Positions 1 through 64,000 of a stretch of DNA of 64,000 nucleotides are shown in pieces. Under the pieces are notes generated by a model, which made no database searches, was not told the origin of the DNA, and saw only the letters and a list, made by a program, of their open reading frames with translations. Both the position numbers and the translations under genes were made by a program. How positions within the stretch are numbered: position 1 is the first letter of the stretch; each line of letters opens with the position of its first letter. Origin of the DNA: Paenibacillus sp. FSL H7-0357 (GTDB lineage Bacteria; Bacillota; Bacilli; Paenibacillales; Paenibacillaceae); contig NZ_CP009241.1 in assembly GCF_000758525.1 (NCBI RefSeq), forward strand, positions 3,658,001 to 3,722,000. The letters run 5' to 3'.

Positions 1-39
1 ATGCTATATAGAGCGGACAGAACAAGCAGGAGGGCGAAA

Positions 40-576
40 ATGAAACGAGAGATCCAGCATGTACCCTATGGCTATGAACCACCAGCCAGCGAACGCAAAG
101 GAACGCTAGTTTTCTATGATTCCTTTGAGCATATAAGTGATCAGGAGCTGGCTGAGGCAGCCCGGACGGCTACAGAACGCAAATTCACCAAGCTGGTGCT
201 GTATCCGTTGCATGAAGAAACGGTAAGGCGGATGACGAAGGAGCCTGTACAGGCGTATTATAAGCGGGAAGACCGTTTACATGAGTGGAGAAGAGAACAG
301 GGACTTTCATTTATCACTGTGGAAACTCTGGAGGGAAAGCGGAAGAAATATACGCCGCTCGATTCTGCACTCCGTCATATTAGTGAGGTGTATCCTTCGC
401 CGTATTTCCTGTATCTTACACCAGAGATGGCTAATTTGTTTGCTTCTTATTCCTCCTTTGAGGAGTGGATCGTGAAGCTTCGGCTTATTCTGAGCGAAAC
501 TCCATCTACTATTCATCCAAGGCTTGAGAAATTTCGCCATCGCTGGGATGTTGCGGGCGACGAAGAGAGGAAATAA
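40..576 (+). CDS. hypothetical protein (178 aa)
   Basis: I do not recognise this family. The frame is open from base 1, but the ATG at 40 is preceded by AGGAGG at 28-33 with 6 bases of spacing, so that start is preferred over the upstream ATG at 1. The protein is soluble, charged and without a signal peptide or membrane segment. It begins with a basic/aromatic stretch and has a segment KLVLYPLHEETVRRM near residue 50 that could be a strand-helix of an alpha/beta fold, then an aromatic-rich middle (YPSPYFLYLTP). A hairpin at 616-656 probably ends its transcript. Because the window starts here, a longer upstream coding region cannot be excluded. Confidence 0.75.
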   Translation: MKREIQHVPYGYEPPASERKGTLVFYDSFEHISDQELAEAARTATERKFTKLVLYPLHEETVRRMTKEPVQAYYKREDRLHEWRREQGLSFITVETLEGKRKKYTPLDSALRHISEVYPSPYFLYLTPEMANLFASYSSFEEWIVKLRLILSETPSTIHPRLEKFRHRWDVAGDEERK

Positions 577-615
577 CCTGTGGCAGGAGTTGGCCAGCAC
601 ATTCAATGCCAGTCT

Positions 616-656
616 CAAGCAGCAGTGAAGACCCAGGTCTCATTGCTGCTTGTTTT
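616..656 (+). terminator. putative intrinsic terminator
   Basis: The arms AAGCAGCA and TGCTGCTT enclose an inner AGACC/GGTCT stem and are followed by GTTTTGTT. It lies 40 bases after the stop of the preceding gene. The T-run is interrupted, so strength is uncertain. Confidence 0.5.
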
Positions 657-714
657 GTTGTTGCCGGTAACAATGTCCGCCGCTGCGGCTGCTGTCATTA
701 CACGCTATACAGCG

Positions 715-1155
715 TTATTGAGTGCTTCCCTGTTTGCGTTTGTAGTTGTACATTCTCCACTGGTAATGGATAAAGCAGCCAACGCAGAATCCGAGAATAG
801 CGACAGTTGCTGCGACCGCTACCAATGCGGTGAAGATATATGCGGCAATATTCCAGCCTGCCAGAAAGCTGATCAGACCAGCGGCAAGACAGAAGACGGC
901 TATGCTTTGGTTAAATTGCTGCTGCTCCCAATCTTCGTGCACATAAGCAGAGTGTTCTTTCTTGAGGAAATTTACCCCAACCTTCATCACGGGATTGTAT
1001 CCGAACAGTAGACCGGACAAGCCGGCGGCTAGGGGAATCGCAAGTATCCAATGTTGTCCTGTAAGCCAGGTTAATAATACGGAGATCACGATAACTGCCT
1101 GGTTGGTTTTGACCAATGGTCTGGGGATTCCTTTGGATTTGATATCTTTACCCAT
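715..1155 (-). CDS. DUF4395 family membrane protein
   Basis: The 146-aa protein starts with the family-typical stretch GIPRPLVKTNQAVIV and has four hydrophobic segments (about residues 20-35, 37-55, 82-103 and 107-128) separated by short loops, with a cytosolic basic C-terminus (YNYKRKQGS). This matches DUF4395, a small membrane family of unknown function common in Bacillales; members are sometimes found beside thiol-redox or sulfur genes, which is not seen here. The start ATG has GAAAGGTG upstream on the minus strand. It stands alone between converging and diverging neighbours. Function unknown; the family call is fairly secure. Confidence 0.8.
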   Translation of the reverse strand: MGKDIKSKGIPRPLVKTNQAVIVISVLLTWLTGQHWILAIPLAAGLSGLLFGYNPVMKVGVNFLKKEHSAYVHEDWEQQQFNQSIAVFCLAAGLISFLAGWNIAAYIFTALVAVAATVAILGFCVGCFIHYQWRMYNYKRKQGSTQ

Positions 1156-1658
1156 CTAATTCACACCTTTCGCATTGGAATTAATTAAATTATAGCGGAT
1201 CCCTCTGCCACTAGCAATCAGAAAAGACTTATTTAATCTCAAAATTTCCATCCTTTACGTTCGTGTAGGTAATGTCCTTAGTCCACATGGCTCAGTCGCT
1301 TCAACAGTTTAACTCAAATGAATTATTCTTTGACTCCTTCAGCCTTGAAAGTTAAGCTGTTTTTTGTCTGCAAGTTTCCTTCTTCCAAAAAAAGAGACTT
1401 AAAAAAGTGACTTTCAGCGCCAAACCGAAAGAGTCATGAAGAATTCTGAAATCTGGTATGTTAAAGTGTAAATAGTTAACAACACAAGAAAGAAGGGCTG
1501 AATATGATCTATGTTGTGCTGGACGACCGAGGCTTTACCGATACGTGACGGTCCGGATTGTAAAGAATACGCGCTAAATTTGTAAGCTGATGCTAGCTGA
1601 TGAAGTCTATGTGAACAGAAATTTTCGCTACTATAGGAATCAGGAGGATATTCAGTGG
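1156..1658. other. 503-bp intergenic region with possible decayed coding remnants
   Basis: No intact gene is seen between DUF4395 and the response regulator. On the minus strand two short open stretches read like C-terminal ends of secreted proteins: 1323-1433 (ending SLTFKAEGVKE) and 1229-1288 (MWTKDITYTNVKDGNFEIK). On the plus strand a 14-codon frame at 1504-1548 has an AGAAGGG site but no recognisable product. Runs of six or seven identical bases interrupt the minus-strand frames. I read this as remnant sequence plus the promoter region of the two-component operon; none of it is convincingly a gene. Confidence 0.35.
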
Positions 1659-2318
1659 ATGGCCCATATACTAGTGGTTGAAGATGAACAGCCGATCAGC
1701 GATTTGATTACCATGAACCTTAAGCTGGTCGGACACACGTATTCCAAAGCTTATACCGGTTCAGAGGTTTCTGGAATTCTAGAACAGGAGCGAACGGATC
1801 TTATTCTGCTTGATGTGATGCTTCCCGGTATGGACGGGTTTGAAGTGATGCAGCAGATTGCCCACTTGCGGATTCCGGTAATTCTGATTACGGCCAAAAA
1901 TGCATTGGCAGACCGCATCAAAGGGTTCGAGTTAGGTGCGGATGATTATATTATAAAACCCTTTGAAATCCTTGAGCTGCTGGCCCGTATCAATGTCGTG
2001 CTGCGCAGGAACGAACAAACTGCCTCTGCTTTTATTTGCGAAGAGGTGGAGGTCCGGTTTCCGGAACGTCAGGTCCGGGTAGACCAGTTGCCGGTGGATT
2101 TGACCACCCGGGAATTTGAGCTGCTCGAAGTGTTGATCCGCAACCGGAATATAGCCCTCTCGAGGGAAAAGCTGCTTGAATTGGCCTGGGGCTATGATTT
2201 TGCCGGCGACACCCGCACCGTGGATGTCCATATCCGTCAGCTGCGCAAAAAACTGGGCTGGGAAGAACGAATCAAAACCGTATTCAAGCTGGGCTACCGC
2301 CTGGAAGTTCAGGTCTAG
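1659..2318 (+). CDS. OmpR/PhoB-family response regulator
   Basis: This is a DNA-binding response regulator that takes phosphate from the kinase encoded next. The receiver domain (about residues 1-115) starts HILVVEDEQ, has the phospho-acceptor in LILLDVMLPGMDG (Asp52), and the conserved Lys in IIKPFE. The C-terminal winged helix carries LTTREFELLEVL and the recognition region TVDVHIRQLRKKLG, ending with the GYRLEV wing. The ATG at 1659 is chosen because AGGAGG lies at 1642-1647 and the protein then begins like the family; the frame is open 69 bases further upstream. The kinase follows after 2 bases, so the pair is co-transcribed. The signal is not evident from sequence. Confidence 0.93.
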   Translation: MAHILVVEDEQPISDLITMNLKLVGHTYSKAYTGSEVSGILEQERTDLILLDVMLPGMDGFEVMQQIAHLRIPVILITAKNALADRIKGFELGADDYIIKPFEILELLARINVVLRRNEQTASAFICEEVEVRFPERQVRVDQLPVDLTTREFELLEVLIRNRNIALSREKLLELAWGYDFAGDTRTVDVHIRQLRKKLGWEERIKTVFKLGYRLEVQV

Positions 2319-2320
2319 CC

Positions 2321-3691
2321 ATGCGGTTCTGGCATAAGATTCTCCTCTCCGTCCTCGTGCTCTTCATTGCAGCCCTCGATGTAAGTGTAATTATGGTGAT
2401 GAAAAAAAGCTGGCAGCTGAACATGGACAGCGAGACTAAGCGGGCGGCCAGCGAGCAGCTGCTGATTGCCAATAATATATACGAGAATCTTGATTCTATC
2501 CTGGCACGGGGCATCACCCTCACCCCTGTCTTGCTGCTCAGTGTGGCTGAGTCATATGGTGAACACTACCGCACACAAGGAATTGGCTTGGAGCTGCGGG
2601 AGAACGGTCGGCTAATCTACCCGAATACGGGCGGAAAGGACGGTATGCAGGATGAACATACCATCCGGTTATCCATGCCGCTTCCTGCTCCTTACCAGCA
2701 TATGGAGCTGGCCTATAAGCGCGATATCAGCGGGCTGTATGCCCAGCAGCAGGAGCTGAACCACTTCTTTGTAATGATTAACTGGATTGTAGGTCCGGTG
2801 CTGGCGCTGCTGCTCTATCTCCTCATCCGCCAACTGACCAAGCCGCTCAAGCAGCTGTCGGAGACGACCAAGACAATCGCTGAGGGCAATTATTCGAACC
2901 GTGTGGAGCTGCACAGTAAGGACGAGTTCGGAGAGCTGGCACTCAATTTCAACCGGATGGCTTCGGTGGTGGAGCAGCGGATGACCGATCTCTCCGACAT
3001 GGCCGAGGATAAACAGCGGATGGTCGATAATCTTGCCCATGAACTGCGTACACCGCTGACCAGTATGCAAGGTTTCGCTGAATTTCTCACTTCGGCGAAC
3101 ATTGGCCAGGAAGAACAGATAAAGGCTGGCCGCTATATTTGGAGTGAAACGATCAGGCTGAAGAATCTTGCCTTTAAGCTGCTCGATTTGTCCGTCCTCC
3201 GGCACCAGCCTCTGGTGCAGTCAGAGGTGGATGTTTCTGGACTGTTCGAGGCGGTAGTGCAGACGGAACATCAAAAAATAACTGAGAACGGAATACTGTT
3301 GCAGATTGACAGCTCCATCCCCACCGTGTGGGGAGATGCCGATCTGCTGGCATCCTTTCTGGTGAATTTAATCGAAAATGCCATTCATGCTTCAAAGCCA
3401 GGCTGCCAGATCCGCTTGCTAGCCTATAATCAGAACGGGGAGGCTGTGCTGGAAGTGCGTGACAGCGGAAGCGGGATGACGGCGGAACAGAGCAAGCGTG
3501 CCTTCGAGCCGTTCTATCGGGCGGACCCTGCACGTTCACGGACCTATGGCAATGCCGGTCTCGGTCTCTCCTTGTGCCGGCAAATTGCCGAGGCGCATCA
3601 AGCCAGAGTTGAGCTGCAATCTGTTCTTGGTGAAGGGACAAGCATCCGCATCTTTTTACAACTCCATAACAACTGTCCTCCTACTCCATAA
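2321..3691 (+). CDS. sensor histidine kinase (HAMP-HisKA-HATPase)
   Basis: A 456-aa class I kinase partnered with the upstream regulator. It has an N-terminal membrane helix (residues 5-27), an extracytoplasmic sensor of about 120 residues, a second membrane helix (about 148-168), a HAMP linker, and a HisKA motif NLAHELRTPLTS with the phospho-acceptor at His240. The ATPase domain shows the N box (NLIENAIHAS), G1 (DSGSGM), F box (AFEPFYR) and G2 (AGLGLSLC). The start follows the regulator stop by 2 bases. The next gene, a secreted PepSY/YcdB-like protein 60 bases downstream, may be a target or accessory of the pair. The sensor domain gave no family match by eye. Confidence 0.92.
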   Translation: MRFWHKILLSVLVLFIAALDVSVIMVMKKSWQLNMDSETKRAASEQLLIANNIYENLDSILARGITLTPVLLLSVAESYGEHYRTQGIGLELRENGRLIYPNTGGKDGMQDEHTIRLSMPLPAPYQHMELAYKRDISGLYAQQQELNHFFVMINWIVGPVLALLLYLLIRQLTKPLKQLSETTKTIAEGNYSNRVELHSKDEFGELALNFNRMASVVEQRMTDLSDMAEDKQRMVDNLAHELRTPLTSMQGFAEFLTSANIGQEEQIKAGRYIWSETIRLKNLAFKLLDLSVLRHQPLVQSEVDVSGLFEAVVQTEHQKITENGILLQIDSSIPTVWGDADLLASFLVNLIENAIHASKPGCQIRLLAYNQNGEAVLEVRDSGSGMTAEQSKRAFEPFYRADPARSRTYGNAGLGLSLCRQIAEAHQARVELQSVLGEGTSIRIFLQLHNNCPPTP

Positions 3692-3751
3692 CATCTTGGG
3701 ATTAAGGTATAGACAGATTCAACATCTTTGATCCCAATGGAGGTAATACAA

Positions 3752-4834
3752 TTGAGCAAGAACAAACTGTCTGCTACGTTAGCTGTTATCCTATTTTCAG
3801 GAGCTGTGCTCACTGTCAGCGCGACTCTCGTCCCCAGCTTAGTGAACTCCGCAGTCGTCGCCAAGAACAGCCCGGAAATTCAGGGTAGTGCCCAGCTGGC
3901 TTTAACCGGAAGCACCGTCCCTGTGCTGAAAGTTGAGGCACCGGCGCCGGTGTCCACTGTGAAAGAAGACCTGCTTAAGCAGATGACTGAGGCGCAAATC
4001 CAGCAGATCTATGACTTCATAGACAAGCCGGGCGATCCTCGCAATTCAGGCCGGGAAATGACCGATTCAGAAGTGAACCGCAGACTGGTTCTGGATGACC
4101 AGTATGTGTATGATGGGCTCCGCCCCAAACAGCAGCTGCCGTTAAAGCCGGGACAAGCAGAAGTGTATCTGGATTTGGAGACCAATACGTACACATACCC
4201 GGAGCGGAGTTTGACCGATGAAGAGCTGCTGCAGCTGATTGACTGGTCCTACCGGGTCAATTATATCTTGTCCAAACGGAATGTGACTGCGCCCCCCCTG
4301 CCGCAGGAATTCAGCAAGGCTGAAGCGCAGGCGCTGGCGGCTGAAAGTGTGCGCAAGCTGTTTGATGCCGATATTTCCAAGCTGCAAACGACAGTTATTC
4401 TAGATGAACTAAGACTGGACAAACATCCAACCTGGAGCGTTCATTGGTCTCCTTATAAGTCGCAAACCCTGCGGGGGCAAGGCAAGGAATTTTGGCAATA
4501 TCACGTAATAATTGATGCGAAAACCGGGGTCGTGCTAGATACGACAGCAATTAATTTGGCGCTGAAAAGAACTCCCATCGACAAAGCGGCCGCCAGTGCC
4601 ATTCAAAAGGATGCCAGCTGGATTCAAAAAGCCACCCAGATCGTTACGGACAAGCAGGGGGAAACAAGAAACATTGTCAAAGCTTATCTGACCGATACCG
4701 AAGTTAACAACAAACGCGGGATGGTGGCAGTGAAACTGTTGTTGGAAGACGGAAGCAGCTATACAGCGGAATTCCGCTATCCGAATCAGGCCCTGCGCTG
4801 CCTTATCTATGAGGCTGCCGACAAGGCCGATTAA
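3752..4834 (+). CDS. secreted PepSY/YcdB-like protein
   Basis: A 360-aa exported protein. The TTG at 3752 is preferred because GGAGG lies at 3739-3743, and it gives a classical signal peptide (LSKNKLS, then a hydrophobic core to about residue 25). The mature part is rich in Gln, Lys and Asp. The segment from about residue 200 (EAQALAAESVRKLF, then FWQYHVIIDAKTGVVLDT) resembles PepSY/YcdB-type domains, where a helix is followed by a strand pair carrying the DAKTG turn. Such proteins are often encoded beside two-component systems and may inhibit proteases or sense envelope status; that role is inferred. Location after an RR-HK pair supports co-regulation. Not a lipoprotein: no Cys in the signal region. 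Confidence 0.65.
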   Translation: MSKNKLSATLAVILFSGAVLTVSATLVPSLVNSAVVAKNSPEIQGSAQLALTGSTVPVLKVEAPAPVSTVKEDLLKQMTEAQIQQIYDFIDKPGDPRNSGREMTDSEVNRRLVLDDQYVYDGLRPKQQLPLKPGQAEVYLDLETNTYTYPERSLTDEELLQLIDWSYRVNYILSKRNVTAPPLPQEFSKAEAQALAAESVRKLFDADISKLQTTVILDELRLDKHPTWSVHWSPYKSQTLRGQGKEFWQYHVIIDAKTGVVLDTTAINLALKRTPIDKAAASAIQKDASWIQKATQIVTDKQGETRNIVKAYLTDTEVNNKRGMVAVKLLLEDGSSYTAEFRYPNQALRCLIYEAADKAD

Positions 4835-4895
4835 GCAGAAACCGTTTCAAAAAAACGAGTACAAAGTTCCAAATAACAAGAAAAAAAACTTTTCA

Positions 4896-4929
4896 GCCCT
4901 TTCGCTTCCCTGCAGGAAGCCGGAAGGGC
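4896..4929. terminator. strong hairpin between the two-component cluster and the accessory islet
   Basis: Arms GCCCTT-GCTTCC and GGAAGC-GAAGGGC close around CTGCA with a 2-base internal mismatch. The T-run lies on the minus-strand side (A8 at 4881-4888 on plus), so it could act in either direction but has a better T-tract for leftward transcription. Confidence 0.5.
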
Positions 4930-4965
4930 ATTATTCGTTCCGGGTGTCAGAAGAAAATAGAGTTT

Positions 4966-4993
4966 TATATAGATTGAACTAAAGTAAAACATG
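4966..4993 (+). repeat. partial copy of a dispersed repeat (left end)
   Basis: TATATAGATTGAACT at 4966-4980 is identical to the left end of the repeat at 58422 and to the inverted right end of the repeat at 39395. The following bases (AAAACATG) are also similar to the 58-kb copy. The conserved 28-bp core is missing here. Confidence 0.5.
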
Positions 4994-5050
4994 AAACCAT
5001 TTTTAAACATAATCGTAGCATATTGTAAATAAATAGAATTGAGGTGAAGT

Positions 5051-5326
5051 ATGAAAGCTGCTTTTGATTACTTAAGAAGAGCCTATTATAGGCTTAGTTA
5101 TTATTATCAGAAATTTCAATTGATTGTAATGTCTTTTGTAGTTGTTGGAATAGTTGATTATTTTTTTATTTACGAGATTTTCGTTTCATTATCAGCATTA
5201 TTTCCTGTTTTTATTTTAGAAATTGCTCCAGTCATTATTATCATTTTATCAATATTTATTATTCGAGGAATCGTTAAATTTATAAAGAAGATGAAAGAAA
5301 ACAAACACTTACTATTTTTATTCTAA
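5051..5326 (+). CDS. small membrane protein, unknown
   Basis: A 91-aa protein with a strong ribosome binding site (GAGGTGAAGT directly before the ATG). It has an N-terminal aromatic/basic region (RRAYYRLSYYYQKF), two long hydrophobic helices (about residues 25-45 and 48-75) and a lysine-rich tail. Base composition is much more AT-rich than the flanking core genes, suggesting that it belongs to an acquired islet. No family recognised. In the same frame, after its TAA, two further short open stretches follow (see the entry at 5330), which may be decayed parts of neighbouring genes. Confidence 0.6.
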   Translation: MKAAFDYLRRAYYRLSYYYQKFQLIVMSFVVVGIVDYFFIYEIFVSLSALFPVFILEIAPVIIIILSIFIIRGIVKFIKKMKENKHLLFLF

Positions 5327-5329
5327 CTA

Positions 5330-5722
5330 GAAATTATAGTTCAAACGACAGATGAAGCTGGATTTGAAAAATTAGCACGGTTATACATAGATATAGAGGG
5401 CTTTGATGGCTGAAGTAGCAATAAAGGTATCTATGGGGATGACTGGTTGAGCCTGCATTCCGTTGACTGGCTCTTGTTAGCTTCCAAATTTATAGCTTGG
5501 TGGCAGGAAGGTGTCATCCTGTCTAAAAGCCAGGCAGCAGATTGGGGGCTTTTACATCTTAGTGGCGGATGGAAAGAGAATTTGAAGCGATGCAAGAAGC
5601 TAAGGAAGGATCCATCCATGGTAACATGTCTAGAGTATTCCGAATGGCTGAGTAATTTGGAGCCAGCTATTATAGAAGCATCACATGATCTGGACAGAGC
5701 TCTCGAAACAACTATTCACTAA
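5330..5722 (+). pseudogene. decayed coding remnants, possible nucleotidyltransferase C-terminus
   Basis: Frame 5330-5413 reads EIIVQTTDEAGFEKLARLYI and ends at TGA; the same frame then stays open from 5414 to 5722. The second part has no convincing ribosome binding site and its only start candidate is TTG at 5447. Its middle (KFIAWWQEGVILSKSQAADWGLLHL, given here only in part: EGVILSKSQAADWG) resembles the C-terminal helices of aminoglycoside-type nucleotidyltransferases (DUF4111-like), in which KEG.vlSK..a..WgL is common. The nucleotidyltransferase domain itself is absent, so if the match is right this is a truncated gene. The identification is tentative. Confidence 0.3.
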
Positions 5723-5933
5723 AGTAGAATCTTTACAGTCCTATAGAAAGACAGTTAATAATAACTTTTCCGCTAACAGGAAACGCAAGCTCACGCAGGT
5801 TAGAAGATTAAGACCTCCCTTTAGAAGCAAACATAGATGTAATAGCTTCTAATGGGGGGGATAAGGGCAGTCTTGTTGAAGAAGGTATACCATTGTAATA
5901 TAGTATTTTAACAATGAAATATTGGAGGTCCTT

Positions 5934-6389
5934 ATGGAATTCAAAACTGCAAATGTAAACCATCTTCCTGCAATTGTCCGTTTATTAGCGGATGATGAAT
6001 TGGGGGCTACCCGTGAGCGTTTTGAACACCCACTGCCAAAAGCATACATTGATGCTTTTGCAAAGATTGAACAGCAGATTGGTAATTCCATAATCGTTGC
6101 TTTGGATAACAACGAAGTTATTGGTTGTCTTCAGCTTACAATTATTCCGGGGATTGCAAGATTAGGAACGACACGCGGTCAAATTGAAGGTGTTCGTATT
6201 GACAGTGATTATCGTGGCACAGGAGTTGGAGAGTCCTTATTTCGTTATGCTATTAATGAGGCTAGAGCAATGGGGTGCGGGATAATTCAACTGACAACTG
6301 ATAAAAAACGTAAAGATGCCCATCGGTTCTATGAACGACTTGGATTTGTTGCTAGTCATGAGGGTATGAAACTTTTACTAAGTACTTAG
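5934..6389 (+). CDS. GNAT family N-acetyltransferase
   Basis: A 151-aa single-domain acetyltransferase that transfers acetyl from acetyl-CoA to an unidentified amine. The ATG at 5934 has GGAGG at 5924-5928; an upstream in-frame TTG at 5922 is less likely. Motif B/A elements are visible: strand VIGCLQLTIIPG, then IEGVRIDSDYRGTGVGESLF, in which RGTGVG is the pyrophosphate-binding Q/RxxGxG/A loop. The C-terminal HRFYERLGFVAS is the usual GNAT motif B. The protein resembles GNATs of the HPA2/PhnO-like group. It is an isolated gene within the AT-rich islet. Substrate unknown; resistance or detoxification is possible but not shown. Confidence 0.88.
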   Translation: MEFKTANVNHLPAIVRLLADDELGATRERFEHPLPKAYIDAFAKIEQQIGNSIIVALDNNEVIGCLQLTIIPGIARLGTTRGQIEGVRIDSDYRGTGVGESLFRYAINEARAMGCGIIQLTTDKKRKDAHRFYERLGFVASHEGMKLLLST

Positions 6390-6681
6390 TCATTGAACTA
6401 TCGGGAAACGATAACTCAAAAAGACATGAGGGCATATAACACTTTGATGGAAAGGGAATCAGTGAAATTTAACCATAATTGATGTATGGAACAAATTGGT
6501 ATTATAAAATATGGTTCACGGTGTGCATTTAAGCGCGCAGCGTCGCATGTTATAATAGTTTTTTCTTCAAAAGCCGAAAAGATTCCGACCTCTATAGGCG
6601 GAGATGAATCGGCGGTTTTCAACTATTCAGCGAACATATGTGCTACACTGTAAGAAAATACTACAAAAGGGGGTGTCGCAC

Positions 6682-7770
6682 ATGATCGTTCATCAAGCCT
6701 ATAAATACCGCATCTACCCGAATACCGGGCAACAGCAACTCATTCGTCGAATGTTTGGCTGTTGCCGCTTTGTGTTCAATCATTTCCTGGAAGAGTGGAA
6801 CCAAACCTATGCCGAGACAGGCAAAGGTTTGTCCTATCAGACCTGTGCGACACAGCTCCCCTTCCTAAAAACACAATATGACTGGCTCAAAGAAGTCGAT
6901 AGTATTGCTTTACAGTCCGCCGTTCGGCATGTGGCAGATAGCTTTGACCGCTTTTTCAAAAAGCAAAATCAAGCGCCTCGCTTCAAAAGCCGGAAGCATC
7001 CAGTACAAAGCTACACCACGAAATTCACGAACGGAAATATCGCCATTGAAGGCAACCAATTGAAGCTTCCCAAGCTCGGCTGGATGCGTTTCGCCAACTC
7101 TCGGAAGCTGGAGGGTCGTATACTGTCCGCTACGGTACGGCAAAACGCCAGCGATAAGTATTTTGTCTCCCTGGTTTGCGAGGTCGAAAAGACCCCGCTC
7201 CCACAAGCAGATGCACATATCGGCATTGACTTGGGGCTTAAGGAATACGCTGTGTGCTCCAACGGCGAACATTTTGCCAACCCCAGGTTTTACCGTCAAT
7301 ACGAGAAAAAGCTTGCGCTGTGGCAGCGGCGTTTGGCAAGACGCACACCAGGGGGCTCCAACTGGAAGAAAGCCAAGAAACACATTGCTCGTATTCACGA
7401 ACACATTGCAAATTCCCGGAACGATTTTCTCCACAAGATGACAACGAAGCTGATCCGTGAGTGCCAAACGATCAGCATCGAACATCTGCATGTGGCGAAT
7501 ATGATTCAAAATCCCAAACTCTCCAAGTCCATCGCTGATGCGTCCTGGGGCGAATGGGTGCGTCAACTGACGTATAAAGCATCCTGGTATGGACGAACCC
7601 TCCGGGTTGCCGACACCTTCGAGCCGACCAGTCAGCAGTGCCACGTATGCGGCACGATCCATCCCGAAGTGAAGAACCTCTCGATTCGAGAATGGACATG
7701 TGTAGCTTGCGGAACACACCATGATCGGGATGAAAATGCGGCTCATAATATCAAACAGGTAGCGGTATAG
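6682..7770 (+). CDS. tnpB: TnpB RNA-guided endonuclease (IS605 OrfB)
   Basis: A 362-aa TnpB, the omegaRNA-guided DNA nuclease ancestral to Cas12. The ATG at 6682 follows AGGGGGTG and yields the standard start MIVHQAYKYRIYPN. The N-terminal helix-turn-helix region (RMFGCCRFVFNHFL) is followed by the split RuvC domain: D183 in GIDLGLK, E267 in ISIEHLHV and D350 in RDENAAHN. The zinc finger is CHVCG...CVACG between the second and third RuvC motifs. All catalytic residues are present, so the protein should be active. Its 3' end overlaps the expected 5' part of the omegaRNA. Typical full-length TnpB is 350-500 aa, so this is a compact but complete member. Confidence 0.95.
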   Translation: MIVHQAYKYRIYPNTGQQQLIRRMFGCCRFVFNHFLEEWNQTYAETGKGLSYQTCATQLPFLKTQYDWLKEVDSIALQSAVRHVADSFDRFFKKQNQAPRFKSRKHPVQSYTTKFTNGNIAIEGNQLKLPKLGWMRFANSRKLEGRILSATVRQNASDKYFVSLVCEVEKTPLPQADAHIGIDLGLKEYAVCSNGEHFANPRFYRQYEKKLALWQRRLARRTPGGSNWKKAKKHIARIHEHIANSRNDFLHKMTTKLIRECQTISIEHLHVANMIQNPKLSKSIADASWGEWVRQLTYKASWYGRTLRVADTFEPTSQQCHVCGTIHPEVKNLSIREWTCVACGTHHDRDENAAHNIKQVAV

Positions 7771-7896
7771 CAATTACCTATAAAAATAAAACATAGAACT
7801 GCGGGAACGCAGGGATCGCTTGCCCATAAGAGGAGGTTGCTCCTCTGTTCGCAAGAATCCACCCCTTCAAGCGTCAGCTAAGTGGTGGAGATTCAA
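7750..7896 (+). ncRNA. predicted omegaRNA (reRNA) scaffold at the element right end
   Basis: Three hairpins follow tnpB: CTGCG-GGAA-CGCAG (7799-7812); a two-tier stem CTTGC...GCAAG (7819-7855) capped by AGAGGAG-GTTG-CTCCTCT (7829-7846); and CCACCCCTT...AAGTGGTGG (7859-7888, one mismatch). The scaffold should end at about 7896, so the adjoining 7897-7916 would be the guide. The 5' limit is approximate because omegaRNAs usually begin inside the tnpB 3' end. Boundaries are inferred from known IS605 elements. Confidence 0.65.
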
Positions 7897-7985
7897 TTTG
7901 TCGCATTATTATATGAAAATATATCGATCAAGGTGCATTAAAACTAGCTAGAAAAGTTGAAAAAAAAGATGTCCGCATGACCAAT

Positions 7986-8026
7986 AAAAGCGTAGTGTTG
8001 AAACCAGCAACTCTGCGCTTTTTTTG
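7986..8026 (+). terminator. intrinsic terminator
   Basis: AAAGCG-AG-GTTG arm pairs with CAACTCTGCGCTTT (12 of 14 positions) and runs into seven T. It sits after the TnpB element, in front of the P-loop kinase gene. Confidence 0.7.
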
Positions 8027-8101
8027 TGCAAATTACCTAATTATGTATGGTTTATGGAGAGTTAATGAACATCAATTAATAGAATAGGAATGGGGGCAAA
8101 T

Positions 8102-8746
8102 ATGGATCAGGTATTACAGAAGATAGCCAATTTGATTAGCGGTGAGGTTAAAAGAGTCACCATTGGGATTTCGGGTCATGGTGCATCTGGAAAGACAACG
8201 TTTGCCCATAGTTTTTTAAAGCTTCTGGGACATGATGATGTGAATTATATTAATACTGACCCCTATATTGTCAGCTCTCATCTTAGGAAATACACTTTTA
8301 TCGACTATGAATATAACAATGAACTTCATCATGAAAAAATGACTGCTTGTCACCCTGCTGCTCATCATATATTCGCTTTAGAAAGAGACATACATATGTT
8401 AAGAGATGGTTTAGATTTTTATACAATAGGCACGAATTATACAAAGAGTACGTTAATATCTTCACACAACAAAATAAATATAGTGGAAGGCATGAGTGTT
8501 GCCTTTACAGACCCAAATTTGTATGACCTGAAAGTTTACTTATATACGGATGGAGAAACCGAGTTGATGAGAAGGAGTATACGTGATGTTTCTGAAAGAG
8601 GAACAGATATTAATTATTTAAGAAAATCTCATGAAGAGCGTAGAATTCAATATGATTTATTTATGCACCCGTATCATCAAAAATTTGATATAGTTTTAAA
8701 AAATTCCAACGAAGAGTATATTCTTGAAAAAAGCTGTTTTAATTAA
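8102..8746 (+). CDS. uridine kinase-like P-loop NTPase
   Basis: A 214-aa P-loop kinase of the uridine kinase/phosphoribulokinase group. Walker A is GISGHGASGKTT at about residues 22-33; a lid-like region with RRSIRDVSERGTD follows near residue 160, and the pattern of a DxDxF-type acidic segment (NYINTDPYI) after strand two fits nucleoside kinases. The ATG at 8102 is preferred because GGGGG lies 6-10 bases before it; an in-frame ATG at 8090 would add four residues. It is AT-rich like the rest of the islet. Substrate is unknown; uridine/cytidine or pantothenate-like alcohols are all possible. Confidence 0.75.
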   Translation: MDQVLQKIANLISGEVKRVTIGISGHGASGKTTFAHSFLKLLGHDDVNYINTDPYIVSSHLRKYTFIDYEYNNELHHEKMTACHPAAHHIFALERDIHMLRDGLDFYTIGTNYTKSTLISSHNKINIVEGMSVAFTDPNLYDLKVYLYTDGETELMRRSIRDVSERGTDINYLRKSHEERRIQYDLFMHPYHQKFDIVLKNSNEEYILEKSCFN

Positions 8747-8753
8747 AATGTGA

Positions 8754-8882
8754 AATAAAGACAAATTGGATATTGAGATTATAAGGTTTACGGGTTCTGG
8801 AAAAACATCAATAGTAGATGCTTTACAGTTAAAATCGCACAGTAGGCACATCATTTTAAGACCCTCTTTCCTTCGGGATTGA
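8754..8882 (+). pseudogene. remnant of an ATPase gene (Walker A piece)
   Basis: The open stretch encodes DIEIIRFTGSGKTSIVDAL and then LKSHSRHII before stopping inside the downstream hairpin. GSGKTS with a hydrophobic strand before it and IVDALQ after it is a Walker A motif like that of ABC/SMC-type ATPases. There is no start codon or ribosome binding site, and the remainder of the domain is missing. It is read as a fragment of a lost gene. Confidence 0.4.
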
Positions 8883-8892
8883 GGGCTTTTTT
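8860..8892 (+). terminator. intrinsic terminator
   Basis: ACCCTC...GAGGGC stem with an inner TCC-TTCG-GGA closed by a stable C(TTCG)G tetraloop, followed by TTTTTT. It would end the P-loop kinase transcript. Confidence 0.75.
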
Positions 8893-8964
8893 CTGCTAAT
8901 AACTGAATGGCGGAAGCACCGTCCAATTGTGGGGAGAACTCCCTTCTTTCGGATGGCTTATGAC

Positions 8965-8995
8965 GATCGTCACTTATCATATGACGGTCTTTTTT
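8965..8995 (+). terminator. second intrinsic terminator
   Basis: GATCGTCA (8965-8972) pairs with TGACGGTC (8982-8989) and is followed by six T. It lies 50 bases before the CPBP protease gene, so it separates that operon from the islet. Confidence 0.6.
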
Positions 8996-9042
8996 AATAT
9001 ATTTACGACGGGGAATATATTTGTCAAGAAGGAGCGGGAAGG

Positions 9043-9822
9043 TTGAATAACGAAATAGAAATCAAGCAGTATAGTGTTGGAAAAATATTGGGTTTATGGG
9101 CTATAGTCACGTTGCCAATGTTCTTTATTCGATTCGGACTGATGCCGTTTCTGGTGCCAATCGTCAGTTTTCATCCGCTAATTGTCTTTTGGATGCTTAT
9201 GATTGTCGGCATGATCTGGCAGTTTGTACTATCTGTCATCATCTTGAAAAAAGAACTGGGCAGTTTAAGCTGGGAGAAGCTGAAAAAAAGACTGTGGCTG
9301 AATCATCCGGTTCATCCGAAAAAGTTTAAAGTCTACAAAGTCGCTTATTCATTCACGCTTCCGATCATCCTATACGCTTTTTTCTTTGAAAACTCAGGTT
9401 TGTTCCAGTTTGTAGGAGAAGCGCTCAACCGGATTTTCCCGTTTATGGCTCCTCAGGAGTATACAAAGATACAAAATCTGATGGCTCCTGAATTTGTCGG
9501 TGCCTGGTATCTGCTTGGTATTGCGCTTGTCAGTTGTTTGTTTAATTATTTACTGGGAGAAGAGTTGTTCTTCCGTGGCATTCTGCTGCCGCAGATGAAG
9601 GGAGCCTTTGGAAGATGGGATTGGGCCATGAACGGCGTTTTGTTCGCTTTTTACCACCTGCATAAAATAACGGATATTCCTATGATTCTCATCGGATCGA
9701 TTTTTTTCGGCTTTTTAAATGTCAGATATCGCAGCTTTTGGCCATCCGTCATCATTCACGGGGTGGAAGCCATACCAGTGCTTTTAGGCGTTATTGCGGC
9801 CATTCTAGGAATCATGCTGTGA
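9043..9822 (+). CDS. CPBP family intramembrane metalloprotease
   Basis: A 259-aa multi-pass membrane protein of the CPBP (CaaX protease/Abi) family. TTG start at 9043 with AAGAAGGAG about 9 bases upstream. The signature motifs are EELFFRG (about residue 178) and FAFYHLH (about residue 204), with a third conserved H in VIIHGVEA near the end; these Glu/His residues form the membrane metalloprotease site. Six to eight hydrophobic segments are visible. It is followed after 31 bases by a NarL-type kinase and regulator, so the three probably form one operon. CPBP proteins act in prenyl-protein processing, bacteriocin self-immunity or regulated proteolysis; which applies is not visible. Confidence 0.9.
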   Translation: MNNEIEIKQYSVGKILGLWAIVTLPMFFIRFGLMPFLVPIVSFHPLIVFWMLMIVGMIWQFVLSVIILKKELGSLSWEKLKKRLWLNHPVHPKKFKVYKVAYSFTLPIILYAFFFENSGLFQFVGEALNRIFPFMAPQEYTKIQNLMAPEFVGAWYLLGIALVSCLFNYLLGEELFFRGILLPQMKGAFGRWDWAMNGVLFAFYHLHKITDIPMILIGSIFFGFLNVRYRSFWPSVIIHGVEAIPVLLGVIAAILGIML

Positions 9823-9853
9823 AGTGAGCGATTTCTAAAGGATGTGTGGTTTC

Positions 9854-11014
9854 ATGAATATTTCAACAGTTCATACCCTAAGCAATACGAAAGTATCGAA
9901 ATTATTTTTCTTTGGACTGGCATGCTCTTACGTGGTCCTGTTATTGCTTTACTTTGTTTTATCTCAATATAAAGGCTTTGCGGTGGTTACGATCCTAATC
10001 GGGCTCTATTTCTTAAGACACTCGAAACGAGTGTTAAATCATCCTGAGTATCATCCCATTGTAGCCGTATCCCCGATTGTCGAAATCGTTCTCCTCTTTC
10101 TTCTATTCCTGGGAAGCAGAACAGAAATCGAGAGTATCGTATTTGTTCTCTTTATTGCGGATCTTCTCTTACACTACAAGTCGTGGTATGCTTTTCCGTT
10201 TGCTTATGGTGGATATTTAGCCTACATTTTTTTGTGGTCACCAGGCGGAGAAGATTTATGGCGGAATATGTTCCATATTTTGAGCTATTCGTTTTTGGTA
10301 ATACCAATCTGGAGCACCAAGCTGCTGCTCAATCAAAGGGATATGAACCTTCGATTAAACGAATCTTTGATCCAGGAAGCTAGAACTAGAGAAGAGATGG
10401 CGGCATTAAAAGAGAGAACGCGGATTGCGGAAGAGGTTCATGATACGATGGGACACACGTTAACTACAGCGATCGTCGCCCTTGAGGGAGCCCAACTGCT
10501 CTTCGATAGAAAACCGGAGGAATCTCTTCGGAAGATCCTCATCGCACGCGAGCAGCTGAAGCAAGGACTCGGCAATATCCGTCAGGTTGTCAAAACATTA
10601 AAAGCAAAGGAAGGGACTATTGGCGACTTGGGGCTTAAGGAAGGAATACAGAAGATCATGACCGATACGGAAAAGCAGACGGGTGTTCAATTTATTTTAC
10701 ATTTTGAAGAGGTCACCCATCTAATTTCTCTTCAGAAGTATGTTATGATCAACTTCATAAAGGAATCGATCACCAATGCGCTAAAACATGGCAAAGCAAG
10801 TGCAATGGAGATCTCTGTCCTTGAGCAGCAAGATACGATTCATATTAGGGTAAAGGACAATGGAATCGGCAGCGATTCATTCATATTTGGGTTTGGTCTG
10901 AAAACGATGGAAGAAAGAATTGAGGCCATCGGAGGTCAGTTGAGTGTGCAAAGTGAGCCTATGAAGGGATTTGCACTCCATGTCCGGATGCCTGTTGCAA
11001 AGGGGGACGGTTAA
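9854..11014 (+). CDS. NarL/DesK-type sensor histidine kinase
   Basis: A 386-aa kinase with about five N-terminal membrane helices (residues 15-155), a coiled-coil linker (LIQEARTREEMAALKERTRIAE) given here in short as REEMAALKERT, and a HisKA_3 motif EEVHDTMGHTL with the phospho-acceptor His near residue 195. The small ATPase domain keeps the N box (NFIKESITNALKHG) and G1 (VKDNGIGSDS) and GFGLKTMEERI. The ATG at 9854 is chosen since AAGGATG is well spaced; the ATG at 9842 overlaps that site. The stop and the regulator start share one base (TAATG), a translational coupling. Resembles DesK/LiaS-type membrane-stress sensors. Confidence 0.92.
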   Translation: MNISTVHTLSNTKVSKLFFFGLACSYVVLLLLYFVLSQYKGFAVVTILIGLYFLRHSKRVLNHPEYHPIVAVSPIVEIVLLFLLFLGSRTEIESIVFVLFIADLLLHYKSWYAFPFAYGGYLAYIFLWSPGGEDLWRNMFHILSYSFLVIPIWSTKLLLNQRDMNLRLNESLIQEARTREEMAALKERTRIAEEVHDTMGHTLTTAIVALEGAQLLFDRKPEESLRKILIAREQLKQGLGNIRQVVKTLKAKEGTIGDLGLKEGIQKIMTDTEKQTGVQFILHFEEVTHLISLQKYVMINFIKESITNALKHGKASAMEISVLEQQDTIHIRVKDNGIGSDSFIFGFGLKTMEERIEAIGGQLSVQSEPMKGFALHVRMPVAKGDG

Positions 11015-11670
11015 TGGATAGCGATCGCAAAATCAGCGTCATGCTTGTGGATGATCATAAAATTATGCTTGAAGGTCTGGAAACTTTGCTTTCGATAAGA
11101 TCGGAGATAGAGATTGTTGGGACGGCCCAAACCGGCGAAGAAGCACTTGAACGGCTGCACTCGGTTGTTCCGGATGTCATCCTGATGGACATCCGCATGC
11201 CGGGTATGGGAGGCGTAAAGGCAACCGAAGCCATTAAGGAGCTCCACCCGCATGTGATTATACTCATCTTAACGACCTTTGACGATGATGAGTATATTAT
11301 AGAGGCTTTATGCAACGGAGCTTCCGGTTATTTGCTTAAAGACATCGATGGAGAGAAGCTTGTTCAATCCATCGATGAAGCGCTCTCCGGAAATTTGCTG
11401 CTTACTGGTAAAGTGGCAAAAAAGCTTGCTCTCACGATCCGCAATAAAAACAGGGGGTTTGAAAAAGCAGGTAAGGAACTTGAGCTAACGCAAAAAGAAC
11501 TTGACCTTGCAAGGCTGCTTATTGAAGGATATAACTCAAAGGAAATTGCCGGAAAATTATTTTTGACTCAGGGAACGGTAAAGAACTATTTAAGTGACAT
11601 TTATTCCAAGATCGGTACCAATGACCGGGCTAAAGCAGTCTTGTTATTAAAAAGATATTTATCAACATGA
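11014..11670 (+). CDS. NarL/FixJ-family response regulator
   Basis: A 218-aa partner of the preceding kinase. Receiver: MLVDDHKIMLEG start, phospho-acceptor Asp59 in VILMDIRMPGMGG, Thr in LTTFDDDEYI and Lys in YLLKDID. The C-terminal LuxR-type helix-turn-helix is LTQKELDLARLLIEGYNSKE, then IAGKLFLTQGTVKNYLSDIY. Its ATG overlaps the kinase stop by one base. A clear terminator follows at 11727. Targets unknown; autoregulation of the CPBP-kinase-regulator operon is likely by analogy. Confidence 0.93.
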   Translation: MDSDRKISVMLVDDHKIMLEGLETLLSIRSEIEIVGTAQTGEEALERLHSVVPDVILMDIRMPGMGGVKATEAIKELHPHVIILILTTFDDDEYIIEALCNGASGYLLKDIDGEKLVQSIDEALSGNLLLTGKVAKKLALTIRNKNRGFEKAGKELELTQKELDLARLLIEGYNSKEIAGKLFLTQGTVKNYLSDIYSKIGTNDRAKAVLLLKRYLST

Positions 11671-11726
11671 GAGAGTGGTGTCAGGAACTGGATTAGTGAC
11701 TCTGCTTTGAATACGGGTTAAAAACT

Positions 11727-11759
11727 CTGACCAGGTGGCTTTATCCTGGTCAGTTTTTT
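11727..11759 (+). terminator. intrinsic terminator
   Basis: Perfect 9-bp stem CTGACCAGG/CCTGGTCAG with a 9-base loop and six T. It ends the CPBP-kinase-regulator operon. Confidence 0.9.
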
Positions 11760-11858
11760 CATTATTAAGCTTCTTCAAATTGATCTACAGTTCCTTATCT
11801 AGTTAGAGCGGTGATTTTCAATAGGCACCGTAAAGTTTAATTTTAAAATAATTTCACG

Positions 11859-11908
11859 TTGACATTTAGGCCTCTTCCGTGGTTTTATTATGTAGACCGA
11901 TTGTTATA
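11859..11908 (+). promoter_or_regulatory. promoter and LmrA-type operator of the TetR/MFS operon
   Basis: TTGACA (11859) and TTTTAT (11883) are spaced by 18 bases. Directly downstream TAGACCGATTGTTATA (11893-11908) resembles the LmrA/YxaF box of B. subtilis, whose core is TAGACC followed by a diverged inverted half. Position just after the -10 element fits autorepression. The operator match is by memory of the consensus. Confidence 0.5.
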
Positions 11909-11930
11909 AAAGTAAAAGGAAGTGTAGAGC

Positions 11931-12500
11931 TTGTCGAACAAGCACAATGCACGGGAGGCGATTGTGGACACCGCTTCAAGGTTGTTTTTTACCCAAGGTT
12001 ATCATGCTACCGGGCTAAGTCAGATCATCAAAGACAGTGAATCGCCGAAGGGATCGCTATATTATTATTTTCCCCGTGGCAAAGAGGAGCTGGCCTTGAC
12101 CTGCATTAACCGGACCAGTGAGATCGTCGCTAAGCAGCTGCGTCATTATGTGGAAAATGGCAAAAGTGCGGCAATCGCGATTCAGGATTTCATTCTGGGA
12201 ATGGCTGCTGATGCTGAGAACTCAACCTTTAAAGGCGTTGTTCCGTTCAGCTTCTGGCTGTCTGTAGAAACCTCCTGCGTCAGCGAGGAGCTGCGGACAG
12301 CATGCCAAGCCGTATTCAACGACTGGCAGGACGTTGTCATGCAACAGCTGCTTGCTGAAGGCACAGATCAACAAATGGCAGCCGATAAGGCTTCCGTTGT
12401 GATTTCTTTGTTTGAAGGGGCACTGCTCCAGACATTGACGTACCGCAATACACAGCCGCTGCTTGCAGCTGCTAGAGCTATACCCGCCATACTGGATTGA
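11931..12500 (+). CDS. TetR/AcrR-family repressor, LmrA/YxaF type
   Basis: A 189-aa repressor. TTG start with AAAAGGAAG upstream. The N-terminal HTH is IVDTASRLFFTQGYHATGLS (part) followed by SPKGSLYYYFPRGKEELA, the recognition helix characteristic of the LmrA/YxaF subfamily. The C-terminal ligand-binding region contains the subfamily segment FKGVVPFSFWLS with a Cys replaced relative to many members. The next gene, 49 bases downstream, is a 14-helix MFS pump, exactly the lmrAB arrangement in which the repressor is released by drug or flavonoid ligands. Ligand is not deducible. Confidence 0.9.
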   Translation: MSNKHNAREAIVDTASRLFFTQGYHATGLSQIIKDSESPKGSLYYYFPRGKEELALTCINRTSEIVAKQLRHYVENGKSAAIAIQDFILGMAADAENSTFKGVVPFSFWLSVETSCVSEELRTACQAVFNDWQDVVMQQLLAEGTDQQMAADKASVVISLFEGALLQTLTYRNTQPLLAAARAIPAILD

Positions 12501-12549
12501 CAAGAAAGAATATAGAGAGAAAACTATACATTTTCAGGAGGATACAAGA

Positions 12550-14016
12550 GTGGAAGCAACGATGCAAGGAAAGAAGCAAACCCCAGAAAGAAAGTTCAAG
12601 ACAATTCCGATCCTCGTCTCCTTATTGCTCGCCGGATTTATCGGCATGTTCAGTGAGACTGCGTTGAACGTGGCATTGACGGATTTAATGCAGGTGCTGA
12701 ATATCACACCTACAACGGCCCAATGGCTGACAACGGCTTACTTGCTGACACTCGGAATTCTCGTTCCGATCTCAGGTTTGCTGCTGCAATGGTTCACAAC
12801 AAGACAGTTGTTTATCGCTGCGGTAAGTTTCTCAATTCTGGGAACCTTCCTGGCTGCCATTTCGCCAAGTTTTGAGTTTTTGCTCACGGCACGCGTCGTT
12901 CAAGCGATGGGAACTGCACTGCTCCTGCCGCTGATGTTCAATACGATTCTGCTCATCATCCCAGCCGAGAAAAGAGGGGGAGCGATGGGACTGATTGGAC
13001 TCGTGATCATGGTTGCTCCTGCAATCGGCCCAACCATTGCCGGACTATTGATTGAGAGCTTAAGCTGGCACTGGATTTTCTGGCTGTCGCTGCCGTTCCT
13101 GGTAGCTGCACTGATCTTCGGAATTCTGTTTATGCAGAACGTTTCTGAAGTGACGAAGCCGAAAATTGATGCACTTTCCATTCTGCTGTCTTCGTTAGGT
13201 TTTGGAGGCATTGTCTACGGATTCAGCAGTGCCGGTGAAGAAGCGGGCTGGGGAAGCCCGAAAGTAATTATTGCCATCGCTATCGGTGTAGTAGCACTCG
13301 TGCTGTTCGCTGTTCGCCAATTAACGATGAAGCAGCCGATGATTAATCTGCGTGCATTCAAATATCCTATGTTTACAGTTGGCGTGCTTATGGTCTTCAT
13401 CTGTATGATGGTTATCCTTTCATCCATGCTGATTCTTCCGATGTATCTGCAGCAAGGCCAAGGTTATACTGCCTTTAAAGCCGGTCTGCTCCTGCTTCCA
13501 GGCGGAATTATCAATGGTCTGATGTCGCCGATTATGGGACGCTTGTTCGATAAATATGGACCTAAATGGCTCGTGATTCCAGGGTTGGTCATTGTAGCGG
13601 TATCCCTGTGGTTCTTCTCCAGCATCACTCCAACATCCACCGTTGTGTTCGTTATCGTGCTTCATAGTGCGCTGATGATCGGGATTTCGATGATTATGAT
13701 GCCTGCCCAGACGAACGGGATTAACCAGCTTCCGCTGCAATATTATCCCGATGGAACTGCCATTATGAATACACTGCAGCAGGTAGCCGGTGCAATCGGT
13801 ACTGCCTTGGCAGTCAGCATCATGACCGCTGGCTCGAAGAGCTTCATGAAGACCGTAACTAATCCAGCCGATCCTATCAATATTGTTCCGGCATTTACAC
13901 ATGGGGTTCAGAACGCCTTTATCTTCGGAATGATTATGGCTATTGTTGGACTGGTTGTCGCCTTCTTCCTGAAACGTGTCATTGTACAGCACAAAGCTCA
14001 GGGCATGATGCACTAA
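12550..14016 (+). CDS. DHA2-family (14-TM) MFS multidrug exporter
   Basis: A 488-aa proton-driven drug exporter related to LmrB/EmrB. The GTG at 12550 is taken as start because AGGAGG lies at 12536-12541 (8-base spacing); the frame is open further up within the TetR gene but without a site. Fourteen hydrophobic segments are visible. Family motifs include NVALTDLMQVL in helix 1, motif A-like GLLLQWFTTRQLF, RVVQAMGTALLLPL, and motif C-like APAIGPTIAGLLIE in helix 5. It is co-transcribed with the TetR gene. The operon ends with a terminator at 14038. Likely confers resistance to lincosamide-like or other lipophilic drugs, inferred only. Confidence 0.92.
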   Translation: MEATMQGKKQTPERKFKTIPILVSLLLAGFIGMFSETALNVALTDLMQVLNITPTTAQWLTTAYLLTLGILVPISGLLLQWFTTRQLFIAAVSFSILGTFLAAISPSFEFLLTARVVQAMGTALLLPLMFNTILLIIPAEKRGGAMGLIGLVIMVAPAIGPTIAGLLIESLSWHWIFWLSLPFLVAALIFGILFMQNVSEVTKPKIDALSILLSSLGFGGIVYGFSSAGEEAGWGSPKVIIAIAIGVVALVLFAVRQLTMKQPMINLRAFKYPMFTVGVLMVFICMMVILSSMLILPMYLQQGQGYTAFKAGLLLLPGGIINGLMSPIMGRLFDKYGPKWLVIPGLVIVAVSLWFFSSITPTSTVVFVIVLHSALMIGISMIMMPAQTNGINQLPLQYYPDGTAIMNTLQQVAGAIGTALAVSIMTAGSKSFMKTVTNPADPINIVPAFTHGVQNAFIFGMIMAIVGLVVAFFLKRVIVQHKAQGMMH

Positions 14017-14037
14017 TAAGAACATTTGTAGTTTTAG

Positions 14038-14067
14038 AAGCACATCCGCAATGCGGGTGTGCTTTTT
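14038..14067 (+). terminator. intrinsic terminator
   Basis: AAGCACA-CCGCA...TGCGGG-TGTGCTT stem followed by TTTTT, immediately after the MFS gene. Confidence 0.85.
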
Positions 14068-14180
14068 CCATATGCTGGACGATATTTGTGAAATAATGTA
14101 TAGTGTACATAGAATAACGATGTATTAAGGAACGGTGTCAGACTTTGGCCTAATTGAATCCTGAAGGGAGTGTTAACAAA

Positions 14181-14513
14181 ATGAAAGTCAGCAAAGAAAT
14201 GCTTAAGGGCAGCACAGGGACGTTGATTCTAACGCTGCTGCTGGACAAGCCGCAGTACGGATATGAGCTGATCAAGGAGCTGGAGCAACGTTCCGAAGGT
14301 GTATTTTCCTTAAAAGAAGGTACACTGTATCCCATTCTCCATGCGATGGAAAGTGAGCGCTGGGTAGAGTCTTACTGGGTAGAGGTTGAGGGGCGGAAGC
14401 GCAAATATTACCGGATATTGAAGGAAGGCGCGGAGAAGCTGAAGGAGAAACAGTCCGAGTGGCGTTTATTTAAAAAAGCGGTGGATACTGTAATTGGGGA
14501 GGGCGGAGCATAG
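14181..14513 (+). CDS. PadR-family transcriptional regulator
   Basis: A 110-aa winged-helix regulator. ATG at 14181 with GAAGGGAG upstream. It begins VSKEMLKGSTGTLILTLL and has the PadR hallmark PQYGYELIKELEQRS, then LKEGTLYPILHAMESE and the wing GRKRKYYRI. The stop codon overlaps the next start (TAGTG), so it is coupled to the HAAS-SEDS gene. PadR proteins paired with HAAS-domain membrane proteins are a recurrent Firmicutes arrangement; the regulator probably controls its own operon in response to an envelope-related signal. Confidence 0.93.
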   Translation: MKVSKEMLKGSTGTLILTLLLDKPQYGYELIKELEQRSEGVFSLKEGTLYPILHAMESERWVESYWVEVEGRKRKYYRILKEGAEKLKEKQSEWRLFKKAVDTVIGEGGA

Positions 14514-15850
14514 TGGAGTCGAAAAGTGGGCTGGAGCAGTATTTGGACAACGTATGCGGTGAAGTCAAAGCCAAGAAAATGCATGCCGAGATCCGCAGCG
14601 AGCTTAGGGGCCATTTGGAGGATCTGATGATTGAGCAGGAAAGTCTTGGTGCATCCAAAGCAGAGGCAGAAGTTTTGGCGGTTGCGCAAATGGGTGATCC
14701 GAAAGCTGTAGGAAAGGATCTGCATCATATTCATAAACCAAGGACTCCATGGGGTTTGCTGGGAGCTCTGCTGTTGTTCTCTGCGATTGGGTTGTTGGGG
14801 ATGAGCTCATTGGAAGCAAGCTTTATGAACAACCCGAGAGTTCCTGCAAGCTTTCTGCCGAAGCAATTAAGCTTTATGTTGATCGGGATTGCTTTAATGA
14901 CTGCCTGCTATTTCATCAATTTTCGCAGGCTTCAAAAGCTGTCCTGGCTGCTGTACATCTTTTCAATAGCAGGGATAATCGCAAGTTTGAAATGGGGCCT
15001 CTATGTGAACGGGAGCCGGACTTATTTTTTGGCTTTTGGGGGAATCGTGATCAACCTGGTCTCCTATAGTCCTTATATTGTGCTGGTTGCGCTGGCAGGC
15101 ATCTTCTCAAAATTTAAAGCGGATGGCAAGCTGGGAACTAAGCGGAATTTGCTCCCGGAGTTAGTTATTCTCCTTGGACCGGCGGCGGCCTATATCATTG
15201 CTGGCCCCATACCTGTGTTGTTGCTGTATTTGGTCTGTTCTCTGATATTGTATACCTGGCTTTCCGGGGCCTGGTTGCGTTCGACGTTGATCGGTGGTTT
15301 TTTTCTAGCGGCGGGCCTCCGGTATGCGGGGAATAATCAACAGATGAGAGACCGGATTCTGGGTGCAATCAATTACAATATTAATCTGGAGTCCAGTGGA
15401 TTTGTCTATAAGACCCTGAATGAGGTCATTGCTTCAGCAGGCTGGAGCGGACATGGCTTCGGTGCTGAATTCGAGAGGCTGTCGTATGCATATTCAGATA
15501 TGCTTCCTGCTTATTTGGTATACTGCTTCGGATGGGGCGGCGGGCTGGTGCTGCTGGGTATAACTCTTTGGTTTTTAATCAAGCTCTTCTCTTCAATTCA
15601 GGCAGTGAAAGATTATTATGGCAAGAGTGTTATTATTGCTCTGTCACTCATACTTGCTATGGGACTGTTCTACGGTCTGCTGGTGCTAAGCGGCAAAATG
15701 ATTCTGACCAGCATTCCATTTCCGTTCATGAGCTATGGGGGCCATGTTCTCATTGAATATGCGGCGCTTGGACTGCTTATGGGCATCTACCGGCGCAAGG
15801 ATATCACACCTGCTGAACATGAATCACGTACTATAAGGGGGGCATTATGA
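14513..15850 (+). CDS. HAAS-domain / SEDS (FtsW-RodA-SpoVE-like) membrane protein
   Basis: A 445-aa fusion. Residues 1-80 form a soluble permease-prefix (HAAS) domain (LEQYLDNVC, SELRGHLEDLM, AVAQMGDPKAVG). About ten membrane helices follow and resemble the SEDS peptidoglycan polymerases: an NGSRTYFLAFGG loop aligns with the SEDS G-RRW motif, GWSGHGFGAEF with the extracellular loop-4 start, D329 (YAYSDMLP) with the essential Asp, and FPFMSYGGHVL with the terminal P-SYGGSS motif. The usual EE after the Asp is absent. GTG start coupled to PadR. A divergent polymerase or a regulator of lipid II use is possible. Located upstream of a VanX-like dipeptidase, which supports a cell-wall role. Confidence 0.85.
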   Translation: MESKSGLEQYLDNVCGEVKAKKMHAEIRSELRGHLEDLMIEQESLGASKAEAEVLAVAQMGDPKAVGKDLHHIHKPRTPWGLLGALLLFSAIGLLGMSSLEASFMNNPRVPASFLPKQLSFMLIGIALMTACYFINFRRLQKLSWLLYIFSIAGIIASLKWGLYVNGSRTYFLAFGGIVINLVSYSPYIVLVALAGIFSKFKADGKLGTKRNLLPELVILLGPAAAYIIAGPIPVLLLYLVCSLILYTWLSGAWLRSTLIGGFFLAAGLRYAGNNQQMRDRILGAINYNINLESSGFVYKTLNEVIASAGWSGHGFGAEFERLSYAYSDMLPAYLVYCFGWGGGLVLLGITLWFLIKLFSSIQAVKDYYGKSVIIALSLILAMGLFYGLLVLSGKMILTSIPFPFMSYGGHVLIEYAALGLLMGIYRRKDITPAEHESRTIRGAL

Positions 15851-16788
15851 CACAGCAGAGCCAATTCGGTTCACATTGGAATAGAAAGATCCTGCTAAGC
15901 TTATCCATTCTTCTGGGTACGGCGGCAGGATACTCAGCATTCGTAGCTAAGCCTGCTTACGCCGCTGGTACACAGCAATCCGCAGCCGTGTACAAACAGT
16001 TCCAGACATATGTACAGCAGTCATCTACACTCGTTAAGGCGCGCAGCTATCTCATCAATCATATTGACGAAGCCGGGCTCTGGTATGCTACCCAAATGAC
16101 TTTGCAGTTAGAAAATGCGCAGAAGGCCGAATTGCCAAAATATACGGAAAAATTGGATTCGGAAGCGGTCCGTCAGGCGATTGACGCAGCGGTTCGGAAA
16201 AACGGACTTACCTATACCTCCTTGCTAAACAACATTAAAGATTCCAAGATACGTACAGTACTAATTGAAGGACGAGATAAAGGGTATAAAATCAGAACCA
16301 GTGAAGGCATGTACTATCCGGTAATGAATTATGAAAGCTATAAGGCGTTCAAGCCTCATATTAAGACTGATATAGGAACATATATAGATATGATGGCAGC
16401 AGAATCGAACAAGCCTAGTCTCAAGGAAGGTTCAATCATAATTAGCTGGAATGAGCTTTTGGCCAGGACACTTGCAATGGAAGATTTCGTTAGAAGGTAT
16501 CCGCTCTCTGACAGGCTTGAAGCGGTCAAACTTACACTATGGAGTAAAAAAGTAAATCTGTTCATTGGCTCCGGCAATACACCAGCGTATGATTATATCG
16601 AAGAAGGTGCTCCGGTTATTATTAACTCTGAACTCCGGCAAGCTTATGAAGCTGCAATTCTGACCGGCAGCGGAGATAGCGAACTTCTCAGAACCATAGA
16701 GGAGTTGCTCGCACTGCTGGACCGCAATAACAATGAGTTTACTCCTGATGTTCAAAAGTTTATCAATACGTACTTGGATCCGAACTAG
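15847..16788 (+). CDS. secreted protein of unknown function
   Basis: A 313-aa exported protein whose ATG overlaps the SEDS gene stop by 4 bases, so it is translationally coupled. It has a signal peptide (basic start, hydrophobic residues 15-30, cleavage near KPAYAAG). The mature part is largely helical, with ATQMTLQLENAQKA and two repeated-looking blocks of charged helices; a segment SEGMYYPVMNYESYK resembles linkers in cell-wall associated proteins. No catalytic motif or anchor is seen. Position between a SEDS-like gene and a VanX-like gene suggests that it acts at the outer face of the membrane together with them. Confidence 0.75.
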   Translation: MTQQSQFGSHWNRKILLSLSILLGTAAGYSAFVAKPAYAAGTQQSAAVYKQFQTYVQQSSTLVKARSYLINHIDEAGLWYATQMTLQLENAQKAELPKYTEKLDSEAVRQAIDAAVRKNGLTYTSLLNNIKDSKIRTVLIEGRDKGYKIRTSEGMYYPVMNYESYKAFKPHIKTDIGTYIDMMAAESNKPSLKEGSIIISWNELLARTLAMEDFVRRYPLSDRLEAVKLTLWSKKVNLFIGSGNTPAYDYIEEGAPVIINSELRQAYEAAILTGSGDSELLRTIEELLALLDRNNNEFTPDVQKFINTYLDPN

Positions 16789-16814
16789 GGGAAGGAAGGA
16801 GCTTTATCTTAATT

Positions 16815-17585
16815 ATGAAGCAGCATAGGACAGGCAAAAGGCTGACGGCGATCATGCTCTTGCTGATCTTGGGGATGACCTCAGGCAACACCGAAAGCTC
16901 TGCAACAGCGGCAGGTGAACCCGGACAGAAGGCAGGCGCATCAGCACAGCAAGTTAGCACCCAGAAGAAGAATAACCTGCCCAATGGTTTTGTTTATCTG
17001 GATGAGATCATTCCAACCGCACAATATGAAATTCGTTATTATAGCGATAATAATTTTACCGGTACACGGGTTGACGGGTACAAAGCTCCTCTGGCGATCT
17101 TCTCAAAAACGGCGGCGGCGGCATTGAAGAAGGTTAGTGACGATTTGGAGCGAAAAGGATACATTCTTAGAATATATGATGCTTACCGCCCGCAAAAAGC
17201 AGTTAATCATTTTGTCCGCTGGTCGCAGGATGCCGGAGACATTAAGATGAAGCTGCAGTATTATCCTAAGCTGGACAAACAGAATCTGTTCAAGCTTGGT
17301 TTTATCGCCAAAAAGTCGGGACATTCCAGAGGCAGCACGATTGATCTGTCTCTCGCCGACAAAAAAACGGCTGCCCTGGTCGATATGGGCAGCCGGTATG
17401 ATTTTTTCGGCGAGATCTCCTATTATAATACTTCACTGGTCAGCGCCAAGCAGCATGCCAACCGCAAGCTTTTGAAAGATGCTATGGCGAAGCATGGGTT
17501 TAAGCCGTACAGTAAAGAGTGGTGGCATTTTACGCTGATTAAAGAGCCTTTTCCGAAACAGTACTTTACCTTTAATGTAGAATAA
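16815..17585 (+). CDS. secreted VanX-like D-Ala-D-Ala dipeptidase (M15D)
   Basis: A 256-aa exported zinc peptidase. A signal peptide (hydrophobic residues 9-22) precedes a disordered Ala/Gln linker. The M15D motifs are intact: DAYRPQ (about residue 122), SGHSRGSTIDL (SxHxxGxxxD, zinc ligands His and Asp), and EWWHF with the catalytic Glu and third zinc ligand. VanX hydrolyses D-Ala-D-Ala; the secreted, signal-peptide form rather acts on extracellular D,D-dipeptides or stem ends. The ribosome binding site GGAAGGAG is about 13 bases upstream, longer than usual. It is the last gene of the PadR operon. No vanH or vanA ligase is near, so it is not a vancomycin cassette. Confidence 0.9.
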   Translation: MKQHRTGKRLTAIMLLLILGMTSGNTESSATAAGEPGQKAGASAQQVSTQKKNNLPNGFVYLDEIIPTAQYEIRYYSDNNFTGTRVDGYKAPLAIFSKTAAAALKKVSDDLERKGYILRIYDAYRPQKAVNHFVRWSQDAGDIKMKLQYYPKLDKQNLFKLGFIAKKSGHSRGSTIDLSLADKKTAALVDMGSRYDFFGEISYYNTSLVSAKQHANRKLLKDAMAKHGFKPYSKEWWHFTLIKEPFPKQYFTFNVE

Positions 17586-17649
17586 CAAGCTGGGATGATT
17601 TACGAAAAATCCGAAATCCCTACGCAAAGCCTCCATAGCCATGACTGTT

Positions 17650-18552
17650 TCACAAATCCGCCCTGCGTTTTCTCGGCATTCGGTTCATGTTGGCGTTCAG
17701 CGGCATTTTTCCCAGCAGTTCGGAGGCGACGATCCCCAGCAGTACTAGCGCTGCCCCGGTGTAACCTTGCATGGACAGCTGTTCCCCGGCAAACCAGAAG
17801 CCGAAAAAGGCAGCAAACACAGGCTCAAGGGAGAAGATCAGGCCGGTGCGTGTCGGGGTAGTGTATTTCTGGGCTACCGGCTGTAAGATAAAGCCGCAGG
17901 CGCTACAGAGAATGCCAAGCGCAAGAATCGCAATCCAGCCTGGCATGGAAGACGGCAATGACGGTGTCTCGAAGACAGCAGACAGCACAAGGGCGTACCC
18001 ACCGGCAAAACCTAACTGCAAAATGCCGATATTCAAGGAGTCGCAGGTTTTTACCGCTTTGCCGGTGACAAGGATCTGCACAGCATAAAATACTGCTGAC
18101 AGGATGCACAGCAGGTCACCCGGCTGCACATGCAGCGAGGAATTTAAGGTCAGGAGCCCGATCCCCGAAATGGCCAGCACAGCGCCAAAGATCTGCGGGG
18201 GAGCGACTCTTTTTCTGAAAACAAGCACATCAATCAGTGGAACAAAAATAACGGTCAAAGCGACCAGGAATCCGGCATTGGAGGTAGTAGTTGTCTTCAG
18301 TCCGAAGGTGATGCAGGTGAATACGAACAGCAGCAGGAATCCGAGCAGTGCTCCATATTTCAAGGTTCTAAGGTCTATTCTGCGTAGACGCTTGTGAAAC
18401 AAAATGGCCGCCAGCACAAAAGCAAGGCCGAAACGCAGTGCAATCAGATTAAATTCCCCCAGTGTATCCAGTCCCATCTTCATGAAGATGTAGGAGGAAC
18501 CCCAGAACATCGTTACTACAATGAGCATTAGCTCAGCCTTAAGCGGCTTCAT
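17650..18552 (-). CDS. EamA/DMT-family transporter
   Basis: A 300-aa ten-helix metabolite exporter built of two EamA repeats: repeat one starts FWGSSYIFMKMGLD and repeat two QPGDLLCILSAVFYAVQ, each ending near a GLL/GIV segment. The C-terminus is basic (PRKRRADL). It is transcribed divergently from the LysR gene 126 bases away, a common arrangement in which the LysR protein activates the exporter. The 3' end converges on the VanX-like gene without an obvious terminator. Substrate unknown (amino acid, nucleoside or toxin efflux are all known for the family). Confidence 0.9.
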   Translation of the reverse strand: MKPLKAELMLIVVTMFWGSSYIFMKMGLDTLGEFNLIALRFGLAFVLAAILFHKRLRRIDLRTLKYGALLGFLLLFVFTCITFGLKTTTTSNAGFLVALTVIFVPLIDVLVFRKRVAPPQIFGAVLAISGIGLLTLNSSLHVQPGDLLCILSAVFYAVQILVTGKAVKTCDSLNIGILQLGFAGGYALVLSAVFETPSLPSSMPGWIAILALGILCSACGFILQPVAQKYTTPTRTGLIFSLEPVFAAFFGFWFAGEQLSMQGYTGAALVLLGIVASELLGKMPLNANMNRMPRKRRADL

Positions 18553-18602
18553 CTCGTCATCATCCTTCTTTACGTCAAGTGATTATAGTATAATATGGCT
18601 TA

Positions 18603-18615
18603 TTACATAAGGTAA
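18603..18615. promoter_or_regulatory. candidate LysR box
   Basis: TTAC-N5-GTAA, an inverted repeat of the T-N11-A type, lies between the divergent EamA and LysR genes. The match is short. Confidence 0.4.
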
Positions 18616-18678
18616 CTGAATGTTTATCATAGGAAGCATGAGGAAAATTCATGTAAGTTAAGAAGGGGGCCGGAGTCC

Positions 18679-19557
18679 TTGAGCATCACTAAATATGAGG
18701 TGTTTCTGAAGGTTGTGGAGCTGGGCAGCCTGACCAAAGCCGCTGATGTTCTGGGCTTTACCCAGTCCGGGATCAGTCATACCATCAGCAGCCTGGAGAT
18801 GGAATTCGGCTTTTCGCTGCTGGTAAGAAACCGCTCGGGGGTCAAATTAACGGTCAACGGTGAGCAGGTAGTGCAGCCTATCCGTGAGATCCTGAAATGG
18901 AATGAGCAGTTGAAGCAGCAGGTTGCCGACATTCACGGGCTGGAAACGGGGACGATTACGATTGGCACGTTTACCAGTGTGTCTGTGCATTGGCTGCCGG
19001 GGATGATTAAAGAGTTCCGCAAGGAATACCCTTATATTGAATTCAAGCTGATGGAGGGCGGCTATCTGGAGATTGAGCAGTGGATTGAGGCTGGGGTCGT
19101 CGACTGCGGTTTTATTTCACTCCCCACCCGGGATAAATTTGAGGTATTTCCCCTGAAACAGGACCGGATGCTGGCCATCCTCTCCCAAGACCATCCCTTG
19201 AGCAAAGCACCATATATGCCGCTTGCGCAAATGGCCTATGAGGATTTTATTATTCAGAAGGCCGGATCGGATTATGATGCCAGGCGTGTGTTTGAGCGGG
19301 CGGGAATCCAGCCGAATATCAAATTCACGGCCGGAGATGATTATGCCATCATTGCAATGGTGGAAAATGGTCTCGGCATCAGTGTTCTCCCTGAAATGGT
19401 CATCTCGCGCCAGAATCATAATGTAGCTATGCTGGAGCTGGAGGAGCGCAGTTTTCGCTCGCTTGGTATTGCTGTTCATTCGATGAAGTATGCATCACCG
19501 GCAACCCGGCGTTTTTTGAAGCATGTACAGGTTTGGCTGAAAGATTATCCGGAGTAA
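18679..19557 (+). CDS. LysR-family transcriptional regulator
   Basis: A 292-aa regulator. TTG start with AGAAGGGGG upstream. The N-terminal HTH is LTKAADVLGFTQSGISHTIS, a typical LysR recognition helix, and the effector domain (about residues 90-290) starts TGTITIGTFTSVSVHWLPG. It is divergent to the EamA exporter and probably controls it; an IR (TTAC-N5-GTAA) sits between them. The DUF4901 gene follows 21 bases downstream and may be co-transcribed. Confidence 0.92.
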   Translation: MSITKYEVFLKVVELGSLTKAADVLGFTQSGISHTISSLEMEFGFSLLVRNRSGVKLTVNGEQVVQPIREILKWNEQLKQQVADIHGLETGTITIGTFTSVSVHWLPGMIKEFRKEYPYIEFKLMEGGYLEIEQWIEAGVVDCGFISLPTRDKFEVFPLKQDRMLAILSQDHPLSKAPYMPLAQMAYEDFIIQKAGSDYDARRVFERAGIQPNIKFTAGDDYAIIAMVENGLGISVLPEMVISRQNHNVAMLELEERSFRSLGIAVHSMKYASPATRRFLKHVQVWLKDYPE

Positions 19558-19578
19558 CTCAATGGGCTGGAGGTTGAA

Positions 19579-21129
19579 ATGGAAGCAAACTTTGATAGAC
19601 TGCGCACGCAAGCAATGAACATTGTCGCAATTCCCCAGCATTACCGTTTGGTGATGGAAGACAGCACGCCAACGCGGGATGCGGTCAATCGCTCTTTTAT
19701 CTGGGAAGACCCGGAGAACAGGGAATGGACCCTTGAGATCTCTCTGGATTTGGCTACCGGTTGTCTGGTGGACTTGAATGTGGATTTGGAACCTAATGAG
19801 GAAACCAATGACAGGGAAGATCCCAAGGGCATGGGGGAGGAAGCGAGGGAAATCGCAGATGCCTTTGTGGGCAAGCATGCGCCGGACGCGGCTGGTTTGA
19901 CTTGGATTCATACGGATGACAGCAGAAGACGAATTACGTACAGGGAAGAAGTCGGTGGCCTGCCTCTCCCGGACACAGGTTGTGAGGTGACGCTGGATCA
20001 AGGGCTGGGCATTATCCGTTACCGTCATCATCTTAAATCAGCTCCAACACCGGAATGGCCTGCCGTCCTCGTTAACGAAGGTGCAGTAAAAGAACAATTG
20101 CTGTGTCATACCCATATGGAGCTGCAAATCACAGCATTTTCTCCTTCCATCTACGATGTGCCCGGTACAGAAGATGAGTATCGGATGGTATATAATCCGG
20201 CTCCGCTTATGCGATTTATTGATGCTGTAAGCGGAAGGGACTGCTTCGGACCTGAACATTACGCTTTGCCATCAATTCATTCGCTCAAAGTCGATGAAGG
20301 GCCGACAGAAACTGCGGGAAGTGGGCCGGAAGAAGCTAAAACGGGTGCAAACCGCAGCATTGCTGACTGGCAGCAGCTGCTTGGCATAAATCCGGAGCTA
20401 TACGAGCTTGAGAAGTCTTCAGACGATGGCGAACGTATTATGTTGCAGTACAGGCATATAGATGAACTGGAAGATGAACCTGAGCAGGCAGCACTCTCTG
20501 TAGACGGATATATGAAGTATAGGTGGGGAGACAAGCTCAGGAATCTGGAATCTCCGTTTAAGCTGCAGATCGAAAAGACGACAGGAACCTTGCTCCGCTT
20601 TCATCGGAATGACCCGGGAAAGGAGCAGCCGCTTTCTCCCCTGAACCGGCAGCAATGCTGGGTTAAAGCGGAAGGGTTTCTGCGTGAGGTGTTCCCGGAC
20701 TATGCTTCCTATCTGCGGCTGGAAGTTGATAAGGATGACCTGGAGGATGAACCCCGCAGCCGTGAGTTTTTCTTTTTGCCTGTCTACATTGGCGAGATCC
20801 CGGTTAACGGAGAGCGGGTAACGATTAGTATCAGCACAGCAACCGGGAATACCTGCCTTTATTCCGGCGTCTCTTGCGAGATGCTCCAACAGTTGGCTGA
20901 GCCCAGGCTTGCCCCGCTGCTAACACCTGAGATAGCCTTAGAAATCTATAAGCGATATATGGATGTCAAGCTTAGATGGATTAAGGATTCTAATGCGGTG
21001 CGGCCGGTATACCGGCTGATTTATGAACTTGTAACTATTCCACGGTCTGAGCCTTCTAGTGGATTCGTCAACTGTAAATTGAGATACATTGATGCCCGAA
21101 GCGGCGAACCGATTTGGGGGAAGTACTAA
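19579..21129 (+). CDS. DUF4901 (YcdB/YcdC-like) protein
   Basis: A 516-aa soluble, acidic protein without a signal peptide. GGAGGTTGAA directly precedes the ATG. It contains repeated units in which a DLATGCLVDL / TTGTLLRFH / STATGNTCLY turn follows two strands, the pattern of PepSY/DUF4901 (YcdB) domains, at roughly residues 50-60, 330-345 and 415-425. The recurring units point to at least three tandem copies. Function is unknown for the family. It lies directly after the LysR gene and is probably co-transcribed with it. Confidence 0.7.
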   Translation: MEANFDRLRTQAMNIVAIPQHYRLVMEDSTPTRDAVNRSFIWEDPENREWTLEISLDLATGCLVDLNVDLEPNEETNDREDPKGMGEEAREIADAFVGKHAPDAAGLTWIHTDDSRRRITYREEVGGLPLPDTGCEVTLDQGLGIIRYRHHLKSAPTPEWPAVLVNEGAVKEQLLCHTHMELQITAFSPSIYDVPGTEDEYRMVYNPAPLMRFIDAVSGRDCFGPEHYALPSIHSLKVDEGPTETAGSGPEEAKTGANRSIADWQQLLGINPELYELEKSSDDGERIMLQYRHIDELEDEPEQAALSVDGYMKYRWGDKLRNLESPFKLQIEKTTGTLLRFHRNDPGKEQPLSPLNRQQCWVKAEGFLREVFPDYASYLRLEVDKDDLEDEPRSREFFFLPVYIGEIPVNGERVTISISTATGNTCLYSGVSCEMLQQLAEPRLAPLLTPEIALEIYKRYMDVKLRWIKDSNAVRPVYRLIYELVTIPRSEPSSGFVNCKLRYIDARSGEPIWGKY

Positions 21130-21175
21130 AGGGTGAAAGAAATTTCAGGTTGACGAATGTGAAATGGCATGAAAG

Positions 21176-21193
21176 AATGTACGCGTGTACATT
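21176..21193. promoter_or_regulatory. perfect inverted repeat, candidate operator
   Basis: AATGTAC-GCGT-GTACATT, 7-bp arms with a 4-base spacer, 79 bases before the Gfo/Idh start. TTGACG lies at 21152-21157. A LacI/GntR-type site is possible; no cognate regulator is identified. Confidence 0.4.
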
Positions 21194-21271
21194 AAGCGGT
21201 TACAAAGTTATTAGCCACGGAACTCTTCGTTCGTGCTTCATCGAAGAAAAGTGAACCAAAGGAGGAATAAG

Positions 21272-22432
21272 ATGAAACAGCTCCGCATCGGAATGATCGG
21301 CTACAAGTTTATGGGTAAAGCCCACAGCAACGCCTACCGCAGCCTTCCCATGTTTTTTCCGCAGGCACTGAGACCGGAAATGTCTATGATATGCGGGAGG
21401 AATACCGCTGCGTTGCAAGAAGCAGCTTTACAGCTTGGCTGGTCTGATAGTGTGACCGACTGGAAAGAGCTCATCTCCCGGGAGGATATTGACCTCATTG
21501 ATATCAACGCGCCCAGCAATGCCCATAAGGAAATTGCTCTGGCAGCAGCCAAAGCAGGCAAGCATATTTTCTGCGAAAAGCCGCTGGCGCTGAATCTTGC
21601 GGATTCCCGTGAGATGCTGGAGGCTGCGACGGATGCGGGCATCATTCATATGGTCGGCTTCAATTACCGGTTCTCACCGGCAGTCAGGCTGGCGAAGCGG
21701 CTGATTGAGAGCGGAAGACTCGGGAAGATCTATCATTTCCGTGCCTGGTTTCTGCAGGACTGGATTATAGATCCGGATTTCCCGCTGGTGTGGAGACTGC
21801 AGAAGGAGATTGCCGGTTCCGGCTCGCATGGCGATCTTGGAGCACACTTAATTGATCTTGCCCATTTCCTGGTCGGCGATATGCAGGAAGTAATCGGAAT
21901 GAGCGAGACCTTTATCAAAGAGCGTCCGCTAGCCGCTGAGATGACCGGCTTAAGTGCGAAGGCAAGCAAAGATGCCCCAACAGGAGAAGTGACTGTTGAC
22001 GATGCGACACTGTTTCTGGCCCGGTTTGTAAGTGGTGCTTTGGGCAGCTTTGAAGCTACTCGTTTTGCTGCGGGTCACCGTTCGACCAATTCTTTTGAGA
22101 TTAACGGCAGTCTGGGCAGTGTGAAATTCGATTTCGAACGGATGAATGAGCTGGAGGTGTACCTGACCTCGGACGACGAGGATGTTCAGGGCTTCCGGCG
22201 TGTGCTTGCCACCGATCCGGCCCATGATTACGCCGAAGCCTGGTGGCCGCCGGGCCATACCATCGGGTTCGAGCATACGTTTATCCACGAGATGCTGGAG
22301 CTCTCCACCGCCATTGCGGAAGGACGCCAGCCGGAGCCAAACTTCCATGACGGAGTAAAATGTCAGGCTGTTCTGGAAGCTGTTGAACGCTCCATTGAAC
22401 AGAGACGCTGGGTGGAGATATCCGAAATGTAA
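21272..22432 (+). CDS. Gfo/Idh/MocA-family oxidoreductase
   Basis: A 386-aa NAD(P)-dependent sugar or cyclitol dehydrogenase. ATG at 21272 with AAAGGAGG upstream. The Rossmann fold starts RIGMIGYKFMGKAHS, in which the usual GxGxxG is GYKFMG, and the conserved CEKPLAL (Lys-Pro catalytic motif) is near residue 97. The C-terminal domain has GSGSHGDLGAHLIDLAHFL, including the substrate-contacting D-x3-H. It is divergent in sequence from the second family member at 24474. It lies upstream of a terminator shared with the converging AraC gene. Probably part of the same sugar-use module. Confidence 0.9.
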   Translation: MKQLRIGMIGYKFMGKAHSNAYRSLPMFFPQALRPEMSMICGRNTAALQEAALQLGWSDSVTDWKELISREDIDLIDINAPSNAHKEIALAAAKAGKHIFCEKPLALNLADSREMLEAATDAGIIHMVGFNYRFSPAVRLAKRLIESGRLGKIYHFRAWFLQDWIIDPDFPLVWRLQKEIAGSGSHGDLGAHLIDLAHFLVGDMQEVIGMSETFIKERPLAAEMTGLSAKASKDAPTGEVTVDDATLFLARFVSGALGSFEATRFAAGHRSTNSFEINGSLGSVKFDFERMNELEVYLTSDDEDVQGFRRVLATDPAHDYAEAWWPPGHTIGFEHTFIHEMLELSTAIAEGRQPEPNFHDGVKCQAVLEAVERSIEQRRWVEISEM

Positions 22433-22490
22433 TTATCAATAAAGCATCATTATAGTTGAAGGAAAGCTAATTATGATCTTCCTGCCCAAG

Positions 22491-22528
22491 AAACAGCACC
22501 GTTCGCTTCCCAGGAACGGTGCTGTTTT
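22491..22528. terminator. bidirectional terminator
   Basis: Perfect 14-bp stem AAACAGCACCGTTC / GAACGGTGCTGTTT with a 9-base loop between the convergent oxidoreductase and AraC genes; T-runs on both sides. Confidence 0.9.
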
Positions 22529-22550
22529 ACGTGTTATGTGGAGGAGTGAA

Positions 22551-23438
22551 CTATTTGCGCGCCCCGGAAGGAGTAATCCCTTTGTATTGCTTGTAGAGTT
22601 TGGTGAAATAATTGGGGTTGTCGCAGCCCACTTTGCCGGCAATTTCTGTCACAGTCAAATCCGACTCCAGCAGCAGACGTTCAGCTTCATGGATCCGGCT
22701 TAAGTTCACATAGTCGATAAAGGTGCGTCCGGTCAGCTTTTTGAAGGTTTTGCAGAAATGATAAGGATTCAGATTGACAAACTTTGCAGCCCATTCAATC
22801 GAGATCTTCTCATCAAAATGAGCTTCCAGATATTCCAGCAGCGGTTTAAAGCGTTCGCGGTTAATGGAATGGCGCTCGCTCTGATGCCTCTCTGACAATT
22901 GCTGCGGCGGAAAGCTGCGTGACAGCAGGGTAAAGAACAAATGCAATTGGTTCTTTACAACCAGTTGAAAAGCAGGGCCTTTACTGCGCACTTCGGCAAT
23001 GATGGCTTGCAGCAGGGGATAATAACAGGAGCAAGCCGGGTTCAGATCGGCGGGTTTGACCGGAAACTGAAACCGGTTATTCAGATAGGGTGCAACGAAT
23101 TGCTCATGCTGGGAGTCCTGGTTTCTGTCTTTGAACAGTGAAGCATGGAACACGATGGATACGTAAGAAATATCCCCGCTGTATAAACTGTAACCGACAT
23201 GCAAACCGCCTGAAGGAACAATAATCACATCACCCGGCCCGGCTTCATAAGGTTTGCTGTCCACATGAAAGATCGCATGGCCTTCCTGCATCACAATGAT
23301 TTCGAAATGCTCATGCCAATGCAAGAAAAGGATATTCTGTTCCACTTTAGCCTCTCGGCACTCATTAAAAAAAAGGCGGAACGGATAGGTTTTCTCTTCG
23401 AGCTGCGGGTATTCCTTAAGCTCCTTCGGATAAGTCAT
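22551..23438 (-). CDS. AraC-family regulator with cupin domain
   Basis: A 295-aa regulator. An N-terminal cupin sensor (HWHEHFEIIVMQEG, PYEAGPGDVIIVPSG) is joined to two C-terminal HTHs: ISIEWAAKFVNLNPYHFC and LTVTEIAGKVGCDNPNYFTK with the signature FTKLYKQYKGITP. ATG at 23438 is chosen with GGGGGAG 12 bases upstream; the frame is open to a TTG at 23459. It is divergent to the isomerase/oxidoreductase pair and should control it; a perfect 10-bp direct repeat lies between them. Confidence 0.9.
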   Translation of the reverse strand: MTYPKELKEYPQLEEKTYPFRLFFNECREAKVEQNILFLHWHEHFEIIVMQEGHAIFHVDSKPYEAGPGDVIIVPSGGLHVGYSLYSGDISYVSIVFHASLFKDRNQDSQHEQFVAPYLNNRFQFPVKPADLNPACSCYYPLLQAIIAEVRSKGPAFQLVVKNQLHLFFTLLSRSFPPQQLSERHQSERHSINRERFKPLLEYLEAHFDEKISIEWAAKFVNLNPYHFCKTFKKLTGRTFIDYVNLSRIHEAERLLLESDLTVTEIAGKVGCDNPNYFTKLYKQYKGITPSGARK

Positions 23439-23462
23439 GACTTCTTTCAACTCCCCCAATAT

Positions 23463-23514
23463 TGAGCTATATTAACACAAGATAAAACGAGAATTCACAC
23501 CAAATGAGCTATAT
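23463..23514. promoter_or_regulatory. paired direct repeats, candidate AraC operators
   Basis: TGAGCTATAT occurs at 23463-23472 and again at 23505-23514, 42 bases (four helical turns) start to start, between the divergent AraC and isomerase genes. Direct repeats are usual for AraC-type regulators. Confidence 0.6.
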
Positions 23515-23563
23515 ACTTGATTTGCTGAACTTACTATAAACCAATATTGGAGTGGTACACAAG

Positions 23564-24451
23564 ATGGAAGATACAATGAGAATCGGAACACTGGTTGGCG
23601 GGGGAGATGCTGTAAGAGTGATTCCTCAAATAATTGGACACGGATTTGAATCCTTCAGTCTTACCTTTTGGCAGACCATCGGAGAGACGAATCTGATAGA
23701 AACCGCGGCGCGTGTACGGGAACTGGCTGCAGAGCATGATTTTGTTATCTCCTCAGTCGGCATATTCGGCAACCCGCTAACCGGTGCCGGCGATAATGCT
23801 GATACCCTGGCCAGCTGGGAACGTTTGATTGATCATGCCCATCTCTTCGGCACAGATATGGTATCCGGTTTCACAGGACGTCTGACAGGGCAGTCAATAG
23901 ATGAATCCATACCTAAATTCACGCAGGTCTTCGGGGAACTTTCCAAGAGAGCGGCTGACCGGGGGGTGCGAATTGCATTTGAGAACTGCTCGATGGGCGG
24001 TAATTGGGACTCCGGAGACTGGAATATTGCGCATAATCCTACAGCCTGGGAAAAGATGTTCAACGCGGTTCCGGCAGATAATCTCGGCTTGGAGTGGGAG
24101 CCCTGCCACCAGATGGTCGCCCTGATTGATCCGCTCCCGCAGCTGCGCAAGTGGACGGATAAAATATTCCATGTCCATGGCAAGGATGCTACAATCGCCT
24201 GGGACATTGTCAAGGAATACGGCATCCATGGTCCGAAGCCTTATGTATGGCACCGGACCCCGGGTTTTGGAGACACGAACTGGGCTGATGTGATCACGAT
24301 TTTGCGCCAAGCCGGTTACAAAGGTACCATCGACATTGAAGGCTGGCATGACCCGGTATATCGTGATGAGCTGGAGATGACCGGACAAGTTCATGCTCTG
24401 AACTATTTGAAACACTGCCGCGGCGGCAGCTTTATACCCAATCCGGTCTAA
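23564..24451 (+). CDS. sugar phosphate isomerase/epimerase-like TIM-barrel protein
   Basis: A 295-aa xylose-isomerase-like TIM barrel. Metal-binding residues are visible in AFENCSMGG, LEWEPCHQM, HVHGKDA and DIEGWHDPVY, the usual Glu-Asp/His-Glu pattern. GTG at 23552, ATG at 23564 and ATG at 23576 are all possible starts; ATG 23564 has GGAG 11 bases upstream. Divergent from the AraC gene and followed 22 bases later by a second Gfo/Idh/MocA gene. The pair resembles inositol or 3-keto-sugar catabolic modules. Substrate unknown. Confidence 0.88.
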   Translation: MEDTMRIGTLVGGGDAVRVIPQIIGHGFESFSLTFWQTIGETNLIETAARVRELAAEHDFVISSVGIFGNPLTGAGDNADTLASWERLIDHAHLFGTDMVSGFTGRLTGQSIDESIPKFTQVFGELSKRAADRGVRIAFENCSMGGNWDSGDWNIAHNPTAWEKMFNAVPADNLGLEWEPCHQMVALIDPLPQLRKWTDKIFHVHGKDATIAWDIVKEYGIHGPKPYVWHRTPGFGDTNWADVITILRQAGYKGTIDIEGWHDPVYRDELEMTGQVHALNYLKHCRGGSFIPNPV

Positions 24452-24473
24452 TACAGAAAGCGGGGAACTACCA

Positions 24474-25538
24474 ATGACAGCAAAATACCGTGTTGCGATT
24501 GCCGGTTGCGGAGGAATGGCCAATGAATGGATCAGCTATGCGTTGAAACGCCCGGAGGTCGAAATCGTTGCCCTTGTAGATATCAAGCTGGAGTCGGCAC
24601 AGGCTATGGCCGGGAAATATGGGCTTTCCACTCCGGCCTTTACGGAGATACGGCAGGCAATTATAGAAACGGGTGCCAACCTTGTGTTTGACGTCACAGT
24701 TCCGTCCAGTCATTATTCTATCGCAAGTACATCACTTGAACTGGAATGTGACGTGTTCAGCGAGAAGCCCTTGGCTGAAACGATGGAGGAGTGCAATGAG
24801 ATTGTTGCGTTGTCGGAACGCACCGGACGAACACATGCTGTCATGCAGAACCGCAGGTACGATCCGCGCATCCGCTCGCTGCGCGGGCTTGTCGACGCAG
24901 GTACGGTCGGCCGGACGGGTTATATCGGAGCGAGTTTCTTCCTCGCCCCCCATTTTGGCGGTTTCCGCGAGGTGATGAGCAGTCCGCTCCTGCTGGACAT
25001 GGCCATACATACCTTCGATCAGGCCCGTTTTATCAGCGGAGCTGATCCGGTTACAGTGTACTGTCAGGAATTTAATCCACCCGGCTCCTGGTATGAAGGC
25101 CAGGCTGCCGCTATTTGCATCTTCGAAATGTCGGATGGCTCTGTATTTTGCTATCAAGGGTCCTGGTGTGCGGAAGGTGCACCCACCTCTTGGGAAGCGT
25201 CGTGGCGGATTCAGGGGGAGAAAGGGGTTATTCTCTGGGATGGTGTAGGCATGCCTTATGCTGAAGTAATCGCAGGTGGTGACCAGTCCGGTAAGTTCAT
25301 CCGTGACTATGAGCAGGTAGAAGCACAGGCCGTTTCGATGGATGAGACCTTCCATCATGGCTGTCTGGAAGAGATGTTCCTTTCGCTCTCCGAGCAGCGT
25401 CCTGCTGAAACAGACTGCAGGGATAACCGCTACAGCATGGCGATGGTATTCGGCGCCCTTGAGAGTGCCAAGACCGGCCGCAAGCTTGAAATTGCTGAGG
25501 TCATGAACCATTCTGCAAAGCATATGCAGCTTGGGTAG
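24474..25538 (+). CDS. second Gfo/Idh/MocA-family oxidoreductase
   Basis: A 354-aa NAD(P)-binding dehydrogenase. It starts VAIAGCGGMANEW (GxGGMA variant of the dinucleotide motif), and has SEKPLAET around residue 95 and the metal/substrate segment LLDMAIHTFDQARFIS around residue 175. It follows the isomerase after 22 bases and precedes a strong terminator, so the isomerase and this gene form a two-gene operon. Together with the upstream oxidoreductase (21272) and the AraC regulator they probably oxidise and isomerise one sugar. Confidence 0.9.
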   Translation: MTAKYRVAIAGCGGMANEWISYALKRPEVEIVALVDIKLESAQAMAGKYGLSTPAFTEIRQAIIETGANLVFDVTVPSSHYSIASTSLELECDVFSEKPLAETMEECNEIVALSERTGRTHAVMQNRRYDPRIRSLRGLVDAGTVGRTGYIGASFFLAPHFGGFREVMSSPLLLDMAIHTFDQARFISGADPVTVYCQEFNPPGSWYEGQAAAICIFEMSDGSVFCYQGSWCAEGAPTSWEASWRIQGEKGVILWDGVGMPYAEVIAGGDQSGKFIRDYEQVEAQAVSMDETFHHGCLEEMFLSLSEQRPAETDCRDNRYSMAMVFGALESAKTGRKLEIAEVMNHSAKHMQLG

Positions 25539-25604
25539 AAGCAGGTGTCATAGCTGGGCGTACCTGAATACGCCTGCTGTGGTCGCACAAGTGTTAACGT
25601 AAAT

Positions 25605-25650
25605 AAAGCAGCCGTATCCGCAGACATGTCTGCAGATACGGCTGCTTTTT
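25605..25650 (+). terminator. very strong intrinsic terminator
   Basis: AAAGCAGCCGTATC and GATACGGCTGCTTT form a 14-bp stem continued by an inner GCAGACATGTCTGC palindrome; TTTTT follows. It can act in both directions for the convergent oxidoreductase and DUF1657 genes. Confidence 0.92.
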
Positions 25651-25672
25651 GTTTACGAGTAAAGATTACATC

Positions 25673-25879
25673 CTAGAAGCCTTTGTATTGTGGCTCCTCT
25701 TGTTCAAGTTCGGTTACACGGCCTTCAACCTGCTGCACAATTTGCTGCGTCTGTTCCGCTGCACTTGTGAACAAGGTTTTGGCCTGCTGGTTTTGAGTCT
25801 CCATCGCGAATTGCTCCAGACTCGCTTGCGCGCTTTTCAGCGATGACAGGCAAGTCTTCACTTGTGAGGATACAGTCAT
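25673..25879 (-). CDS. DUF1657 protein (spore-associated)
   Basis: A 68-aa helical protein starting MTVSSQVKTCLSSLKSAQASL, the typical DUF1657 N-terminus. Minus-strand RBS AAAGGAGG is 9 bases upstream. DUF1657 proteins are common in endospore formers and are expressed in the forespore in B. subtilis relatives. It is adjacent to a DUF421 protein whose C-terminal end (residues about 225-280) is homologous to it (see the 2Duf-like gene). A possible sigma-F/G promoter lies at 25923-25954. Confidence 0.9.
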   Translation of the reverse strand: MTVSSQVKTCLSSLKSAQASLEQFAMETQNQQAKTLFTSAAEQTQQIVQQVEGRVTELEQEEPQYKGF

Positions 25880-25922
25880 TAGATATTGCCTCCTTTTAGG
25901 TAGTTAGCAAACTGAACGAATC

Positions 25923-25954
25923 ATAGTATCCACCGGTGAAGATGCAGAAATACA
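25923..25954 (-). promoter_or_regulatory. candidate sigma-F/sigma-G promoter of the DUF1657 gene
   Basis: On the minus strand TGTATT at 25954-25949 and GGATACTAT at 25931-25923 are spaced by 17-18 bases and resemble forespore promoters (GYATA / GGNNANNNT or CATACTA). The -10 lies about 44 bases before the start codon. Confidence 0.35.
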
Positions 25955-25996
25955 GGTAAAAAATTCTAATTCGAAGCGTTGGTCTTTTGGATTAAA

Positions 25997-26013
25997 CAAG
26001 AAATTATTTCTTG
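25997..26013. repeat. perfect 7-bp inverted repeat
   Basis: CAAGAAA-TTA-TTTCTTG in the promoter region of the 2Duf-like gene. No regulator assigned. Confidence 0.4.
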
Positions 26014-26086
26014 GTTAGGTCTGCGCCCTTTAACAAATAATGAGCATGTTGACATGCGGTAATTCTAAACTTAGGAGGTAGTAATC

Positions 26087-26947
26087 ATGCCGGAATGGCT
26101 TGAGGTGATTTGGCGGACAATTTTCGCGGTGGTTGTGCTCTTCTTTTTGACAAAGCTGCTGGGGAAGAGACAAGTTTCGCAGCTGTCTTTTTTCGAATAT
26201 ATCACTGGAATTACAGTAGGTAGCTTGGCGGCTTACATATCCCTCGATACCGATAAAACATGGCATTTGGGGGTGATTTCGCTGATCGTCTGGGTGGCGT
26301 TCTCCCTTGGTATCGAGTTTCTGCAAATCAAGAGCAAGAAGGCCAGGGATTTCATTGACTTCAAGTCAACCGTGCTAATCAAAGACGGTAAAATTCTGGA
26401 AGAAAATATGAAAAAAGAGCGTTTAACAACTGACGAATTGCTGGAGGAGCTGCGGAAGAAGGATGTCTTCAAATTGGCAGATGTCGAATTTGCGATCATG
26501 GAATCGGATGGAGCGATTAACGTCCTGCTTACCCGGGAGAATCAGGCGCTGACACCAAAAGATATGGGCATTAAAGTGGCTCCTGAGAAGGAATCTCAAG
26601 CCGTTATTATGGACGGCAAGATCATGGACAAACCTTTGGATACGCTGAATTTGTCCCGAGGCTGGCTGCAGGGCCAGCTTGAAAAGCAGGGTTTAACCGC
26701 TGAAAATGTATTCCTCGGCCAGGTGGATTCCTATGGCGAACTTACTGTGGATCTATATGCGGACAAGGTGCAGGTGCCAAAGCCGCAGGATAAACCCCAG
26801 CTATATGCACTGCTGAAGAAATGTGAAGCCGATCTGGAACTGTTCAGCCTTTCCACCGACAAAAAGGAAGCCAAACAGATGTATGAAGAGTGCTCCGGGA
26901 AGCTGCAGACATTGCTGCAGAGTTTGAAACCTTATATCCAAAACTGA
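26087..26947 (+). CDS. 2Duf-like membrane protein (DUF421 + C-terminal DUF1657-like domain)
   Basis: A 286-aa protein. Three N-terminal helices (about residues 8-25, 33-55, 60-82) and the motif FFLTKLLGKRQVSQLSFFEY identify DUF421 (YetF/YrbG). The cytosolic DUF421 domain contains STVLIKDGKI and the VLLTRENQALTP region. The last 55 residues (YALLKKCEADLELFSLST, then AKQMYEECSGKLQTLLQ) align with the neighbouring DUF1657 protein, giving the DUF421-DUF1657 order of 2Duf, a protein that raises spore heat resistance in spoVA2mob operons. No spoVA genes are near. Inferred location: spore inner membrane. Confidence 0.8.
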   Translation: MPEWLEVIWRTIFAVVVLFFLTKLLGKRQVSQLSFFEYITGITVGSLAAYISLDTDKTWHLGVISLIVWVAFSLGIEFLQIKSKKARDFIDFKSTVLIKDGKILEENMKKERLTTDELLEELRKKDVFKLADVEFAIMESDGAINVLLTRENQALTPKDMGIKVAPEKESQAVIMDGKIMDKPLDTLNLSRGWLQGQLEKQGLTAENVFLGQVDSYGELTVDLYADKVQVPKPQDKPQLYALLKKCEADLELFSLSTDKKEAKQMYEECSGKLQTLLQSLKPYIQN

Positions 26948-27316
26948 GTAGTTTAACTCCATATAGCCTTACAAGACGAGCAGGCCAACAAAAACGAATG
27001 TTTTTTGTTGGCTTTTCATATGCTCAGCAATGTACACCGAGGGTGATTCCCCAAGTGTTCAATATTTCACATAAATGTAATAATGAGGGGTGAAAAAGAC
27101 TGTACAATTCTCAATAAATACTTATGATTGAGATTAGGCTGACCACTGCAAAAGAGCAGGCTTTTGATTTTTCGGCAGTCTTAAGTTTAAAGTGAAGTGA
27201 GGGATGCGATGCCGGGATAGGTACTGTGCTGATTTGAAGAAGCAGAAACAGGGATGAATTCGTAAATACCGCAACAGGTACTGAAAGAATATAACCTATT
27301 GGAGGTAAATGTTAAC
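26948..27316. other. 369-bp intergenic region before the pectate lyases
   Basis: It holds the terminator at 26984-27017 and then 300 bases of leader for the PL9 gene. No recognised riboswitch or small gene was found in the leader, which contains several short imperfect stems. Confidence 0.5.
26984..27017 (+). terminator. intrinsic terminator
   Basis: GCCAACAAAAA and TTTTTTGTTGGC arms around CGAATG, followed by TTTTC, after the 2Duf-like gene. Confidence 0.85.
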
Positions 27317-29284
27317 GTGAAAATAAAAAAACGATTTGCATTCTCTGCAATGATTGCGCTTTCGGCTATGCTGGCTCTCTCAGGGGTGGGTGGAAGTATT
27401 CCATCCGTTCAAGCGGCAAGCATCTTCAGTGATGATTTTGAATCCGGCAATGCCGGCAGCTGGACCCACACGTCAGGCTCATGGACAGTGCTGCAGGACG
27501 GTAGCTCTCATGTCTATTATCAATCGGGTAATACGGAAGGGCGCTCCTCGGCGGGCAACAGTAGCTGGACTGACTACAGCGTGCAGGCAGATGTGAAAAT
27601 TGACAACTTTAACGGCACAAACCGCACTTATCTCTGCGGCCGTTATACAGATGGCAATAATTATTATGCGGCTTCGCTCTCCAACAGCAATGGGGGTACG
27701 CTGGAAATCCGGAAGAAGGTCGGCGGCTCCAGCACTACACTTGCCACTAAAACAGACTTCCCTGTCACTGCCGGTACAGTGTACACGGTTAAGCTAGAGC
27801 TAAGCGGAAGCACGATCAACTTTTATGTGAATAATGTCTTGCAATTGAATGCACACGATAACAATTTGACTTCCGGCGGTATCGGATTGGTCGCTTATAA
27901 GACAGCAGCCAAGTTCGACAATGTAGTTGTTTCTACTACGGATTCTACGACTCCAACTCCTTCACCAACCGCAACTGCAACCGTGGCACCGACGGCTACA
28001 GCCAGTTCTACTCCAGCACCATCGGCTACTCCGACAGCTGTACCCACAGCAACAGCAACAGTTACACCAACACCAACACCAACCGTGGCACCGACAACGA
28101 CACCCCCTCCGGCAACGGGTTCACTGTATGTCTCGCCGAATGGAGCGGCCGGAAATGCCGGAACCATCGGCAGTCCTACGACCCTGGATTCAGCTATTAC
28201 TAGAGTAGCCCCGGGAGAGACTATTTATCTGCGCGGGGGAACCTATACTTTTTCCGCTCCAGTAACAATTGAACGGGAGAACAGTGGAAGCACCAGTTTG
28301 CGCAAAAATATTGTGGCTTACGGAAACGAAAAACCGGTGCTTGATTTCTTCGCCGAATCCTTTGGGTCTACTGAACGCGGACTGCAGATTTATGGCCATT
28401 ACTGGAAGGTAAAGGGGCTTGAGATCAAAGGTGCAGGAGATAACGGGATCTTCATTGGCGGCAATTATAATATCATTGAGAATGTAGAAACGCACCATAA
28501 CCGGGATTCAGGGCTGCAGATCAGCCGCTATTCCTCCTCACTCTCCAATATGAGCGACTGGCCCAGCTATAACCAGATCATTGGCGTATACTCCCACGAC
28601 AATTTCGATCCGGACAATGGGGAGGATGCTGATGGTTTTGCCGCCAAGCTGACGATTGGACCGGGCAACGTCTTTGACAAGTGTATTGCTGCATGGAATA
28701 CAGATGACGGCTGGGATTTATATACCAAATCGGAAACAGGCCCGATTGGTGTGGTTACGATCAAGAACAGCATCGCCTACAAAAATGGCCAAACCTCGGA
28801 TGGAAGCAGCACGGCAAACAGTGACGGCAACGGCTTCAAGCTGGGCGGGGAGAAAATTTCTGTGAATCATATTGTACAGAACAGCATCGCCTTCCAGAAT
28901 AAAAAACATGGCTTCACCTACAATAGCAATCCGGGCTCCATTCAGCTGACAGGCAATACCTCGTGGAGCAACGGCCAAAGCAATTTTGCTTTTGACACAG
29001 GGACACACCAGTTTACCAATAATTTGAGCTTTGCCGGCGGCTCCAGTGACAAAACCAGTGGTACAGATGTTCTCAGCACCAATGTCTGGTGGAAGAGCAA
29101 TGCCAGCACGAATGCCAAGGGACTGGTCGCGAGCAGTGCCGACTTCGCCAGCTTGACCCCTTCAGTCGTCAGAAATGCGGATGGTTCCTTCACACTCGGC
29201 AACTTCCTGAAACTGGCCAGCGGCAGTGATCTCATTGGCTCGGGCACACCAAGCGGCACGAATATCGGAGCTACGCTCCAGTAA
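27317..29284 (+). CDS. secreted pectate lyase, polysaccharide lyase family 9, with N-terminal LamG-like module
   Basis: A 655-aa extracellular enzyme. GTG at 27317 is taken because GGAGGT lies at 27301-27306. A signal peptide (to about SVQA) precedes a 165-residue jelly-roll module (FSDDFESGNAGSWT to AKFDNVVVS), a 60-residue Thr/Pro/Ala linker encoded by repetitive DNA, and a right-handed beta-helix of about 390 residues. The PL9 signature DADGFAAKLTIG is present, carrying the Ca-binding and catalytic Asp/Lys. The enzyme cleaves polygalacturonate by beta-elimination. A PL1 lyase follows 50 bases downstream, so the two form a pectin-degradation pair. Confidence 0.9.
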   Translation: MKIKKRFAFSAMIALSAMLALSGVGGSIPSVQAASIFSDDFESGNAGSWTHTSGSWTVLQDGSSHVYYQSGNTEGRSSAGNSSWTDYSVQADVKIDNFNGTNRTYLCGRYTDGNNYYAASLSNSNGGTLEIRKKVGGSSTTLATKTDFPVTAGTVYTVKLELSGSTINFYVNNVLQLNAHDNNLTSGGIGLVAYKTAAKFDNVVVSTTDSTTPTPSPTATATVAPTATASSTPAPSATPTAVPTATATVTPTPTPTVAPTTTPPPATGSLYVSPNGAAGNAGTIGSPTTLDSAITRVAPGETIYLRGGTYTFSAPVTIERENSGSTSLRKNIVAYGNEKPVLDFFAESFGSTERGLQIYGHYWKVKGLEIKGAGDNGIFIGGNYNIIENVETHHNRDSGLQISRYSSSLSNMSDWPSYNQIIGVYSHDNFDPDNGEDADGFAAKLTIGPGNVFDKCIAAWNTDDGWDLYTKSETGPIGVVTIKNSIAYKNGQTSDGSSTANSDGNGFKLGGEKISVNHIVQNSIAFQNKKHGFTYNSNPGSIQLTGNTSWSNGQSNFAFDTGTHQFTNNLSFAGGSSDKTSGTDVLSTNVWWKSNASTNAKGLVASSADFASLTPSVVRNADGSFTLGNFLKLASGSDLIGSGTPSGTNIGATLQ

Positions 29285-29334
29285 TCGTTATAACTAAGGA
29301 GATGCATGTTATACAAACTTTGAGGAGGAGAAAA

Positions 29335-30951
29335 ATGGCTTCCAAACGAATGAGATTAAGGCTGCTGAGCGGAATGGGATTCGCTGTAATTCTTGCACTG
29401 ATATTTATTGTCCCGGCCAGCGCAGCTTCTTTAGTCAGCTATGATTTTGAAAATGAAGGCGCTAACAACTGGACCAGCACAACTGAAACCTGGTCTGTCG
29501 TTCAGGATGGAAGTTCCTCCGTCTACTATCAATCCAGCTCCTCGGAAGGGCGCACCTCTGCCGGTAACAGCGGATGGACCAATTACAGCGTGCAGTCCGC
29601 CCCAACACCATCAGACGCGCTCAGTGCATACAATTTGACTGGCTTCTCCGCAGGCAACTCCGGCGGAGGCATTGTGAATGAATCGAATACCACCCTTTAC
29701 AAAAAGGTGTACACTGCGACTGATCTGGCAGCTGCACTCAAGAAAGGGTCCGGTGTAAAGGTCATTGAGATTATGAATGACCTGAATCTAGGCTGGAACG
29801 AGATCCCTTCCGCCGCTCAAACCTCACCGTTTGCGGCCCATAATTCTCCGCTGACTCACCCGGTACTGCTGCAGACAGGAGTAAGTAAAGTTACTCTTGA
29901 CGGCTTTGACGGTCTGACGATCTTCTCGGCTAACGGGGCTAAGATTAAGCATGCGTCATTTGCAATTAAACGCAGCTCCAACCTGATCATCCGCAATCTC
30001 GAATTCGACGAATTATGGGAATGGGATGAGGCCAGCAAGGGGGATTTCGACAAAAACGACTGGGATTATATCACGCTTGAAGAGGACACCAACGTATGGA
30101 TTGACCACTGTACCTTTAACAAGTCCTATGACGGACTGGTCGATTCGAAGAAGGGCACTTCCGGGGTGACCCTCTCCTGGTCAACCTTCAAGGGCGATGA
30201 CCGGAGTCCAAACAGCTGGGTGACCCGGCAGATCAACGCGCTGGAGGCCAACAGCTCTGCTTATCCGATGTATGCCTATCTGCGCAGCAGCGCCATCGGT
30301 TTAAGCAAGGCAGATATCATTGCAGTTGCAAGCTCTCAGAAAAAAGGACATTTGGTGGGTGCCACATCTTTTGATTCGGGAAATTCCAATTTAAGCATTA
30401 CCCTGCACCATAATTATTATCTCGACATTCAGGACCGCTTGCCGCGTCTGCGGGGAGGCAACGCCCATGTCTATAACATTCTGGCGGATAATTCCGCTGT
30501 TTGGGCAGCGAAGTCAAGAATCACAACAGTGATGGAAACGGCGATTGCCGGCAAGGGCTACCACTTTGGAGTAACCAGCAACGGGTCCATTTCTACGGAA
30601 GGCGGGGCGGTATTGGTAGAGAAATCCAACTTCGTTGATATCTTGTATCCGCTGCGCAATAATCAGACAGATCCCGCAGATTCCAGCTACAGCGGTAAAA
30701 TCAAGGCGCTCGACACGATGTACTCTTTAAATGGCGTGTCTTTCAGAGGGAACAGTGACACCTCCGGAAGTCCGCTTGCCCCGGTACCGGCAACTATTAT
30801 TCCGTTCTCCTGGTCTGGAATTTCGGCTTTGCCTTACAGCTATCCGGTGGATGACCCCTCCACGCTAGCTGCCAGACTAACGGCTTCCAATGGCTCGGGA
30901 GCGGGTAAACTGAACTGGACGAAATCCAACTGGTTACAGACAATGTATTAA
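29335..30951 (+). CDS. secreted pectate lyase, polysaccharide lyase family 1, with truncated N-terminal module
   Basis: A 538-aa extracellular enzyme. ATG at 29335 with GGAGGAG directly upstream; the frame is open 33 bases further. After the signal peptide comes a 50-residue piece (YDFENEGANNWTST to TNYSVQS) homologous to the first third of the module in the PL9 protein, then directly the PL1 fold. PL1 motifs: FDGLTIFSANGAKI, NLEFDELWEW, WIDHCTFNKSYDGLVD (Ca-binding), and the catalytic Arg region QDRLPRLRGGNAHV. The truncated module suggests a recombination event. It converges on nothing; an aldo/keto reductase follows 100 bases later. Confidence 0.9.
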   Translation: MASKRMRLRLLSGMGFAVILALIFIVPASAASLVSYDFENEGANNWTSTTETWSVVQDGSSSVYYQSSSSEGRTSAGNSGWTNYSVQSAPTPSDALSAYNLTGFSAGNSGGGIVNESNTTLYKKVYTATDLAAALKKGSGVKVIEIMNDLNLGWNEIPSAAQTSPFAAHNSPLTHPVLLQTGVSKVTLDGFDGLTIFSANGAKIKHASFAIKRSSNLIIRNLEFDELWEWDEASKGDFDKNDWDYITLEEDTNVWIDHCTFNKSYDGLVDSKKGTSGVTLSWSTFKGDDRSPNSWVTRQINALEANSSAYPMYAYLRSSAIGLSKADIIAVASSQKKGHLVGATSFDSGNSNLSITLHHNYYLDIQDRLPRLRGGNAHVYNILADNSAVWAAKSRITTVMETAIAGKGYHFGVTSNGSISTEGGAVLVEKSNFVDILYPLRNNQTDPADSSYSGKIKALDTMYSLNGVSFRGNSDTSGSPLAPVPATIIPFSWSGISALPYSYPVDDPSTLAARLTASNGSGAGKLNWTKSNWLQTMY

Positions 30952-31051
30952 CCGGACTGGGTGGGAGAGCGTTTTTATTTCTCGATTAACGGCGCTATAC
31001 TATAGTGGAATGGCTATTATTACATTTGGTATAGAGAGGAAGTTGTTGATC

Positions 31052-32035
31052 TTGGAATATGTGAAACTGGGATCTACCGGTCTGGACGTCTCGCGGATTT
31101 GCCTCGGCTGCATGAGTTATGGCATTCCTGAACGCGGGTCGCATGCCTGGACACTGAATGAGCAGGAGAGTCGTCCGTTTATCCAAAAGGCGCTGGAGCT
31201 GGGCATTAATTTCTTTGATACAGCCAATGTATATTCGGACGGAACCAGTGAGGAGATACTTGGGCGGGCGCTGAAGGATTTTGCCTCCCGCGATGAAGTG
31301 GTCATTGCCACCAAGGTGCATGGCAGAATGCGCCCGGGGCCCAATGGCGGCGGATTGTCACGCAAAGCGATACTGAGTGAAATTGACCACAGTCTTAAGC
31401 GGCTGGGAACGGATTATGTGGACTTGTATCAAATCCACCGCTGGGATAACCAGACGCCTATCGAAGAGACGATGGAGGCCCTGCATGATGTTGTGAAGGC
31501 GGGGAAAGCCCGTTATATCGGAGCTTCCTCCATGTATGCCTGGCAGTTTCTCAAGGCGCTGCATGTTGCAGAGCAGCATGGCTGGACCCGTTTTGTCAGC
31601 ATGCAGAATTATGTGAATTTGCTGTACCGTGAGGAGGAACGGGAAATGCTGCCGCTTTGTGAAGCGGAGGGCATCGGCGTGATTCCCTGGAGTCCATTGG
31701 CCCGCGGCCGCCTTACAAGGGACTGGGAAGAAGCGAGCACCCGTTCCGAGCGCGATGAATTCGCCAAGCAGCTTTATTCACAAATGGAAGAGGCGGACCG
31801 GATTGTCGCACTTAGGGTGAAGGAAATCGCCGAGGAACGGGCTGTCCCGCGTGCTCAAGTGGCCTTGGCTTGGGTGCTTCAGAAGAAACCTGTGGCCGCT
31901 CCGATTGTCGGAGCGACCAAGATGGCGCATCTGGAAGATGCAGCAGCAGCGGTGTCCCTTCGTCTGACCCCGGAAGAAGTCCGCAGACTGGAAGAACCGT
32001 ATATCCCGCATCCTGTAATCGGCGGATTGAACTGA
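31052..32035 (+). CDS. aldo/keto reductase
   Basis: A 327-aa NADPH-dependent reductase of the YhdN/IolS-like AKR group. TTG at 31052 is preferred: AGAGAGGA is about 10 bases upstream and the product then begins EYVKLGSTGLDVSRICLG as in the family. The AKR tetrad is visible: Asp and Tyr in FFDTANVYSDG, Lys in VVIATKVHG and His in YQIHRWD. NADPH-binding residues lie in the C-terminal segment PIVGATKMAHLEDA. It stands alone between the lyases and the ger operon and ends at a clear terminator. Substrate unknown. Confidence 0.92.
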   Translation: MEYVKLGSTGLDVSRICLGCMSYGIPERGSHAWTLNEQESRPFIQKALELGINFFDTANVYSDGTSEEILGRALKDFASRDEVVIATKVHGRMRPGPNGGGLSRKAILSEIDHSLKRLGTDYVDLYQIHRWDNQTPIEETMEALHDVVKAGKARYIGASSMYAWQFLKALHVAEQHGWTRFVSMQNYVNLLYREEEREMLPLCEAEGIGVIPWSPLARGRLTRDWEEASTRSERDEFAKQLYSQMEEADRIVALRVKEIAEERAVPRAQVALAWVLQKKPVAAPIVGATKMAHLEDAAAAVSLRLTPEEVRRLEEPYIPHPVIGGLN

Positions 32036-32061
32036 ATCTTTACCCATGATGCATTAACCCT

Positions 32062-32090
32062 AAGAGCCTGCTGGTGAGCAGGCTCTTTGT
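32062..32090 (+). terminator. intrinsic terminator
   Basis: AAGAGCCTGCT-GGTG-AGCAGGCTCTT, an 11-bp perfect stem, ends the aldo/keto reductase transcript. The T-run is short. Confidence 0.8.
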
Positions 32091-32114
32091 GCTGCGGGCG
32101 GAGAGGGAAATAGA

Positions 32115-32144
32115 TGCATAACTTCATCGACTATTGGAAAACTA
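32115..32144 (+). promoter_or_regulatory. candidate sigma-G promoter of the germination operon
   Basis: TGCATA (32115-32120), 17 bases, then AAAACTA (32138-32144), compared with TGMATA and CATACTA of sigma-G. It lies 38 bases before the gerA-type start, as expected for a forespore-expressed ger operon. Confidence 0.45.
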
Positions 32145-32181
32145 AGTAAGATTCCCTATAGATCAGTGGAGGTGAAGCGAG

Positions 32182-33630
32182 ATGACAGCCAGCATACTGG
32201 ATAATATAAAAGAGCAGCTTACGGGATGCAGCGATGCCGTATACCAGTCTATTATCGTATATGGTCATGCCTGCATGCTGGTCTACATTCCTTCCATTGT
32301 AGATACACTCAGTCTGCAGGAGTTTGTGTCATCTCCGCTCAAATCCGAAGCGAATTCCGAGCCGGATTGGCCGCGTTTTCTGGAACGGCTCGACCGGGGA
32401 TCTGCTTTTGCCATTCCTTATATCAAGGTATTTGACCCCGATCGGGCGGTAGAGCTGATAGTCAGCGGCAATCCGGTGCTTTGTATCGAAGGGCTGCCCT
32501 ATTTATATTATTTCGAGATCGCCCACTATCAGAAACGTTCAGTATCGGAATCACAGAACGAGCTGGTTGTCATCGGCCCCCAGGAGGCCTTCATCGAAGA
32601 TATTGATACCAATTTATCGCTGCTGCGCCATAAAATTAAACATGCCGATCTAAAGACCAAACATTTCTCTATCGGCAAATATACAAAAACCGATGTGTAT
32701 GTGGTATATATCGAAGGCCTGTACAAGCCGGAGCTTCTGGCTTCAATTGAAGATACATTACGCAAAATGTCGATCGACGGTGTGCTTGGCATCAGTTATT
32801 TGGCAGAGCATATGAAGCAGGGGAATTTCTCGCCTTTTCCTGTGTTCCAGTATACAGAACGCCCTGACTCAGTGGCAGCCTCATTAATGGAAGGGCGGGT
32901 GGGACTGCTGCAGGATGGGACTCCATCCGCTCTGCTGACACCGGTAACTTTGTTCTCGCTGCTGCAATCCTCCGAGGATTATTACCAAAGCTTTTATGCC
33001 GGCAGCTGGATCCGGCTGGTCCGCTTCTTTTTTTCTATTATATCCATGCTGCTGCCTGCGTTGTATGTTGCGATTACAACCTTTCATTCGCAGATCATTC
33101 CTTCTGATCTGTTGATTACCATTGCTGCGGCAAGAGAAAACATCCCTTTCTCTGCCCTGACCGAAGCGCTGATAATGGAGCTGACCTTTGAAGCACTTAG
33201 AGAAGCGGGAACCCGGATTCCTAAGCCGGTAGGGCAGACGGTATCCATCATTGGCGGTATCGTAATCGGGCAGGCTGCGGTTCAGGCAGGAATTGTTTCT
33301 GCGCCGATGGTTATTGTCGTTTCCATTACCGGGATTGCTTCCTATATCATTCCCCATTTGGAGCTGGGTTTGACCTTCAGATTACTGCGTTTTGTGCTCC
33401 TCATCCTGGGTGGAACGATGGGGTTATTGGGCGTATTTGTGGCTACTTTTATGATTTACGGCCATTTGGCCAATCTTAAATCCTTTGGAACTCCTTATTT
33501 GCAGCCGATCGCTCCGCTTGTATTACAGGATTTGAAGGATACGCTGTTTCGTGTTCCGTCCCCGTTCATGAATAAGCGCAGCACATCCTTTACAGACCGG
33601 AAGAATCAAAGGAGACAGAAGCGGCAATGA
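32182..33630 (+). CDS. GerA-family spore germinant receptor subunit A
   Basis: A 482-aa subunit of a nutrient germinant receptor in the spore inner membrane. GGAGGTGAAG precedes the ATG. A soluble N-terminal domain of about 240 residues (ILDNIKEQLTGCSDA, and LVVIGPQEAFIEDIDTNLSL, the conserved GPQE..F... motif) is followed by four to five membrane helices and a basic tail (SFTDRKNQRRQKRQ). The signature PLPALYVAI-like segment LPALYVAITTFHSQ and the MELTFEALREAG motif are both present. The stop overlaps the gerC-type start by 4 bases. Germinant unknown. Confidence 0.93.
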   Translation: MTASILDNIKEQLTGCSDAVYQSIIVYGHACMLVYIPSIVDTLSLQEFVSSPLKSEANSEPDWPRFLERLDRGSAFAIPYIKVFDPDRAVELIVSGNPVLCIEGLPYLYYFEIAHYQKRSVSESQNELVVIGPQEAFIEDIDTNLSLLRHKIKHADLKTKHFSIGKYTKTDVYVVYIEGLYKPELLASIEDTLRKMSIDGVLGISYLAEHMKQGNFSPFPVFQYTERPDSVAASLMEGRVGLLQDGTPSALLTPVTLFSLLQSSEDYYQSFYAGSWIRLVRFFFSIISMLLPALYVAITTFHSQIIPSDLLITIAAARENIPFSALTEALIMELTFEALREAGTRIPKPVGQTVSIIGGIVIGQAAVQAGIVSAPMVIVVSITGIASYIIPHLELGLTFRLLRFVLLILGGTMGLLGVFVATFMIYGHLANLKSFGTPYLQPIAPLVLQDLKDTLFRVPSPFMNKRSTSFTDRKNQRRQKRQ

Positions 33631-34790
33631 AACTTTTAAAGCAGGCAGTCATTATCCTAATGCTGCTGAATCTGACCGGCTGCTGGTCCAAGGTGGAGCT
33701 GGATGAATTGACTTTTGTTTATGGATTATACATTGATGTTGGCAAGGAACCCGGAACGGTTGAGGTATCCATCAGCTCACCTCTACCCAATAGGCTGATG
33801 TCAGGTACGCAAACAGGGAGCGGAACCGGAGACGGCAAAGCCTACACTTTGGTTTCAAAGACAGCGCGTACCCTCCAGGATGCGAACATCATGATTCAAA
33901 AGGATCTTTCACGCCGTATTGAGCTCTCTCACATCAAAATTGTCGTGTTGGGAAACGAATATGCCCGGCAGGGAATCGGGGAGGTGCTGGAATGGTTCGA
34001 AAGAAAACCAGAATTTCCCCTCGGCACATATATCATGGCTGCTCCCGGGAAGGCCAAAGATATTTTTAAGTTATCTCCTGTGTTCGAACAGCTTCCCGAC
34101 CAAGTGCTGATGAATATCGCAAATGAGAATATCATGTTCAATACAAGCGTTATGGATTGTATATTAGCGGAAGTTTCAAATATGGGGTATGCGATGAACT
34201 ATCTTTCATTCGGTAAGAAAGACGAAACGAGCGAGCAAGGAAAAACGGAGTATTGGGCAGGTGTACAAGGGGTTATGCTGTTCCATGATGCTAAGATGAA
34301 GGGCATTCTGGATGTAAAGCAGAGCAGGGCTTTGGCATGGGGGGCGGGACATCTGGCCGGAAGATTGAAGCTGCCTGAATATACGATAACCTGGGATGAA
34401 GAAGGTAAAGGCACTGCCAGCGCTATATTCCAAAGAAACTCCGCCTCAAGCTCTGTGAAAATGACAAGCAAAGGTCCTGTCTTTCATATAAAGGTGAAAG
34501 GGGGCGCAAGTATTACCTTTTTTAAAGATTCAGAGGGCCGCAGTGCCAGCAAACTTAGTCCTTTATTAAAGAGAAGGCTTCAGGAGCAGGTTGTAAAAGA
34601 AATTTCGGACTCGCTCCGGACTGTGCAAGACGCGCAGGTTGACGTTCTGCAGCTTGGAATGCTGGTGGAATGGAATTATCCTAAGGCGTGGAGTAAGCTC
34701 CGCGAACGCTGGACTGATTATTACGCCCATCATGCCGAGATTAAAGTAACGGCTGACTTCACCATAGAGGATTTTGGTTCGGAGAGATAA
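33627..34790 (+). CDS. Ger(x)C-family spore germination lipoprotein
   Basis: A 387-aa lipoprotein subunit of the receptor. The lipobox LTGC places the lipidated Cys near residue 19. The family motifs WSKVELDELTFVYGLYID at the mature N-terminus and RRIELSHIKIVVLG are present, as is the C-terminal domain with PKAWSKLRERWTDYY. It overlaps the gerA-type stop (ATGA) and is followed after 21 bases by the permease subunit. Complete and intact. Confidence 0.93.
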   Translation: MKLLKQAVIILMLLNLTGCWSKVELDELTFVYGLYIDVGKEPGTVEVSISSPLPNRLMSGTQTGSGTGDGKAYTLVSKTARTLQDANIMIQKDLSRRIELSHIKIVVLGNEYARQGIGEVLEWFERKPEFPLGTYIMAAPGKAKDIFKLSPVFEQLPDQVLMNIANENIMFNTSVMDCILAEVSNMGYAMNYLSFGKKDETSEQGKTEYWAGVQGVMLFHDAKMKGILDVKQSRALAWGAGHLAGRLKLPEYTITWDEEGKGTASAIFQRNSASSSVKMTSKGPVFHIKVKGGASITFFKDSEGRSASKLSPLLKRRLQEQVVKEISDSLRTVQDAQVDVLQLGMLVEWNYPKAWSKLRERWTDYYAHHAEIKVTADFTIEDFGSER

Positions 34791-34811
34791 ATGAATACTC
34801 AAGGAGACGTT

Positions 34812-35903
34812 ATGACTACATCCAAATGGCAGATGTTCCGTTTCACCGTTGTCTACCTCGCTTCACAAAGCTCTATGTTTCTGATACCCGGTTTACTCAC
34901 AACTTCAGGCTATCAGGGCTGGATAGCGATCATTGCAGGCTGTGCACTGGGGATGATTCCGCTTTTTTTTACTATTCAGGTGGGCAAGATAAAGCCTGGA
35001 GAGGCGTGGGTCGATTTTGGCAAGGAGATTATGGGGAAGTGGCTGCATGGGGGAATGGTTTTTCTTCTACTGATCTGGTGTGTTTATTTTGTCTCCTTTG
35101 ATATTGAGAATTTTGTATTGTTTTTTGGTGCTAATTATTTGCGCGAGACGCCACCGCTGTTTATTCAGATTGTTATTGGGCTGGTGATTATGTATACGGC
35201 TCACCTGGGCTTTTCGACGATAGTCTATATGACTGACGGGTTATTTCTGATTTTTCTCTTCTCCACTGCGCTCAGTTATTATATATTTATCCCAAATGCC
35301 GACTACTCAATGCTCCCTGCCCTGCTCCATTACCATGATCCCGGGATTGCTTTCAAGGATTCAATCACGACAATGTCCTGGTTTGGGGGATGGACGGTGT
35401 TTTTGTTCGTTGCCCCGGATCTCAAAATCGACAACAAAATGCAGAAACGGCTGATTGTTGCGGGGATTAGCGTAATGCTGACCGTACTGGCTGCATGGCT
35501 GATAACCATCTTGAATTTTGGTCCACATTTCGGCAAGGAACTGCAGTTTCCTTATTTGCAATTGATCCAGAGTTCCTCACATGATGATCTACTGGGTAAT
35601 TCGGACCCGATTCTCATCGGATTATGGTCTGCTTCAATGTTTATACACAGCGCTTTTTTGATATATGTAGCGCACAAATGTGCTTTGTACTTGACCAAAC
35701 AGAAAGCAAAAAAAGTGATGATCCCTTTCCTGACGATCGGTTCGATCACAATTGCCTATCTGTATTCGCTCAATCTCACTCAATACAATAAGAATTACAA
35801 TGCCTTTGGCACTGTGATTATTTGGCTGATTGTGGAGTGCATCCCCGTGTATTACTTCATTATTGCTTTCATCCGCTCCAAGATAAGTACGGCGTCCAAA
35901 TAG
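34812..35903 (+). CDS. GerB-type endospore germination permease
   Basis: A 363-aa integral membrane subunit of the APC-like GerAB family. ATG at 34812 has AAGGAG at 34801-34806; an upstream ATG at 34791 directly abuts the gerC-type stop. Ten membrane helices are expected, with a typical start WQMFRFTVVYLASQSSMF and the GlnxxSxM..PG motif as SSMFLIPG. The gene order A-C-B is common in Paenibacillus and Bacillus. The subunit binds the amino acid or sugar germinant. Confidence 0.92.
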   Translation: MTTSKWQMFRFTVVYLASQSSMFLIPGLLTTSGYQGWIAIIAGCALGMIPLFFTIQVGKIKPGEAWVDFGKEIMGKWLHGGMVFLLLIWCVYFVSFDIENFVLFFGANYLRETPPLFIQIVIGLVIMYTAHLGFSTIVYMTDGLFLIFLFSTALSYYIFIPNADYSMLPALLHYHDPGIAFKDSITTMSWFGGWTVFLFVAPDLKIDNKMQKRLIVAGISVMLTVLAAWLITILNFGPHFGKELQFPYLQLIQSSSHDDLLGNSDPILIGLWSASMFIHSAFLIYVAHKCALYLTKQKAKKVMIPFLTIGSITIAYLYSLNLTQYNKNYNAFGTVIIWLIVECIPVYYFIIAFIRSKISTASK

Positions 35904-35997
35904 CCGCAGGAGACTTATCTATTATAAATTGGAGGCGCTTTCTGGTATGATTAGGAATTAATACATACCACTAAAGCGATGGGATGGTGCCTGATTT

Positions 35998-36975
35998 ATG
36001 AATCTTCAAGAAGCAACTCAATTAATAGAATCGATAAGAGTCAATCTGGCTAAAGTTATTGTCGGCAAAGAGGAAGGTGTGAACCTTCTGCTGACAGCCC
36101 TGCTCGCCAATGGACATGTGCTGCTGGAGGATGTTCCCGGCACAGGTAAAACACTGCTCGCCAAAACACTGGCCCGCTCGCTGGACTGCACGTTCAAGCG
36201 GATTCAGTTCACTCCGGACTTATTGCCCTCTGACTTAAGCGGAATTAATTACTATAATCAGAAGACCGGTGAGTTTCAATTCCGTCCGGGCCCGGTATTC
36301 GCCAGCATTCTCTTGGCCGATGAGATCAACCGGGCCACGCCGCGGACCCAGTCCAGCCTGCTGGAATGCATGGAGGAGCGGCAGATTACGATCGATGGTG
36401 TGACCCATGAGCTGGAAGCGCCGTTCCTCGTCATTGCAACACAGAATCCGGTTGACAGTCAGGGAACTTTCCCGCTGCCTGAAGCGCAGCTTGACCGATT
36501 TCTGATGCGGATAATGACCGGCTATCCAACCTTTGAGCAAGGGGTTGATATTCTACAGCGGTTCCGCCAGAACAATCCGCTTGATCAGACGACTGCGGTA
36601 GCAACCGCCCGGCAGATTCAAGAGATTCAGCAGCTTACGGCTGCAGTGAATGTCAGCGACGATTTGCTGGCTTATATGATTAGGATCGTCGAAGCAACCC
36701 GCACTGCACCGGGGATCAAGCTGGGAGCCAGTCCGCGGGCAGGCTTCGCCTTGCTGCGTGCTTCCCAGGCGTATGCATTGATTCAAAGCAGGAATTATGT
36801 GATTCCGGATGATATCAAGGCAGTGGCAGTTCCCGTCCTTGCCCACCGGCTGGTGCTGCAGCGCGGCCCGGGATCCCGGGAGGGGCAAGCCGTAGAGCTG
36901 GTACTCCAGAAGCTGCGCGAAGTGGAGGTTCCGGCAGAGCCGATCCCGGCTACAAGCGGCGGAAGGGTGGAGTAA
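35998..36975 (+). CDS. MoxR-family AAA ATPase
   Basis: A 325-aa MoxR AAA+ chaperone-type ATPase. Walker A is EDVPGTGKTLLAKTLA (about residue 43), Walker B ILLADEINRATP with the sensor-1 Asn in IATQNPVD, and an Arg finger in LPEAQLDRF. The C-terminal MoxR lid follows (KLGASPRAGFALLRAS). Ribosome binding site GGGATGGTG is weak. It is followed by a DUF58 gene 3 bases later and a membrane protein that overlaps that gene, a standard MoxR-DUF58-transglutaminase operon here without the transglutaminase. Confidence 0.93.
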   Translation: MNLQEATQLIESIRVNLAKVIVGKEEGVNLLLTALLANGHVLLEDVPGTGKTLLAKTLARSLDCTFKRIQFTPDLLPSDLSGINYYNQKTGEFQFRPGPVFASILLADEINRATPRTQSSLLECMEERQITIDGVTHELEAPFLVIATQNPVDSQGTFPLPEAQLDRFLMRIMTGYPTFEQGVDILQRFRQNNPLDQTTAVATARQIQEIQQLTAAVNVSDDLLAYMIRIVEATRTAPGIKLGASPRAGFALLRASQAYALIQSRNYVIPDDIKAVAVPVLAHRLVLQRGPGSREGQAVELVLQKLREVEVPAEPIPATSGGRVE

Positions 36976-36978
36976 GAG

Positions 36979-38067
36979 ATGGCACTGCCCTGGTTCATCC
37001 TCAGCACGCTCCTGCTGCTGCTGTTGATTTCTGCTGTCTATCAGCGACATGCGCTGAAGAAAGTCAGCTACACCCGCTATTTCTCGGCCAAAACCGCCTA
37101 TGAAGGAGAGCATGTGGAGATGGTTGAGGAGATAGCGAACAATAAGCTGCTCCCATTGCCCTGGCTGCGGCTGGAGTCCAGCATAGCCCGGGGTCTGGAG
37201 TTCGGCAGCCAGGAGAATCTAGGTGTCAGCAGCGGGGAGATTTATCAGAACCACGTAAGTATGTTTTTTCTGAGGTCTTACCGGCATATCAAACGTCGCC
37301 ATCAGGTCCGTTGTCAGCAAAGAGGCTTGTTCAAGCTGGAAAGCGTCACGATGACCACTGGAGACCTCTTTGGCATGAGCCGGAACAGCAAGGCGTTCTC
37401 CTTACAATTGGAACTGCTGGTTTATCCGGAGATTATAGACCTTTATGAGCTACCGCTGCCGATACACAGCTGGCTGGGAGAACTGCCGGTCAAAAGATGG
37501 ATTATTGAAGATCCTTTTCTGACGGCCGGAACCCGAGAGTACAGTCCAGGGGATTCGCTTGCGTCTATTAACTGGAAGGCAACGGCCAGAACCGGGCATA
37601 TGCAGGTGCATCAAAAAGATTACACCGCCGATTCGCGGCTGTTCCTCTGTCTGAATGTTGAGATCAGTGACTCCATGTGGAGAACCGTTACAGATAAGGA
37701 ACGGATTGAGCTGGGAATACGTTATGCAGCGACGATAGCAGAGTATGCAGTAGGGCACGGGATCGACACCGGGCTGCTTAGTAACGGGAGAATGGACGGT
37801 GGAGGTGAGCGGGAGCCGGTGACTGCAGACCCGATGGGCCAACTGGAGGATGTTCTGGGGCTCTTGGCCAGGCTGAACCTGGACAGGACGCTGCCCATGT
37901 CAAGACTACTGGAGTTAGTGGCTGAAGAAGGGCATAAAGATAATGATTATCTGATTATTACCTGTCACCGAGGCCCAGAGCTTGAGCTGGCAGCTGAGCA
38001 GTTAAGACTGCTGGGAAATGGTGTGGAATGGCTCGACATTCCGGATGAGGGGAGAGAGTCTGCATGA
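36979..38067 (+). CDS. DUF58 domain protein
   Basis: A 362-aa partner of the MoxR ATPase. Two N-terminal membrane helices are suggested by the start (LPWFILSTLLLLLLISAV). The DUF58 signature EYSPGDSLASINWKATARTG is near residue 195. The C-terminal von-Willebrand-like part is less clear. Its stop overlaps the next start (ATGA). The MoxR-DUF58 pair is thought to assemble or fold metal-binding or envelope complexes. Confidence 0.92.
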   Translation: MALPWFILSTLLLLLLISAVYQRHALKKVSYTRYFSAKTAYEGEHVEMVEEIANNKLLPLPWLRLESSIARGLEFGSQENLGVSSGEIYQNHVSMFFLRSYRHIKRRHQVRCQQRGLFKLESVTMTTGDLFGMSRNSKAFSLQLELLVYPEIIDLYELPLPIHSWLGELPVKRWIIEDPFLTAGTREYSPGDSLASINWKATARTGHMQVHQKDYTADSRLFLCLNVEISDSMWRTVTDKERIELGIRYAATIAEYAVGHGIDTGLLSNGRMDGGGEREPVTADPMGQLEDVLGLLARLNLDRTLPMSRLLELVAEEGHKDNDYLIITCHRGPELELAAEQLRLLGNGVEWLDIPDEGRESA

Positions 38068-39389
38068 ACACTGCTAGAGGTCCCCGAATGAAAGCGTCAT
38101 TGACTTTATGGTTGGCCTGTCTCATAGAATGGCTTCTATTTCTTCCGGTATGGGTTCTGCTTCAAAGCTACCAGCAGTCCGGGCAGGCTATCCTGCCATG
38201 GATGTACATTCTGCCTCTCCTGGCGCTGGCCGGGGTGCTGTTGCGGCATTTATGCAACCGGAAGTGGAAGCAGCTGCTTTCCGCTCTGCTACTGGGGGTG
38301 GCGTCAGGATTTTTATTCGGTGAGTTGTCCATTTTTGCACTTCCTTTTATCGCTTGCAGCGTGTTGTTTGCTTATCTGGGGATGACTGCCGCTTCCCGGA
38401 ATAACCGGAATGGAATGTACATTGCCGGAATTGCCGTTTATTTTACAGCTACAATCATCAATACCCGGATTCCTGTACTTGAGTCCAACCTGTCCTTGTT
38501 AACCTGGTGTGGAAGTCTGTGTCTGGTATTAGTACTGTTGGATACGAATACCAGCTTTCTTCGCTACAGCTCTTTTGCCGGTGAATCCGCGCGCCTGCCT
38601 GCAGGGATAAGACGACATAACCGGATGTTTGTCCTGCTGTTTATTGTCGTGGCCGGCTTGCTTGCGGCAGGCGGGGGCAAAGCTGTAGGCATGCTTCTAT
38701 GGAATACAGTCCGGATGTTTATGAACTGGATCATCGCGTTGTTTAACGGAACAGAGGAACCGATTCAGCCTGAAGCTGCTCCTCCGGCGCAGCCACTAGA
38801 GCTGCCTCCGGCCGAGACTCATGAACCGGGTTTGCTGGCAATGATCTTCGAAGTCTTGTTTTATGCCATTGGAGCGGCGGCAATTCTTGTTTTGCTTTAT
38901 TATGTCTTGCGTTGGCTTTACAGAAATACAGGCGGAGTGCTGCGCAGAGCACTGGATGCCCTGCTGTCCATGCTGCGGAGAGAAACGCCGCAGGAGCATA
39001 ATGCCTTTCAGGATGAAGAAGAGAGCATCTTCGCCTGGGGAAAGACTGTGCAAGGCATTCGGGATTACTGGAGCAGCCGGTTGAAGCTGCGCAGACACAG
39101 TGACCGCTGGGAAGGAATGAATGGAGGCCGTGAGCGGGTACGCTGGATGTATCGCCATTGGCTTAACAGCAATCGGAACGAAGGATATGAAGTGAAAGGA
39201 TTTCTTACTCCACAAGAGACGGGAGCGGATGTGGAGGAATGGACTGGCGGGAAGAACCGCCGCCATAATGGAGACAGCAATACCCCGGCAGTTCCTGAAG
39301 GTTTGCTTAGGCTTTACAATCAGGCGAGATACGGAGAGGAGGAGCCGCAGGCAGCAGAAGTCTCAGCTTTGAAGGACCGGCTGAAATAA
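38064..39389 (+). CDS. multi-pass membrane protein of the MoxR operon (DUF4129-like C-terminus)
   Basis: A 441-aa protein with about seven N-terminal helices (residues 12-210), an acidic Pro/Glu linker near residue 235, another helix around 260-285, and a soluble tail ending LRLYNQARYGEEEPQA, which is like the C-terminal DUF4129 helix found on the usual transglutaminase partner. The transglutaminase core with its Cys-His-Asp triad is not present. It is coupled to the DUF58 gene. Role inferred: membrane partner of the MoxR/DUF58 pair. Confidence 0.75.
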   Translation: MNTARGPRMKASLTLWLACLIEWLLFLPVWVLLQSYQQSGQAILPWMYILPLLALAGVLLRHLCNRKWKQLLSALLLGVASGFLFGELSIFALPFIACSVLFAYLGMTAASRNNRNGMYIAGIAVYFTATIINTRIPVLESNLSLLTWCGSLCLVLVLLDTNTSFLRYSSFAGESARLPAGIRRHNRMFVLLFIVVAGLLAAGGGKAVGMLLWNTVRMFMNWIIALFNGTEEPIQPEAAPPAQPLELPPAETHEPGLLAMIFEVLFYAIGAAAILVLLYYVLRWLYRNTGGVLRRALDALLSMLRRETPQEHNAFQDEEESIFAWGKTVQGIRDYWSSRLKLRRHSDRWEGMNGGRERVRWMYRHWLNSNRNEGYEVKGFLTPQETGADVEEWTGGKNRRHNGDSNTPAVPEGLLRLYNQARYGEEEPQAAEVSALKDRLK

Positions 39390-39394
39390 TTCTC

Positions 39395-39469
39395 ATAGAT
39401 AGATTCCAAACATTCTCTGTAGTCACGGCCAATCCCAAAATAGAAGAATTATAAGTTCAATCTATATAG
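39395..39469. repeat. dispersed ~75-bp repeat, copy 2 of 3
   Basis: Left end ATAGATAGATTCCAA, a 28-bp core (39418-39445, TGTAGTCACGGCCAATCC at its start) and right end AAGTTCAATCTATATAG (39453-39469). The core is 27/28 identical to 58448-58475, and the right end is the exact complement of the left end of that copy. Ends are imperfect inverted repeats, MITE-like. Confidence 0.6.
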
Positions 39470-39494
39470 TTGGATACGAAGAGGAGTGGAGAGG

Positions 39495-39902
39495 ATGGCC
39501 CGGTATTTGCGCGGGGAGCTGGCAAAAGAGGCAAACGTGAATATTGAAACACTTAGATATTATGAGAAGCACGGGCTGCTTCCGGCACCACAGCGGACGG
39601 CATCCGGTTACCGGCAATATACGCATGAGACATTGAATCGAATCGTCTTTATCCAGAATGCCAAGTCTTGCGGGTTTACGCTGAGGGAGATCAAGAAGGC
39701 ACTGGTGAGGTCGGCAGACGGAAGTATCGGGATCGCTGATTTTATCGCAGTTATTGAGCAGAAAGTCATCAGCATTGACCTCGAAATATCAAAGCGGGAA
39801 AAGACGAAGGCGCTGTTAGGCGATCTGAAGAGCAACCTCGAATCTGCCGAGAGACATCCGGGGGTGCAGGAAACCTTGCATATTCTTAAGATGGAGCCAT
39901 AA
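39495..39902 (+). CDS. MerR-family transcriptional regulator
   Basis: A 135-aa regulator. ATG at 39495 with GAGGAG at 39481-39486. The HTH and wing are LRGELAKEANVNIETLRYYEKHGLL and ASGYRQYTHETLNRIVFI (given in parts: ETLRYYEKHGLL), then the dimerisation helix. The C-terminal effector region has only no conserved Cys cluster for metal sensing; the last Cys is in NAKSCGF. Next gene is an alpha/beta hydrolase whose promoter has the elongated spacer typical of MerR activation. Confidence 0.92.
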   Translation: MARYLRGELAKEANVNIETLRYYEKHGLLPAPQRTASGYRQYTHETLNRIVFIQNAKSCGFTLREIKKALVRSADGSIGIADFIAVIEQKVISIDLEISKREKTKALLGDLKSNLESAERHPGVQETLHILKMEP

Positions 39903-39926
39903 AGAACCCGGAATACAGATTGCCTC

Positions 39927-39958
39927 TTGACTGTGTACCATACTACAGGGTTTACAAT
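39927..39958 (+). promoter_or_regulatory. MerR-type promoter of the hydrolase gene
   Basis: TTGACT (39927-39932) and TACAAT (39953-39958) are separated by 20 bases, with a central dyad ACCaT...AgGGT. Over-long spacers with such dyads are diagnostic of MerR-activated promoters. Confidence 0.6.
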
Positions 39959-39990
39959 CCAGACAAAACCTTGTAGGAGGAATGAACAGG

Positions 39991-40968
39991 ATGCAGACAC
40001 CGATCGAACAGCTTCAAGCCATGAAAAGTTTCTTAAAACAAACAGGCGGCAATTTGGGAAAGCCGGCAGAGCAAATTCGTTCTGAAATGGCCGAAGCCGC
40101 CAAGCAATTGCCGGCGCTTCCGGGTGATGTACAGGTGAAGCCGGTAACGACCCGGCAGTTGACTGGTGAATGGGTCATCGCTAATTGCATTGAAGCGGAA
40201 GGAAGAAAACGAGCAATCCTATATTTTCACGGGGGAGGGTTTATCTCCGGGAACTGTGAGATCTATCGTGATCTGGCGGCAAGACTATCTTCAGCCTGCA
40301 GTGTTCCTGTACTTACAGTGGAATATAGGCTTGCCCCGGAGCACCGTTATCCGGCCGCAAATGAAGATTGCCTCAATGCATACCGCTGGATGCTGGCGGA
40401 GGGATATTCGCCGGATGACATTATCCTTGGCGGCGATTCGGTAGGGGCCACTCTGGCCTTGATGACAATGATCAGTGTGCGGGATGCAGGGGAGAAGATG
40501 CCAGCAGGGGCGTTTCTGCTCTCGCCGCATAGTGATCTCGTACATTTGGACGGATATTCTTATGATAGCCTGGCTGATTCAGATCCAACGGGGAGCCGGG
40601 AGGGCAATCAGAGAATTCTGGAGGATTACTTAGGCGGTTCTTCCGGGGAGAAGCCTGCGATTCTCTCTCCATTACGGCTCTATCTGCACGGTTTGCCCCA
40701 TCTGTATATTCAGGTTGGCGATCAAGAAGTGCTGCTCAGTGATGCGGAACGTTTGGCCGATCGTGCACGTGCTGATGGAGTAGAGGTTACGCTGGAAGTA
40801 TGGGAGAACATGTGGAGTGTGTTTCAATTCATGGCCGCACTGCTGCCCGAAGCGCAGCAGGCGATCATGAACATCGGCAGCTATACAGGGGGAATCTGGG
40901 GGAAAACAGCTAACTTGCCTGATGACAGCAATCACGGGGGAGTTACATTAACAAGCGCAGAAGCATGA
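39991..40968 (+). CDS. HSL-type alpha/beta hydrolase lacking the catalytic His
   Basis: A 325-aa alpha/beta hydrolase of the hormone-sensitive lipase family. ATG at 39991 with AGGAGG 10 bases upstream. The oxyanion motif HGGGF (LYFHGGGFISGN), nucleophile elbow GGDSVGATL and acid region VGDQEVLLSDAERL are intact. The usual catalytic His, in the family motif with M-x-H-V-F, is Ser: the segment reads WENMWSVFQFM at 40801-40833 (AGT codon). Such a protein may be a non-catalytic or altered esterase. It overlaps convergently with azlD by 26 bases. Controlled by the upstream MerR-type promoter. Confidence 0.85.
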   Translation: MQTPIEQLQAMKSFLKQTGGNLGKPAEQIRSEMAEAAKQLPALPGDVQVKPVTTRQLTGEWVIANCIEAEGRKRAILYFHGGGFISGNCEIYRDLAARLSSACSVPVLTVEYRLAPEHRYPAANEDCLNAYRWMLAEGYSPDDIILGGDSVGATLALMTMISVRDAGEKMPAGAFLLSPHSDLVHLDGYSYDSLADSDPTGSREGNQRILEDYLGGSSGEKPAILSPLRLYLHGLPHLYIQVGDQEVLLSDAERLADRARADGVEVTLEVWENMWSVFQFMAALLPEAQQAIMNIGSYTGGIWGKTANLPDDSNHGGVTLTSAEA

Positions 40969-41269
40969 GTGAGAGAACCCCGGTAAGCACGGTTCCCAGC
41001 AAACTGCGCGTCTTTATGGCCACCCAGAAGGTGGGCAAGGCGGCGATCAGTTCCACATTGGAAGACAGTGAAGTGAATTTGCCTTCCTCAATGAACAGCT
41101 CCTGGGCGACGAGCGCCGACATAATCGCAATGGGTACATAACTCAACCAGCGCATCCCCCATTCGGGAATGGAGATCCGGCTTAGCAGCATCATCGGAAG
41201 TACCCGCGGAATGAACGTAACCAATGCGGCTCCGAAGATAATCAAGAAGATATCCAGTCTTATTTCCAT
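40943..41269 (-). CDS. azlD: AzlD-like branched-chain amino acid exporter, small subunit
   Basis: A 108-aa protein with four hydrophobic segments (about residues 4-22, 40-60, 70-87, 89-107) and the family motif FIPRVLPMMLLS. It overlaps the AzlC gene by 10 bases and the hydrolase gene tail by 26. Forms with AzlC an exporter of branched-chain amino acids, as in B. subtilis. Confidence 0.9.
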   Translation of the reverse strand: MEIRLDIFLIIFGAALVTFIPRVLPMMLLSRISIPEWGMRWLSYVPIAIMSALVAQELFIEEGKFTSLSSNVELIAALPTFWVAIKTRSLLGTVLTGVLSLMLLRLLM

Positions 41270-41997
41270 TTTTGCATCACCATCCCTATCGTAGGTGCAA
41301 TTAGAGCTGCAGCGATCACGCCGAAATTAGGCGACCACAGGATGGAGACACCGACCGTAACCACTACGGCAATAGCTCCAACTATAAGATCCAGTGCATA
41401 TTTGTTCCTGCTCAGTATGGTCAGCACCAGTAGTCCTATGAACATAGCCGGAAGCGCGAAGTCCAGTCCCCACTGCTCCGGGCTTGAGATCCATTGTCCC
41501 AGAACAGCACCTGCGAGGTTCGCGAACAACCAATTCAGGTAGGCGGTGATATTGAGTCCATGCATCCATTTCTCGCTGATGTGTTTTTTTCTCGCACTCT
41601 CCTGAATGGCGACGCCAAAGGTTTCGTCGGTTAAGAGTGCGCCTATCAGCAGGTTTCTCATGGGTGTGAGGTGGCGGAAATAAGGGGACAACGCAGCACT
41701 TAACAGCAGGTGGCGCAGATTCACAAGCAGGATCGTAATGATGATGCTGGCCCCCGTGCTTCCTGCGGCTATCATTCCCGCCGCGATGAATTGGGCGGAG
41801 CCGGCATAGAGAATGATGGAAATCATAGCTATTTCAGCGATGGAAAGACCGGCCGTTTTCTCGACAACCCCGGCGGCAAAGCCGATACTTAAATACCCGA
41901 GCAAAGTGGGGATACAATCCTTAACTCCCTGCAGGAAGCTGTCCTCCTTGCCCTGCGCGTCAAGTGTTTCTGACGCCTGTACAGGCTCCAGCTTCAT
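41260..41997 (-). CDS. azlC: AzlC-like branched-chain amino acid exporter, large subunit
   Basis: A 245-aa protein with about six membrane helices. The family signature GYLSIGFAAGVVEKTAGLS (part), SIILYAGSAQFIA and LTDETFGVAI are present. The start has AGGAGCAACC upstream on the minus strand (42008-42001). Operon with AzlD by a 10-base overlap. Exports leucine/isoleucine/valine or analogues such as 4-azaleucine. Confidence 0.92.
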   Translation of the reverse strand: MKLEPVQASETLDAQGKEDSFLQGVKDCIPTLLGYLSIGFAAGVVEKTAGLSIAEIAMISIILYAGSAQFIAAGMIAAGSTGASIIITILLVNLRHLLLSAALSPYFRHLTPMRNLLIGALLTDETFGVAIQESARKKHISEKWMHGLNITAYLNWLFANLAGAVLGQWISSPEQWGLDFALPAMFIGLLVLTILSRNKYALDLIVGAIAVVVTVGVSILWSPNFGVIAAALIAPTIGMVMQKWK

Positions 41998-42227
41998 GGT
42001 TGCTCCTCCTTTTTATCAATGGAATCATCAAGATGAAATGAAATCAGATTATATTAATATCTAATAATTAACGGTGGTTTGCAAGGATATTGTTCCTGAA
42101 AAACCCGAAAATGAACCTGCCGGTGCTCTGTATGAGGCATTGTGAAACAAGAAAGTCAGCGAAGAAGTGACTGATGGAGATCATCCATCTGCTTCAAGTA
42201 ATGTAATCTGTGCACTAACTTCACGAA

Positions 42228-42263
42228 AAAGTCCCGCTGCAGATAGTTCTGCAGCGGGACTTT
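42228..42263 (-). terminator. intrinsic terminator
   Basis: Perfect 15-bp stem AAAGTCCCGCTGCAG / CTGCAGCGGGACTTT and a T-run on the minus strand, ending the GH42 gene. Confidence 0.92.
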
Positions 42264-42281
42264 CAAATTGTATTTATCCTA

Positions 42282-44336
42282 TTATTTGAGCACCAGCACA
42301 CCGAATCCTTCCATACTGTAGGTTCCCGAAATGCTTTCTCCTGTCAGCAAATCTGTTCTCTGTTCTTTGAGTGAGATCACTGCAGGCTCTTCGCTGTAGT
42401 TCAGCAGGAAGGTGAGGCTGGCGGATTCGCCTTGACGGATTTGCAGCTCGACCTCACTTGGCAGCTCGAGCCAATGTTCAGCCGGTGAACGTAGATTTAG
42501 AGCACCAATGATTCTTGTCGCAGCTTCTTCATTGAATACAGCTCCGTAATACCACACCTCGCCTTTACCACGGAGATTTCGGGTAACGGCCGGTTTTCCT
42601 TTATAATAATCGGAAGCGTAGGTCGCCATGACTTCCACGCTGTCTTCTTCCACGTGAAGGATATCGTTAAAAGCGTCGGCTCCCGTCAGTGCTTCCGGTT
42701 CTTCAGTCCAACTGATAAAGGTGGGACGCCGTGTACCTTTAACTACAGTGAATTCTTCCACTGTTACCCCGCAGAGCTGTCTTGCCGCCCCGGGGAAAGG
42801 CCGCATATAGCAATGTCCACGCTTATCCTTGTAGCCGGTCCGGCAGCCGAAGATCAGTTTCCCGCCTTGCTGCACATATTCATCCAACAATGCCGCTATT
42901 TCATCTGTCATGATGGCCGGATGCGGGTAGACCAGCACTTGATAACGGGCCAGTTCCTCTACGGTTGTAGTGCGGCCCAAGTAGATAATGTCACTGGGAA
43001 TGTGCTGCCGCTGCAGCGCTTTGAACCATTCCTTGTTGCTCTGCCACATGAAAGGGCCGTGCCAGACATCATATTCACCGTCCCATTCATTGTCATAATC
43101 CCGCAGAATGGCTACTGTGGCCTCAGCGCGTGTCCCGATGATCTCTTGGCCGGATGCCGCCAGCTCCTCGCCGATCCGCGCCGCTTCCCGGACTCTCCGG
43201 TTGGGCTGGTTATGGTAATCATTGAGGCCATGCCAATAGATCTCATTGCCCATGGTTGCCGTTCTCCAGCGGAAATACAGCACCATATCTGCGCCATGGG
43301 CGATAGACTGGTACGTCCAAAGCCGCATCTGCCCCGGTTTAGGTGAGGGCATGTCCATACGGTTCACCCAGCCGCCTGGTCCGGATTGCTGTTCCATGAT
43401 GCAGAAGTTGGGACTGATGGAACGCACAACACTGAGGGACAGGCTCCAGCTCCGGTCACCCAGCGGATTTCGTTCAGCAGGATCAGTATGAATGCTGGAG
43501 AACTGGGGGTATGAATCATAGCTGAAAAAGTCCAGCAGCTCATCACTCATTTGATGACTGTCCAAATGGCCGAATAACCCGTTTGTCGTAACCCATTGAT
43601 CCGGCGCCGCAGCACGGATAATGTCGGCCTGATTCTTGGCAAACGAAATCGTATTATCAGAGATAAACCGCTTCTCGTCCAGCGCCTGATGCGGATTAGG
43701 CTGTCTCGGGACCGGGGTAGGACGCGGTAAAAAGACCTGAGACCAGTTAGTGTAGCTCTGATTCCAGAAGACTGCACCCCATGCCTCATTCAGTTTCTCC
43801 AAGGAGCCGTATTTATCTTGCAGCCACTTCCGGAAAGACTTGTGGTCACTTTCGGAATAGAATTCACTGATCTCGCAGTTCAGCTCGTTGTCGATCTGCC
43901 AGCCGGTTACTCCGGGGTGGTTGCCATAATGTGCAGCAAGCTGAGCGGCAATCCTGGCGCATAACTCGCGGTATTTGGGGCTGCTGTAATTGTAATGCCG
44001 GCGCATGCCATGCTGAAGAGTAACACCTTCATAAGTCACATTAAGCACTTCCGGGTATCGTTCGGTAAGCCAGGCAGGAGGCGTAGCCGTCGGTGTACCC
44101 AACACCACCTTGAGTCCATGGCGGTAGGCCAGATCAATGGCGCGGTCGAACAGTTCAAACTGATAGACACCTTCTTCAGGTTCAAAAATAGACCAGGCGA
44201 ATTCACCCATACGGACAATCGTGAAGCCTGTTTCCACCATCCGGCGGTAATCATCTTCCCACATCTCTTCCGGCCAATGCTCGGGGTAATAGCATACGCC
44301 CAGCTCGAACCGATCTGCTGCAACTGGTTTCTTCAT
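42282..44336 (-). CDS. GH42 beta-galactosidase
   Basis: A 684-aa cytosolic beta-galactosidase. The start at 44336 has GGAGGAACC directly before it on the minus strand; the frame is open far upstream, but without site. N-terminal TIM barrel: LGVCYYPEHWPEEMW, then acid/base E152 in WQIDNELNCE and nucleophile E316 in FCIMEQQSGPGGW. The C-terminal domains (trimerisation about 390-590, beta-sandwich to the end) are complete. No signal peptide, so substrate must be imported. Divergent AraC gene 147 bases away likely regulates it. Ends at a strong terminator. Confidence 0.93.
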   Translation of the reverse strand: MKKPVAADRFELGVCYYPEHWPEEMWEDDYRRMVETGFTIVRMGEFAWSIFEPEEGVYQFELFDRAIDLAYRHGLKVVLGTPTATPPAWLTERYPEVLNVTYEGVTLQHGMRRHYNYSSPKYRELCARIAAQLAAHYGNHPGVTGWQIDNELNCEISEFYSESDHKSFRKWLQDKYGSLEKLNEAWGAVFWNQSYTNWSQVFLPRPTPVPRQPNPHQALDEKRFISDNTISFAKNQADIIRAAAPDQWVTTNGLFGHLDSHQMSDELLDFFSYDSYPQFSSIHTDPAERNPLGDRSWSLSLSVVRSISPNFCIMEQQSGPGGWVNRMDMPSPKPGQMRLWTYQSIAHGADMVLYFRWRTATMGNEIYWHGLNDYHNQPNRRVREAARIGEELAASGQEIIGTRAEATVAILRDYDNEWDGEYDVWHGPFMWQSNKEWFKALQRQHIPSDIIYLGRTTTVEELARYQVLVYPHPAIMTDEIAALLDEYVQQGGKLIFGCRTGYKDKRGHCYMRPFPGAARQLCGVTVEEFTVVKGTRRPTFISWTEEPEALTGADAFNDILHVEEDSVEVMATYASDYYKGKPAVTRNLRGKGEVWYYGAVFNEEAATRIIGALNLRSPAEHWLELPSEVELQIRQGESASLTFLLNYSEEPAVISLKEQRTDLLTGESISGTYSMEGFGVLVLK

Positions 44337-44483
44337 AGGTTCCTCCAAGTGTAAAAATATGCTTTGAACATTATATAAATCTATTGTATTATCAGGTACA
44401 TAAAAACTGATATAACATAATATTGCTATTATATGACTATATTGCGTGCTTGCTTTCCAAGTATAGAATAGAGGGAGGACGAA

Positions 44484-45317
44484 ATGAAAAAGCAATGGGT
44501 CTTGCCCGCCCCGGCTTACGCCCACTATGTATGCTATCCGGAATTTCTCGGGCATTACAATCATTTTCCGCAGCATGCGGAGCGGAGAAGCGAGGGAGTA
44601 CTGAACAGCTACAATCTCCATCTGGTATTTGAGGGGACGGGTTATGTTTTTCAGGAGGGAGAACGGATTCCCATGGGAAGGGGAAGCGGCTTTCTGTTCC
44701 CTAGAGGGGCATATCAGCAATATGGCTCTGATCCCCGCAGACCCTGGGAGGTGCGCTGGGTTCACTTCAATACAGCCATTTCCTTGCCGCTACTGGAGGA
44801 AGCAGATCAGTCGCGCGGTTATTTCTTTACATTCGATCCGGATGCCGGGCTGGAGTCTATCTTTGATGAGCTGTTCGAGCTTAGCGCAGTCCATGAAACC
44901 CGGAGTGAACCTCGTTTCTCGGCTTTACTTTATGAAATTCTGGTTACACTGTTGCAAAATTCCGAGCCGCTTCATGGATCGGTGCCCCTGGAGATCCGAC
45001 ATTCCATTAGGCGTACAGCCGACATGATTCATAAGGATTGCCAGCGTCCCTGGACACTGGAGAGCATGTCTAGGCTTGCGGGTTACAGCAGCTATCACTT
45101 TTTGCGGCTCTTCCGGTCCATCATGGGGAAGACACCGAACCGTTATTTGAGTGACTGCCGTCTGGCCAGGGCCAAGCTGCTGCTGGTCTCTTCCGATTTG
45201 TCTGTTGCGCAGATTGCAGATCAGACCGGGTTTCATCAATCCAGCTACTTCATTAAAGTGTTCAAACTGGCAGAAGGTATGCCTCCGAGCCAGTACCGCC
45301 GTACTTTCGGCTCTTAG
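44484..45317 (+). CDS. AraC-family regulator of the beta-galactosidase gene
   Basis: A 277-aa regulator with an N-terminal cupin-like ligand domain (about residues 20-150, including RGSGFLFPRGAYQQYG) and two C-terminal HTHs (WTLESMSRLAGYSSYHFLRLF, given in parts: LAGYSSYHFLRLF; and SVAQIADQTGFHQSSYFIK), ending with FKLAEGMPPSQYR, the second-HTH signature. Divergent from the GH42 gene, so it probably activates it on galactoside binding. RBS GAGGGAGG lies 7 bases upstream. Confidence 0.92.
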   Translation: MKKQWVLPAPAYAHYVCYPEFLGHYNHFPQHAERRSEGVLNSYNLHLVFEGTGYVFQEGERIPMGRGSGFLFPRGAYQQYGSDPRRPWEVRWVHFNTAISLPLLEEADQSRGYFFTFDPDAGLESIFDELFELSAVHETRSEPRFSALLYEILVTLLQNSEPLHGSVPLEIRHSIRRTADMIHKDCQRPWTLESMSRLAGYSSYHFLRLFRSIMGKTPNRYLSDCRLARAKLLLVSSDLSVAQIADQTGFHQSSYFIKVFKLAEGMPPSQYRRTFGS

Positions 45318-45356
45318 TGACGCAGACGATTAGGGTTTATTAACGGTCACCGTTCT

Positions 45357-45386
45357 GAAAACAGCGCATGTTGCGCTGTTTTTTTG
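45357..45386 (+). terminator. intrinsic terminator
   Basis: AAACAGCGCA-TGT-TGCGCTGTTT followed by seven T, ending the AraC gene. Confidence 0.9.
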
Positions 45387-45502
45387 AAACATTGGCACAA
45401 AAAGGTTACAAATTCGCATCATAGAGTTACAACTTGGTTACATTTACCTTCCAGCCAACAACTATAATAATTCTAGTTAATAGACTTGGGAGGGGAAAGA
45501 AA

Positions 45503-48100
45503 GTGAGAAAGCATAAAAATACATACGTTGCTCTGCTCTTAAGCACCATCGTTCTTGGTCAAGTGGCCGGAGGGATAGCTGCTCCTTCTTCGGAAGCAGC
45601 AGGCACAACACCAGCAGCAGCAACAACAGCAACCGTCAAAATCAATCCGATTCAATTAGGCCAAGGAGTCACTGCCGCATTGGAGGATGTTAATATTTGG
45701 CCGCAAACCGGTGGCAATATTCTGGCCTATACGCTTAAGCTCTCTAACAACGGCAGTTCTAGTGCCAATCTGGTGCATTATTTTCCGCGTGTAGTCACTC
45801 CGGGAGGTTCAGCCATTCCCGCCAATCCAGTAACTGCTGATGCGCTTAAGAAAAAGGTCGGAGCCAAGGACAGCCTGCGCGTGACCTACTATGTGAATGT
45901 CGGTCAAACGACTTCGCTGCAGGGAATTAAGATTGCCATGTACGTATGGGACGCCAAAGCCAAGGGGTATCTAAAGAATGCGGGTTCTCTGGCGATTCCG
46001 GCGGGCTATTCCACAGCCGCTGAACGCGGCAAGATCCTGAGCACCACCATGAATGACATTCCAGTTACAGCAAGTGCGGATTCCCTGCAGCTCTACAAGT
46101 TTAGCGGTAAAGTGTACGCCAAGGTAGGACTGAGCATTACCAATAAGGGCAGTAAAGTTCTGAATGAAGCCGGATACACTCCATATCTCCAAACGGCAAG
46201 CGGCACCTCTTTCGAGCTGACGGTGAACAGCGCACAGGCAGGTTACAAGATTCAGCCGCAGGAGAAAAAGAGCATTTACTATTTGGCGGAAATTCCCGCA
46301 GCCCTGAATACCAACAACATGAAGCTGCAGTTTACACAAAAGGATGAGACCCTGAAGCTTGAGCTTCCCAAAATGTCTTTCAAGCTTCCAGTTGCGTCTA
46401 CTCCTAATTTTGTTGTGAATCCAGGTGCTGTCAAAAAAGTCGGTATTAACAGCAATACAGTGGAAATGCAGCTGGTGAATGCTTCGGTTTATTCAGAAGA
46501 CGCCCATGGAGTATGGTCCTTTCAGTTACGTCTGAAGAATGCCGGCAACAAGGCGGTGACCCTGCCAAACTACGAGCTTGCCGTGAAGTCGATCAAAGGG
46601 ACAGCTTTCCCGGTGAACGCCAAGGCACTCAGCGGGCTCACGCTAAAACCGTTGGAAACCAAGGTTGTTCCGCTTACAGTGCAGGTACCCCTTGAGGTCG
46701 AGCAAGCCGGGCTGCAACTGCAGATGATTGAAGCTGTCAGTGCCACAGAAACGGCCGGCCCAACCACTGGCCCAACCACTGGCGAAACTGCTGGTACACC
46801 TGGAACGGTAACGGCGGCGTCTCCCAAACTGATTTTTCCGGTAGCCTACTTTACCATTCCTTATGCGCTTCGTGCTGATGTACAGAAGGGGGAGGTCTAT
46901 AATCGGACGAATCAATTTGGCTCCTTCTCATACAACCTGACGTCTTTACAACGGTATCCTTGGAAAGATGATGATATCGTCATGGCCAAGCTGAACATCA
47001 CCAACACCCAGTCCGTAACCCTTACTCTTCCCGAACTTACGGGAGCGATTAAGCTGGGTACTAATGATTTAGCGGCGACCACGGATCTTCTGATCGATAA
47101 AGAGGCCGCAACGCTGGCTCCGGGCAAGTCCGCCGAGATCGTAGTGATGTCTAAAGTTCCGTATACCGAGGAATTTGAAAATGTACGAATTAATTTATTC
47201 AGCACGGTGAACACCGAGAAGGTGCCGTTCCTGGATCTCAGCATGAGTAATTCACTGAATGCAATAGATAATATTGACCGCGGCGGCACCTACAAAATCA
47301 GCGGCAAAGGTAAAAATGCCAATGTTCAGGAGAGCCGGACGACGGTTTATGAGGGGATCAATTCCAAAATTGTGTACACGGAACTGCTCATAAGCAGTCA
47401 GGAGAAAAGACAAAGCAAGATGACGCGTCTGCAGGCGTATTACAGAACGAAGGACGGGCAGTTTTTTGATGCAAAACCTAATCAACCCGACAATGCTGCA
47501 ACACCTGGCGGTATGCAGTTGGTTTCGTTCTGGGCGAAGCTGCCGAAGACGGCAAGTGCCGAAGACATCTCACTGGTATTAGGTTCCGGGGTGACCGGAA
47601 ACAAGTTAAGTGAAAGCGGACAAGAGGCTACCGGCTTTATTAATGCAAGTGCCCTACTGCTCACACCTAAAACCACAGCACCGGCGGGTAATTTAACGAA
47701 GATCACATTCTTCCCCTATAATTTGTCGGTCATCAACTCAGAAGGCAGACTATTGGAACTAAACGACACTATCAACATCGTAATGACTTATGATCTGACC
47801 CGGGACAACAGTATCGACAGTGGCGATTTGGAGCATAAGCTTGTGCTTAGAATGACTGATCCCTATGGCGTATCACAGGATAAAGTGCTGACAATTGGCA
47901 CGGATCTGACAGAAGGAAATAGCAATACCTTCTCGATGTCCTTCAGTAAAAATCTGTACACGAAGCTCAAGGGCGGCACTTACAAATTAACTTTGTTTGA
48001 TGAATTCCAAGGCGAGCGGCAGGAGCTTGGGGGCCAGGTTTTCAACCTGTTCATCGACCGCCAGCTGATAACTAATACCAAAGATACCAACGCTAAATGA
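45503..48100 (+). CDS. large secreted protein of unknown function (first gene of a MacAB-like operon)
   Basis: An 865-aa exported protein. GTG at 45503 with GGGAGGGGAAAG upstream; the open frame begins earlier but without site. A signal peptide (to about residue 30) precedes an Ala/Thr linker. The rest is beta-rich: several units contain LSNNGSSSANLVHYFPRV-like strands, as in LSLTNKGSKVLNEAGYTPYL and LKNAGNKAVTLPNYELAV, that look like three tandem copies of an Ig-like module with a hydrophobic N-x-G turn. A Pro/Thr/Gly repeat (TTGPTTG) separates halves. No anchor or lipobox. Last codons overlap the ATPase gene region. It is probably a passenger or partner of the ABC components. Confidence 0.75.
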   Translation: MRKHKNTYVALLLSTIVLGQVAGGIAAPSSEAAGTTPAAATTATVKINPIQLGQGVTAALEDVNIWPQTGGNILAYTLKLSNNGSSSANLVHYFPRVVTPGGSAIPANPVTADALKKKVGAKDSLRVTYYVNVGQTTSLQGIKIAMYVWDAKAKGYLKNAGSLAIPAGYSTAAERGKILSTTMNDIPVTASADSLQLYKFSGKVYAKVGLSITNKGSKVLNEAGYTPYLQTASGTSFELTVNSAQAGYKIQPQEKKSIYYLAEIPAALNTNNMKLQFTQKDETLKLELPKMSFKLPVASTPNFVVNPGAVKKVGINSNTVEMQLVNASVYSEDAHGVWSFQLRLKNAGNKAVTLPNYELAVKSIKGTAFPVNAKALSGLTLKPLETKVVPLTVQVPLEVEQAGLQLQMIEAVSATETAGPTTGPTTGETAGTPGTVTAASPKLIFPVAYFTIPYALRADVQKGEVYNRTNQFGSFSYNLTSLQRYPWKDDDIVMAKLNITNTQSVTLTLPELTGAIKLGTNDLAATTDLLIDKEAATLAPGKSAEIVVMSKVPYTEEFENVRINLFSTVNTEKVPFLDLSMSNSLNAIDNIDRGGTYKISGKGKNANVQESRTTVYEGINSKIVYTELLISSQEKRQSKMTRLQAYYRTKDGQFFDAKPNQPDNAATPGGMQLVSFWAKLPKTASAEDISLVLGSGVTGNKLSESGQEATGFINASALLLTPKTTAPAGNLTKITFFPYNLSVINSEGRLLELNDTINIVMTYDLTRDNSIDSGDLEHKLVLRMTDPYGVSQDKVLTIGTDLTEGNSNTFSMSFSKNLYTKLKGGTYKLTLFDEFQGERQELGGQVFNLFIDRQLITNTKDTNAK

Positions 48101-48123
48101 CAATGGAAGAAGGAGCAGCTTCT

Positions 48124-48837
48124 ATGTTGCGAGTAGAAAATATCAAGCACTCTTTTAAGACCGGCAACGAATGGACCCCCGTGCTTCACGATATCAGCTT
48201 CAATGTAAAGCAGGGTGAAATGGTTGCCCTGCTGGGCAGTTCCGGCTCCGGGAAATCTACAATGCTAAACCTGATGGCCGGCCTGATGAAGCCGACTGAA
48301 GGCCATATTTACATTGCGGATCACGATATTGTTAAGATGGGAGAAAACAAGCTTTCCGTGTTTCGCCGCAAGCATATCGGATTTATCTTTCAGGCCTATG
48401 AGCTGATCACCAGTCTTACCGTGCGCGAGAATGTGGAGCTGCCGCTTGTGTTCCAGTCCGTCTCGCCATCCATCCGTAAGCAAAAGGCGCTTGCGCTGCT
48501 GGAGCAGGTCGGCATTCCGGACAAAGCTGATTTATTTCCTTCCCAGCTGTCTGGTGGCCAGCAGCAGCGGGTAAGTATTGCCCGCTCGCTGATTACGGAG
48601 CCATCGGTCATCTTCGCGGATGAGCCGACAGGGAACCTGGACTCCAAGACTGAGGATGAAATCATCGACATCCTGCTCAAGCTCAACCGGACGATGAACA
48701 CTACTTTTATTGTTGTCACGCATGAACATGAGGTAGCAGAGCAAATGCAGCGCATCTTTTCCCTGCGGGACGGTTATTTAATTACCGAAGAGCAAAAGGC
48801 GGCAGAAGCGGAACCTCAAGAGGAGGAGACGCAGTGA
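48124..48837 (+). CDS. MacB/LolD-type ABC transporter ATPase
   Basis: A 237-aa ATPase. ATG at 48124 with AAGGAG upstream; an ATG at 48097 overlaps the previous stop. Walker A is LLGSSGSGKSTMLN, signature LSGGQQQRVSIARSL, Walker B VIFADEPTGNLDS, the MacB/LolD hallmark. It overlaps the permease gene by 4 bases (GTGA). Together with the next two genes it forms a MacAB/YknXYZ-like system. Confidence 0.95.
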   Translation: MLRVENIKHSFKTGNEWTPVLHDISFNVKQGEMVALLGSSGSGKSTMLNLMAGLMKPTEGHIYIADHDIVKMGENKLSVFRRKHIGFIFQAYELITSLTVRENVELPLVFQSVSPSIRKQKALALLEQVGIPDKADLFPSQLSGGQQQRVSIARSLITEPSVIFADEPTGNLDSKTEDEIIDILLKLNRTMNTTFIVVTHEHEVAEQMQRIFSLRDGYLITEEQKAAEAEPQEEETQ

Positions 48838-50216
48838 AGATCAGAGATATAACCCGTATGGCCTGGGATCAGGTCAAACGGCGCAAGGTGGTTACCGGAC
48901 TGTGTATGACCGGACTTTCCATCGGTTGTGCAGCAATCATTGTTGCGCTTAGTGTTGGACAATCCGCACAGAACTATATGACCGATGAGGTCAATCGCAG
49001 TTTTAAAATGGATGAAATTATGGTCTCTCCAGGCGGCGGTATCCCCTCGCGTGGCGGCGGCGACAGCAGTAAGGCTCCTGCCGAAACAAACGAGAACCTG
49101 AATCCAGGTAAGCTGACGGAGCAGAAGCTTGAGATTATCCGCGGTCTGGATCATGTAGTCGCAGCCGCGCCGTTTCAAGATGTCGGCTACCTGCAGATTG
49201 TCACGGTCGACAACAAAATAGGCGATGCCAGAGTCATTGCAACAGACTTAGAGATGCTGAATAAGTACGGCCATACCTACAAACAGGGAGGGGGCTCAAA
49301 TCTCCCGGGTATGACTGTGCTGAATTATGGGGCAACACTCGGCCTGATTGACAATGAAACCCGTACGAAGCTTTATGAGCGTCTTTCTGCAGATCCTTTT
49401 AACCAGGAATTAAATGCTCAATACACCAGTATGACCCTGCTCCCTTCAGAAATGTATAGGCAGCAGCTACAGATACAGGCGCAGGACTATAGCAGCGCGT
49501 CAAGAGCCATCAAGCTCAGCTCACCGCTGCAAGTAGGGGGCATCCTGGCTAATCCGACGGGGACTAGCGATGAACGTGCTTCCTATGACAAGATTATGTA
49601 TATCTCTCAGGATACTGCGGTTCAACTCGGGAAAGAGCTTGCTTTTGACAATATGTCGGTCATTAATGTGCCTGAGGAAGGCAGCTACAACTCAGTGACG
49701 GTTAAGGTGGACGACGTTGACAACATTAAGCAGGTAGAACAAATGATTCAGAAGCTGTCTTTAACGACCAGCAACAATCTGTATCAGATGGATATGCTTA
49801 AAGAGCAATTTGATACAATCAAAATGGCAGCGCTTGGAATAGGTGTTTTTATTCTAGTCATTGCTTCCATTTCCATTATTGTTGCCATGACCATGTCCAC
49901 CCATCAACGTAGACGGCAGATTGGGATTATGAAGGTGCTGGGCGCGAATATGGGGCAAATCCGCAATATGTTCATTACGGAAGCGGCACTACTGGGGCTT
50001 TTGGGCGGATTATTGGGCGTTCTCTTTTCCTACCTGATTGTAAATGGTCTCAACAAGCTTGTGGGTACAGCTGGTGATGGTATACATTTCTTTATTCCGG
50101 AAACGAACCTTCCCATCGGGCTTGTATTTGCGATTATGACAGGTGTGCTGTCGGGGATCTATCCGGCGATCAGCGCTTCAAGAACAGATGCGCTTACTGC
50201 TATTAAGCGGGACTAG
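48834..50216 (+). CDS. MacB-like ABC transporter permease (FtsX domain)
   Basis: A 460-aa permease with an N-terminal helix (about residues 20-42), a long periplasmic-type MacB core (about 45-330), and three C-terminal helices with the FtsX motifs MTMSTHQRRRQIGIMKVLGA and EAALLGLLGGLLGV. GTG start overlaps the ATPase stop. Together with the ATPase and the membrane-fusion protein it pumps or senses an extracellular peptide or surface protein; in Gram-positives such systems often work as stress/peptide transducers. Confidence 0.93.
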   Translation: MKIRDITRMAWDQVKRRKVVTGLCMTGLSIGCAAIIVALSVGQSAQNYMTDEVNRSFKMDEIMVSPGGGIPSRGGGDSSKAPAETNENLNPGKLTEQKLEIIRGLDHVVAAAPFQDVGYLQIVTVDNKIGDARVIATDLEMLNKYGHTYKQGGGSNLPGMTVLNYGATLGLIDNETRTKLYERLSADPFNQELNAQYTSMTLLPSEMYRQQLQIQAQDYSSASRAIKLSSPLQVGGILANPTGTSDERASYDKIMYISQDTAVQLGKELAFDNMSVINVPEEGSYNSVTVKVDDVDNIKQVEQMIQKLSLTTSNNLYQMDMLKEQFDTIKMAALGIGVFILVIASISIIVAMTMSTHQRRRQIGIMKVLGANMGQIRNMFITEAALLGLLGGLLGVLFSYLIVNGLNKLVGTAGDGIHFFIPETNLPIGLVFAIMTGVLSGIYPAISASRTDALTAIKRD

Positions 50217-50245
50217 CTATTTTTAAATTGAAAGGACGCCGAACA

Positions 50246-51346
50246 ATGAAGAGGATAATTAAAAAGAGCCTGAAGTGGCTCATTATTGCGGCCATCGTGG
50301 GTATCGGGGGATATCTGCTGTTCACCAAAGTGATCAAAAAAGAAGAACCCCAGATCGTGATGGAGTCTACGCAAGCAATCAGCTTTCCGGTTACTCAGGA
50401 GACCATAACGAGTTCTGTTCAGGTGAAGGGGAAATCACAGTATCAAGAGGAGACTCTGGTCTATGCTCCTTACGCTTCAAAGGTTACAGCATGGAAGGTG
50501 GAGAACGCCGGCCAGGTGAAAAAGGGGGATGTGCTGTTCACTCTGGACCAAAGCACATTGCAAAACGAAATTGCCACCACGGAGGCTGCCATTCGCAAAG
50601 CGCAGCTGGAGGGGGAACTGAATTCATTCGTCAGCCAACAGGACGCGGAAACTGCAGCTCCAATCGGAACTGAAGCGGAGCGGCTCAAAGCGCTGGCGGC
50701 CCAGGAAACGGCACGCATGAATGAGGAATTGAATCAGGTCAACGCAGGTATTCAAGAGCGGGAGCTGGCGGACAAAAGGAATAAGCTCAAAACGGCGATC
50801 TATCATGCGCCTGCAACTGGCATTTTCCTGTATGACAGCAGCAAAGAACGGCCGCAGATGGTGACGGACAATCAGTATATCGGTAAGATTGTTGATCTGA
50901 GCAAGCTTGAATTTATTGCGCAGGTCGGGGAACAGGACATCTTCCGCATCAAAAAGGGCATGAAGGTTCAGGTCAAGATGACTGCAATGAAAAATCTTAC
51001 GCTTAAGGGTGAAGTGACCGAGGTATCGAAATTCGCCACTACAACCAGCGGACAGAACTCGGCAGCAAATCAGGTGCCGCAATTTGAGGTGGTTATTTCT
51101 CTCCAGCCGGATGAGCATTTAATCGGCGGCCTCAGTCTTAGCGGCGAAATTGAGACGTTGCGTAAAGAGAAAGCCACAGTAGTCTCCAGCATCGCTGTTA
51201 TGCATGAAGGTGATCTGGCGTATGTAATGCTGGATAAAGGAAATGAGCAATATGTACGGCAGGAAATCAAGGTCGGAATGGAAACTACGGACAAGACAGA
51301 AGTTCTCTCTGGACTAAAGCCCGGGGATAAAGTAGTTATTCAGTAG
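50246..51346 (+). CDS. MacA/YknX-like membrane fusion protein
   Basis: A 366-aa HlyD-type adaptor. ATG at 50246 with AAAGGACG upstream. N-terminal membrane helix (residues 9-26), then a split biotinyl-lipoyl barrel (VYAPYASKVTAWKVE, and KTAIYHAPATGIFLYD), a helical hairpin (EATIRKAQLEGEL and NEELNQVNAGIQERE, shorter than in Gram-negative MacA) and a beta-barrel ending LKPGDKVVIQ. It is the last gene of the operon, which ends at paired terminators. Confidence 0.93.
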   Translation: MKRIIKKSLKWLIIAAIVGIGGYLLFTKVIKKEEPQIVMESTQAISFPVTQETITSSVQVKGKSQYQEETLVYAPYASKVTAWKVENAGQVKKGDVLFTLDQSTLQNEIATTEAAIRKAQLEGELNSFVSQQDAETAAPIGTEAERLKALAAQETARMNEELNQVNAGIQERELADKRNKLKTAIYHAPATGIFLYDSSKERPQMVTDNQYIGKIVDLSKLEFIAQVGEQDIFRIKKGMKVQVKMTAMKNLTLKGEVTEVSKFATTTSGQNSAANQVPQFEVVISLQPDEHLIGGLSLSGEIETLRKEKATVVSSIAVMHEGDLAYVMLDKGNEQYVRQEIKVGMETTDKTEVLSGLKPGDKVVIQ

Positions 51347-51355
51347 TTAAAATAA

Positions 51356-51392
51356 CGGGCAGTCTGTTGATATAACAACAGGCTGCCCGTTT
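51356..51392. terminator. strong hairpin terminator
   Basis: CGGGCAG-CTGTTG / CAACAG-CTGCCCG with one mismatch, between the convergent MacA-like and NagZ-like genes. Confidence 0.85.
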
Positions 51393-51403
51393 AGCTTGTC
51401 GAA

Positions 51404-51433
51404 GGCTGTTGAGAGAGTCTCAACAGCCTCTTT
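51404..51433. terminator. second hairpin terminator
   Basis: GGCTGTTGAGA-GAG-TCTCAACAGCC, a perfect 11-bp stem followed by CTTTG on plus, directly before the NagZ-like stop. Confidence 0.85.
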
Positions 51434-51435
51434 GT

Positions 51436-52779
51436 TTACTTGGTAAGCGAACTTCGCCAGCTTGTGATATCCTGGTTCAGCTTTCTCAGATCGGGTACGG
51501 CTGTCGGCTGGTCGGTCAGACGGTATTTGTCCTTCAGTGCAAGAATGCGGTAGACACTCTCATCAATTCGTGACTCCTTGATGGTGCCGCTTTGGACACT
51601 GGCCAGCAGCGCTTTCCGAACCGCTTGCTCATTCCCGTATTCATGGGCGACAAGAAGGATATCACTGCCCGCCTGTACGGTATCGACAGCTGCGGCAGCC
51701 AGCGTGTAGTGCTCGGTGATGGCACCCATTGTGAGGTCATCGGTAATGACCACTCCCTGAAAGCCCATCTCTTCACGCAGCAGCTTTCCGATAATGGCCC
51801 TGGACAAAGAAGCAGGCTTATCAGAATCAAGCTCCGGAAAAAGAATGTGCGCAACCATTACCGCATCCGCATTCTCCTGAATGGCCGCCTCGAACGGCTG
51901 CCATTCCAGTTTGGCCAGTTGGGCAGCAGTTTTGTTCACGACCGGCAGTTCCAGATGGGAGTCGACGGATGTGTCGCCGTGACCGGGGAAATGTTTAACA
52001 ACCGGTATAACGCCTTCACTGGCGATTCCTTTCATCTCAGCGATTCCTAATCTGCTGACGAGGTCGGCAGTGTTTCCGAAGGAACGGTCGCCGATTACAG
52101 GATTATCGGGATTGCTGTTTATATCCAGCACAGGGGCAAAATCCATATTATACCCGGCTGACAGCAGCTCTCTGGCGAGCAGCTTGCCCATCGTTCCGGC
52201 AGCACCGGAATTGTCGGCTGCGCCAACGCTCCCGTTCGACGGTATTGCGGCATATTCATCAGGCATGCGGCTGACCTTGCCGCCCTCCTGATCTACGCTC
52301 ATGAACAGCGGAACCGGATTCTCCGCGTTGCTCTTCTTCAGGTCATTGATCAGACTGACCATGCCCTTCAGGTTGCTGATATTGTCTTTATACAGGATAA
52401 TTCCGCCGATCTTGTCTTCGGCAATCATCCTTTTTGCCTGGGTATCTAGCTTGATGCCGTCAATGCCGACCAGGAGCATTTGCCCGATTTTCTCCTCCAG
52501 TGTCATATTTGCCAATTTGCTCTCAATTGTATCGCTGCCGCTGGCCGCTGATTGCATTGGTGTCGCTGTCGCTGTTGCTGTTGCTGTCGCTGCTGAAGCC
52601 GCTGTTGCGGAAGGTGATACGGTTATGTAGTCCGTAGGAGAAATATTTCCTGTCTGCACATTGGTGCTTCCTGCGCATCCGCTGATGGCAAGCAAGCCGG
52701 AAAGTACGGCAGTCACAGGAAAGAGTCTGCTCCAGTCTCGCGGGGTGAAGTGCCGGTATTTCAGCCAAATCATTTTCAT
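51436..52779 (-). CDS. nagZ: GH3 beta-N-acetylhexosaminidase lipoprotein (NagZ-like)
   Basis: A 447-aa exported enzyme. A lipobox (AISGC) follows a hydrophobic segment near residue 30 and precedes an Ala/Thr-rich low-complexity linker (ATATATATPM) encoded by a hexamer-like repeat. The GH3 domain shows KHFPGHGDTSVDSH with the His/Asp dyad and the nucleophile Asp in GVVITDDLTMGA. It removes N-acetylglucosamine from muropeptides or chitin-type oligomers outside the cell. Start choices at 52785 (TTG), 52779 and 52773; the middle one fits the SD best. Convergent with the MacA-like gene. Confidence 0.9.
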   Translation of the reverse strand: MKMIWLKYRHFTPRDWSRLFPVTAVLSGLLAISGCAGSTNVQTGNISPTDYITVSPSATAASAATATATATATPMQSAASGSDTIESKLANMTLEEKIGQMLLVGIDGIKLDTQAKRMIAEDKIGGIILYKDNISNLKGMVSLINDLKKSNAENPVPLFMSVDQEGGKVSRMPDEYAAIPSNGSVGAADNSGAAGTMGKLLARELLSAGYNMDFAPVLDINSNPDNPVIGDRSFGNTADLVSRLGIAEMKGIASEGVIPVVKHFPGHGDTSVDSHLELPVVNKTAAQLAKLEWQPFEAAIQENADAVMVAHILFPELDSDKPASLSRAIIGKLLREEMGFQGVVITDDLTMGAITEHYTLAAAAVDTVQAGSDILLVAHEYGNEQAVRKALLASVQSGTIKESRIDESVYRILALKDKYRLTDQPTAVPDLRKLNQDITSWRSSLTK

Positions 52780-52894
52780 TTGCAAATATTCTTCCTTTCG
52801 TTTGCCGATTCACTGGCATGGATGATAAGATGGAGGAGACTTTACATAAGGCTTGTTTCAAGCAAATTACTCTAAAGGACGAGGTGAGGGACCC

Positions 52895-53398
52895 ATGAAG
52901 GAAGAATTAATGAATACATTGAATGAGCAGATGAATTTTGAATTTTATTCTGCTCACGTTTACCTGGCGATGGCTGCTTATTGTTCAGGTGAAAGTCTGG
53001 ACGGTTTCGCTAACTTTTTTCTGGTACAGGCCGAAGAAGAACGGTTTCATGCAATGAAAATTTACAAATTCCTTAATGACCGCGACTATCGCGCTACGCT
53101 CGCTGCCTTACCGGAGCCGAAGAACGAATATACATCCATGCTGGATGCCTTTGAACATGCCTATGCCCATGAACAGCAGAATACGCGAAAATTCTACCAT
53201 CTGGCCGATCTGGCGCTGGATGCACGTGAGCACGCGACCATCTACTTCCTCAAGTGGTTCATTGATGAGCAGGTGGAGGAAGAGGCGCTGTTCAGCAATA
53301 TTATCGCCAAGCTGAAACGGATTGAATCCGATAGCAACGCCTTCTACATGCTGGACGCCGAGTTTGCAGCGCGTTCATTTACTCCGCCGGCAGAATAA
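52895..53398 (+). CDS. ferritin
   Basis: A 167-aa bacterial non-haem ferritin (Ftn). ATG at 52895 with GAGGTGAGGG upstream. The four-helix bundle has ferroxidase ligands in LNEQMNFEFYSAHVYL, AEEERFHAMKIYKFL and EHAYAHEQQNTRKF, and EQVEEEALFSNII near the end. It oxidises and stores iron and protects against Fenton chemistry. It stands divergent from NagZ, 115 bases apart, and ends at a terminator. No PerR or Fur box was identified by eye. Confidence 0.93.
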   Translation: MKEELMNTLNEQMNFEFYSAHVYLAMAAYCSGESLDGFANFFLVQAEEERFHAMKIYKFLNDRDYRATLAALPEPKNEYTSMLDAFEHAYAHEQQNTRKFYHLADLALDAREHATIYFLKWFIDEQVEEEALFSNIIAKLKRIESDSNAFYMLDAEFAARSFTPPAE

Positions 53399-53724
53399 AT
53401 GCTTAATGTATGAGCAGCTGCTCTAACATAGTTTAGCAGAAAAGGGATCTGTCTTATAGGACAGGTCCTTTTTTGTGTTTACCTTGTGAAGGGCGAGAGC
53501 CCGCAAAGCCTTTCTGTATAAGAGAATAATTCCGGTCCCCAAGACAAATCACTGTCTGATGTTGAACTAGGGCAAACAATGTTGCGTATTGCAAAACACT
53601 TCCTGCTTCCCAACTCTATTTGGCAGGGTTAACTAATGCGCCGCCCGGCAACACTGTTTCTCTAGACCCACCCGGATGTCAGCGTGTAGTATAGAACAAT
53701 ACTATTGTTTGGAGGTTCTTTTTT
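53399..53724. other. 326-bp intergenic region before the CDF gene
   Basis: It holds the ferritin terminator (53441-53475) and a long leader. The stretch GGGCGAGAGCCCGCAAAGCC around 53490 looks superficially like the GEMM core, but its 5' half is absent. No complete riboswitch or small gene was identified. Confidence 0.45.
53441..53475 (+). terminator. intrinsic terminator
   Basis: AAAGGGATCTGTC pairs with GACAGGTCCTTT with one G-T/mismatch, then six T, 43 bases after the ferritin stop. Confidence 0.8.
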
Positions 53725-54588
53725 TTGGAAAACTACAGCGACATTAAACAAAGTGAAAAAGGGGCTTGGCTCAGTTTATTTGCCTACATTCTTTTATCCG
53801 CCGTCAAATTGTTCATCGCAAGTGTCTCGGGTTCCCAAGCTCTGCTTGCAGACGGATTGAACAATAGTACGGACATCATTGCGTCTCTCGCCATCCTGAC
53901 AGGTCTTAAGATTTCCCGGAGACCTCCTGATTCCAATCACAGCTACGGGCATTTCAGAGCGGAGACGGTAGCCGCATTGATTGCTTCTTTCATTATGATT
54001 GCCGTAGGGTTGCAGGTTCTGTATCAGGGTGTCAACAAATTTGTCCAACCGGTGCTGGAAACGCCAGATCTTATTGCTGCCTGGACGGCTGCGGGTTGTG
54101 CGTTAGTTATGCTGGCTGTTTATGCGTACAATATCAAGCTTGCCCGTGAACTCAAAAGCAATGCCATGCAGGCGGTAGCTCAGGATAACCGTTCGGATGC
54201 GCTCGTAAGCATAGGCGCTTTTATAGGGATTATCGGTTCACAGTTTGGAATTCCCTGGCTGGATCCGCTGACTGCGACAATTGTTGGGCTTCTGATCTGC
54301 AAGACAGCCTGGGATATTTTCCGCAAGGCTAGCCATGATTTAACGGACGGTTTTGACGCAAGCGAACTGGAGCTGATGAAGCAAACCGTTGCCCAAATCG
54401 ATGGCGTAGAATCGATAAAAGATATTAAAGCACGCATTCATGGCAACAATGTACTGGTGGACACAACCGTGCTGGTGAACTCGAAGCTGAACGTGGTGCA
54501 GAGTCATGATATTACGGAAGAAATTGAAGACCAATTGAAGGACCGACACCAGGTTTCCAATGTGCTTGTACATATAGAGCCGCTGTAA
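53725..54588 (+). CDS. cation diffusion facilitator (CDF) metal exporter
   Basis: A 287-aa CDF transporter. TTG start with GGAGG at 53711-53715. Six helices (about residues 12-185) carry the metal-site motifs ALLADGLNNSTDIIAS and NHSYGHFRAETVAAL, and ASHDLTDGFDASE joins the C-terminal cytosolic domain with DTTVLVNSKL and HVLVHIEPL-like end (SNVLVHIEPL). It exports divalent metal (Mn, Zn, Co or Fe) by proton antiport. The TTG start and the long upstream leader might allow metal control, but no riboswitch was identified. Ends at a compound hairpin terminator. Confidence 0.93.
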   Translation: MENYSDIKQSEKGAWLSLFAYILLSAVKLFIASVSGSQALLADGLNNSTDIIASLAILTGLKISRRPPDSNHSYGHFRAETVAALIASFIMIAVGLQVLYQGVNKFVQPVLETPDLIAAWTAAGCALVMLAVYAYNIKLARELKSNAMQAVAQDNRSDALVSIGAFIGIIGSQFGIPWLDPLTATIVGLLICKTAWDIFRKASHDLTDGFDASELELMKQTVAQIDGVESIKDIKARIHGNNVLVDTTVLVNSKLNVVQSHDITEEIEDQLKDRHQVSNVLVHIEPL

Positions 54589-54607
54589 ATATAGAATGGA
54601 TTCCAAA

Positions 54608-54650
54608 GTCTGATATGCCCGGCGAAAGCCGGAGCAGTCAGGCTTTTTTT
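54608..54650 (+). terminator. intrinsic terminator
   Basis: A three-part stem, GTCTGA...TCAGGC, TGC...GCA and CCGGC-GAAA-GCCGG, ends in seven T after the CDF gene. Confidence 0.85.
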
Positions 54651-54718
54651 GCAATATAGCCTACGGGCAGGACCCTCATTGTAGCGTATTGCAATTTCCT
54701 GCATGAACACTCTAATAC

Positions 54719-54749
54719 TTGACTTATACGTCTTGTATATGTATATAAT
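54719..54749 (+). promoter_or_regulatory. promoter with palindromic operator of the NrtR-like/NADAR pair
   Basis: TTGACT (54719-54724) with TATATA (54742) or TATAAT (54744). Between them TATAC-GTCTT-GTATA is a perfect 5-bp inverted repeat, a candidate operator for the encoded NrtR-like regulator. Confidence 0.5.
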
Positions 54750-54809
54750 AACATTATGATATTAACAAAAAGATAATAATTAAATCCGCAGCTGTAAAGG
54801 AGTTTGGCT

Positions 54810-55718
54810 ATGTCAAAACAACCGGTCACTGACCGCAACGGTATAACCGAGGAACAATTCCTAAAAACATATGATGCTGGAGTGTATGAACGTCCATCCG
54901 TAACGGTCGACATGCTGATTTTTACCGTGATGGAACGGGAACAGGATAATTACCGGAAGCTTTCCGAGAAATCACTGCAGCTGCTGCTGATTCAACGGGG
55001 CGAACATCCTTACTTGGGACAATGGGCGTTGCCTGGCGGTTTTGTCGGTGTACATGAAAGCCTGGATGAAGCGGCACGCCGGGAATTGTTCACAGAAACG
55101 AATATAGACAATATCTATATGGAACAGCTGTATACCTGGGGAGAGGTGCAGCGCGATCCGCGGATGCGGGTCATCAGCTGTTCCTATATGACTTTGGTTG
55201 ATCGTACCGCACTGAATGTGCAGGCGGGGGATGATGCGGCTGATGCTGCCTGGTTCGAGGTATCACATGAGATCCTCGAAGCAAGCCGCAGAGAGCTGGA
55301 GCAAGGATATGAGCTGGACCAATTCATCAAGATCACTCTGCAAAGTGATAAGGTGACTTTATCAGGAGTGGTCAAAATTACCGAATCCGTTCAAGGCCAT
55401 GTCAGCAAGATCCTACGTGAGATCGTGCAGAGTGAAGGCTTCGCTTTTGATCATTTAATGATGGTTCAATATGCGATCGAACGCCTGCGCGGCAAGGTTG
55501 AATATACGGATATTATTTTTAATCTGATGCCGCCCCTGTTCACTTTGTCGGAGCTTCAGCGTGTCTATGAAATCATTCTGGGCAAAGAGCTGCTGGCCGC
55601 CGCCTTCCGCCGGAAGATTGCTGACCGTGTGATGGAAACTGAGGATTTCACCAGGGATGCCGGACACCGCCCCTCTAAGCTGTACCGATATAACATGAAC
55701 CGGGCTTCCAATCAATGA
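54810..55718 (+). CDS. NrtR-like regulator with degenerate Nudix domain
   Basis: A 302-aa protein: a Nudix domain (about residues 25-165) and a C-terminal winged helix (about 215-300, with KVEYTDIIFNLMPPLFTLSE and SKLYRYNM). ATG at 54810 with AAAGGAG upstream. The Nudix box reads GGFVGVHESLDEAARRELFT, then ET-N: the first Glu of the EE pair is Thr and the Gly is Asn, so it probably binds but does not hydrolyse ADP-ribose. This is typical of NrtR repressors of NAD metabolism. It is followed after 17 bases by a NADAR gene. Confidence 0.85.
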   Translation: MSKQPVTDRNGITEEQFLKTYDAGVYERPSVTVDMLIFTVMEREQDNYRKLSEKSLQLLLIQRGEHPYLGQWALPGGFVGVHESLDEAARRELFTETNIDNIYMEQLYTWGEVQRDPRMRVISCSYMTLVDRTALNVQAGDDAADAAWFEVSHEILEASRRELEQGYELDQFIKITLQSDKVTLSGVVKITESVQGHVSKILREIVQSEGFAFDHLMMVQYAIERLRGKVEYTDIIFNLMPPLFTLSELQRVYEIILGKELLAAAFRRKIADRVMETEDFTRDAGHRPSKLYRYNMNRASNQ

Positions 55719-55735
55719 TATGAGGAGAGAGCAAG

Positions 55736-56218
55736 ATGGAGAAATTCACCTATTTTTACCGCAGCGGCTCACCATTCTCACAATGGTATCCCTGCCGTTT
55801 CACGGTGGGAGAGCTTCACTTTAATAGCACTGAGCAGTATATGATGTACAGTAAGGCACAATTGTTTAAGGATGAAGAGCTGGGATTGAAAATCTTGCGG
55901 GCCACAACTCCCAGAGAGCAGAAGGCATTGGGGCGTCAGGTGAGCGGTTTCGACAAAACCATTTGGGAACAACACTGCAAAGAGATTGTCTATCAAGGAA
56001 ACTGGGAGAAGTTTATTCAGAACGAGGACCTGCTGCAAGCGCTGCTGGATACGAAAGGCACCACGCTGGTAGAGGCCAGTCCGACGGACCGGATCTGGGG
56101 TGTGGGTTTAACGGAAGAGGATCCGAGGATACGAAGAAGAACTACCTGGCGCGGCACCAACTGGCTGGGGGAAATCCTGACGAATCTTCGCGAGGAGTTT
56201 ACTCGCTCTACTATCTAA
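55736..56218 (+). CDS. NADAR-family (YbiA-like) protein
   Basis: A 160-aa NADAR protein. Family motifs: FYRSGSPFSQWYPCRF, HFNSTEQYMMYSKAQLF with the catalytic Glu, RIWGVGLTEEDP and GTNWLGEILTNLRE. NADAR proteins are N-glycosidases acting on damaged or ADP-ribosylated nucleotides; a DNA de-ADP-ribosylation role is known for some. GAGGAGAGAGC precedes the start. It pairs with an NrtR-like regulator, so expression may respond to ADP-ribose or NAD status. A 47-aa gene lies on the opposite strand just downstream. Confidence 0.9.
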   Translation: MEKFTYFYRSGSPFSQWYPCRFTVGELHFNSTEQYMMYSKAQLFKDEELGLKILRATTPREQKALGRQVSGFDKTIWEQHCKEIVYQGNWEKFIQNEDLLQALLDTKGTTLVEASPTDRIWGVGLTEEDPRIRRRTTWRGTNWLGEILTNLREEFTRSTI

Positions 56219-56354
56219 TCGTTAAATAGATTACCAGTACAAGTAGACCAAGAGCTGCCATCCAGGACAGCGGGTGATTGGGATTTAACCCCCAGCCGAG
56301 CCCTGATGATTTCGGAACAAATATACGTTGCTTTGGCGCTTTCTTGCTGAACAT
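56211..56354 (-). CDS. small membrane protein, DUF5808-like (47 aa)
   Basis: A frame too short for many gene finders. ATG at 56354 (minus) with GAGGTGCACG directly upstream. The product begins with a basic stretch, has RIFVPKSSGLGWGLNPNHPL, and ends in one hydrophobic helix (WMAALGLLVLVIYLTI). FVPK..GxGWxLNxxxP resembles DUF5808 proteins. It overlaps the NADAR stop by 8 bases on the other strand. Conserved motif and RBS make it likely a real gene; family call moderate. Confidence 0.65.
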   Translation of the reverse strand: MFSKKAPKQRIFVPKSSGLGWGLNPNHPLSWMAALGLLVLVIYLTIR

Positions 56355-56445
56355 ATCGTGCACCTCTGTCCTCTGTAAATTTTATTATGTGTAAATGCTG
56401 AGATAAGTATTGATCAAATGGCGAGAAATTGCAATAACTTCTGAT

Positions 56446-56473
56446 GCGCAGCCTTTAGGCTTGCGCTTTTTTT
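56446..56473 (+). terminator. intrinsic terminator
   Basis: GCGCA-GCC-TTTA-GGC-TTGCGC with a one-base offset and seven T. Located between the NADAR operon and the hemerythrin gene. Confidence 0.75.
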
Positions 56474-56604
56474 GCATCAACCCAAAAGAAATTTGTTACA
56501 TATTGTCGTGTGATGTTGTTAACAGAACTTTCTTGCGGAAATGTGGAGAATTAGATATGCCTCTAAATATGAAAATTATGGTAAAGGATAAGGTGAGTGA
56601 GTAC

Positions 56605-57018
56605 ATGATTGAATGGAAGGATTCGTATGATATCGGCGTGGAGAAGATTGATTGCCAGCACAGACAGCTGCTTGTGAAGCTTAATGAATTTTTTGATGCT
56701 TGCACGAACCAGAAAGGCAAAGAAAAGATTGAAGAAACACTGAAATTCCTTAAGGACTATACCCTTGAGCATTTTGGCAATGAAGAGCAGTTGATGTCGG
56801 AGATTGATTTCCCTGAGCTTGCCGAGCACCAGAAGACTCATGCCGAATTCGTGCAGACTGTGCTTGAACTGGAAGAAAGCATTAAGACCAAAGGCGTATC
56901 CGTACTGTCCACAATCAAACTGAACCGCACCTTGACGGACTGGTTGATCAACCATATCCACAAATGTGACAGGCTGATCGGTGATTGCATTGCCGCTAAA
57001 GGCAATAAGGCTGTTTAA
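56605..57018 (+). CDS. bacteriohemerythrin
   Basis: A 137-aa diiron oxygen-binding protein. ATG at 56605 is preferred since AAGGTGAG lies about 8 bases upstream and the product then starts MIEWKDSYDIGVEKID as in the family. Di-iron ligands are visible: His19 in CQHRQLL, HFGNEEQLM, AEHQKTHAEF and HIHKCDRL. It binds O2 or NO, or delivers O2. Stands alone; a terminator follows. Confidence 0.93.
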   Translation: MIEWKDSYDIGVEKIDCQHRQLLVKLNEFFDACTNQKGKEKIEETLKFLKDYTLEHFGNEEQLMSEIDFPELAEHQKTHAEFVQTVLELEESIKTKGVSVLSTIKLNRTLTDWLINHIHKCDRLIGDCIAAKGNKAV

Positions 57019-57040
57019 CTTACATAGATAGATCATGAAG

Positions 57041-57064
57041 ATGCCGCAGGGCATTTTCTTTTTT
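57041..57064 (+). terminator. intrinsic terminator
   Basis: Short stem ATGCC-GCAG-GGCAT followed by TTTTCTTTTTT. A 5-bp stem is short but the T-rich tail is good. Confidence 0.6.
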
Positions 57065-57200
57065 ATGTTGCTTGACTGTTGGGAGGTAGACCCTCTCATT
57101 TATTACAATGCTCCGGCACAGTTTATACTCGGCTAATACTTTATGATATGATTTGAGGTAGAACGTATAGATATGAGCTGTACGCTAAAGGAGTGGTTGA

Positions 57201-58394
57201 ATGAAAATACTGCGCATGCTATTTTCCGGAGCTGGAGTGCTGCTTGTATTGGGATTGGTTAATTTCTACATCGGCTTTCATCTCTGGGTTCTGCTGGAGA
57301 ATTGGCTGCCGGGTATTTCAGCAGGTGCCTACTGGACGGTGTTTATGGTTATTGCTTTTGCCTATATGATCGGAATGGCGCCCTGGCCAAAGGCTGTGAA
57401 ACCGGCGGCCAGATTCTTCAAAGTGATCGGGTCCTATTATTTGGCCTGCATGGAGTTTGCGGTAATTGTGCTGCCGTTAACTGATCTGCTCTATTGGGTG
57501 CTGGGACTTATGGGGGTTAACCGTTCGGCCTTTACTTATGAAGCAGGAGCGACGCTGGTTCTGTTGCTGGCTATCTTCCTCATTTGGGGTTCACGGAATG
57601 CCTGGAGCACTATTGTACGCACTCATCCGATCAAAATTGATAAATCCATTGGAACAAGCGCACCCCTTACGGTCGCCGTTGCTTCGGATTTGCATCTGGG
57701 GAATATTGTAGGCAACCGTCATTTGCGCAAAATGGTCACCGAGATCAACAACATGAAGCCGGATGTCATCCTACTTGCCGGGGATGTGCTGGATGACAGT
57801 ATCGAGCCGTTTATCCGCAATGGAATGAGTGAACAGTTAAAGCTGCTTAAAGCCCGTCATGGCGTATATGCCGTACTGGGAAATCATGAATATTACGGCG
57901 GCTCGATCAAAGAGTATACTGAGCTGATGGATAGCATAGGTATCAAAGTTCTGCAGGACGAAGTGGTGGAAACTGCGGGCGTCTATATTGTCGGCCGGAA
58001 AGATAAGACCGCGGAAGCTATGGAGGCTGGCGGCAGACTTAGTGTCTCTTCGTTGCTGCAAGGTCTGGATCTCTCCCGTCCTATAATCATGATGGACCAT
58101 CAGCCTACCGGTTTTGACCTTGCAGCAAAGGCAGGGGTGGATATCCTGTTATCCGGACATACACACCGCGGACAGATTGCGCCTAATCACTGGATTACCA
58201 AACGCCTCTTTGAGCTGGATTGGGGCTATCTGCTTAAGGAGAAAATGCATGTAATCGTCTCCTCCGGCTATGGCACCTGGGGGCCGCCGATCCGTCTGGC
58301 CAGCCGCTCCGAGCTGATCAAGCTGGAAGTTTTGCTGGAGGGCAGCAAACAATACAGTGAAGAACCGCTGTCTTCACAGACAGTGCTCATTTAA
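57201..58394 (+). CDS. membrane-anchored calcineurin-like metallophosphoesterase
   Basis: A 397-aa protein. Four N-terminal helices (about residues 8-30, 42-62, 80-100, 110-135) are followed by a YkuE-like metallophosphoesterase with motifs ASDLHLGNI, LLAGDVLDDS, GNHEYYGG, MDHQPTG and LSGHTHRGQ, all metal ligands intact. The catalytic domain lies outside or at the membrane. It may cleave envelope phosphodiesters such as lipid or nucleotide derivatives; substrate unknown. Ribosome binding site AAAGGAGTGG is good. Confidence 0.93.
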   Translation: MKILRMLFSGAGVLLVLGLVNFYIGFHLWVLLENWLPGISAGAYWTVFMVIAFAYMIGMAPWPKAVKPAARFFKVIGSYYLACMEFAVIVLPLTDLLYWVLGLMGVNRSAFTYEAGATLVLLLAIFLIWGSRNAWSTIVRTHPIKIDKSIGTSAPLTVAVASDLHLGNIVGNRHLRKMVTEINNMKPDVILLAGDVLDDSIEPFIRNGMSEQLKLLKARHGVYAVLGNHEYYGGSIKEYTELMDSIGIKVLQDEVVETAGVYIVGRKDKTAEAMEAGGRLSVSSLLQGLDLSRPIIMMDHQPTGFDLAAKAGVDILLSGHTHRGQIAPNHWITKRLFELDWGYLLKEKMHVIVSSGYGTWGPPIRLASRSELIKLEVLLEGSKQYSEEPLSSQTVLI

Positions 58395-58421
58395 GCTGTA
58401 CATGAATTAAACATTAGACAT

Positions 58422-58498
58422 TATATAGATTGAACTTGAGAAATACATGTAGTCACGACCAATCCCAAAATAGAACCCCTGCAGCTTCAATGGAGTAG
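58422..58498. repeat. dispersed ~75-bp repeat, copy 3 of 3
   Basis: Left end TATATAGATTGAACTT (58422-58437), core 58448-58475 and a diverged right end GCTTCAATGGAGTAG. It lies between the metallophosphoesterase and the DUF3977 gene and partly overlaps a hairpin at 58476. Confidence 0.6.
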
Positions 58499-58507
58499 CT
58501 GCGGGGG
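58476..58507 (+). terminator. hairpin within repeat copy 3
   Basis: CCCC-TGCAGC and GCTGC-GGGG arms with one mismatch around TTCAATGGAGTA; there is no T-run, so termination is uncertain. Confidence 0.4.
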
Positions 58508-58533
58508 TTAATCATGTCCAAGGAGTGTTAATC

Positions 58534-58770
58534 TTGAAATACATAGAATTTGGAATCGGCAACCGGTGGATAGTCAGAACGGAAACAGAATTTGAGGATG
58601 GAACGGAGACGGAGCAGCAGGGGATTATCCGGCCGATCCATTTCCATTCGCTGTACCTGAGGATATGGATAGGGAAGACTGTATTCGTTGCTGATCTTAA
58701 AGAAGGCTGCAAAAAATCAAGGAAGAGCAGAAGCAAAATCAAAATAGTTATCGGAATCAGCAGTTATTAG
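58534..58770 (+). CDS. DUF3977 family protein
   Basis: A 78-aa protein. TTG at 58534 with AAGGAG at 58519-58524; a GTG at 58525 is too close to it. The product starts KYIEFGIGNRWIVRTETEFE and contains LRIWIGKTVFVADLKEG and a basic tail SRKSRSKIKIV. These are the hallmarks of DUF3977, a small family of unknown function in spore formers. No membrane segment. Confidence 0.85.
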   Translation: MKYIEFGIGNRWIVRTETEFEDGTETEQQGIIRPIHFHSLYLRIWIGKTVFVADLKEGCKKSRKSRSKIKIVIGISSY

Positions 58771-58816
58771 AACTGTTATAGGATTGACAGATGCGGTAGA
58801 TTCACGTACATTGAAG

Positions 58817-58834
58817 TAGTTAAGTTATTAACTA
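58817..58834. promoter_or_regulatory. MarR operator 1
   Basis: TAGTTAA-GTTA-TTAACTA, a perfect inverted repeat 20 bases before the MarR start. The same 7-bp arms recur at 59390. Confidence 0.75.
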
Positions 58835-58854
58835 TATGGAGCTGAGCGGAATTT

Positions 58855-59304
58855 ATGGACGATCTACAAAGATATGTAATGGAGCAGCCGCTATATACGG
58901 AGGTATTCTTCACATTGGTTGAGGCAACTGCAAATGTCGTGGCGGTATCCGAGAAATACTGGCAGAATCAGGGTCTGAACGGAGCGCGTATCCGTATTCT
59001 GGTGGAAATCGCCAAGCATGGCGGAACTATGCTGCCTTCAGTGCTTGCCGAGAAAATCGGCGTGACCAAAGCCAATATCAGCCTGCTGCTTTTGCCGCTG
59101 GAGAAGGACGGATTGATCAGCCGGGCAAGCCATGCTACGGACGGCCGGAAATCGGTCATTTCGATCACTGGTAGCGGACGCGCACTGCTGAAAGAGCATC
59201 TTCCGGAGAACCGTCAGGCAGTTGCCGAAGTTATGAAGCGGCTGGATGAAAAGGAACTGCTGGAGTTGATGTCATTGCTGCACAAACTGAACCGCTCTAT
59301 ATAA
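58855..59304 (+). CDS. MarR-family transcriptional regulator
   Basis: A 149-aa winged-helix repressor. ATG at 58855 follows GAGCTGAGCGGA. The DNA-binding region LAEKIGVTKANISLLLLPLE is followed by the wing DGRKSVISITGSGRALL. A Lys-Glu-rich dimer helix precedes it. The next gene, an NmrA-type protein, begins 135 bases downstream. Identical 18-bp inverted repeats in front of both genes suggest this protein represses itself and the NmrA gene. Confidence 0.93.
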   Translation: MDDLQRYVMEQPLYTEVFFTLVEATANVVAVSEKYWQNQGLNGARIRILVEIAKHGGTMLPSVLAEKIGVTKANISLLLLPLEKDGLISRASHATDGRKSVISITGSGRALLKEHLPENRQAVAEVMKRLDEKELLELMSLLHKLNRSI

Positions 59305-59389
59305 GTTTGGAGGTATAAAGCACCGATGATACTCTCATCTTAACATTCAATCTGATAGTAGAAGTACGTAACAGCTTTTTTTGTTTAAA

Positions 59390-59407
59390 TAGTTAATAGC
59401 TTAACTA
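59390..59407. promoter_or_regulatory. MarR operator 2
   Basis: TAGTTAA-TAGC-TTAACTA before the NmrA-type gene; the arms are identical to operator 1. Confidence 0.75.
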
Positions 59408-59439
59408 AATTCCATGAACCAAAGAGAGGGTGCAAACCG

Positions 59440-60249
59440 ATGAAGACTATGATTACGGGAGCAACTGGCCAATTAGGACGCCTGATTATTGATAATCTGC
59501 TGCAAAAAATGCCACAGGAGCAGATTGTTGCAGGTGCCCGCCATCCGGACAAAGCTATAGAACTACAACGTCAAGGAATAGAAATACGTTATGCCGATTA
59601 CGATGTCCCTGAAGGGCTGGAAGCTGCATTCCATGATATATCCCAACTGCTGCTAATTTCAAGCTCACACACGGATGACGGCATTCGCCTTGCCCAGCAC
59701 AAACGGGTTATTGAAGCAGCAGTCAAAGCAGGCGTTTCGCATATCCTCTATACCGGCTTTGCCTTCCCGCAACAACGGATTAATATTGCTTCCGGCAATG
59801 TCCATACGCTTACAGAGCGGGTGATTCTGGATTCCGGCCTAGAGTACACCTTCCTCCGCAACGCATTATATATTGATTTCGTGAATGTACTTGGATTAAA
59901 AGAAGCCAGCCGCAGGGGTGAGCTGATTACACATCCGGGGGATTTTCGGTTCAACTCCGTTTCACGTGAAGATTTGGCCCTGGCTACAGCCGCTGTTCTT
60001 GCCGGCTCCGGGCACAGCAATCGGATTTATGAGCTGGCTGCACCACATACGTGGAGCTTCAATGATCTCGCAGCAGCGCTGACATCGCTGGCAGGCAAGC
60101 CGGTAACACATCGGGAGGATGCCAGCGTTCAGCACTGGATTTATTCTTTTCTGAAGAAGATTGATACGGTCTCTACTTCGAATGACCTGGAACAATTAAT
60201 GGGGCGGAGCATCACTTCGCTGCAGGACAGTATAGTGCCTTTTGTTTAG
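59440..60249 (+). CDS. NmrA/QOR2-type NAD(P)-binding protein
   Basis: A 269-aa atypical short-chain reductase. AGAGAGGGTG precedes the ATG. The nucleotide motif is MITGATGQLGRLIID (TGATGxLG), and the product resembles QorB/QOR2-type quinone reductases and NmrA regulators: LLLISSSHTDD after strand four, TLTERVILDSGLEYTFLR and LITHPGDFRFNSVSREDLA. It is next to a MarR gene with a shared operator, so it is likely induced by an electrophile or quinone-type signal. A short hypothetical gene converges on it. Confidence 0.9.
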   Translation: MKTMITGATGQLGRLIIDNLLQKMPQEQIVAGARHPDKAIELQRQGIEIRYADYDVPEGLEAAFHDISQLLLISSSHTDDGIRLAQHKRVIEAAVKAGVSHILYTGFAFPQQRINIASGNVHTLTERVILDSGLEYTFLRNALYIDFVNVLGLKEASRRGELITHPGDFRFNSVSREDLALATAAVLAGSGHSNRIYELAAPHTWSFNDLAAALTSLAGKPVTHREDASVQHWIYSFLKKIDTVSTSNDLEQLMGRSITSLQDSIVPFV

Positions 60250-60255
60250 TCTATA

Positions 60256-60687
60256 CTATTTTTCCAATGGATACATCTCATAATGCTTCCCGTCACTGGG
60301 AGCCATGGCTCCTGGAACTCCCCATACACTCTGGTGGATTTTGTCCGCATCTACTACGGAATAGATATAGGTCCAGTCCTTTTCGTTGCTGAAGCGAACC
60401 TCCAGGTGATAAGGGTTGTATTGTCTTCCAGCTTGACGGCTAATTTCCCACTCTTCACCAGGATACTTTACCTCTAAATATTGGTTAAGTTGTTCTGTTT
60501 TTTTTGATACCTGATAATCAAGCCAATAGGGACGAACTGCAAAAAACACAAGCAATAGTACAGTTATCGAACCTGCAGTAATTAAACTGATCTTCCTAAT
60601 CTTATCTGGTAAAAGCACTGCTATAACAAAAATAACAATGACAAAAATAACTGAGGCTGTGATTTCCATTGCTGTTATTGGATGCAA
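60256..60687 (-). CDS. hypothetical membrane protein (143 aa)
   Basis: Starts at TTG 60687 with AGAGGAGG upstream on the minus strand, giving MHPITAMEITASVI. Two N-terminal hydrophobic helices (about residues 8-24 and 32-50) precede a soluble tail that resembles short DUF3139-like proteins: a long strand-helix region KYPGEEWEISRQAGRQY and RFSNEKDWTYIYSVV. No function recognised. The gene converges on the NmrA gene with 6 bases between stops. Confidence 0.65.
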   Translation of the reverse strand: MHPITAMEITASVIFVIVIFVIAVLLPDKIRKISLITAGSITVLLLVFFAVRPYWLDYQVSKKTEQLNQYLEVKYPGEEWEISRQAGRQYNPYHLEVRFSNEKDWTYIYSVVDADKIHQSVWGVPGAMAPSDGKHYEMYPLEK

Positions 60688-60823
60688 GAAAAGCCCTCCT
60701 CTTATGATCAAGCTAAATATTCATGCAGCTCTTAAAGTCTTAACAGTGCCTTAATATTAACATGCGGCGTGACGATTTTCAGTAATTTAGAACATAATGA
60801 AAGCCAGCTTGCCGGACTCCCGG

Positions 60824-60852
60824 TTGTCTTAACGCAGCAATGTTGCTACTAT
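60824..60852 (+). promoter_or_regulatory. sigma-A promoter of the HssR-like gene
   Basis: TTGTCT (60824-60829), 17 bases, TACTAT (60847-60852), 38 bases before the ATG. Confidence 0.6.
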
Positions 60853-60889
60853 GGTGACAGCTAAGAAGGGATATGGGAGAGGTGTTCAG

Positions 60890-61567
60890 ATGAAAAAGAT
60901 ATTGGTTGCCGATGATGATCTAAATATCCGTACACTGCTGCGGCATGTATTGACCCGGGATGGGTATCTGGTCGTTGAAGCAGGCGATGGCCGGGAAGCA
61001 GTAGGGCTGATGAAGGAGAGCACGGTGGATCTTGCCGTCGTGGATGTAATGATGCCGCAAATGGACGGGCTGGAGCTGTGCCAGTACATACGCGAAACGT
61101 ACGACATTCCGATTATTCTCCTGACGGCGCGGCAGCAGCTCAGCGATAAGGAGCAGGGCTATTTGCGGGGGACGGATGATTATGTGACCAAGCCGTTTGA
61201 GCCAGAGGAGCTGCTATTCCGCATCAAAGCGCTGTTCCGCCGCTATTCGATAGCTTCCGATGACAAGATCCGTCTTAACTCGCTCGTGATCGACCGCAAA
61301 AATTATGAAATCAGTAACGGGAACGATGTGCTGCTGCTGCCGGTGAAGGAATTTGAGCTGCTGGCGCAGCTAGCGCAGTATCCGGGGCGTCTGTTCTCGC
61401 GCAGCGAGCTGATTGAGCTGGTGTGGGGAGCCGATTACGAGGGCGACGAACGGACGGTGGATGTGCATATCAAACGTCTGCGCCAGCGGTTTGCTGACTA
61501 TCAAGAGGATTTTGTGATCCGCACGGTGCGCGGAATCGGTTATAAAGTGGAGATGGTGAACGCATGA
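60890..61567 (+). CDS. hssR: HssR-like response regulator (haem stress)
   Basis: A 225-aa OmpR/PhoB-type regulator. ATG at 60890 with GGGAGAGGTG upstream. Receiver Asp52 lies in LAVVDVMMPQMDG, the conserved Lys in VTKPFEP. The segment LSDKEQGYLRGTDDYVTKPF is close to that of S. aureus HssR. The C-terminal winged helix has LLPVKEFELLAQL and TVDVHIKRLRQRF. It overlaps the kinase start by 4 bases (ATGA). Together with the kinase and the downstream HrtB-like permease this forms a haem-stress module, by analogy. Confidence 0.9.
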   Translation: MKKILVADDDLNIRTLLRHVLTRDGYLVVEAGDGREAVGLMKESTVDLAVVDVMMPQMDGLELCQYIRETYDIPIILLTARQQLSDKEQGYLRGTDDYVTKPFEPEELLFRIKALFRRYSIASDDKIRLNSLVIDRKNYEISNGNDVLLLPVKEFELLAQLAQYPGRLFSRSELIELVWGADYEGDERTVDVHIKRLRQRFADYQEDFVIRTVRGIGYKVEMVNA

Positions 61568-62940
61568 AGTCGCTTTATGTACGGATGAGTGTGCTGTTTT
61601 GCTCAATTATACTGATAAGCAGTTTTATGGGATTTTTCGCATCCAACTTCTATTATCAGGTCAAGATCAAACCGCAGAACGATGCCAAACTCACGAAAAT
61701 GGCGATAGGTTTGCAGCAGTTTGTCCAGGACCATCCCGATGCGGTGGGAGAATATCTGCTAAGTACGGCATCCCTGGGGTATAAATTATACTTGTCCAAT
61801 GGTCAGGGCGACGAGAAGTTTTATGGCTTGCCTTTCCGCAAAAATGATCTGGGCGAGGAAGTGCTGCAAAACGTGCTTGCCGGAGAGGTCTACCATGGAG
61901 TGGCGGAGTTCCCGAGCCAGGCGTTTGTGACCGGTTTTTTTGATAATCAGCTCAGCAACTCGATTGGATTGCCGGTGCGTATCAACGGTCAGACCTATGC
62001 CTTGTTTATGCGTCCGGATGCCGAGGTGCAGTTTGGGGAGCTGCGGATCTTTTTTGCCGTGTTGCTTGGGGTAAGTGTTCTGTTCAGCCTGTGGTTTGTC
62101 CTCGTTACCGTGCTGCATGTGGTTAAACCGATTACGAGGCTGACTGCCGCTACGAAAAGGATTTCCAAAGGAAGGTACGACATCCGGCTCAATACCCGGC
62201 GGCGGGATGAAATCGGCCAGCTGGCCTCCCATTTCATGATCATGAGCCAGGAGCTGGAGCGGACGAACCGGGCGCGTCAGGAGTTTGTCGCCAACGTCTC
62301 GCATGAGATTGAATCGCCGCTGACCTCCATCCAGGGCTTTGCCCATGCGCTTAAAGATTCTGCACTGCCGGAGAACCAGAGGCTGGAGTACCTCTCCATT
62401 ATTGACGGGGAGAGCCGCCGCCTCTCGATGCTCAGCAAACAGCTGCTCACCCTGTCCTCTCTGGATTATGACGAGAATGCGCTGCAGAAGAAGAGCTTCG
62501 ATCTTCGTGCGCAGCTGCGCCAGGTCGTGCAGATTATGGAGTGGAGACTTACGGAGAAGGAGCTGGCGGTTCGTCTGCATGTGGAGGATATAACACTTCA
62601 GGGGGATACGAATCTGCTCTATCAGGTGTGGATGAACCTGCTGTCCAACGCGATCAAATATACACCCTCAGGTGGAACCATCACCCTATCCGCGGAAGCC
62701 ACCGGGGGCAGCTGTAAAGTTACAGTCGCGGATACCGGGGAAGGAATATCAGCCGCAGAGCTGCCGATGATCTTCGACCGCTTCTACAAAGTGGACAAGG
62801 CGCGTACCCGTGACAGCAACAGCAGCGGGCTGGGACTGTCTATAGCGAAGAAAATAATCGAAACGCACGGCGGCACTATTGAAGCATCCAGCACGGTCGG
62901 TACAGGCACCACCTTCACCGTGAATCTGCCGCTTCTGTAA
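61564..62940 (+). CDS. hssS: HssS-like sensor histidine kinase (haem stress)
   Basis: A 458-aa kinase: N-terminal helix (about residues 8-28), an extracytoplasmic sensor of about 130 residues, a second helix (about 162-185), HAMP, HisKA (VANVSHEIESPLTSIQG, His247) and HATPase (NLLSNAIKYTPSG, DTGEGIS, SGLGLSI). Overlaps the HssR-like gene. The start KSLYVRMSVLFCSIIL and the sensor length (158 residues before HAMP) match HssS. It should respond to haem or haem-membrane damage. Confidence 0.88.
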   Translation: MKSLYVRMSVLFCSIILISSFMGFFASNFYYQVKIKPQNDAKLTKMAIGLQQFVQDHPDAVGEYLLSTASLGYKLYLSNGQGDEKFYGLPFRKNDLGEEVLQNVLAGEVYHGVAEFPSQAFVTGFFDNQLSNSIGLPVRINGQTYALFMRPDAEVQFGELRIFFAVLLGVSVLFSLWFVLVTVLHVVKPITRLTAATKRISKGRYDIRLNTRRRDEIGQLASHFMIMSQELERTNRARQEFVANVSHEIESPLTSIQGFAHALKDSALPENQRLEYLSIIDGESRRLSMLSKQLLTLSSLDYDENALQKKSFDLRAQLRQVVQIMEWRLTEKELAVRLHVEDITLQGDTNLLYQVWMNLLSNAIKYTPSGGTITLSAEATGGSCKVTVADTGEGISAAELPMIFDRFYKVDKARTRDSNSSGLGLSIAKKIIETHGGTIEASSTVGTGTTFTVNLPLL

Positions 62941-62946
62941 TTATTT

Positions 62947-62966
62947 ATTCATACTCCGTTCATTTT
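62947..62966 (+). promoter_or_regulatory. HssR-type direct repeat in front of the HrtB-like gene
   Basis: ATTCATACT-CC-GTTCATTTT: two 9-base direct repeats separated by 2 bases, matching the S. aureus HssR site GTTCATATT-N2-GTTCATATT at 7 and 8 of 9 positions. A -10-like TATACA lies at 62985-62990, so the repeats overlap the -35 region as needed for activation. Confidence 0.7.
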
Positions 62967-63009
62967 CATCCTCTACACTGTGTTTATACAGAGCAGAGGG
63001 AGTGGTTTT

Positions 63010-64000
63010 ATGTTTTTAGCTTTAAGGGAAATGAGGCATTCCAAAGCACGTTACAGCCTTATCATGGTCATCATGCTGCTGGTTTCCTTTCTCGTCCTGT
63101 TCGTTACCGGGCTGGCCAGAGGACTTGCCTATGCCAATATTTCAGCGGTGGAGAATATGCCGGCTAACTATTTTGTCGTCCAGGGCGACGCCGATCATGC
63201 CTTCAGACGTTCTCAATTAAGTGATGCCGAGCTGATTGCGGCACGTTCAGTTGTGGGCGAAGATAAAGCAACACCGCTTGCGGTGCAGACGAGCACGGTA
63301 ACATCGGACAATGGGGATGCGAAGGCGGACATTACTTTTTTTGCCGTAGATATGAATGGTATGCTTGCTCCTAAGGTGGTGCAGGGAACCGGGATATCGA
63401 ATGAAGCCGGGGGCAGCGCAGTTGTGGACTCCCAGCTTGCACAGTCGGGAATTACCCTGGGAAGCACCATCGTTGATCAGGCTTCAGGGATGTCCTGGAA
63501 AGTATCCGGTATTGTGGACGATAGTTCTTACAGTCATACCCCGGTTGTCTATATCAATAATCTGGACTGGCAGGAAATGAAGCAAGGGGCACGGCAGGAG
63601 AAGGCTGATTCACAGTCTGTGCCTTACAATGTGGTAGCGCTCAGCGCATCTTCTGCTCAAGCTGATGAAATTACCGCCAAACTGGACAATGTGGAGGTCA
63701 TCACGCAAAAACAGGCGATCTCCAGTGTACCCGGTTATTCGGCGGAGCAGAATTCACTGATGATGATGATTGTGTTCCTGTTTGTCATCGCAGGCGTTGT
63801 ACTGGCAGTATTCTTCTATGTAATCACGATTCAGAAGACGAGCCAGTTCGGTATCCTGAAGGCCATGGGCACCAAAATGTCCTATCTCGCCTGGAGTGTG
63901 GTAGGGCAGGTAATGATACTGTCCGTAGCCAGTCTGGCAATAAGCCTGCTGCTGACCTTTGGTATGAATAAGGGGCTGCCGGATTCGATGCCGTTTCAGT
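63010..64000 (+). CDS. hrtB: HrtB-like ABC transporter permease (partial, runs off the window)
   Basis: An FtsX/MacB-type permease truncated by the window end after about 330 codons. ATG at 63010 with GAGGGAGTGG upstream. The start FLALREMRHSKARYSLIMV, an N-terminal helix, and LVLFVTGLARGLAYAN resemble HrtB; a beta-rich extracellular domain of about 220 residues follows (VENMPANYFVVQGDAD), then membrane helices from about residue 255 (MMMIVFLFVIAGVVLAVFFY). HrtA ATPase is expected just beyond the window. HrtAB exports excess haem. The gene lies right after an HssRS-like pair and has the matching operator. Confidence 0.85.
   Translation, partial: MFLALREMRHSKARYSLIMVIMLLVSFLVLFVTGLARGLAYANISAVENMPANYFVVQGDADHAFRRSQLSDAELIAARSVVGEDKATPLAVQTSTVTSDNGDAKADITFFAVDMNGMLAPKVVQGTGISNEAGGSAVVDSQLAQSGITLGSTIVDQASGMSWKVSGIVDDSSYSHTPVVYINNLDWQEMKQGARQEKADSQSVPYNVVALSASSAQADEITAKLDNVEVITQKQAISSVPGYSAEQNSLMMMIVFLFVIAGVVLAVFFYVITIQKTSQFGILKAMGTKMSYLAWSVVGQVMILSVASLAISLLLTFGMNKGLPDSMPFQ

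Follow-up and report, generated by a model that had tools for sequence, protein, structure and literature searches.

Organization of the locus

The window, a stretch of 64,000 nucleotides from the soil bacterium Paenibacillus sp. FSL H7-0357, carries four closely joined genes behind a TetR-MFS gene pair. The features discussed here are as follows; padR and the HAAS-SEDS gene together are referred to as the cassette.

11931..12500, forward strand: gene for a TetR regulator with an LmrA/YxaF-like C-terminal domain, in the syntenic block holding the cassette
12463..14016, forward strand: MFS transporter gene, in the same TetR/cassette block
14036..14066, forward strand: probable intrinsic terminator, a 14-pair hairpin with a U-run (-21.3 kcal/mol, z -6.6)
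14076..14104, forward strand: possible sigma-A type promoter of the padR unit (TGGACG, 17 nt, TATAGT)
14107..14125, forward strand: predicted PadR operator, ACATAG-N5-CGATGTAT, just 3' of the -10 element
14181..14513, forward strand: padR, a PadR-family repressor gene (Pfam PF03551, PadR, 1.3e-23)
14513..15850, forward strand: gene for the HAAS-SEDS membrane protein, 445 residues (Pfam FTSW_RODA_SPOVE, 1.7e-18)
15847..16788, forward strand: gene for SecP, probably secreted, with no Pfam family
16815..17585, forward strand: gene for a VanX-like (M15D) dipeptidase, probably secreted (Pfam Peptidase_M15, 1.5e-42)

The coordinates confirm the joins described in the earlier note: padR meets the HAAS-SEDS gene at TAGTG, with a GTG start at 14513 and a 1-base overlap, the SecP gene begins in an ATGA at 15847 with a 4-base overlap, and 26 bases separate SecP from the VanX-like gene. 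Upstream, the hairpin at 14036..14066 probably ends the MFS gene and sets the padR unit apart. A consensus terminator scan found 0 terminators in 13900-17800, and thus none inside the four genes, with the proviso that the same scanner also missed this hairpin.

The candidate promoter matches the consensus at 9 of 12 positions, in a region that holds 11 promoter-like sites against 6.2 in shuffles; in several relatives, strings resembling TGGACT...TATATT, read by eye, also precede the operator. The operator is conserved. Allowing up to 3 mismatches in 14 and a distance of up to 250 bp from padR, it was recovered from 54 of the 55 upstream regions, or 52 of the 53 distinct loci, against 29 of 1,100 shuffles, and the sole region failing this test has a perfect site farther upstream. 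The perfect copy is unique in the 7.69-Mb genome. Of the 21 cassettes in the 20 loci from other Bacillota, 18 have the predicted operator in front of them.

A SEDS protein lacking canonical residues

The HAAS-SEDS protein is modeled as HAAS helices at about residues 6-74 followed by a SEDS fold at 72-434. The HAAS part is weak in Pfam (18 bits, under the cut-off of 27) and passes NCBIfam perm_prefix_1 (35.6 bits, cut-off 30). Its GxP motif, G61-D-P63, comes directly after the third model helix (49-60), and in the genus alignment, two rows of which are repeats, G61 is present in 58 of 58 rows and P63 in 56. The profile match and the RodA/FtsW fold bear out the assignment of this gene to the SEDS family, and alignment with RodA agrees with the earlier reading of its active region: D329 pairs with the catalytic Asp262 of Escherichia coli RodA, P404-x-x-SYGG is kept, and the usual EE pair is absent from the window protein.

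The losses go further. At the positions of Q111, E114, K117, and D159 the window protein has N, S, P, and P. Q111, E/D114, K/R117, and D159 are all kept together in 37 of 42 canonical SEDS proteins; every one of them is lost in 54 of the 56 genus sequences and in 21 of 28 from the wider phylum. Moreover, a serine occupies the position aligned with Pro257 of RodA, where a Pro257Ala change is described as abolishing activity (PMC10449877). The loop-4 acid is present in all 56 genus sequences (D in 48, E in 8), and together with Arg210 it is largely kept. Judged from its sequence, then, HAAS-SEDS is a relative of the wall polymerases in which several of their conserved residues are missing.

The SEDS core has been swapped between lineages while its flanks stayed conserved. 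The HAAS part and the C-terminal end are more conserved than helices 3, 5, and 7, as expected if specificity varies and the coupling to PadR is constant. Extracellular loop 1 averages only 13% identity, the cytoplasmic loop at 204-209 is as variable, and helices 6, 9, and 10 are 57-81% identical. Helices 6, 9, and 10 are described as also lining the substrate cavities of RodA (PMC10449877). Median dN/dS stands at 0.22 and, on average, gives no indication of positive selection.

The two probably secreted proteins

SecP is mostly helical, with a weak TPR/BamD-like resemblance. In all 11 loci with its paralogues, these follow DUF1129 genes, and 4 of the 11 loci also have padR. Both SecP and the VanX-like protein have signal-like N-terminal segments, judged by eye (for VanX, over 26 N-termini), and are probably secreted. 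The VanX-like protein aligns with VanX (PDB 1r44) over 198 residues (E 3.4e-48) and has the HxxxxxxD and ExxH metal-site motifs; H170, D177, E235, and H238 are invariant in 26 of 26 sequences, and R125 of the window protein sits in YRPQ. We take these residues to act as the metal ligands and catalytic residues of VanX do. The protein differs from VanX in falling below the NCBIfam equivalog cut-off (215.6 against 320 bits) and in its signal-like N-terminus, VanX being cytoplasmic. The Pfam-scanned neighbors (TetR, MFS, PadR, SEDS, SecP, and LysR) are not vanH or vanA genes; a DMT-type gene at 17650-18552 lay outside that scan. Export has a precedent in Salmonella PcgL, which is periplasmic. PcgL carries the name D-Ala-D-Ala dipeptidase (PMC7933661).

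Conservation and linkage

In related genomes padR lies 5' of HAAS-SEDS, and in 20 of 20 inspected loci from other Bacillota it does so immediately, which agrees with the earlier statement that HAAS proteins often partner PadR. The HAAS-SEDS start lies at most 20 bases from the end of padR in 48 of the 52 genus loci and in 19 of the 20 loci from the wider phylum. The longer order, for which the earlier note had named a lack of conservation in relatives as refuting, is also conserved: of the 33 genus genomes having both SEDS and VanX, 26 show PadR-SEDS-(SecP)-VanX with no intervening gene found. Co-occurrence of the four families, also raised there, has a divided answer. Cassette and VanX are linked in 29 of the 33 genomes with both, but their presence across 100 genus genomes gives an odds ratio of 1.0, that is, no co-occurrence. 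Near the cassettes of other Bacillota, VanX or SecP was found in 0 of 20 loci.

Comparison with known systems

Two published systems resemble the unit. In the Listeria sigC-lstR-lmo0421 operon a PadR gene adjoins a divergent FtsW/RodA homologue, Lmo0421, described as clustering away from RodA/FtsW, and LstR acts as a repressor of the operon that encodes it (Hauf et al. 2019, PMC6624303). That paper reports that Lmo0421 was unable to substitute for RodA/FtsW, that cells overproducing it showed neither a wall nor an antibiotic phenotype, and that the promoter was not induced by cell-wall antibiotics, among other compounds; in support of a wall role it points to an lmo0421 mutation that arose spontaneously in an L-form of Listeria (PMC6624303). 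Compared by description, the window unit differs in that no ECF sigma gene separates padR from the MFS gene, that it has the ACATAG operator, and that it runs on into SecP and VanX. Two distant loci (L188 and L189) have the full ECF sigma-PadR-HAAS-SEDS order of Listeria, and the ACATAG operator was found there neither ahead of padR nor ahead of the sigma gene.

The other is the HAAS-PadR dyad, in which a cytoplasmic HAAS is fused to a multi-TM domain, FtsW/RodA/SpoVE included, beside a stand-alone PadR; it is proposed as an alternative to two-component systems, with HAAS controlling PadR activity (Ravi et al. 2024, PMC11237479). The window unit has the same features: HAAS N-terminal to a multi-TM domain, a stand-alone padR, and the GxP motif. 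A VanX-type output, a shared operator, and allele exchange are not known from that account, whose main text uses "dipeptidase" 0 times (PMC11237479). With RodA/FtsW itself (PMC10449877), HAAS-SEDS shares the fold, the loop-4 acid, Arg210, and the SYGG region; it differs in the lost residues and the N-terminal HAAS it has gained.

Interpretation

Our preferred reading, tentative at a probability of about 0.4, is that PadR and HAAS-SEDS form an autonomous, labile signaling cassette of the published HAAS-PadR kind, with SecP and the VanX-like enzyme as its outputs here. PadR would bind the predicted site at its own promoter and repress the unit, and HAAS-SEDS would be produced in step with it through the overlapping genes. 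The SEDS part may bind a ligand that is lipid-linked, the likeliest candidates being lipid II, undecaprenyl pyrophosphate, and a drug in complex with either, and would then signal through the cytoplasmic HAAS helices so that the promoter is freed. Since the cassette lies directly 5' of SecP and the VanX-type gene, the two would serve as its outputs: outside the membrane the dipeptidase would act on peptides of the D-Ala-D-Ala type, with SecP as a possible wall-side partner. Swapping of a polymerase-like gene between related species suggests that it may be a changeable sensor. The fuller proposal, in which a lipid II polymerase was repurposed as a receptor reading lipid-linked precursors or bound drugs and acting via HAAS on PadR, with swaps of the SEDS core changing what is sensed and outputs being lineage-specific, is on the unlikely side. 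What the computation shows is the order of the genes and their coupling, the conservation of the operator, the fold, the lost residues, and allele exchange, whereas binding and repression by PadR, signaling by HAAS, the ligand, and the substrate of the enzyme are inferred. The results partly support the earlier suggestion of a regulated cell-wall module, perhaps altering stem peptides or lipid II use in response to antibiotics.

Several results count against a sensor. There is no known inducer or ligand, and the Listeria promoter is unresponsive to wall antibiotics; the variable helices overlap the RodA substrate cavities only in part; and retention of the loop-4 acid and Arg210 leaves room for catalysis. 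HAAS-SEDS might instead be an effector, a stress-inducible glycosyltransferase or ligase whose substrate has changed, to modified lipid II or to some other lipid-linked sugar, with PadR sensing a small molecule and HAAS providing feedback. We consider this somewhat unlikely in view of the near-universal loss of the four positions in the genus, the serine in place of Pro257, and the silence of excess Lmo0421. Exchange of alleles within conserved flanks and the low identity of extracellular loop 1 could also mean that bacteriocins, phages, or antibiotics target HAAS-SEDS at the cell surface, and that exchange between species is escape, not altered sensor specificity. This is improbable: the cytoplasmic loop and transmembrane helices 3, 5, and 7 vary too, dN/dS is low, and no defense-family match was found for the SEDS, SecP, or VanX proteins.

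The outputs face their own difficulty, since both the odds ratio of 1.0 and the absence of VanX and SecP from the 20 phylum loci count against a sensor with outputs. Cassette and SecP-VanX may have unrelated jobs and owe their proximity solely to a single syntenic spot in which the cassette settles or survives, a doubtful but serious contender. Their independent presence favors it, as do the 14 of 19 loci in which VanX stays behind TetR-MFS without the cassette. So does a tree of MFS plus VanX: on it the cassette must have been gained or lost 10 times or more, with 6 of these events forced by supported branches, and its presence shows no clear clustering, 64 of 500 shuffles being equally low. 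Against it stand the linkage in 29 of the 33 genomes with both, the 4-base and 26-base joins in the window, the recurrence of SecP paralogues next to DUF1129 genes, some with padR, and group B, where the cassette lies at a different point of the same cluster.

SEDS proteins have a central place in wall polymerization and are targets for drugs. Here a widespread SEDS branch has retained the fold and the loop-4 acid but lost four other conserved positions; it is tied to a repressor through a conserved operator, and species exchange it among themselves. This suggests that a polymerase fold may have a role in sensing. With its operator and coupled secreted genes, the unit lends itself to tests of the signaling reading, which could help to explain Lmo0421 of Listeria.

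Gene order and transcription

The earlier note had placed four closely joined genes at one locus, and both its gene coordinates and the joins agree with the present annotation:

14181-14513, +: padR (Pfam PadR, 1.3e-23)
14513-15850, +: HAAS-SEDS, HAAS helices fused to a RodA/FtsW-type SEDS membrane fold; GTG start, 1-base overlap with padR (FTSW_RODA_SPOVE, 1.7e-18)
15847-16788, +: SecP, probably secreted and mostly helical; 4-base overlap with HAAS-SEDS; no family match
16815-17585, +: VanX-like (M15D) gene, 26-base gap after SecP (Peptidase_M15, 1.5e-42)

Because a hairpin and U-run just upstream of padR ends the preceding MFS gene, and because the consensus scanner lists no terminator-like site in 13900-17800, hence none inside the four genes (though it also missed that hairpin), padR through VanX reads as one transcription unit. 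The HAAS part scores 18 bits, below the Pfam cut-off of 27, and 35.6 bits, above the NCBIfam perm_prefix_1 cut-off of 30. The host genome, a single contig of 7.69 Mb, has five SEDS genes above cut-off, the fusion being one, and a single M15 VanX-type match; its closest named protein relatives are from Paenibacillus. Elsewhere in the same genome lies a second perm_prefix_1 (HAAS-type) gene with an adjoining padR (L012, G000:C1:365730-365897). An apparent histidine kinase and response regulator pair, judged by eye, lies at 9842-11670, upstream of the TetR and MFS genes.

Distribution of the padR and HAAS-SEDS cassette

A PadR gene with an FtsW/RodA homologue (PMC6624303) and HAAS-FtsW/RodA/SpoVE fusions adjoining PadR (PMC11237479) are already in print; for the combination of all four genes no description was found in the open-licence PMC literature, an absence that is not proof. 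HAAS-SEDS occurs in 55 of 100 genus genomes (E <= about 4e-24). In the phylum sample, at least 34 of 398 genomes, 2 of them inside the genus, have a match beginning within the HAAS region (at query position <=14, E <1e-64; tallied by eye, at most four candidates scored per genome). Loci from 20 of the 32 genomes outside the genus were fetched; padR lies directly upstream of HAAS-SEDS in all 20, and no match to VanX or SecP occurs in the 6.7-15 kb covered per locus. The HAAS-SEDS start codon is at most 20 bases from the padR stop in 48/52 genus and 19/20 phylum loci. At two phylum loci (L188, L189) an ECF sigma gene directly precedes padR, the arrangement described for Listeria sigC-lstR-lmo0421 (PMC6624303, PMC6686043). 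HAAS-SEDS is doubled within some loci, in tandem in L082, L085 and L092 and as two opposite-strand cassettes in L190.

A predicted operator before padR

Conservation of a motif before padR, ACATAG-N5-CGATGTAT with 14 fixed positions, is striking. With <=3 mismatches and <=250 bases from padR, it is found in 54/55 genus upstream regions, or 52/53 distinct loci (L006 and L007 repeat L095 and L091). This genus count measures conservation and is no independent test, as the motif was derived from these sequences; the same scan was positive in 29 of 1100 dinucleotide shuffles. The sole miss, L048, has a perfect site farther upstream. Among the 21 cassettes in the 20 phylum loci, 18 carry the motif before padR with <=3 mismatches; it is absent at this threshold from the first cassette of L190 and from the sigma-type L188 and L189, where the best sites before the sigma gene have 5 and 6 mismatches. 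The window copy (14107-14125) lies directly downstream of a -10-like hexamer, and the host genome has no second perfect match; at <=2 mismatches the genome has 22 matches versus 34 with the motif reversed as control. The half-sites are similar to the ATGT/ACAT repeats that PMC3506622 describes for PadR proteins, but differ in spacing and orientation. We infer that PadR would bind this predicted operator.

A resident VanX and a labile cassette

Across the 100 genus genomes, 33 have both HAAS-SEDS and VanX, 22 HAAS-SEDS only, 27 VanX only and 18 neither (odds ratio 1.0, p 1, the genomes not being independent; the 60 with VanX omit G053, whose only match is a 40% relative, and include G090, whose gene is split). 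In G090 the VanX-like gene is split over two frames (G090:C1:2833618-2834335) and unlinked to HAAS-SEDS, which has an internal stop. Linkage is seen in 29 of the 33 genomes that have both: in 26 it is direct, whether or not SecP is present, and in 3 an MFS gene and SecP, about 4 kb, separate the two; the remaining 4 genomes have them on different contigs or far apart. TetR-MFS still precedes (SecP-)VanX in 14 of 19 fetched VanX loci that lack a linked cassette (L099-L117); in 12 of the 14, DMT and LysR genes lie downstream as well. On a tree of MFS and VanX (43 loci, 29 with the cassette and 14 without; long branches at L116 and three group-B loci, where the cassette lies elsewhere in the cluster), cassette presence takes at least 10 changes, 6 forced by well-supported branches; label shuffles average 12.0 changes, and 64/500 need as few as observed. 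Judged from the retained TetR-MFS neighbours and the tree changes, the resident (SecP-)VanX stays put and the cassette in front comes and goes. In L056, SecP copies flank the cassette (SecP-PadR-SEDS-SecP), and that genome has no VanX match.

SecP has a near-universal paralogue group, with some SecP match in 95/100 genus genomes. Among 15 neighbourhoods sampled out of many matches, a DUF1129 membrane gene lies immediately before the paralogue in 11 (L191-L199, L204, L205), as it does before the host genome's own copy (L118:7735-9468), and no DUF1129 neighbour was seen in the other four (L200-L203). In 4 of the 11 padR comes first, a second PadR-HAAS-SecP operon type that is not known to have been described; Pfam confirmed padR in 3/3 checked and DUF1129 in 5/5 checked plus the host copy. 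DUF1129 is counted within the HAAS superfamily in PMC11237479, and the arrangement is one result that favours a functional link.

Allele exchange of HAAS-SEDS

Over 26 linked loci, median pairwise identity is 85% for PadR and MFS, 80% for mature VanX, 68% for VanX with its signal part, and 44% for HAAS-SEDS; relatives are 40-53% identical to the window in HAAS-SEDS versus 78-87% in a housekeeping SEDS protein. Simple fast evolution of HAAS-SEDS is rejected, since synonymous divergence jumps within it in many close pairs. For L052 and L065, dS is 0.11 in MFS, 0.15 in padR, 1.1 in HAAS-SEDS and 0.26 in VanX, and nucleotide identity runs from 92-100% (TetR and MFS) and 97% (padR) to 51-63% in mid-SEDS and 57% at the VanX start, then 95-99% over the remainder of VanX. 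In HAAS-SEDS, dS is more than double the MFS or padR value, whichever is greater, in 18/33 close group-A pairs, 0/3 of group B and 2/4 of group C (cassette without adjoining VanX), pairs sharing loci; VanX does so in 6/33 close group-A pairs. Moreover, flank trees and the tree of SEDS codons 100-330 are in strongly supported conflict: the flanks put L052 and L065 in one tight clade of seven; in the core, L052 joins L051 and L065 joins L063. With a median dN/dS of 0.22, HAAS-SEDS is on average under purifying selection.

Discussion

The favoured reading, at a probability of roughly 0.4, makes the cassette a HAAS-PadR-type pair of sensor and repressor, with SecP and VanX as outputs. That HAAS-SEDS is, more specifically, a lipid II polymerase repurposed as a receptor, its core swapped between species to change what is sensed, seems unlikely, at about one chance in four. 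Within HAAS-SEDS, mean identity is higher in HAAS (58%), TM1 (59%), loop 4 (56%), residues 392-410 (74%) and TM10 (81%) and lower in TM3, TM5 and TM7 (32-39%); it falls to 13% in both extracellular loop 1 and the cytoplasmic loop at 204-209. Both readings are held less likely because these variable segments coincide only in part with the RodA cavities, placed at helices 6, 7, 9 and helices 2, 3, 4, 10 in PMC10449877. The Listeria evidence in PMC6624303 is mixed: loss of lstR raised lmo0421 about 145-fold, yet no antibiotic phenotype or wall change was seen and no inducer of the promoter emerged among the compounds tried; the authors nevertheless point to an L-form mutation as support for a wall role.

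If the sensor-repressor reading holds, PadR and HAAS-SEDS would be autoregulated, as the conserved operator at their own promoter and the overlapping genes suggest. For a SEDS protein, a lipid-linked wall precursor would be the natural guess at a ligand. Metal and catalytic motif residues are retained in 26/26 sequences of the VanX-like protein, which, given its signal-like N-terminus, would act outside the membrane; from family membership we infer that it may cleave D-Ala-D-Ala. With the HAAS and C-terminal ends better conserved and the core exchanged, the signalling interface would be fixed and the specificity of the HAAS-SEDS core changeable.
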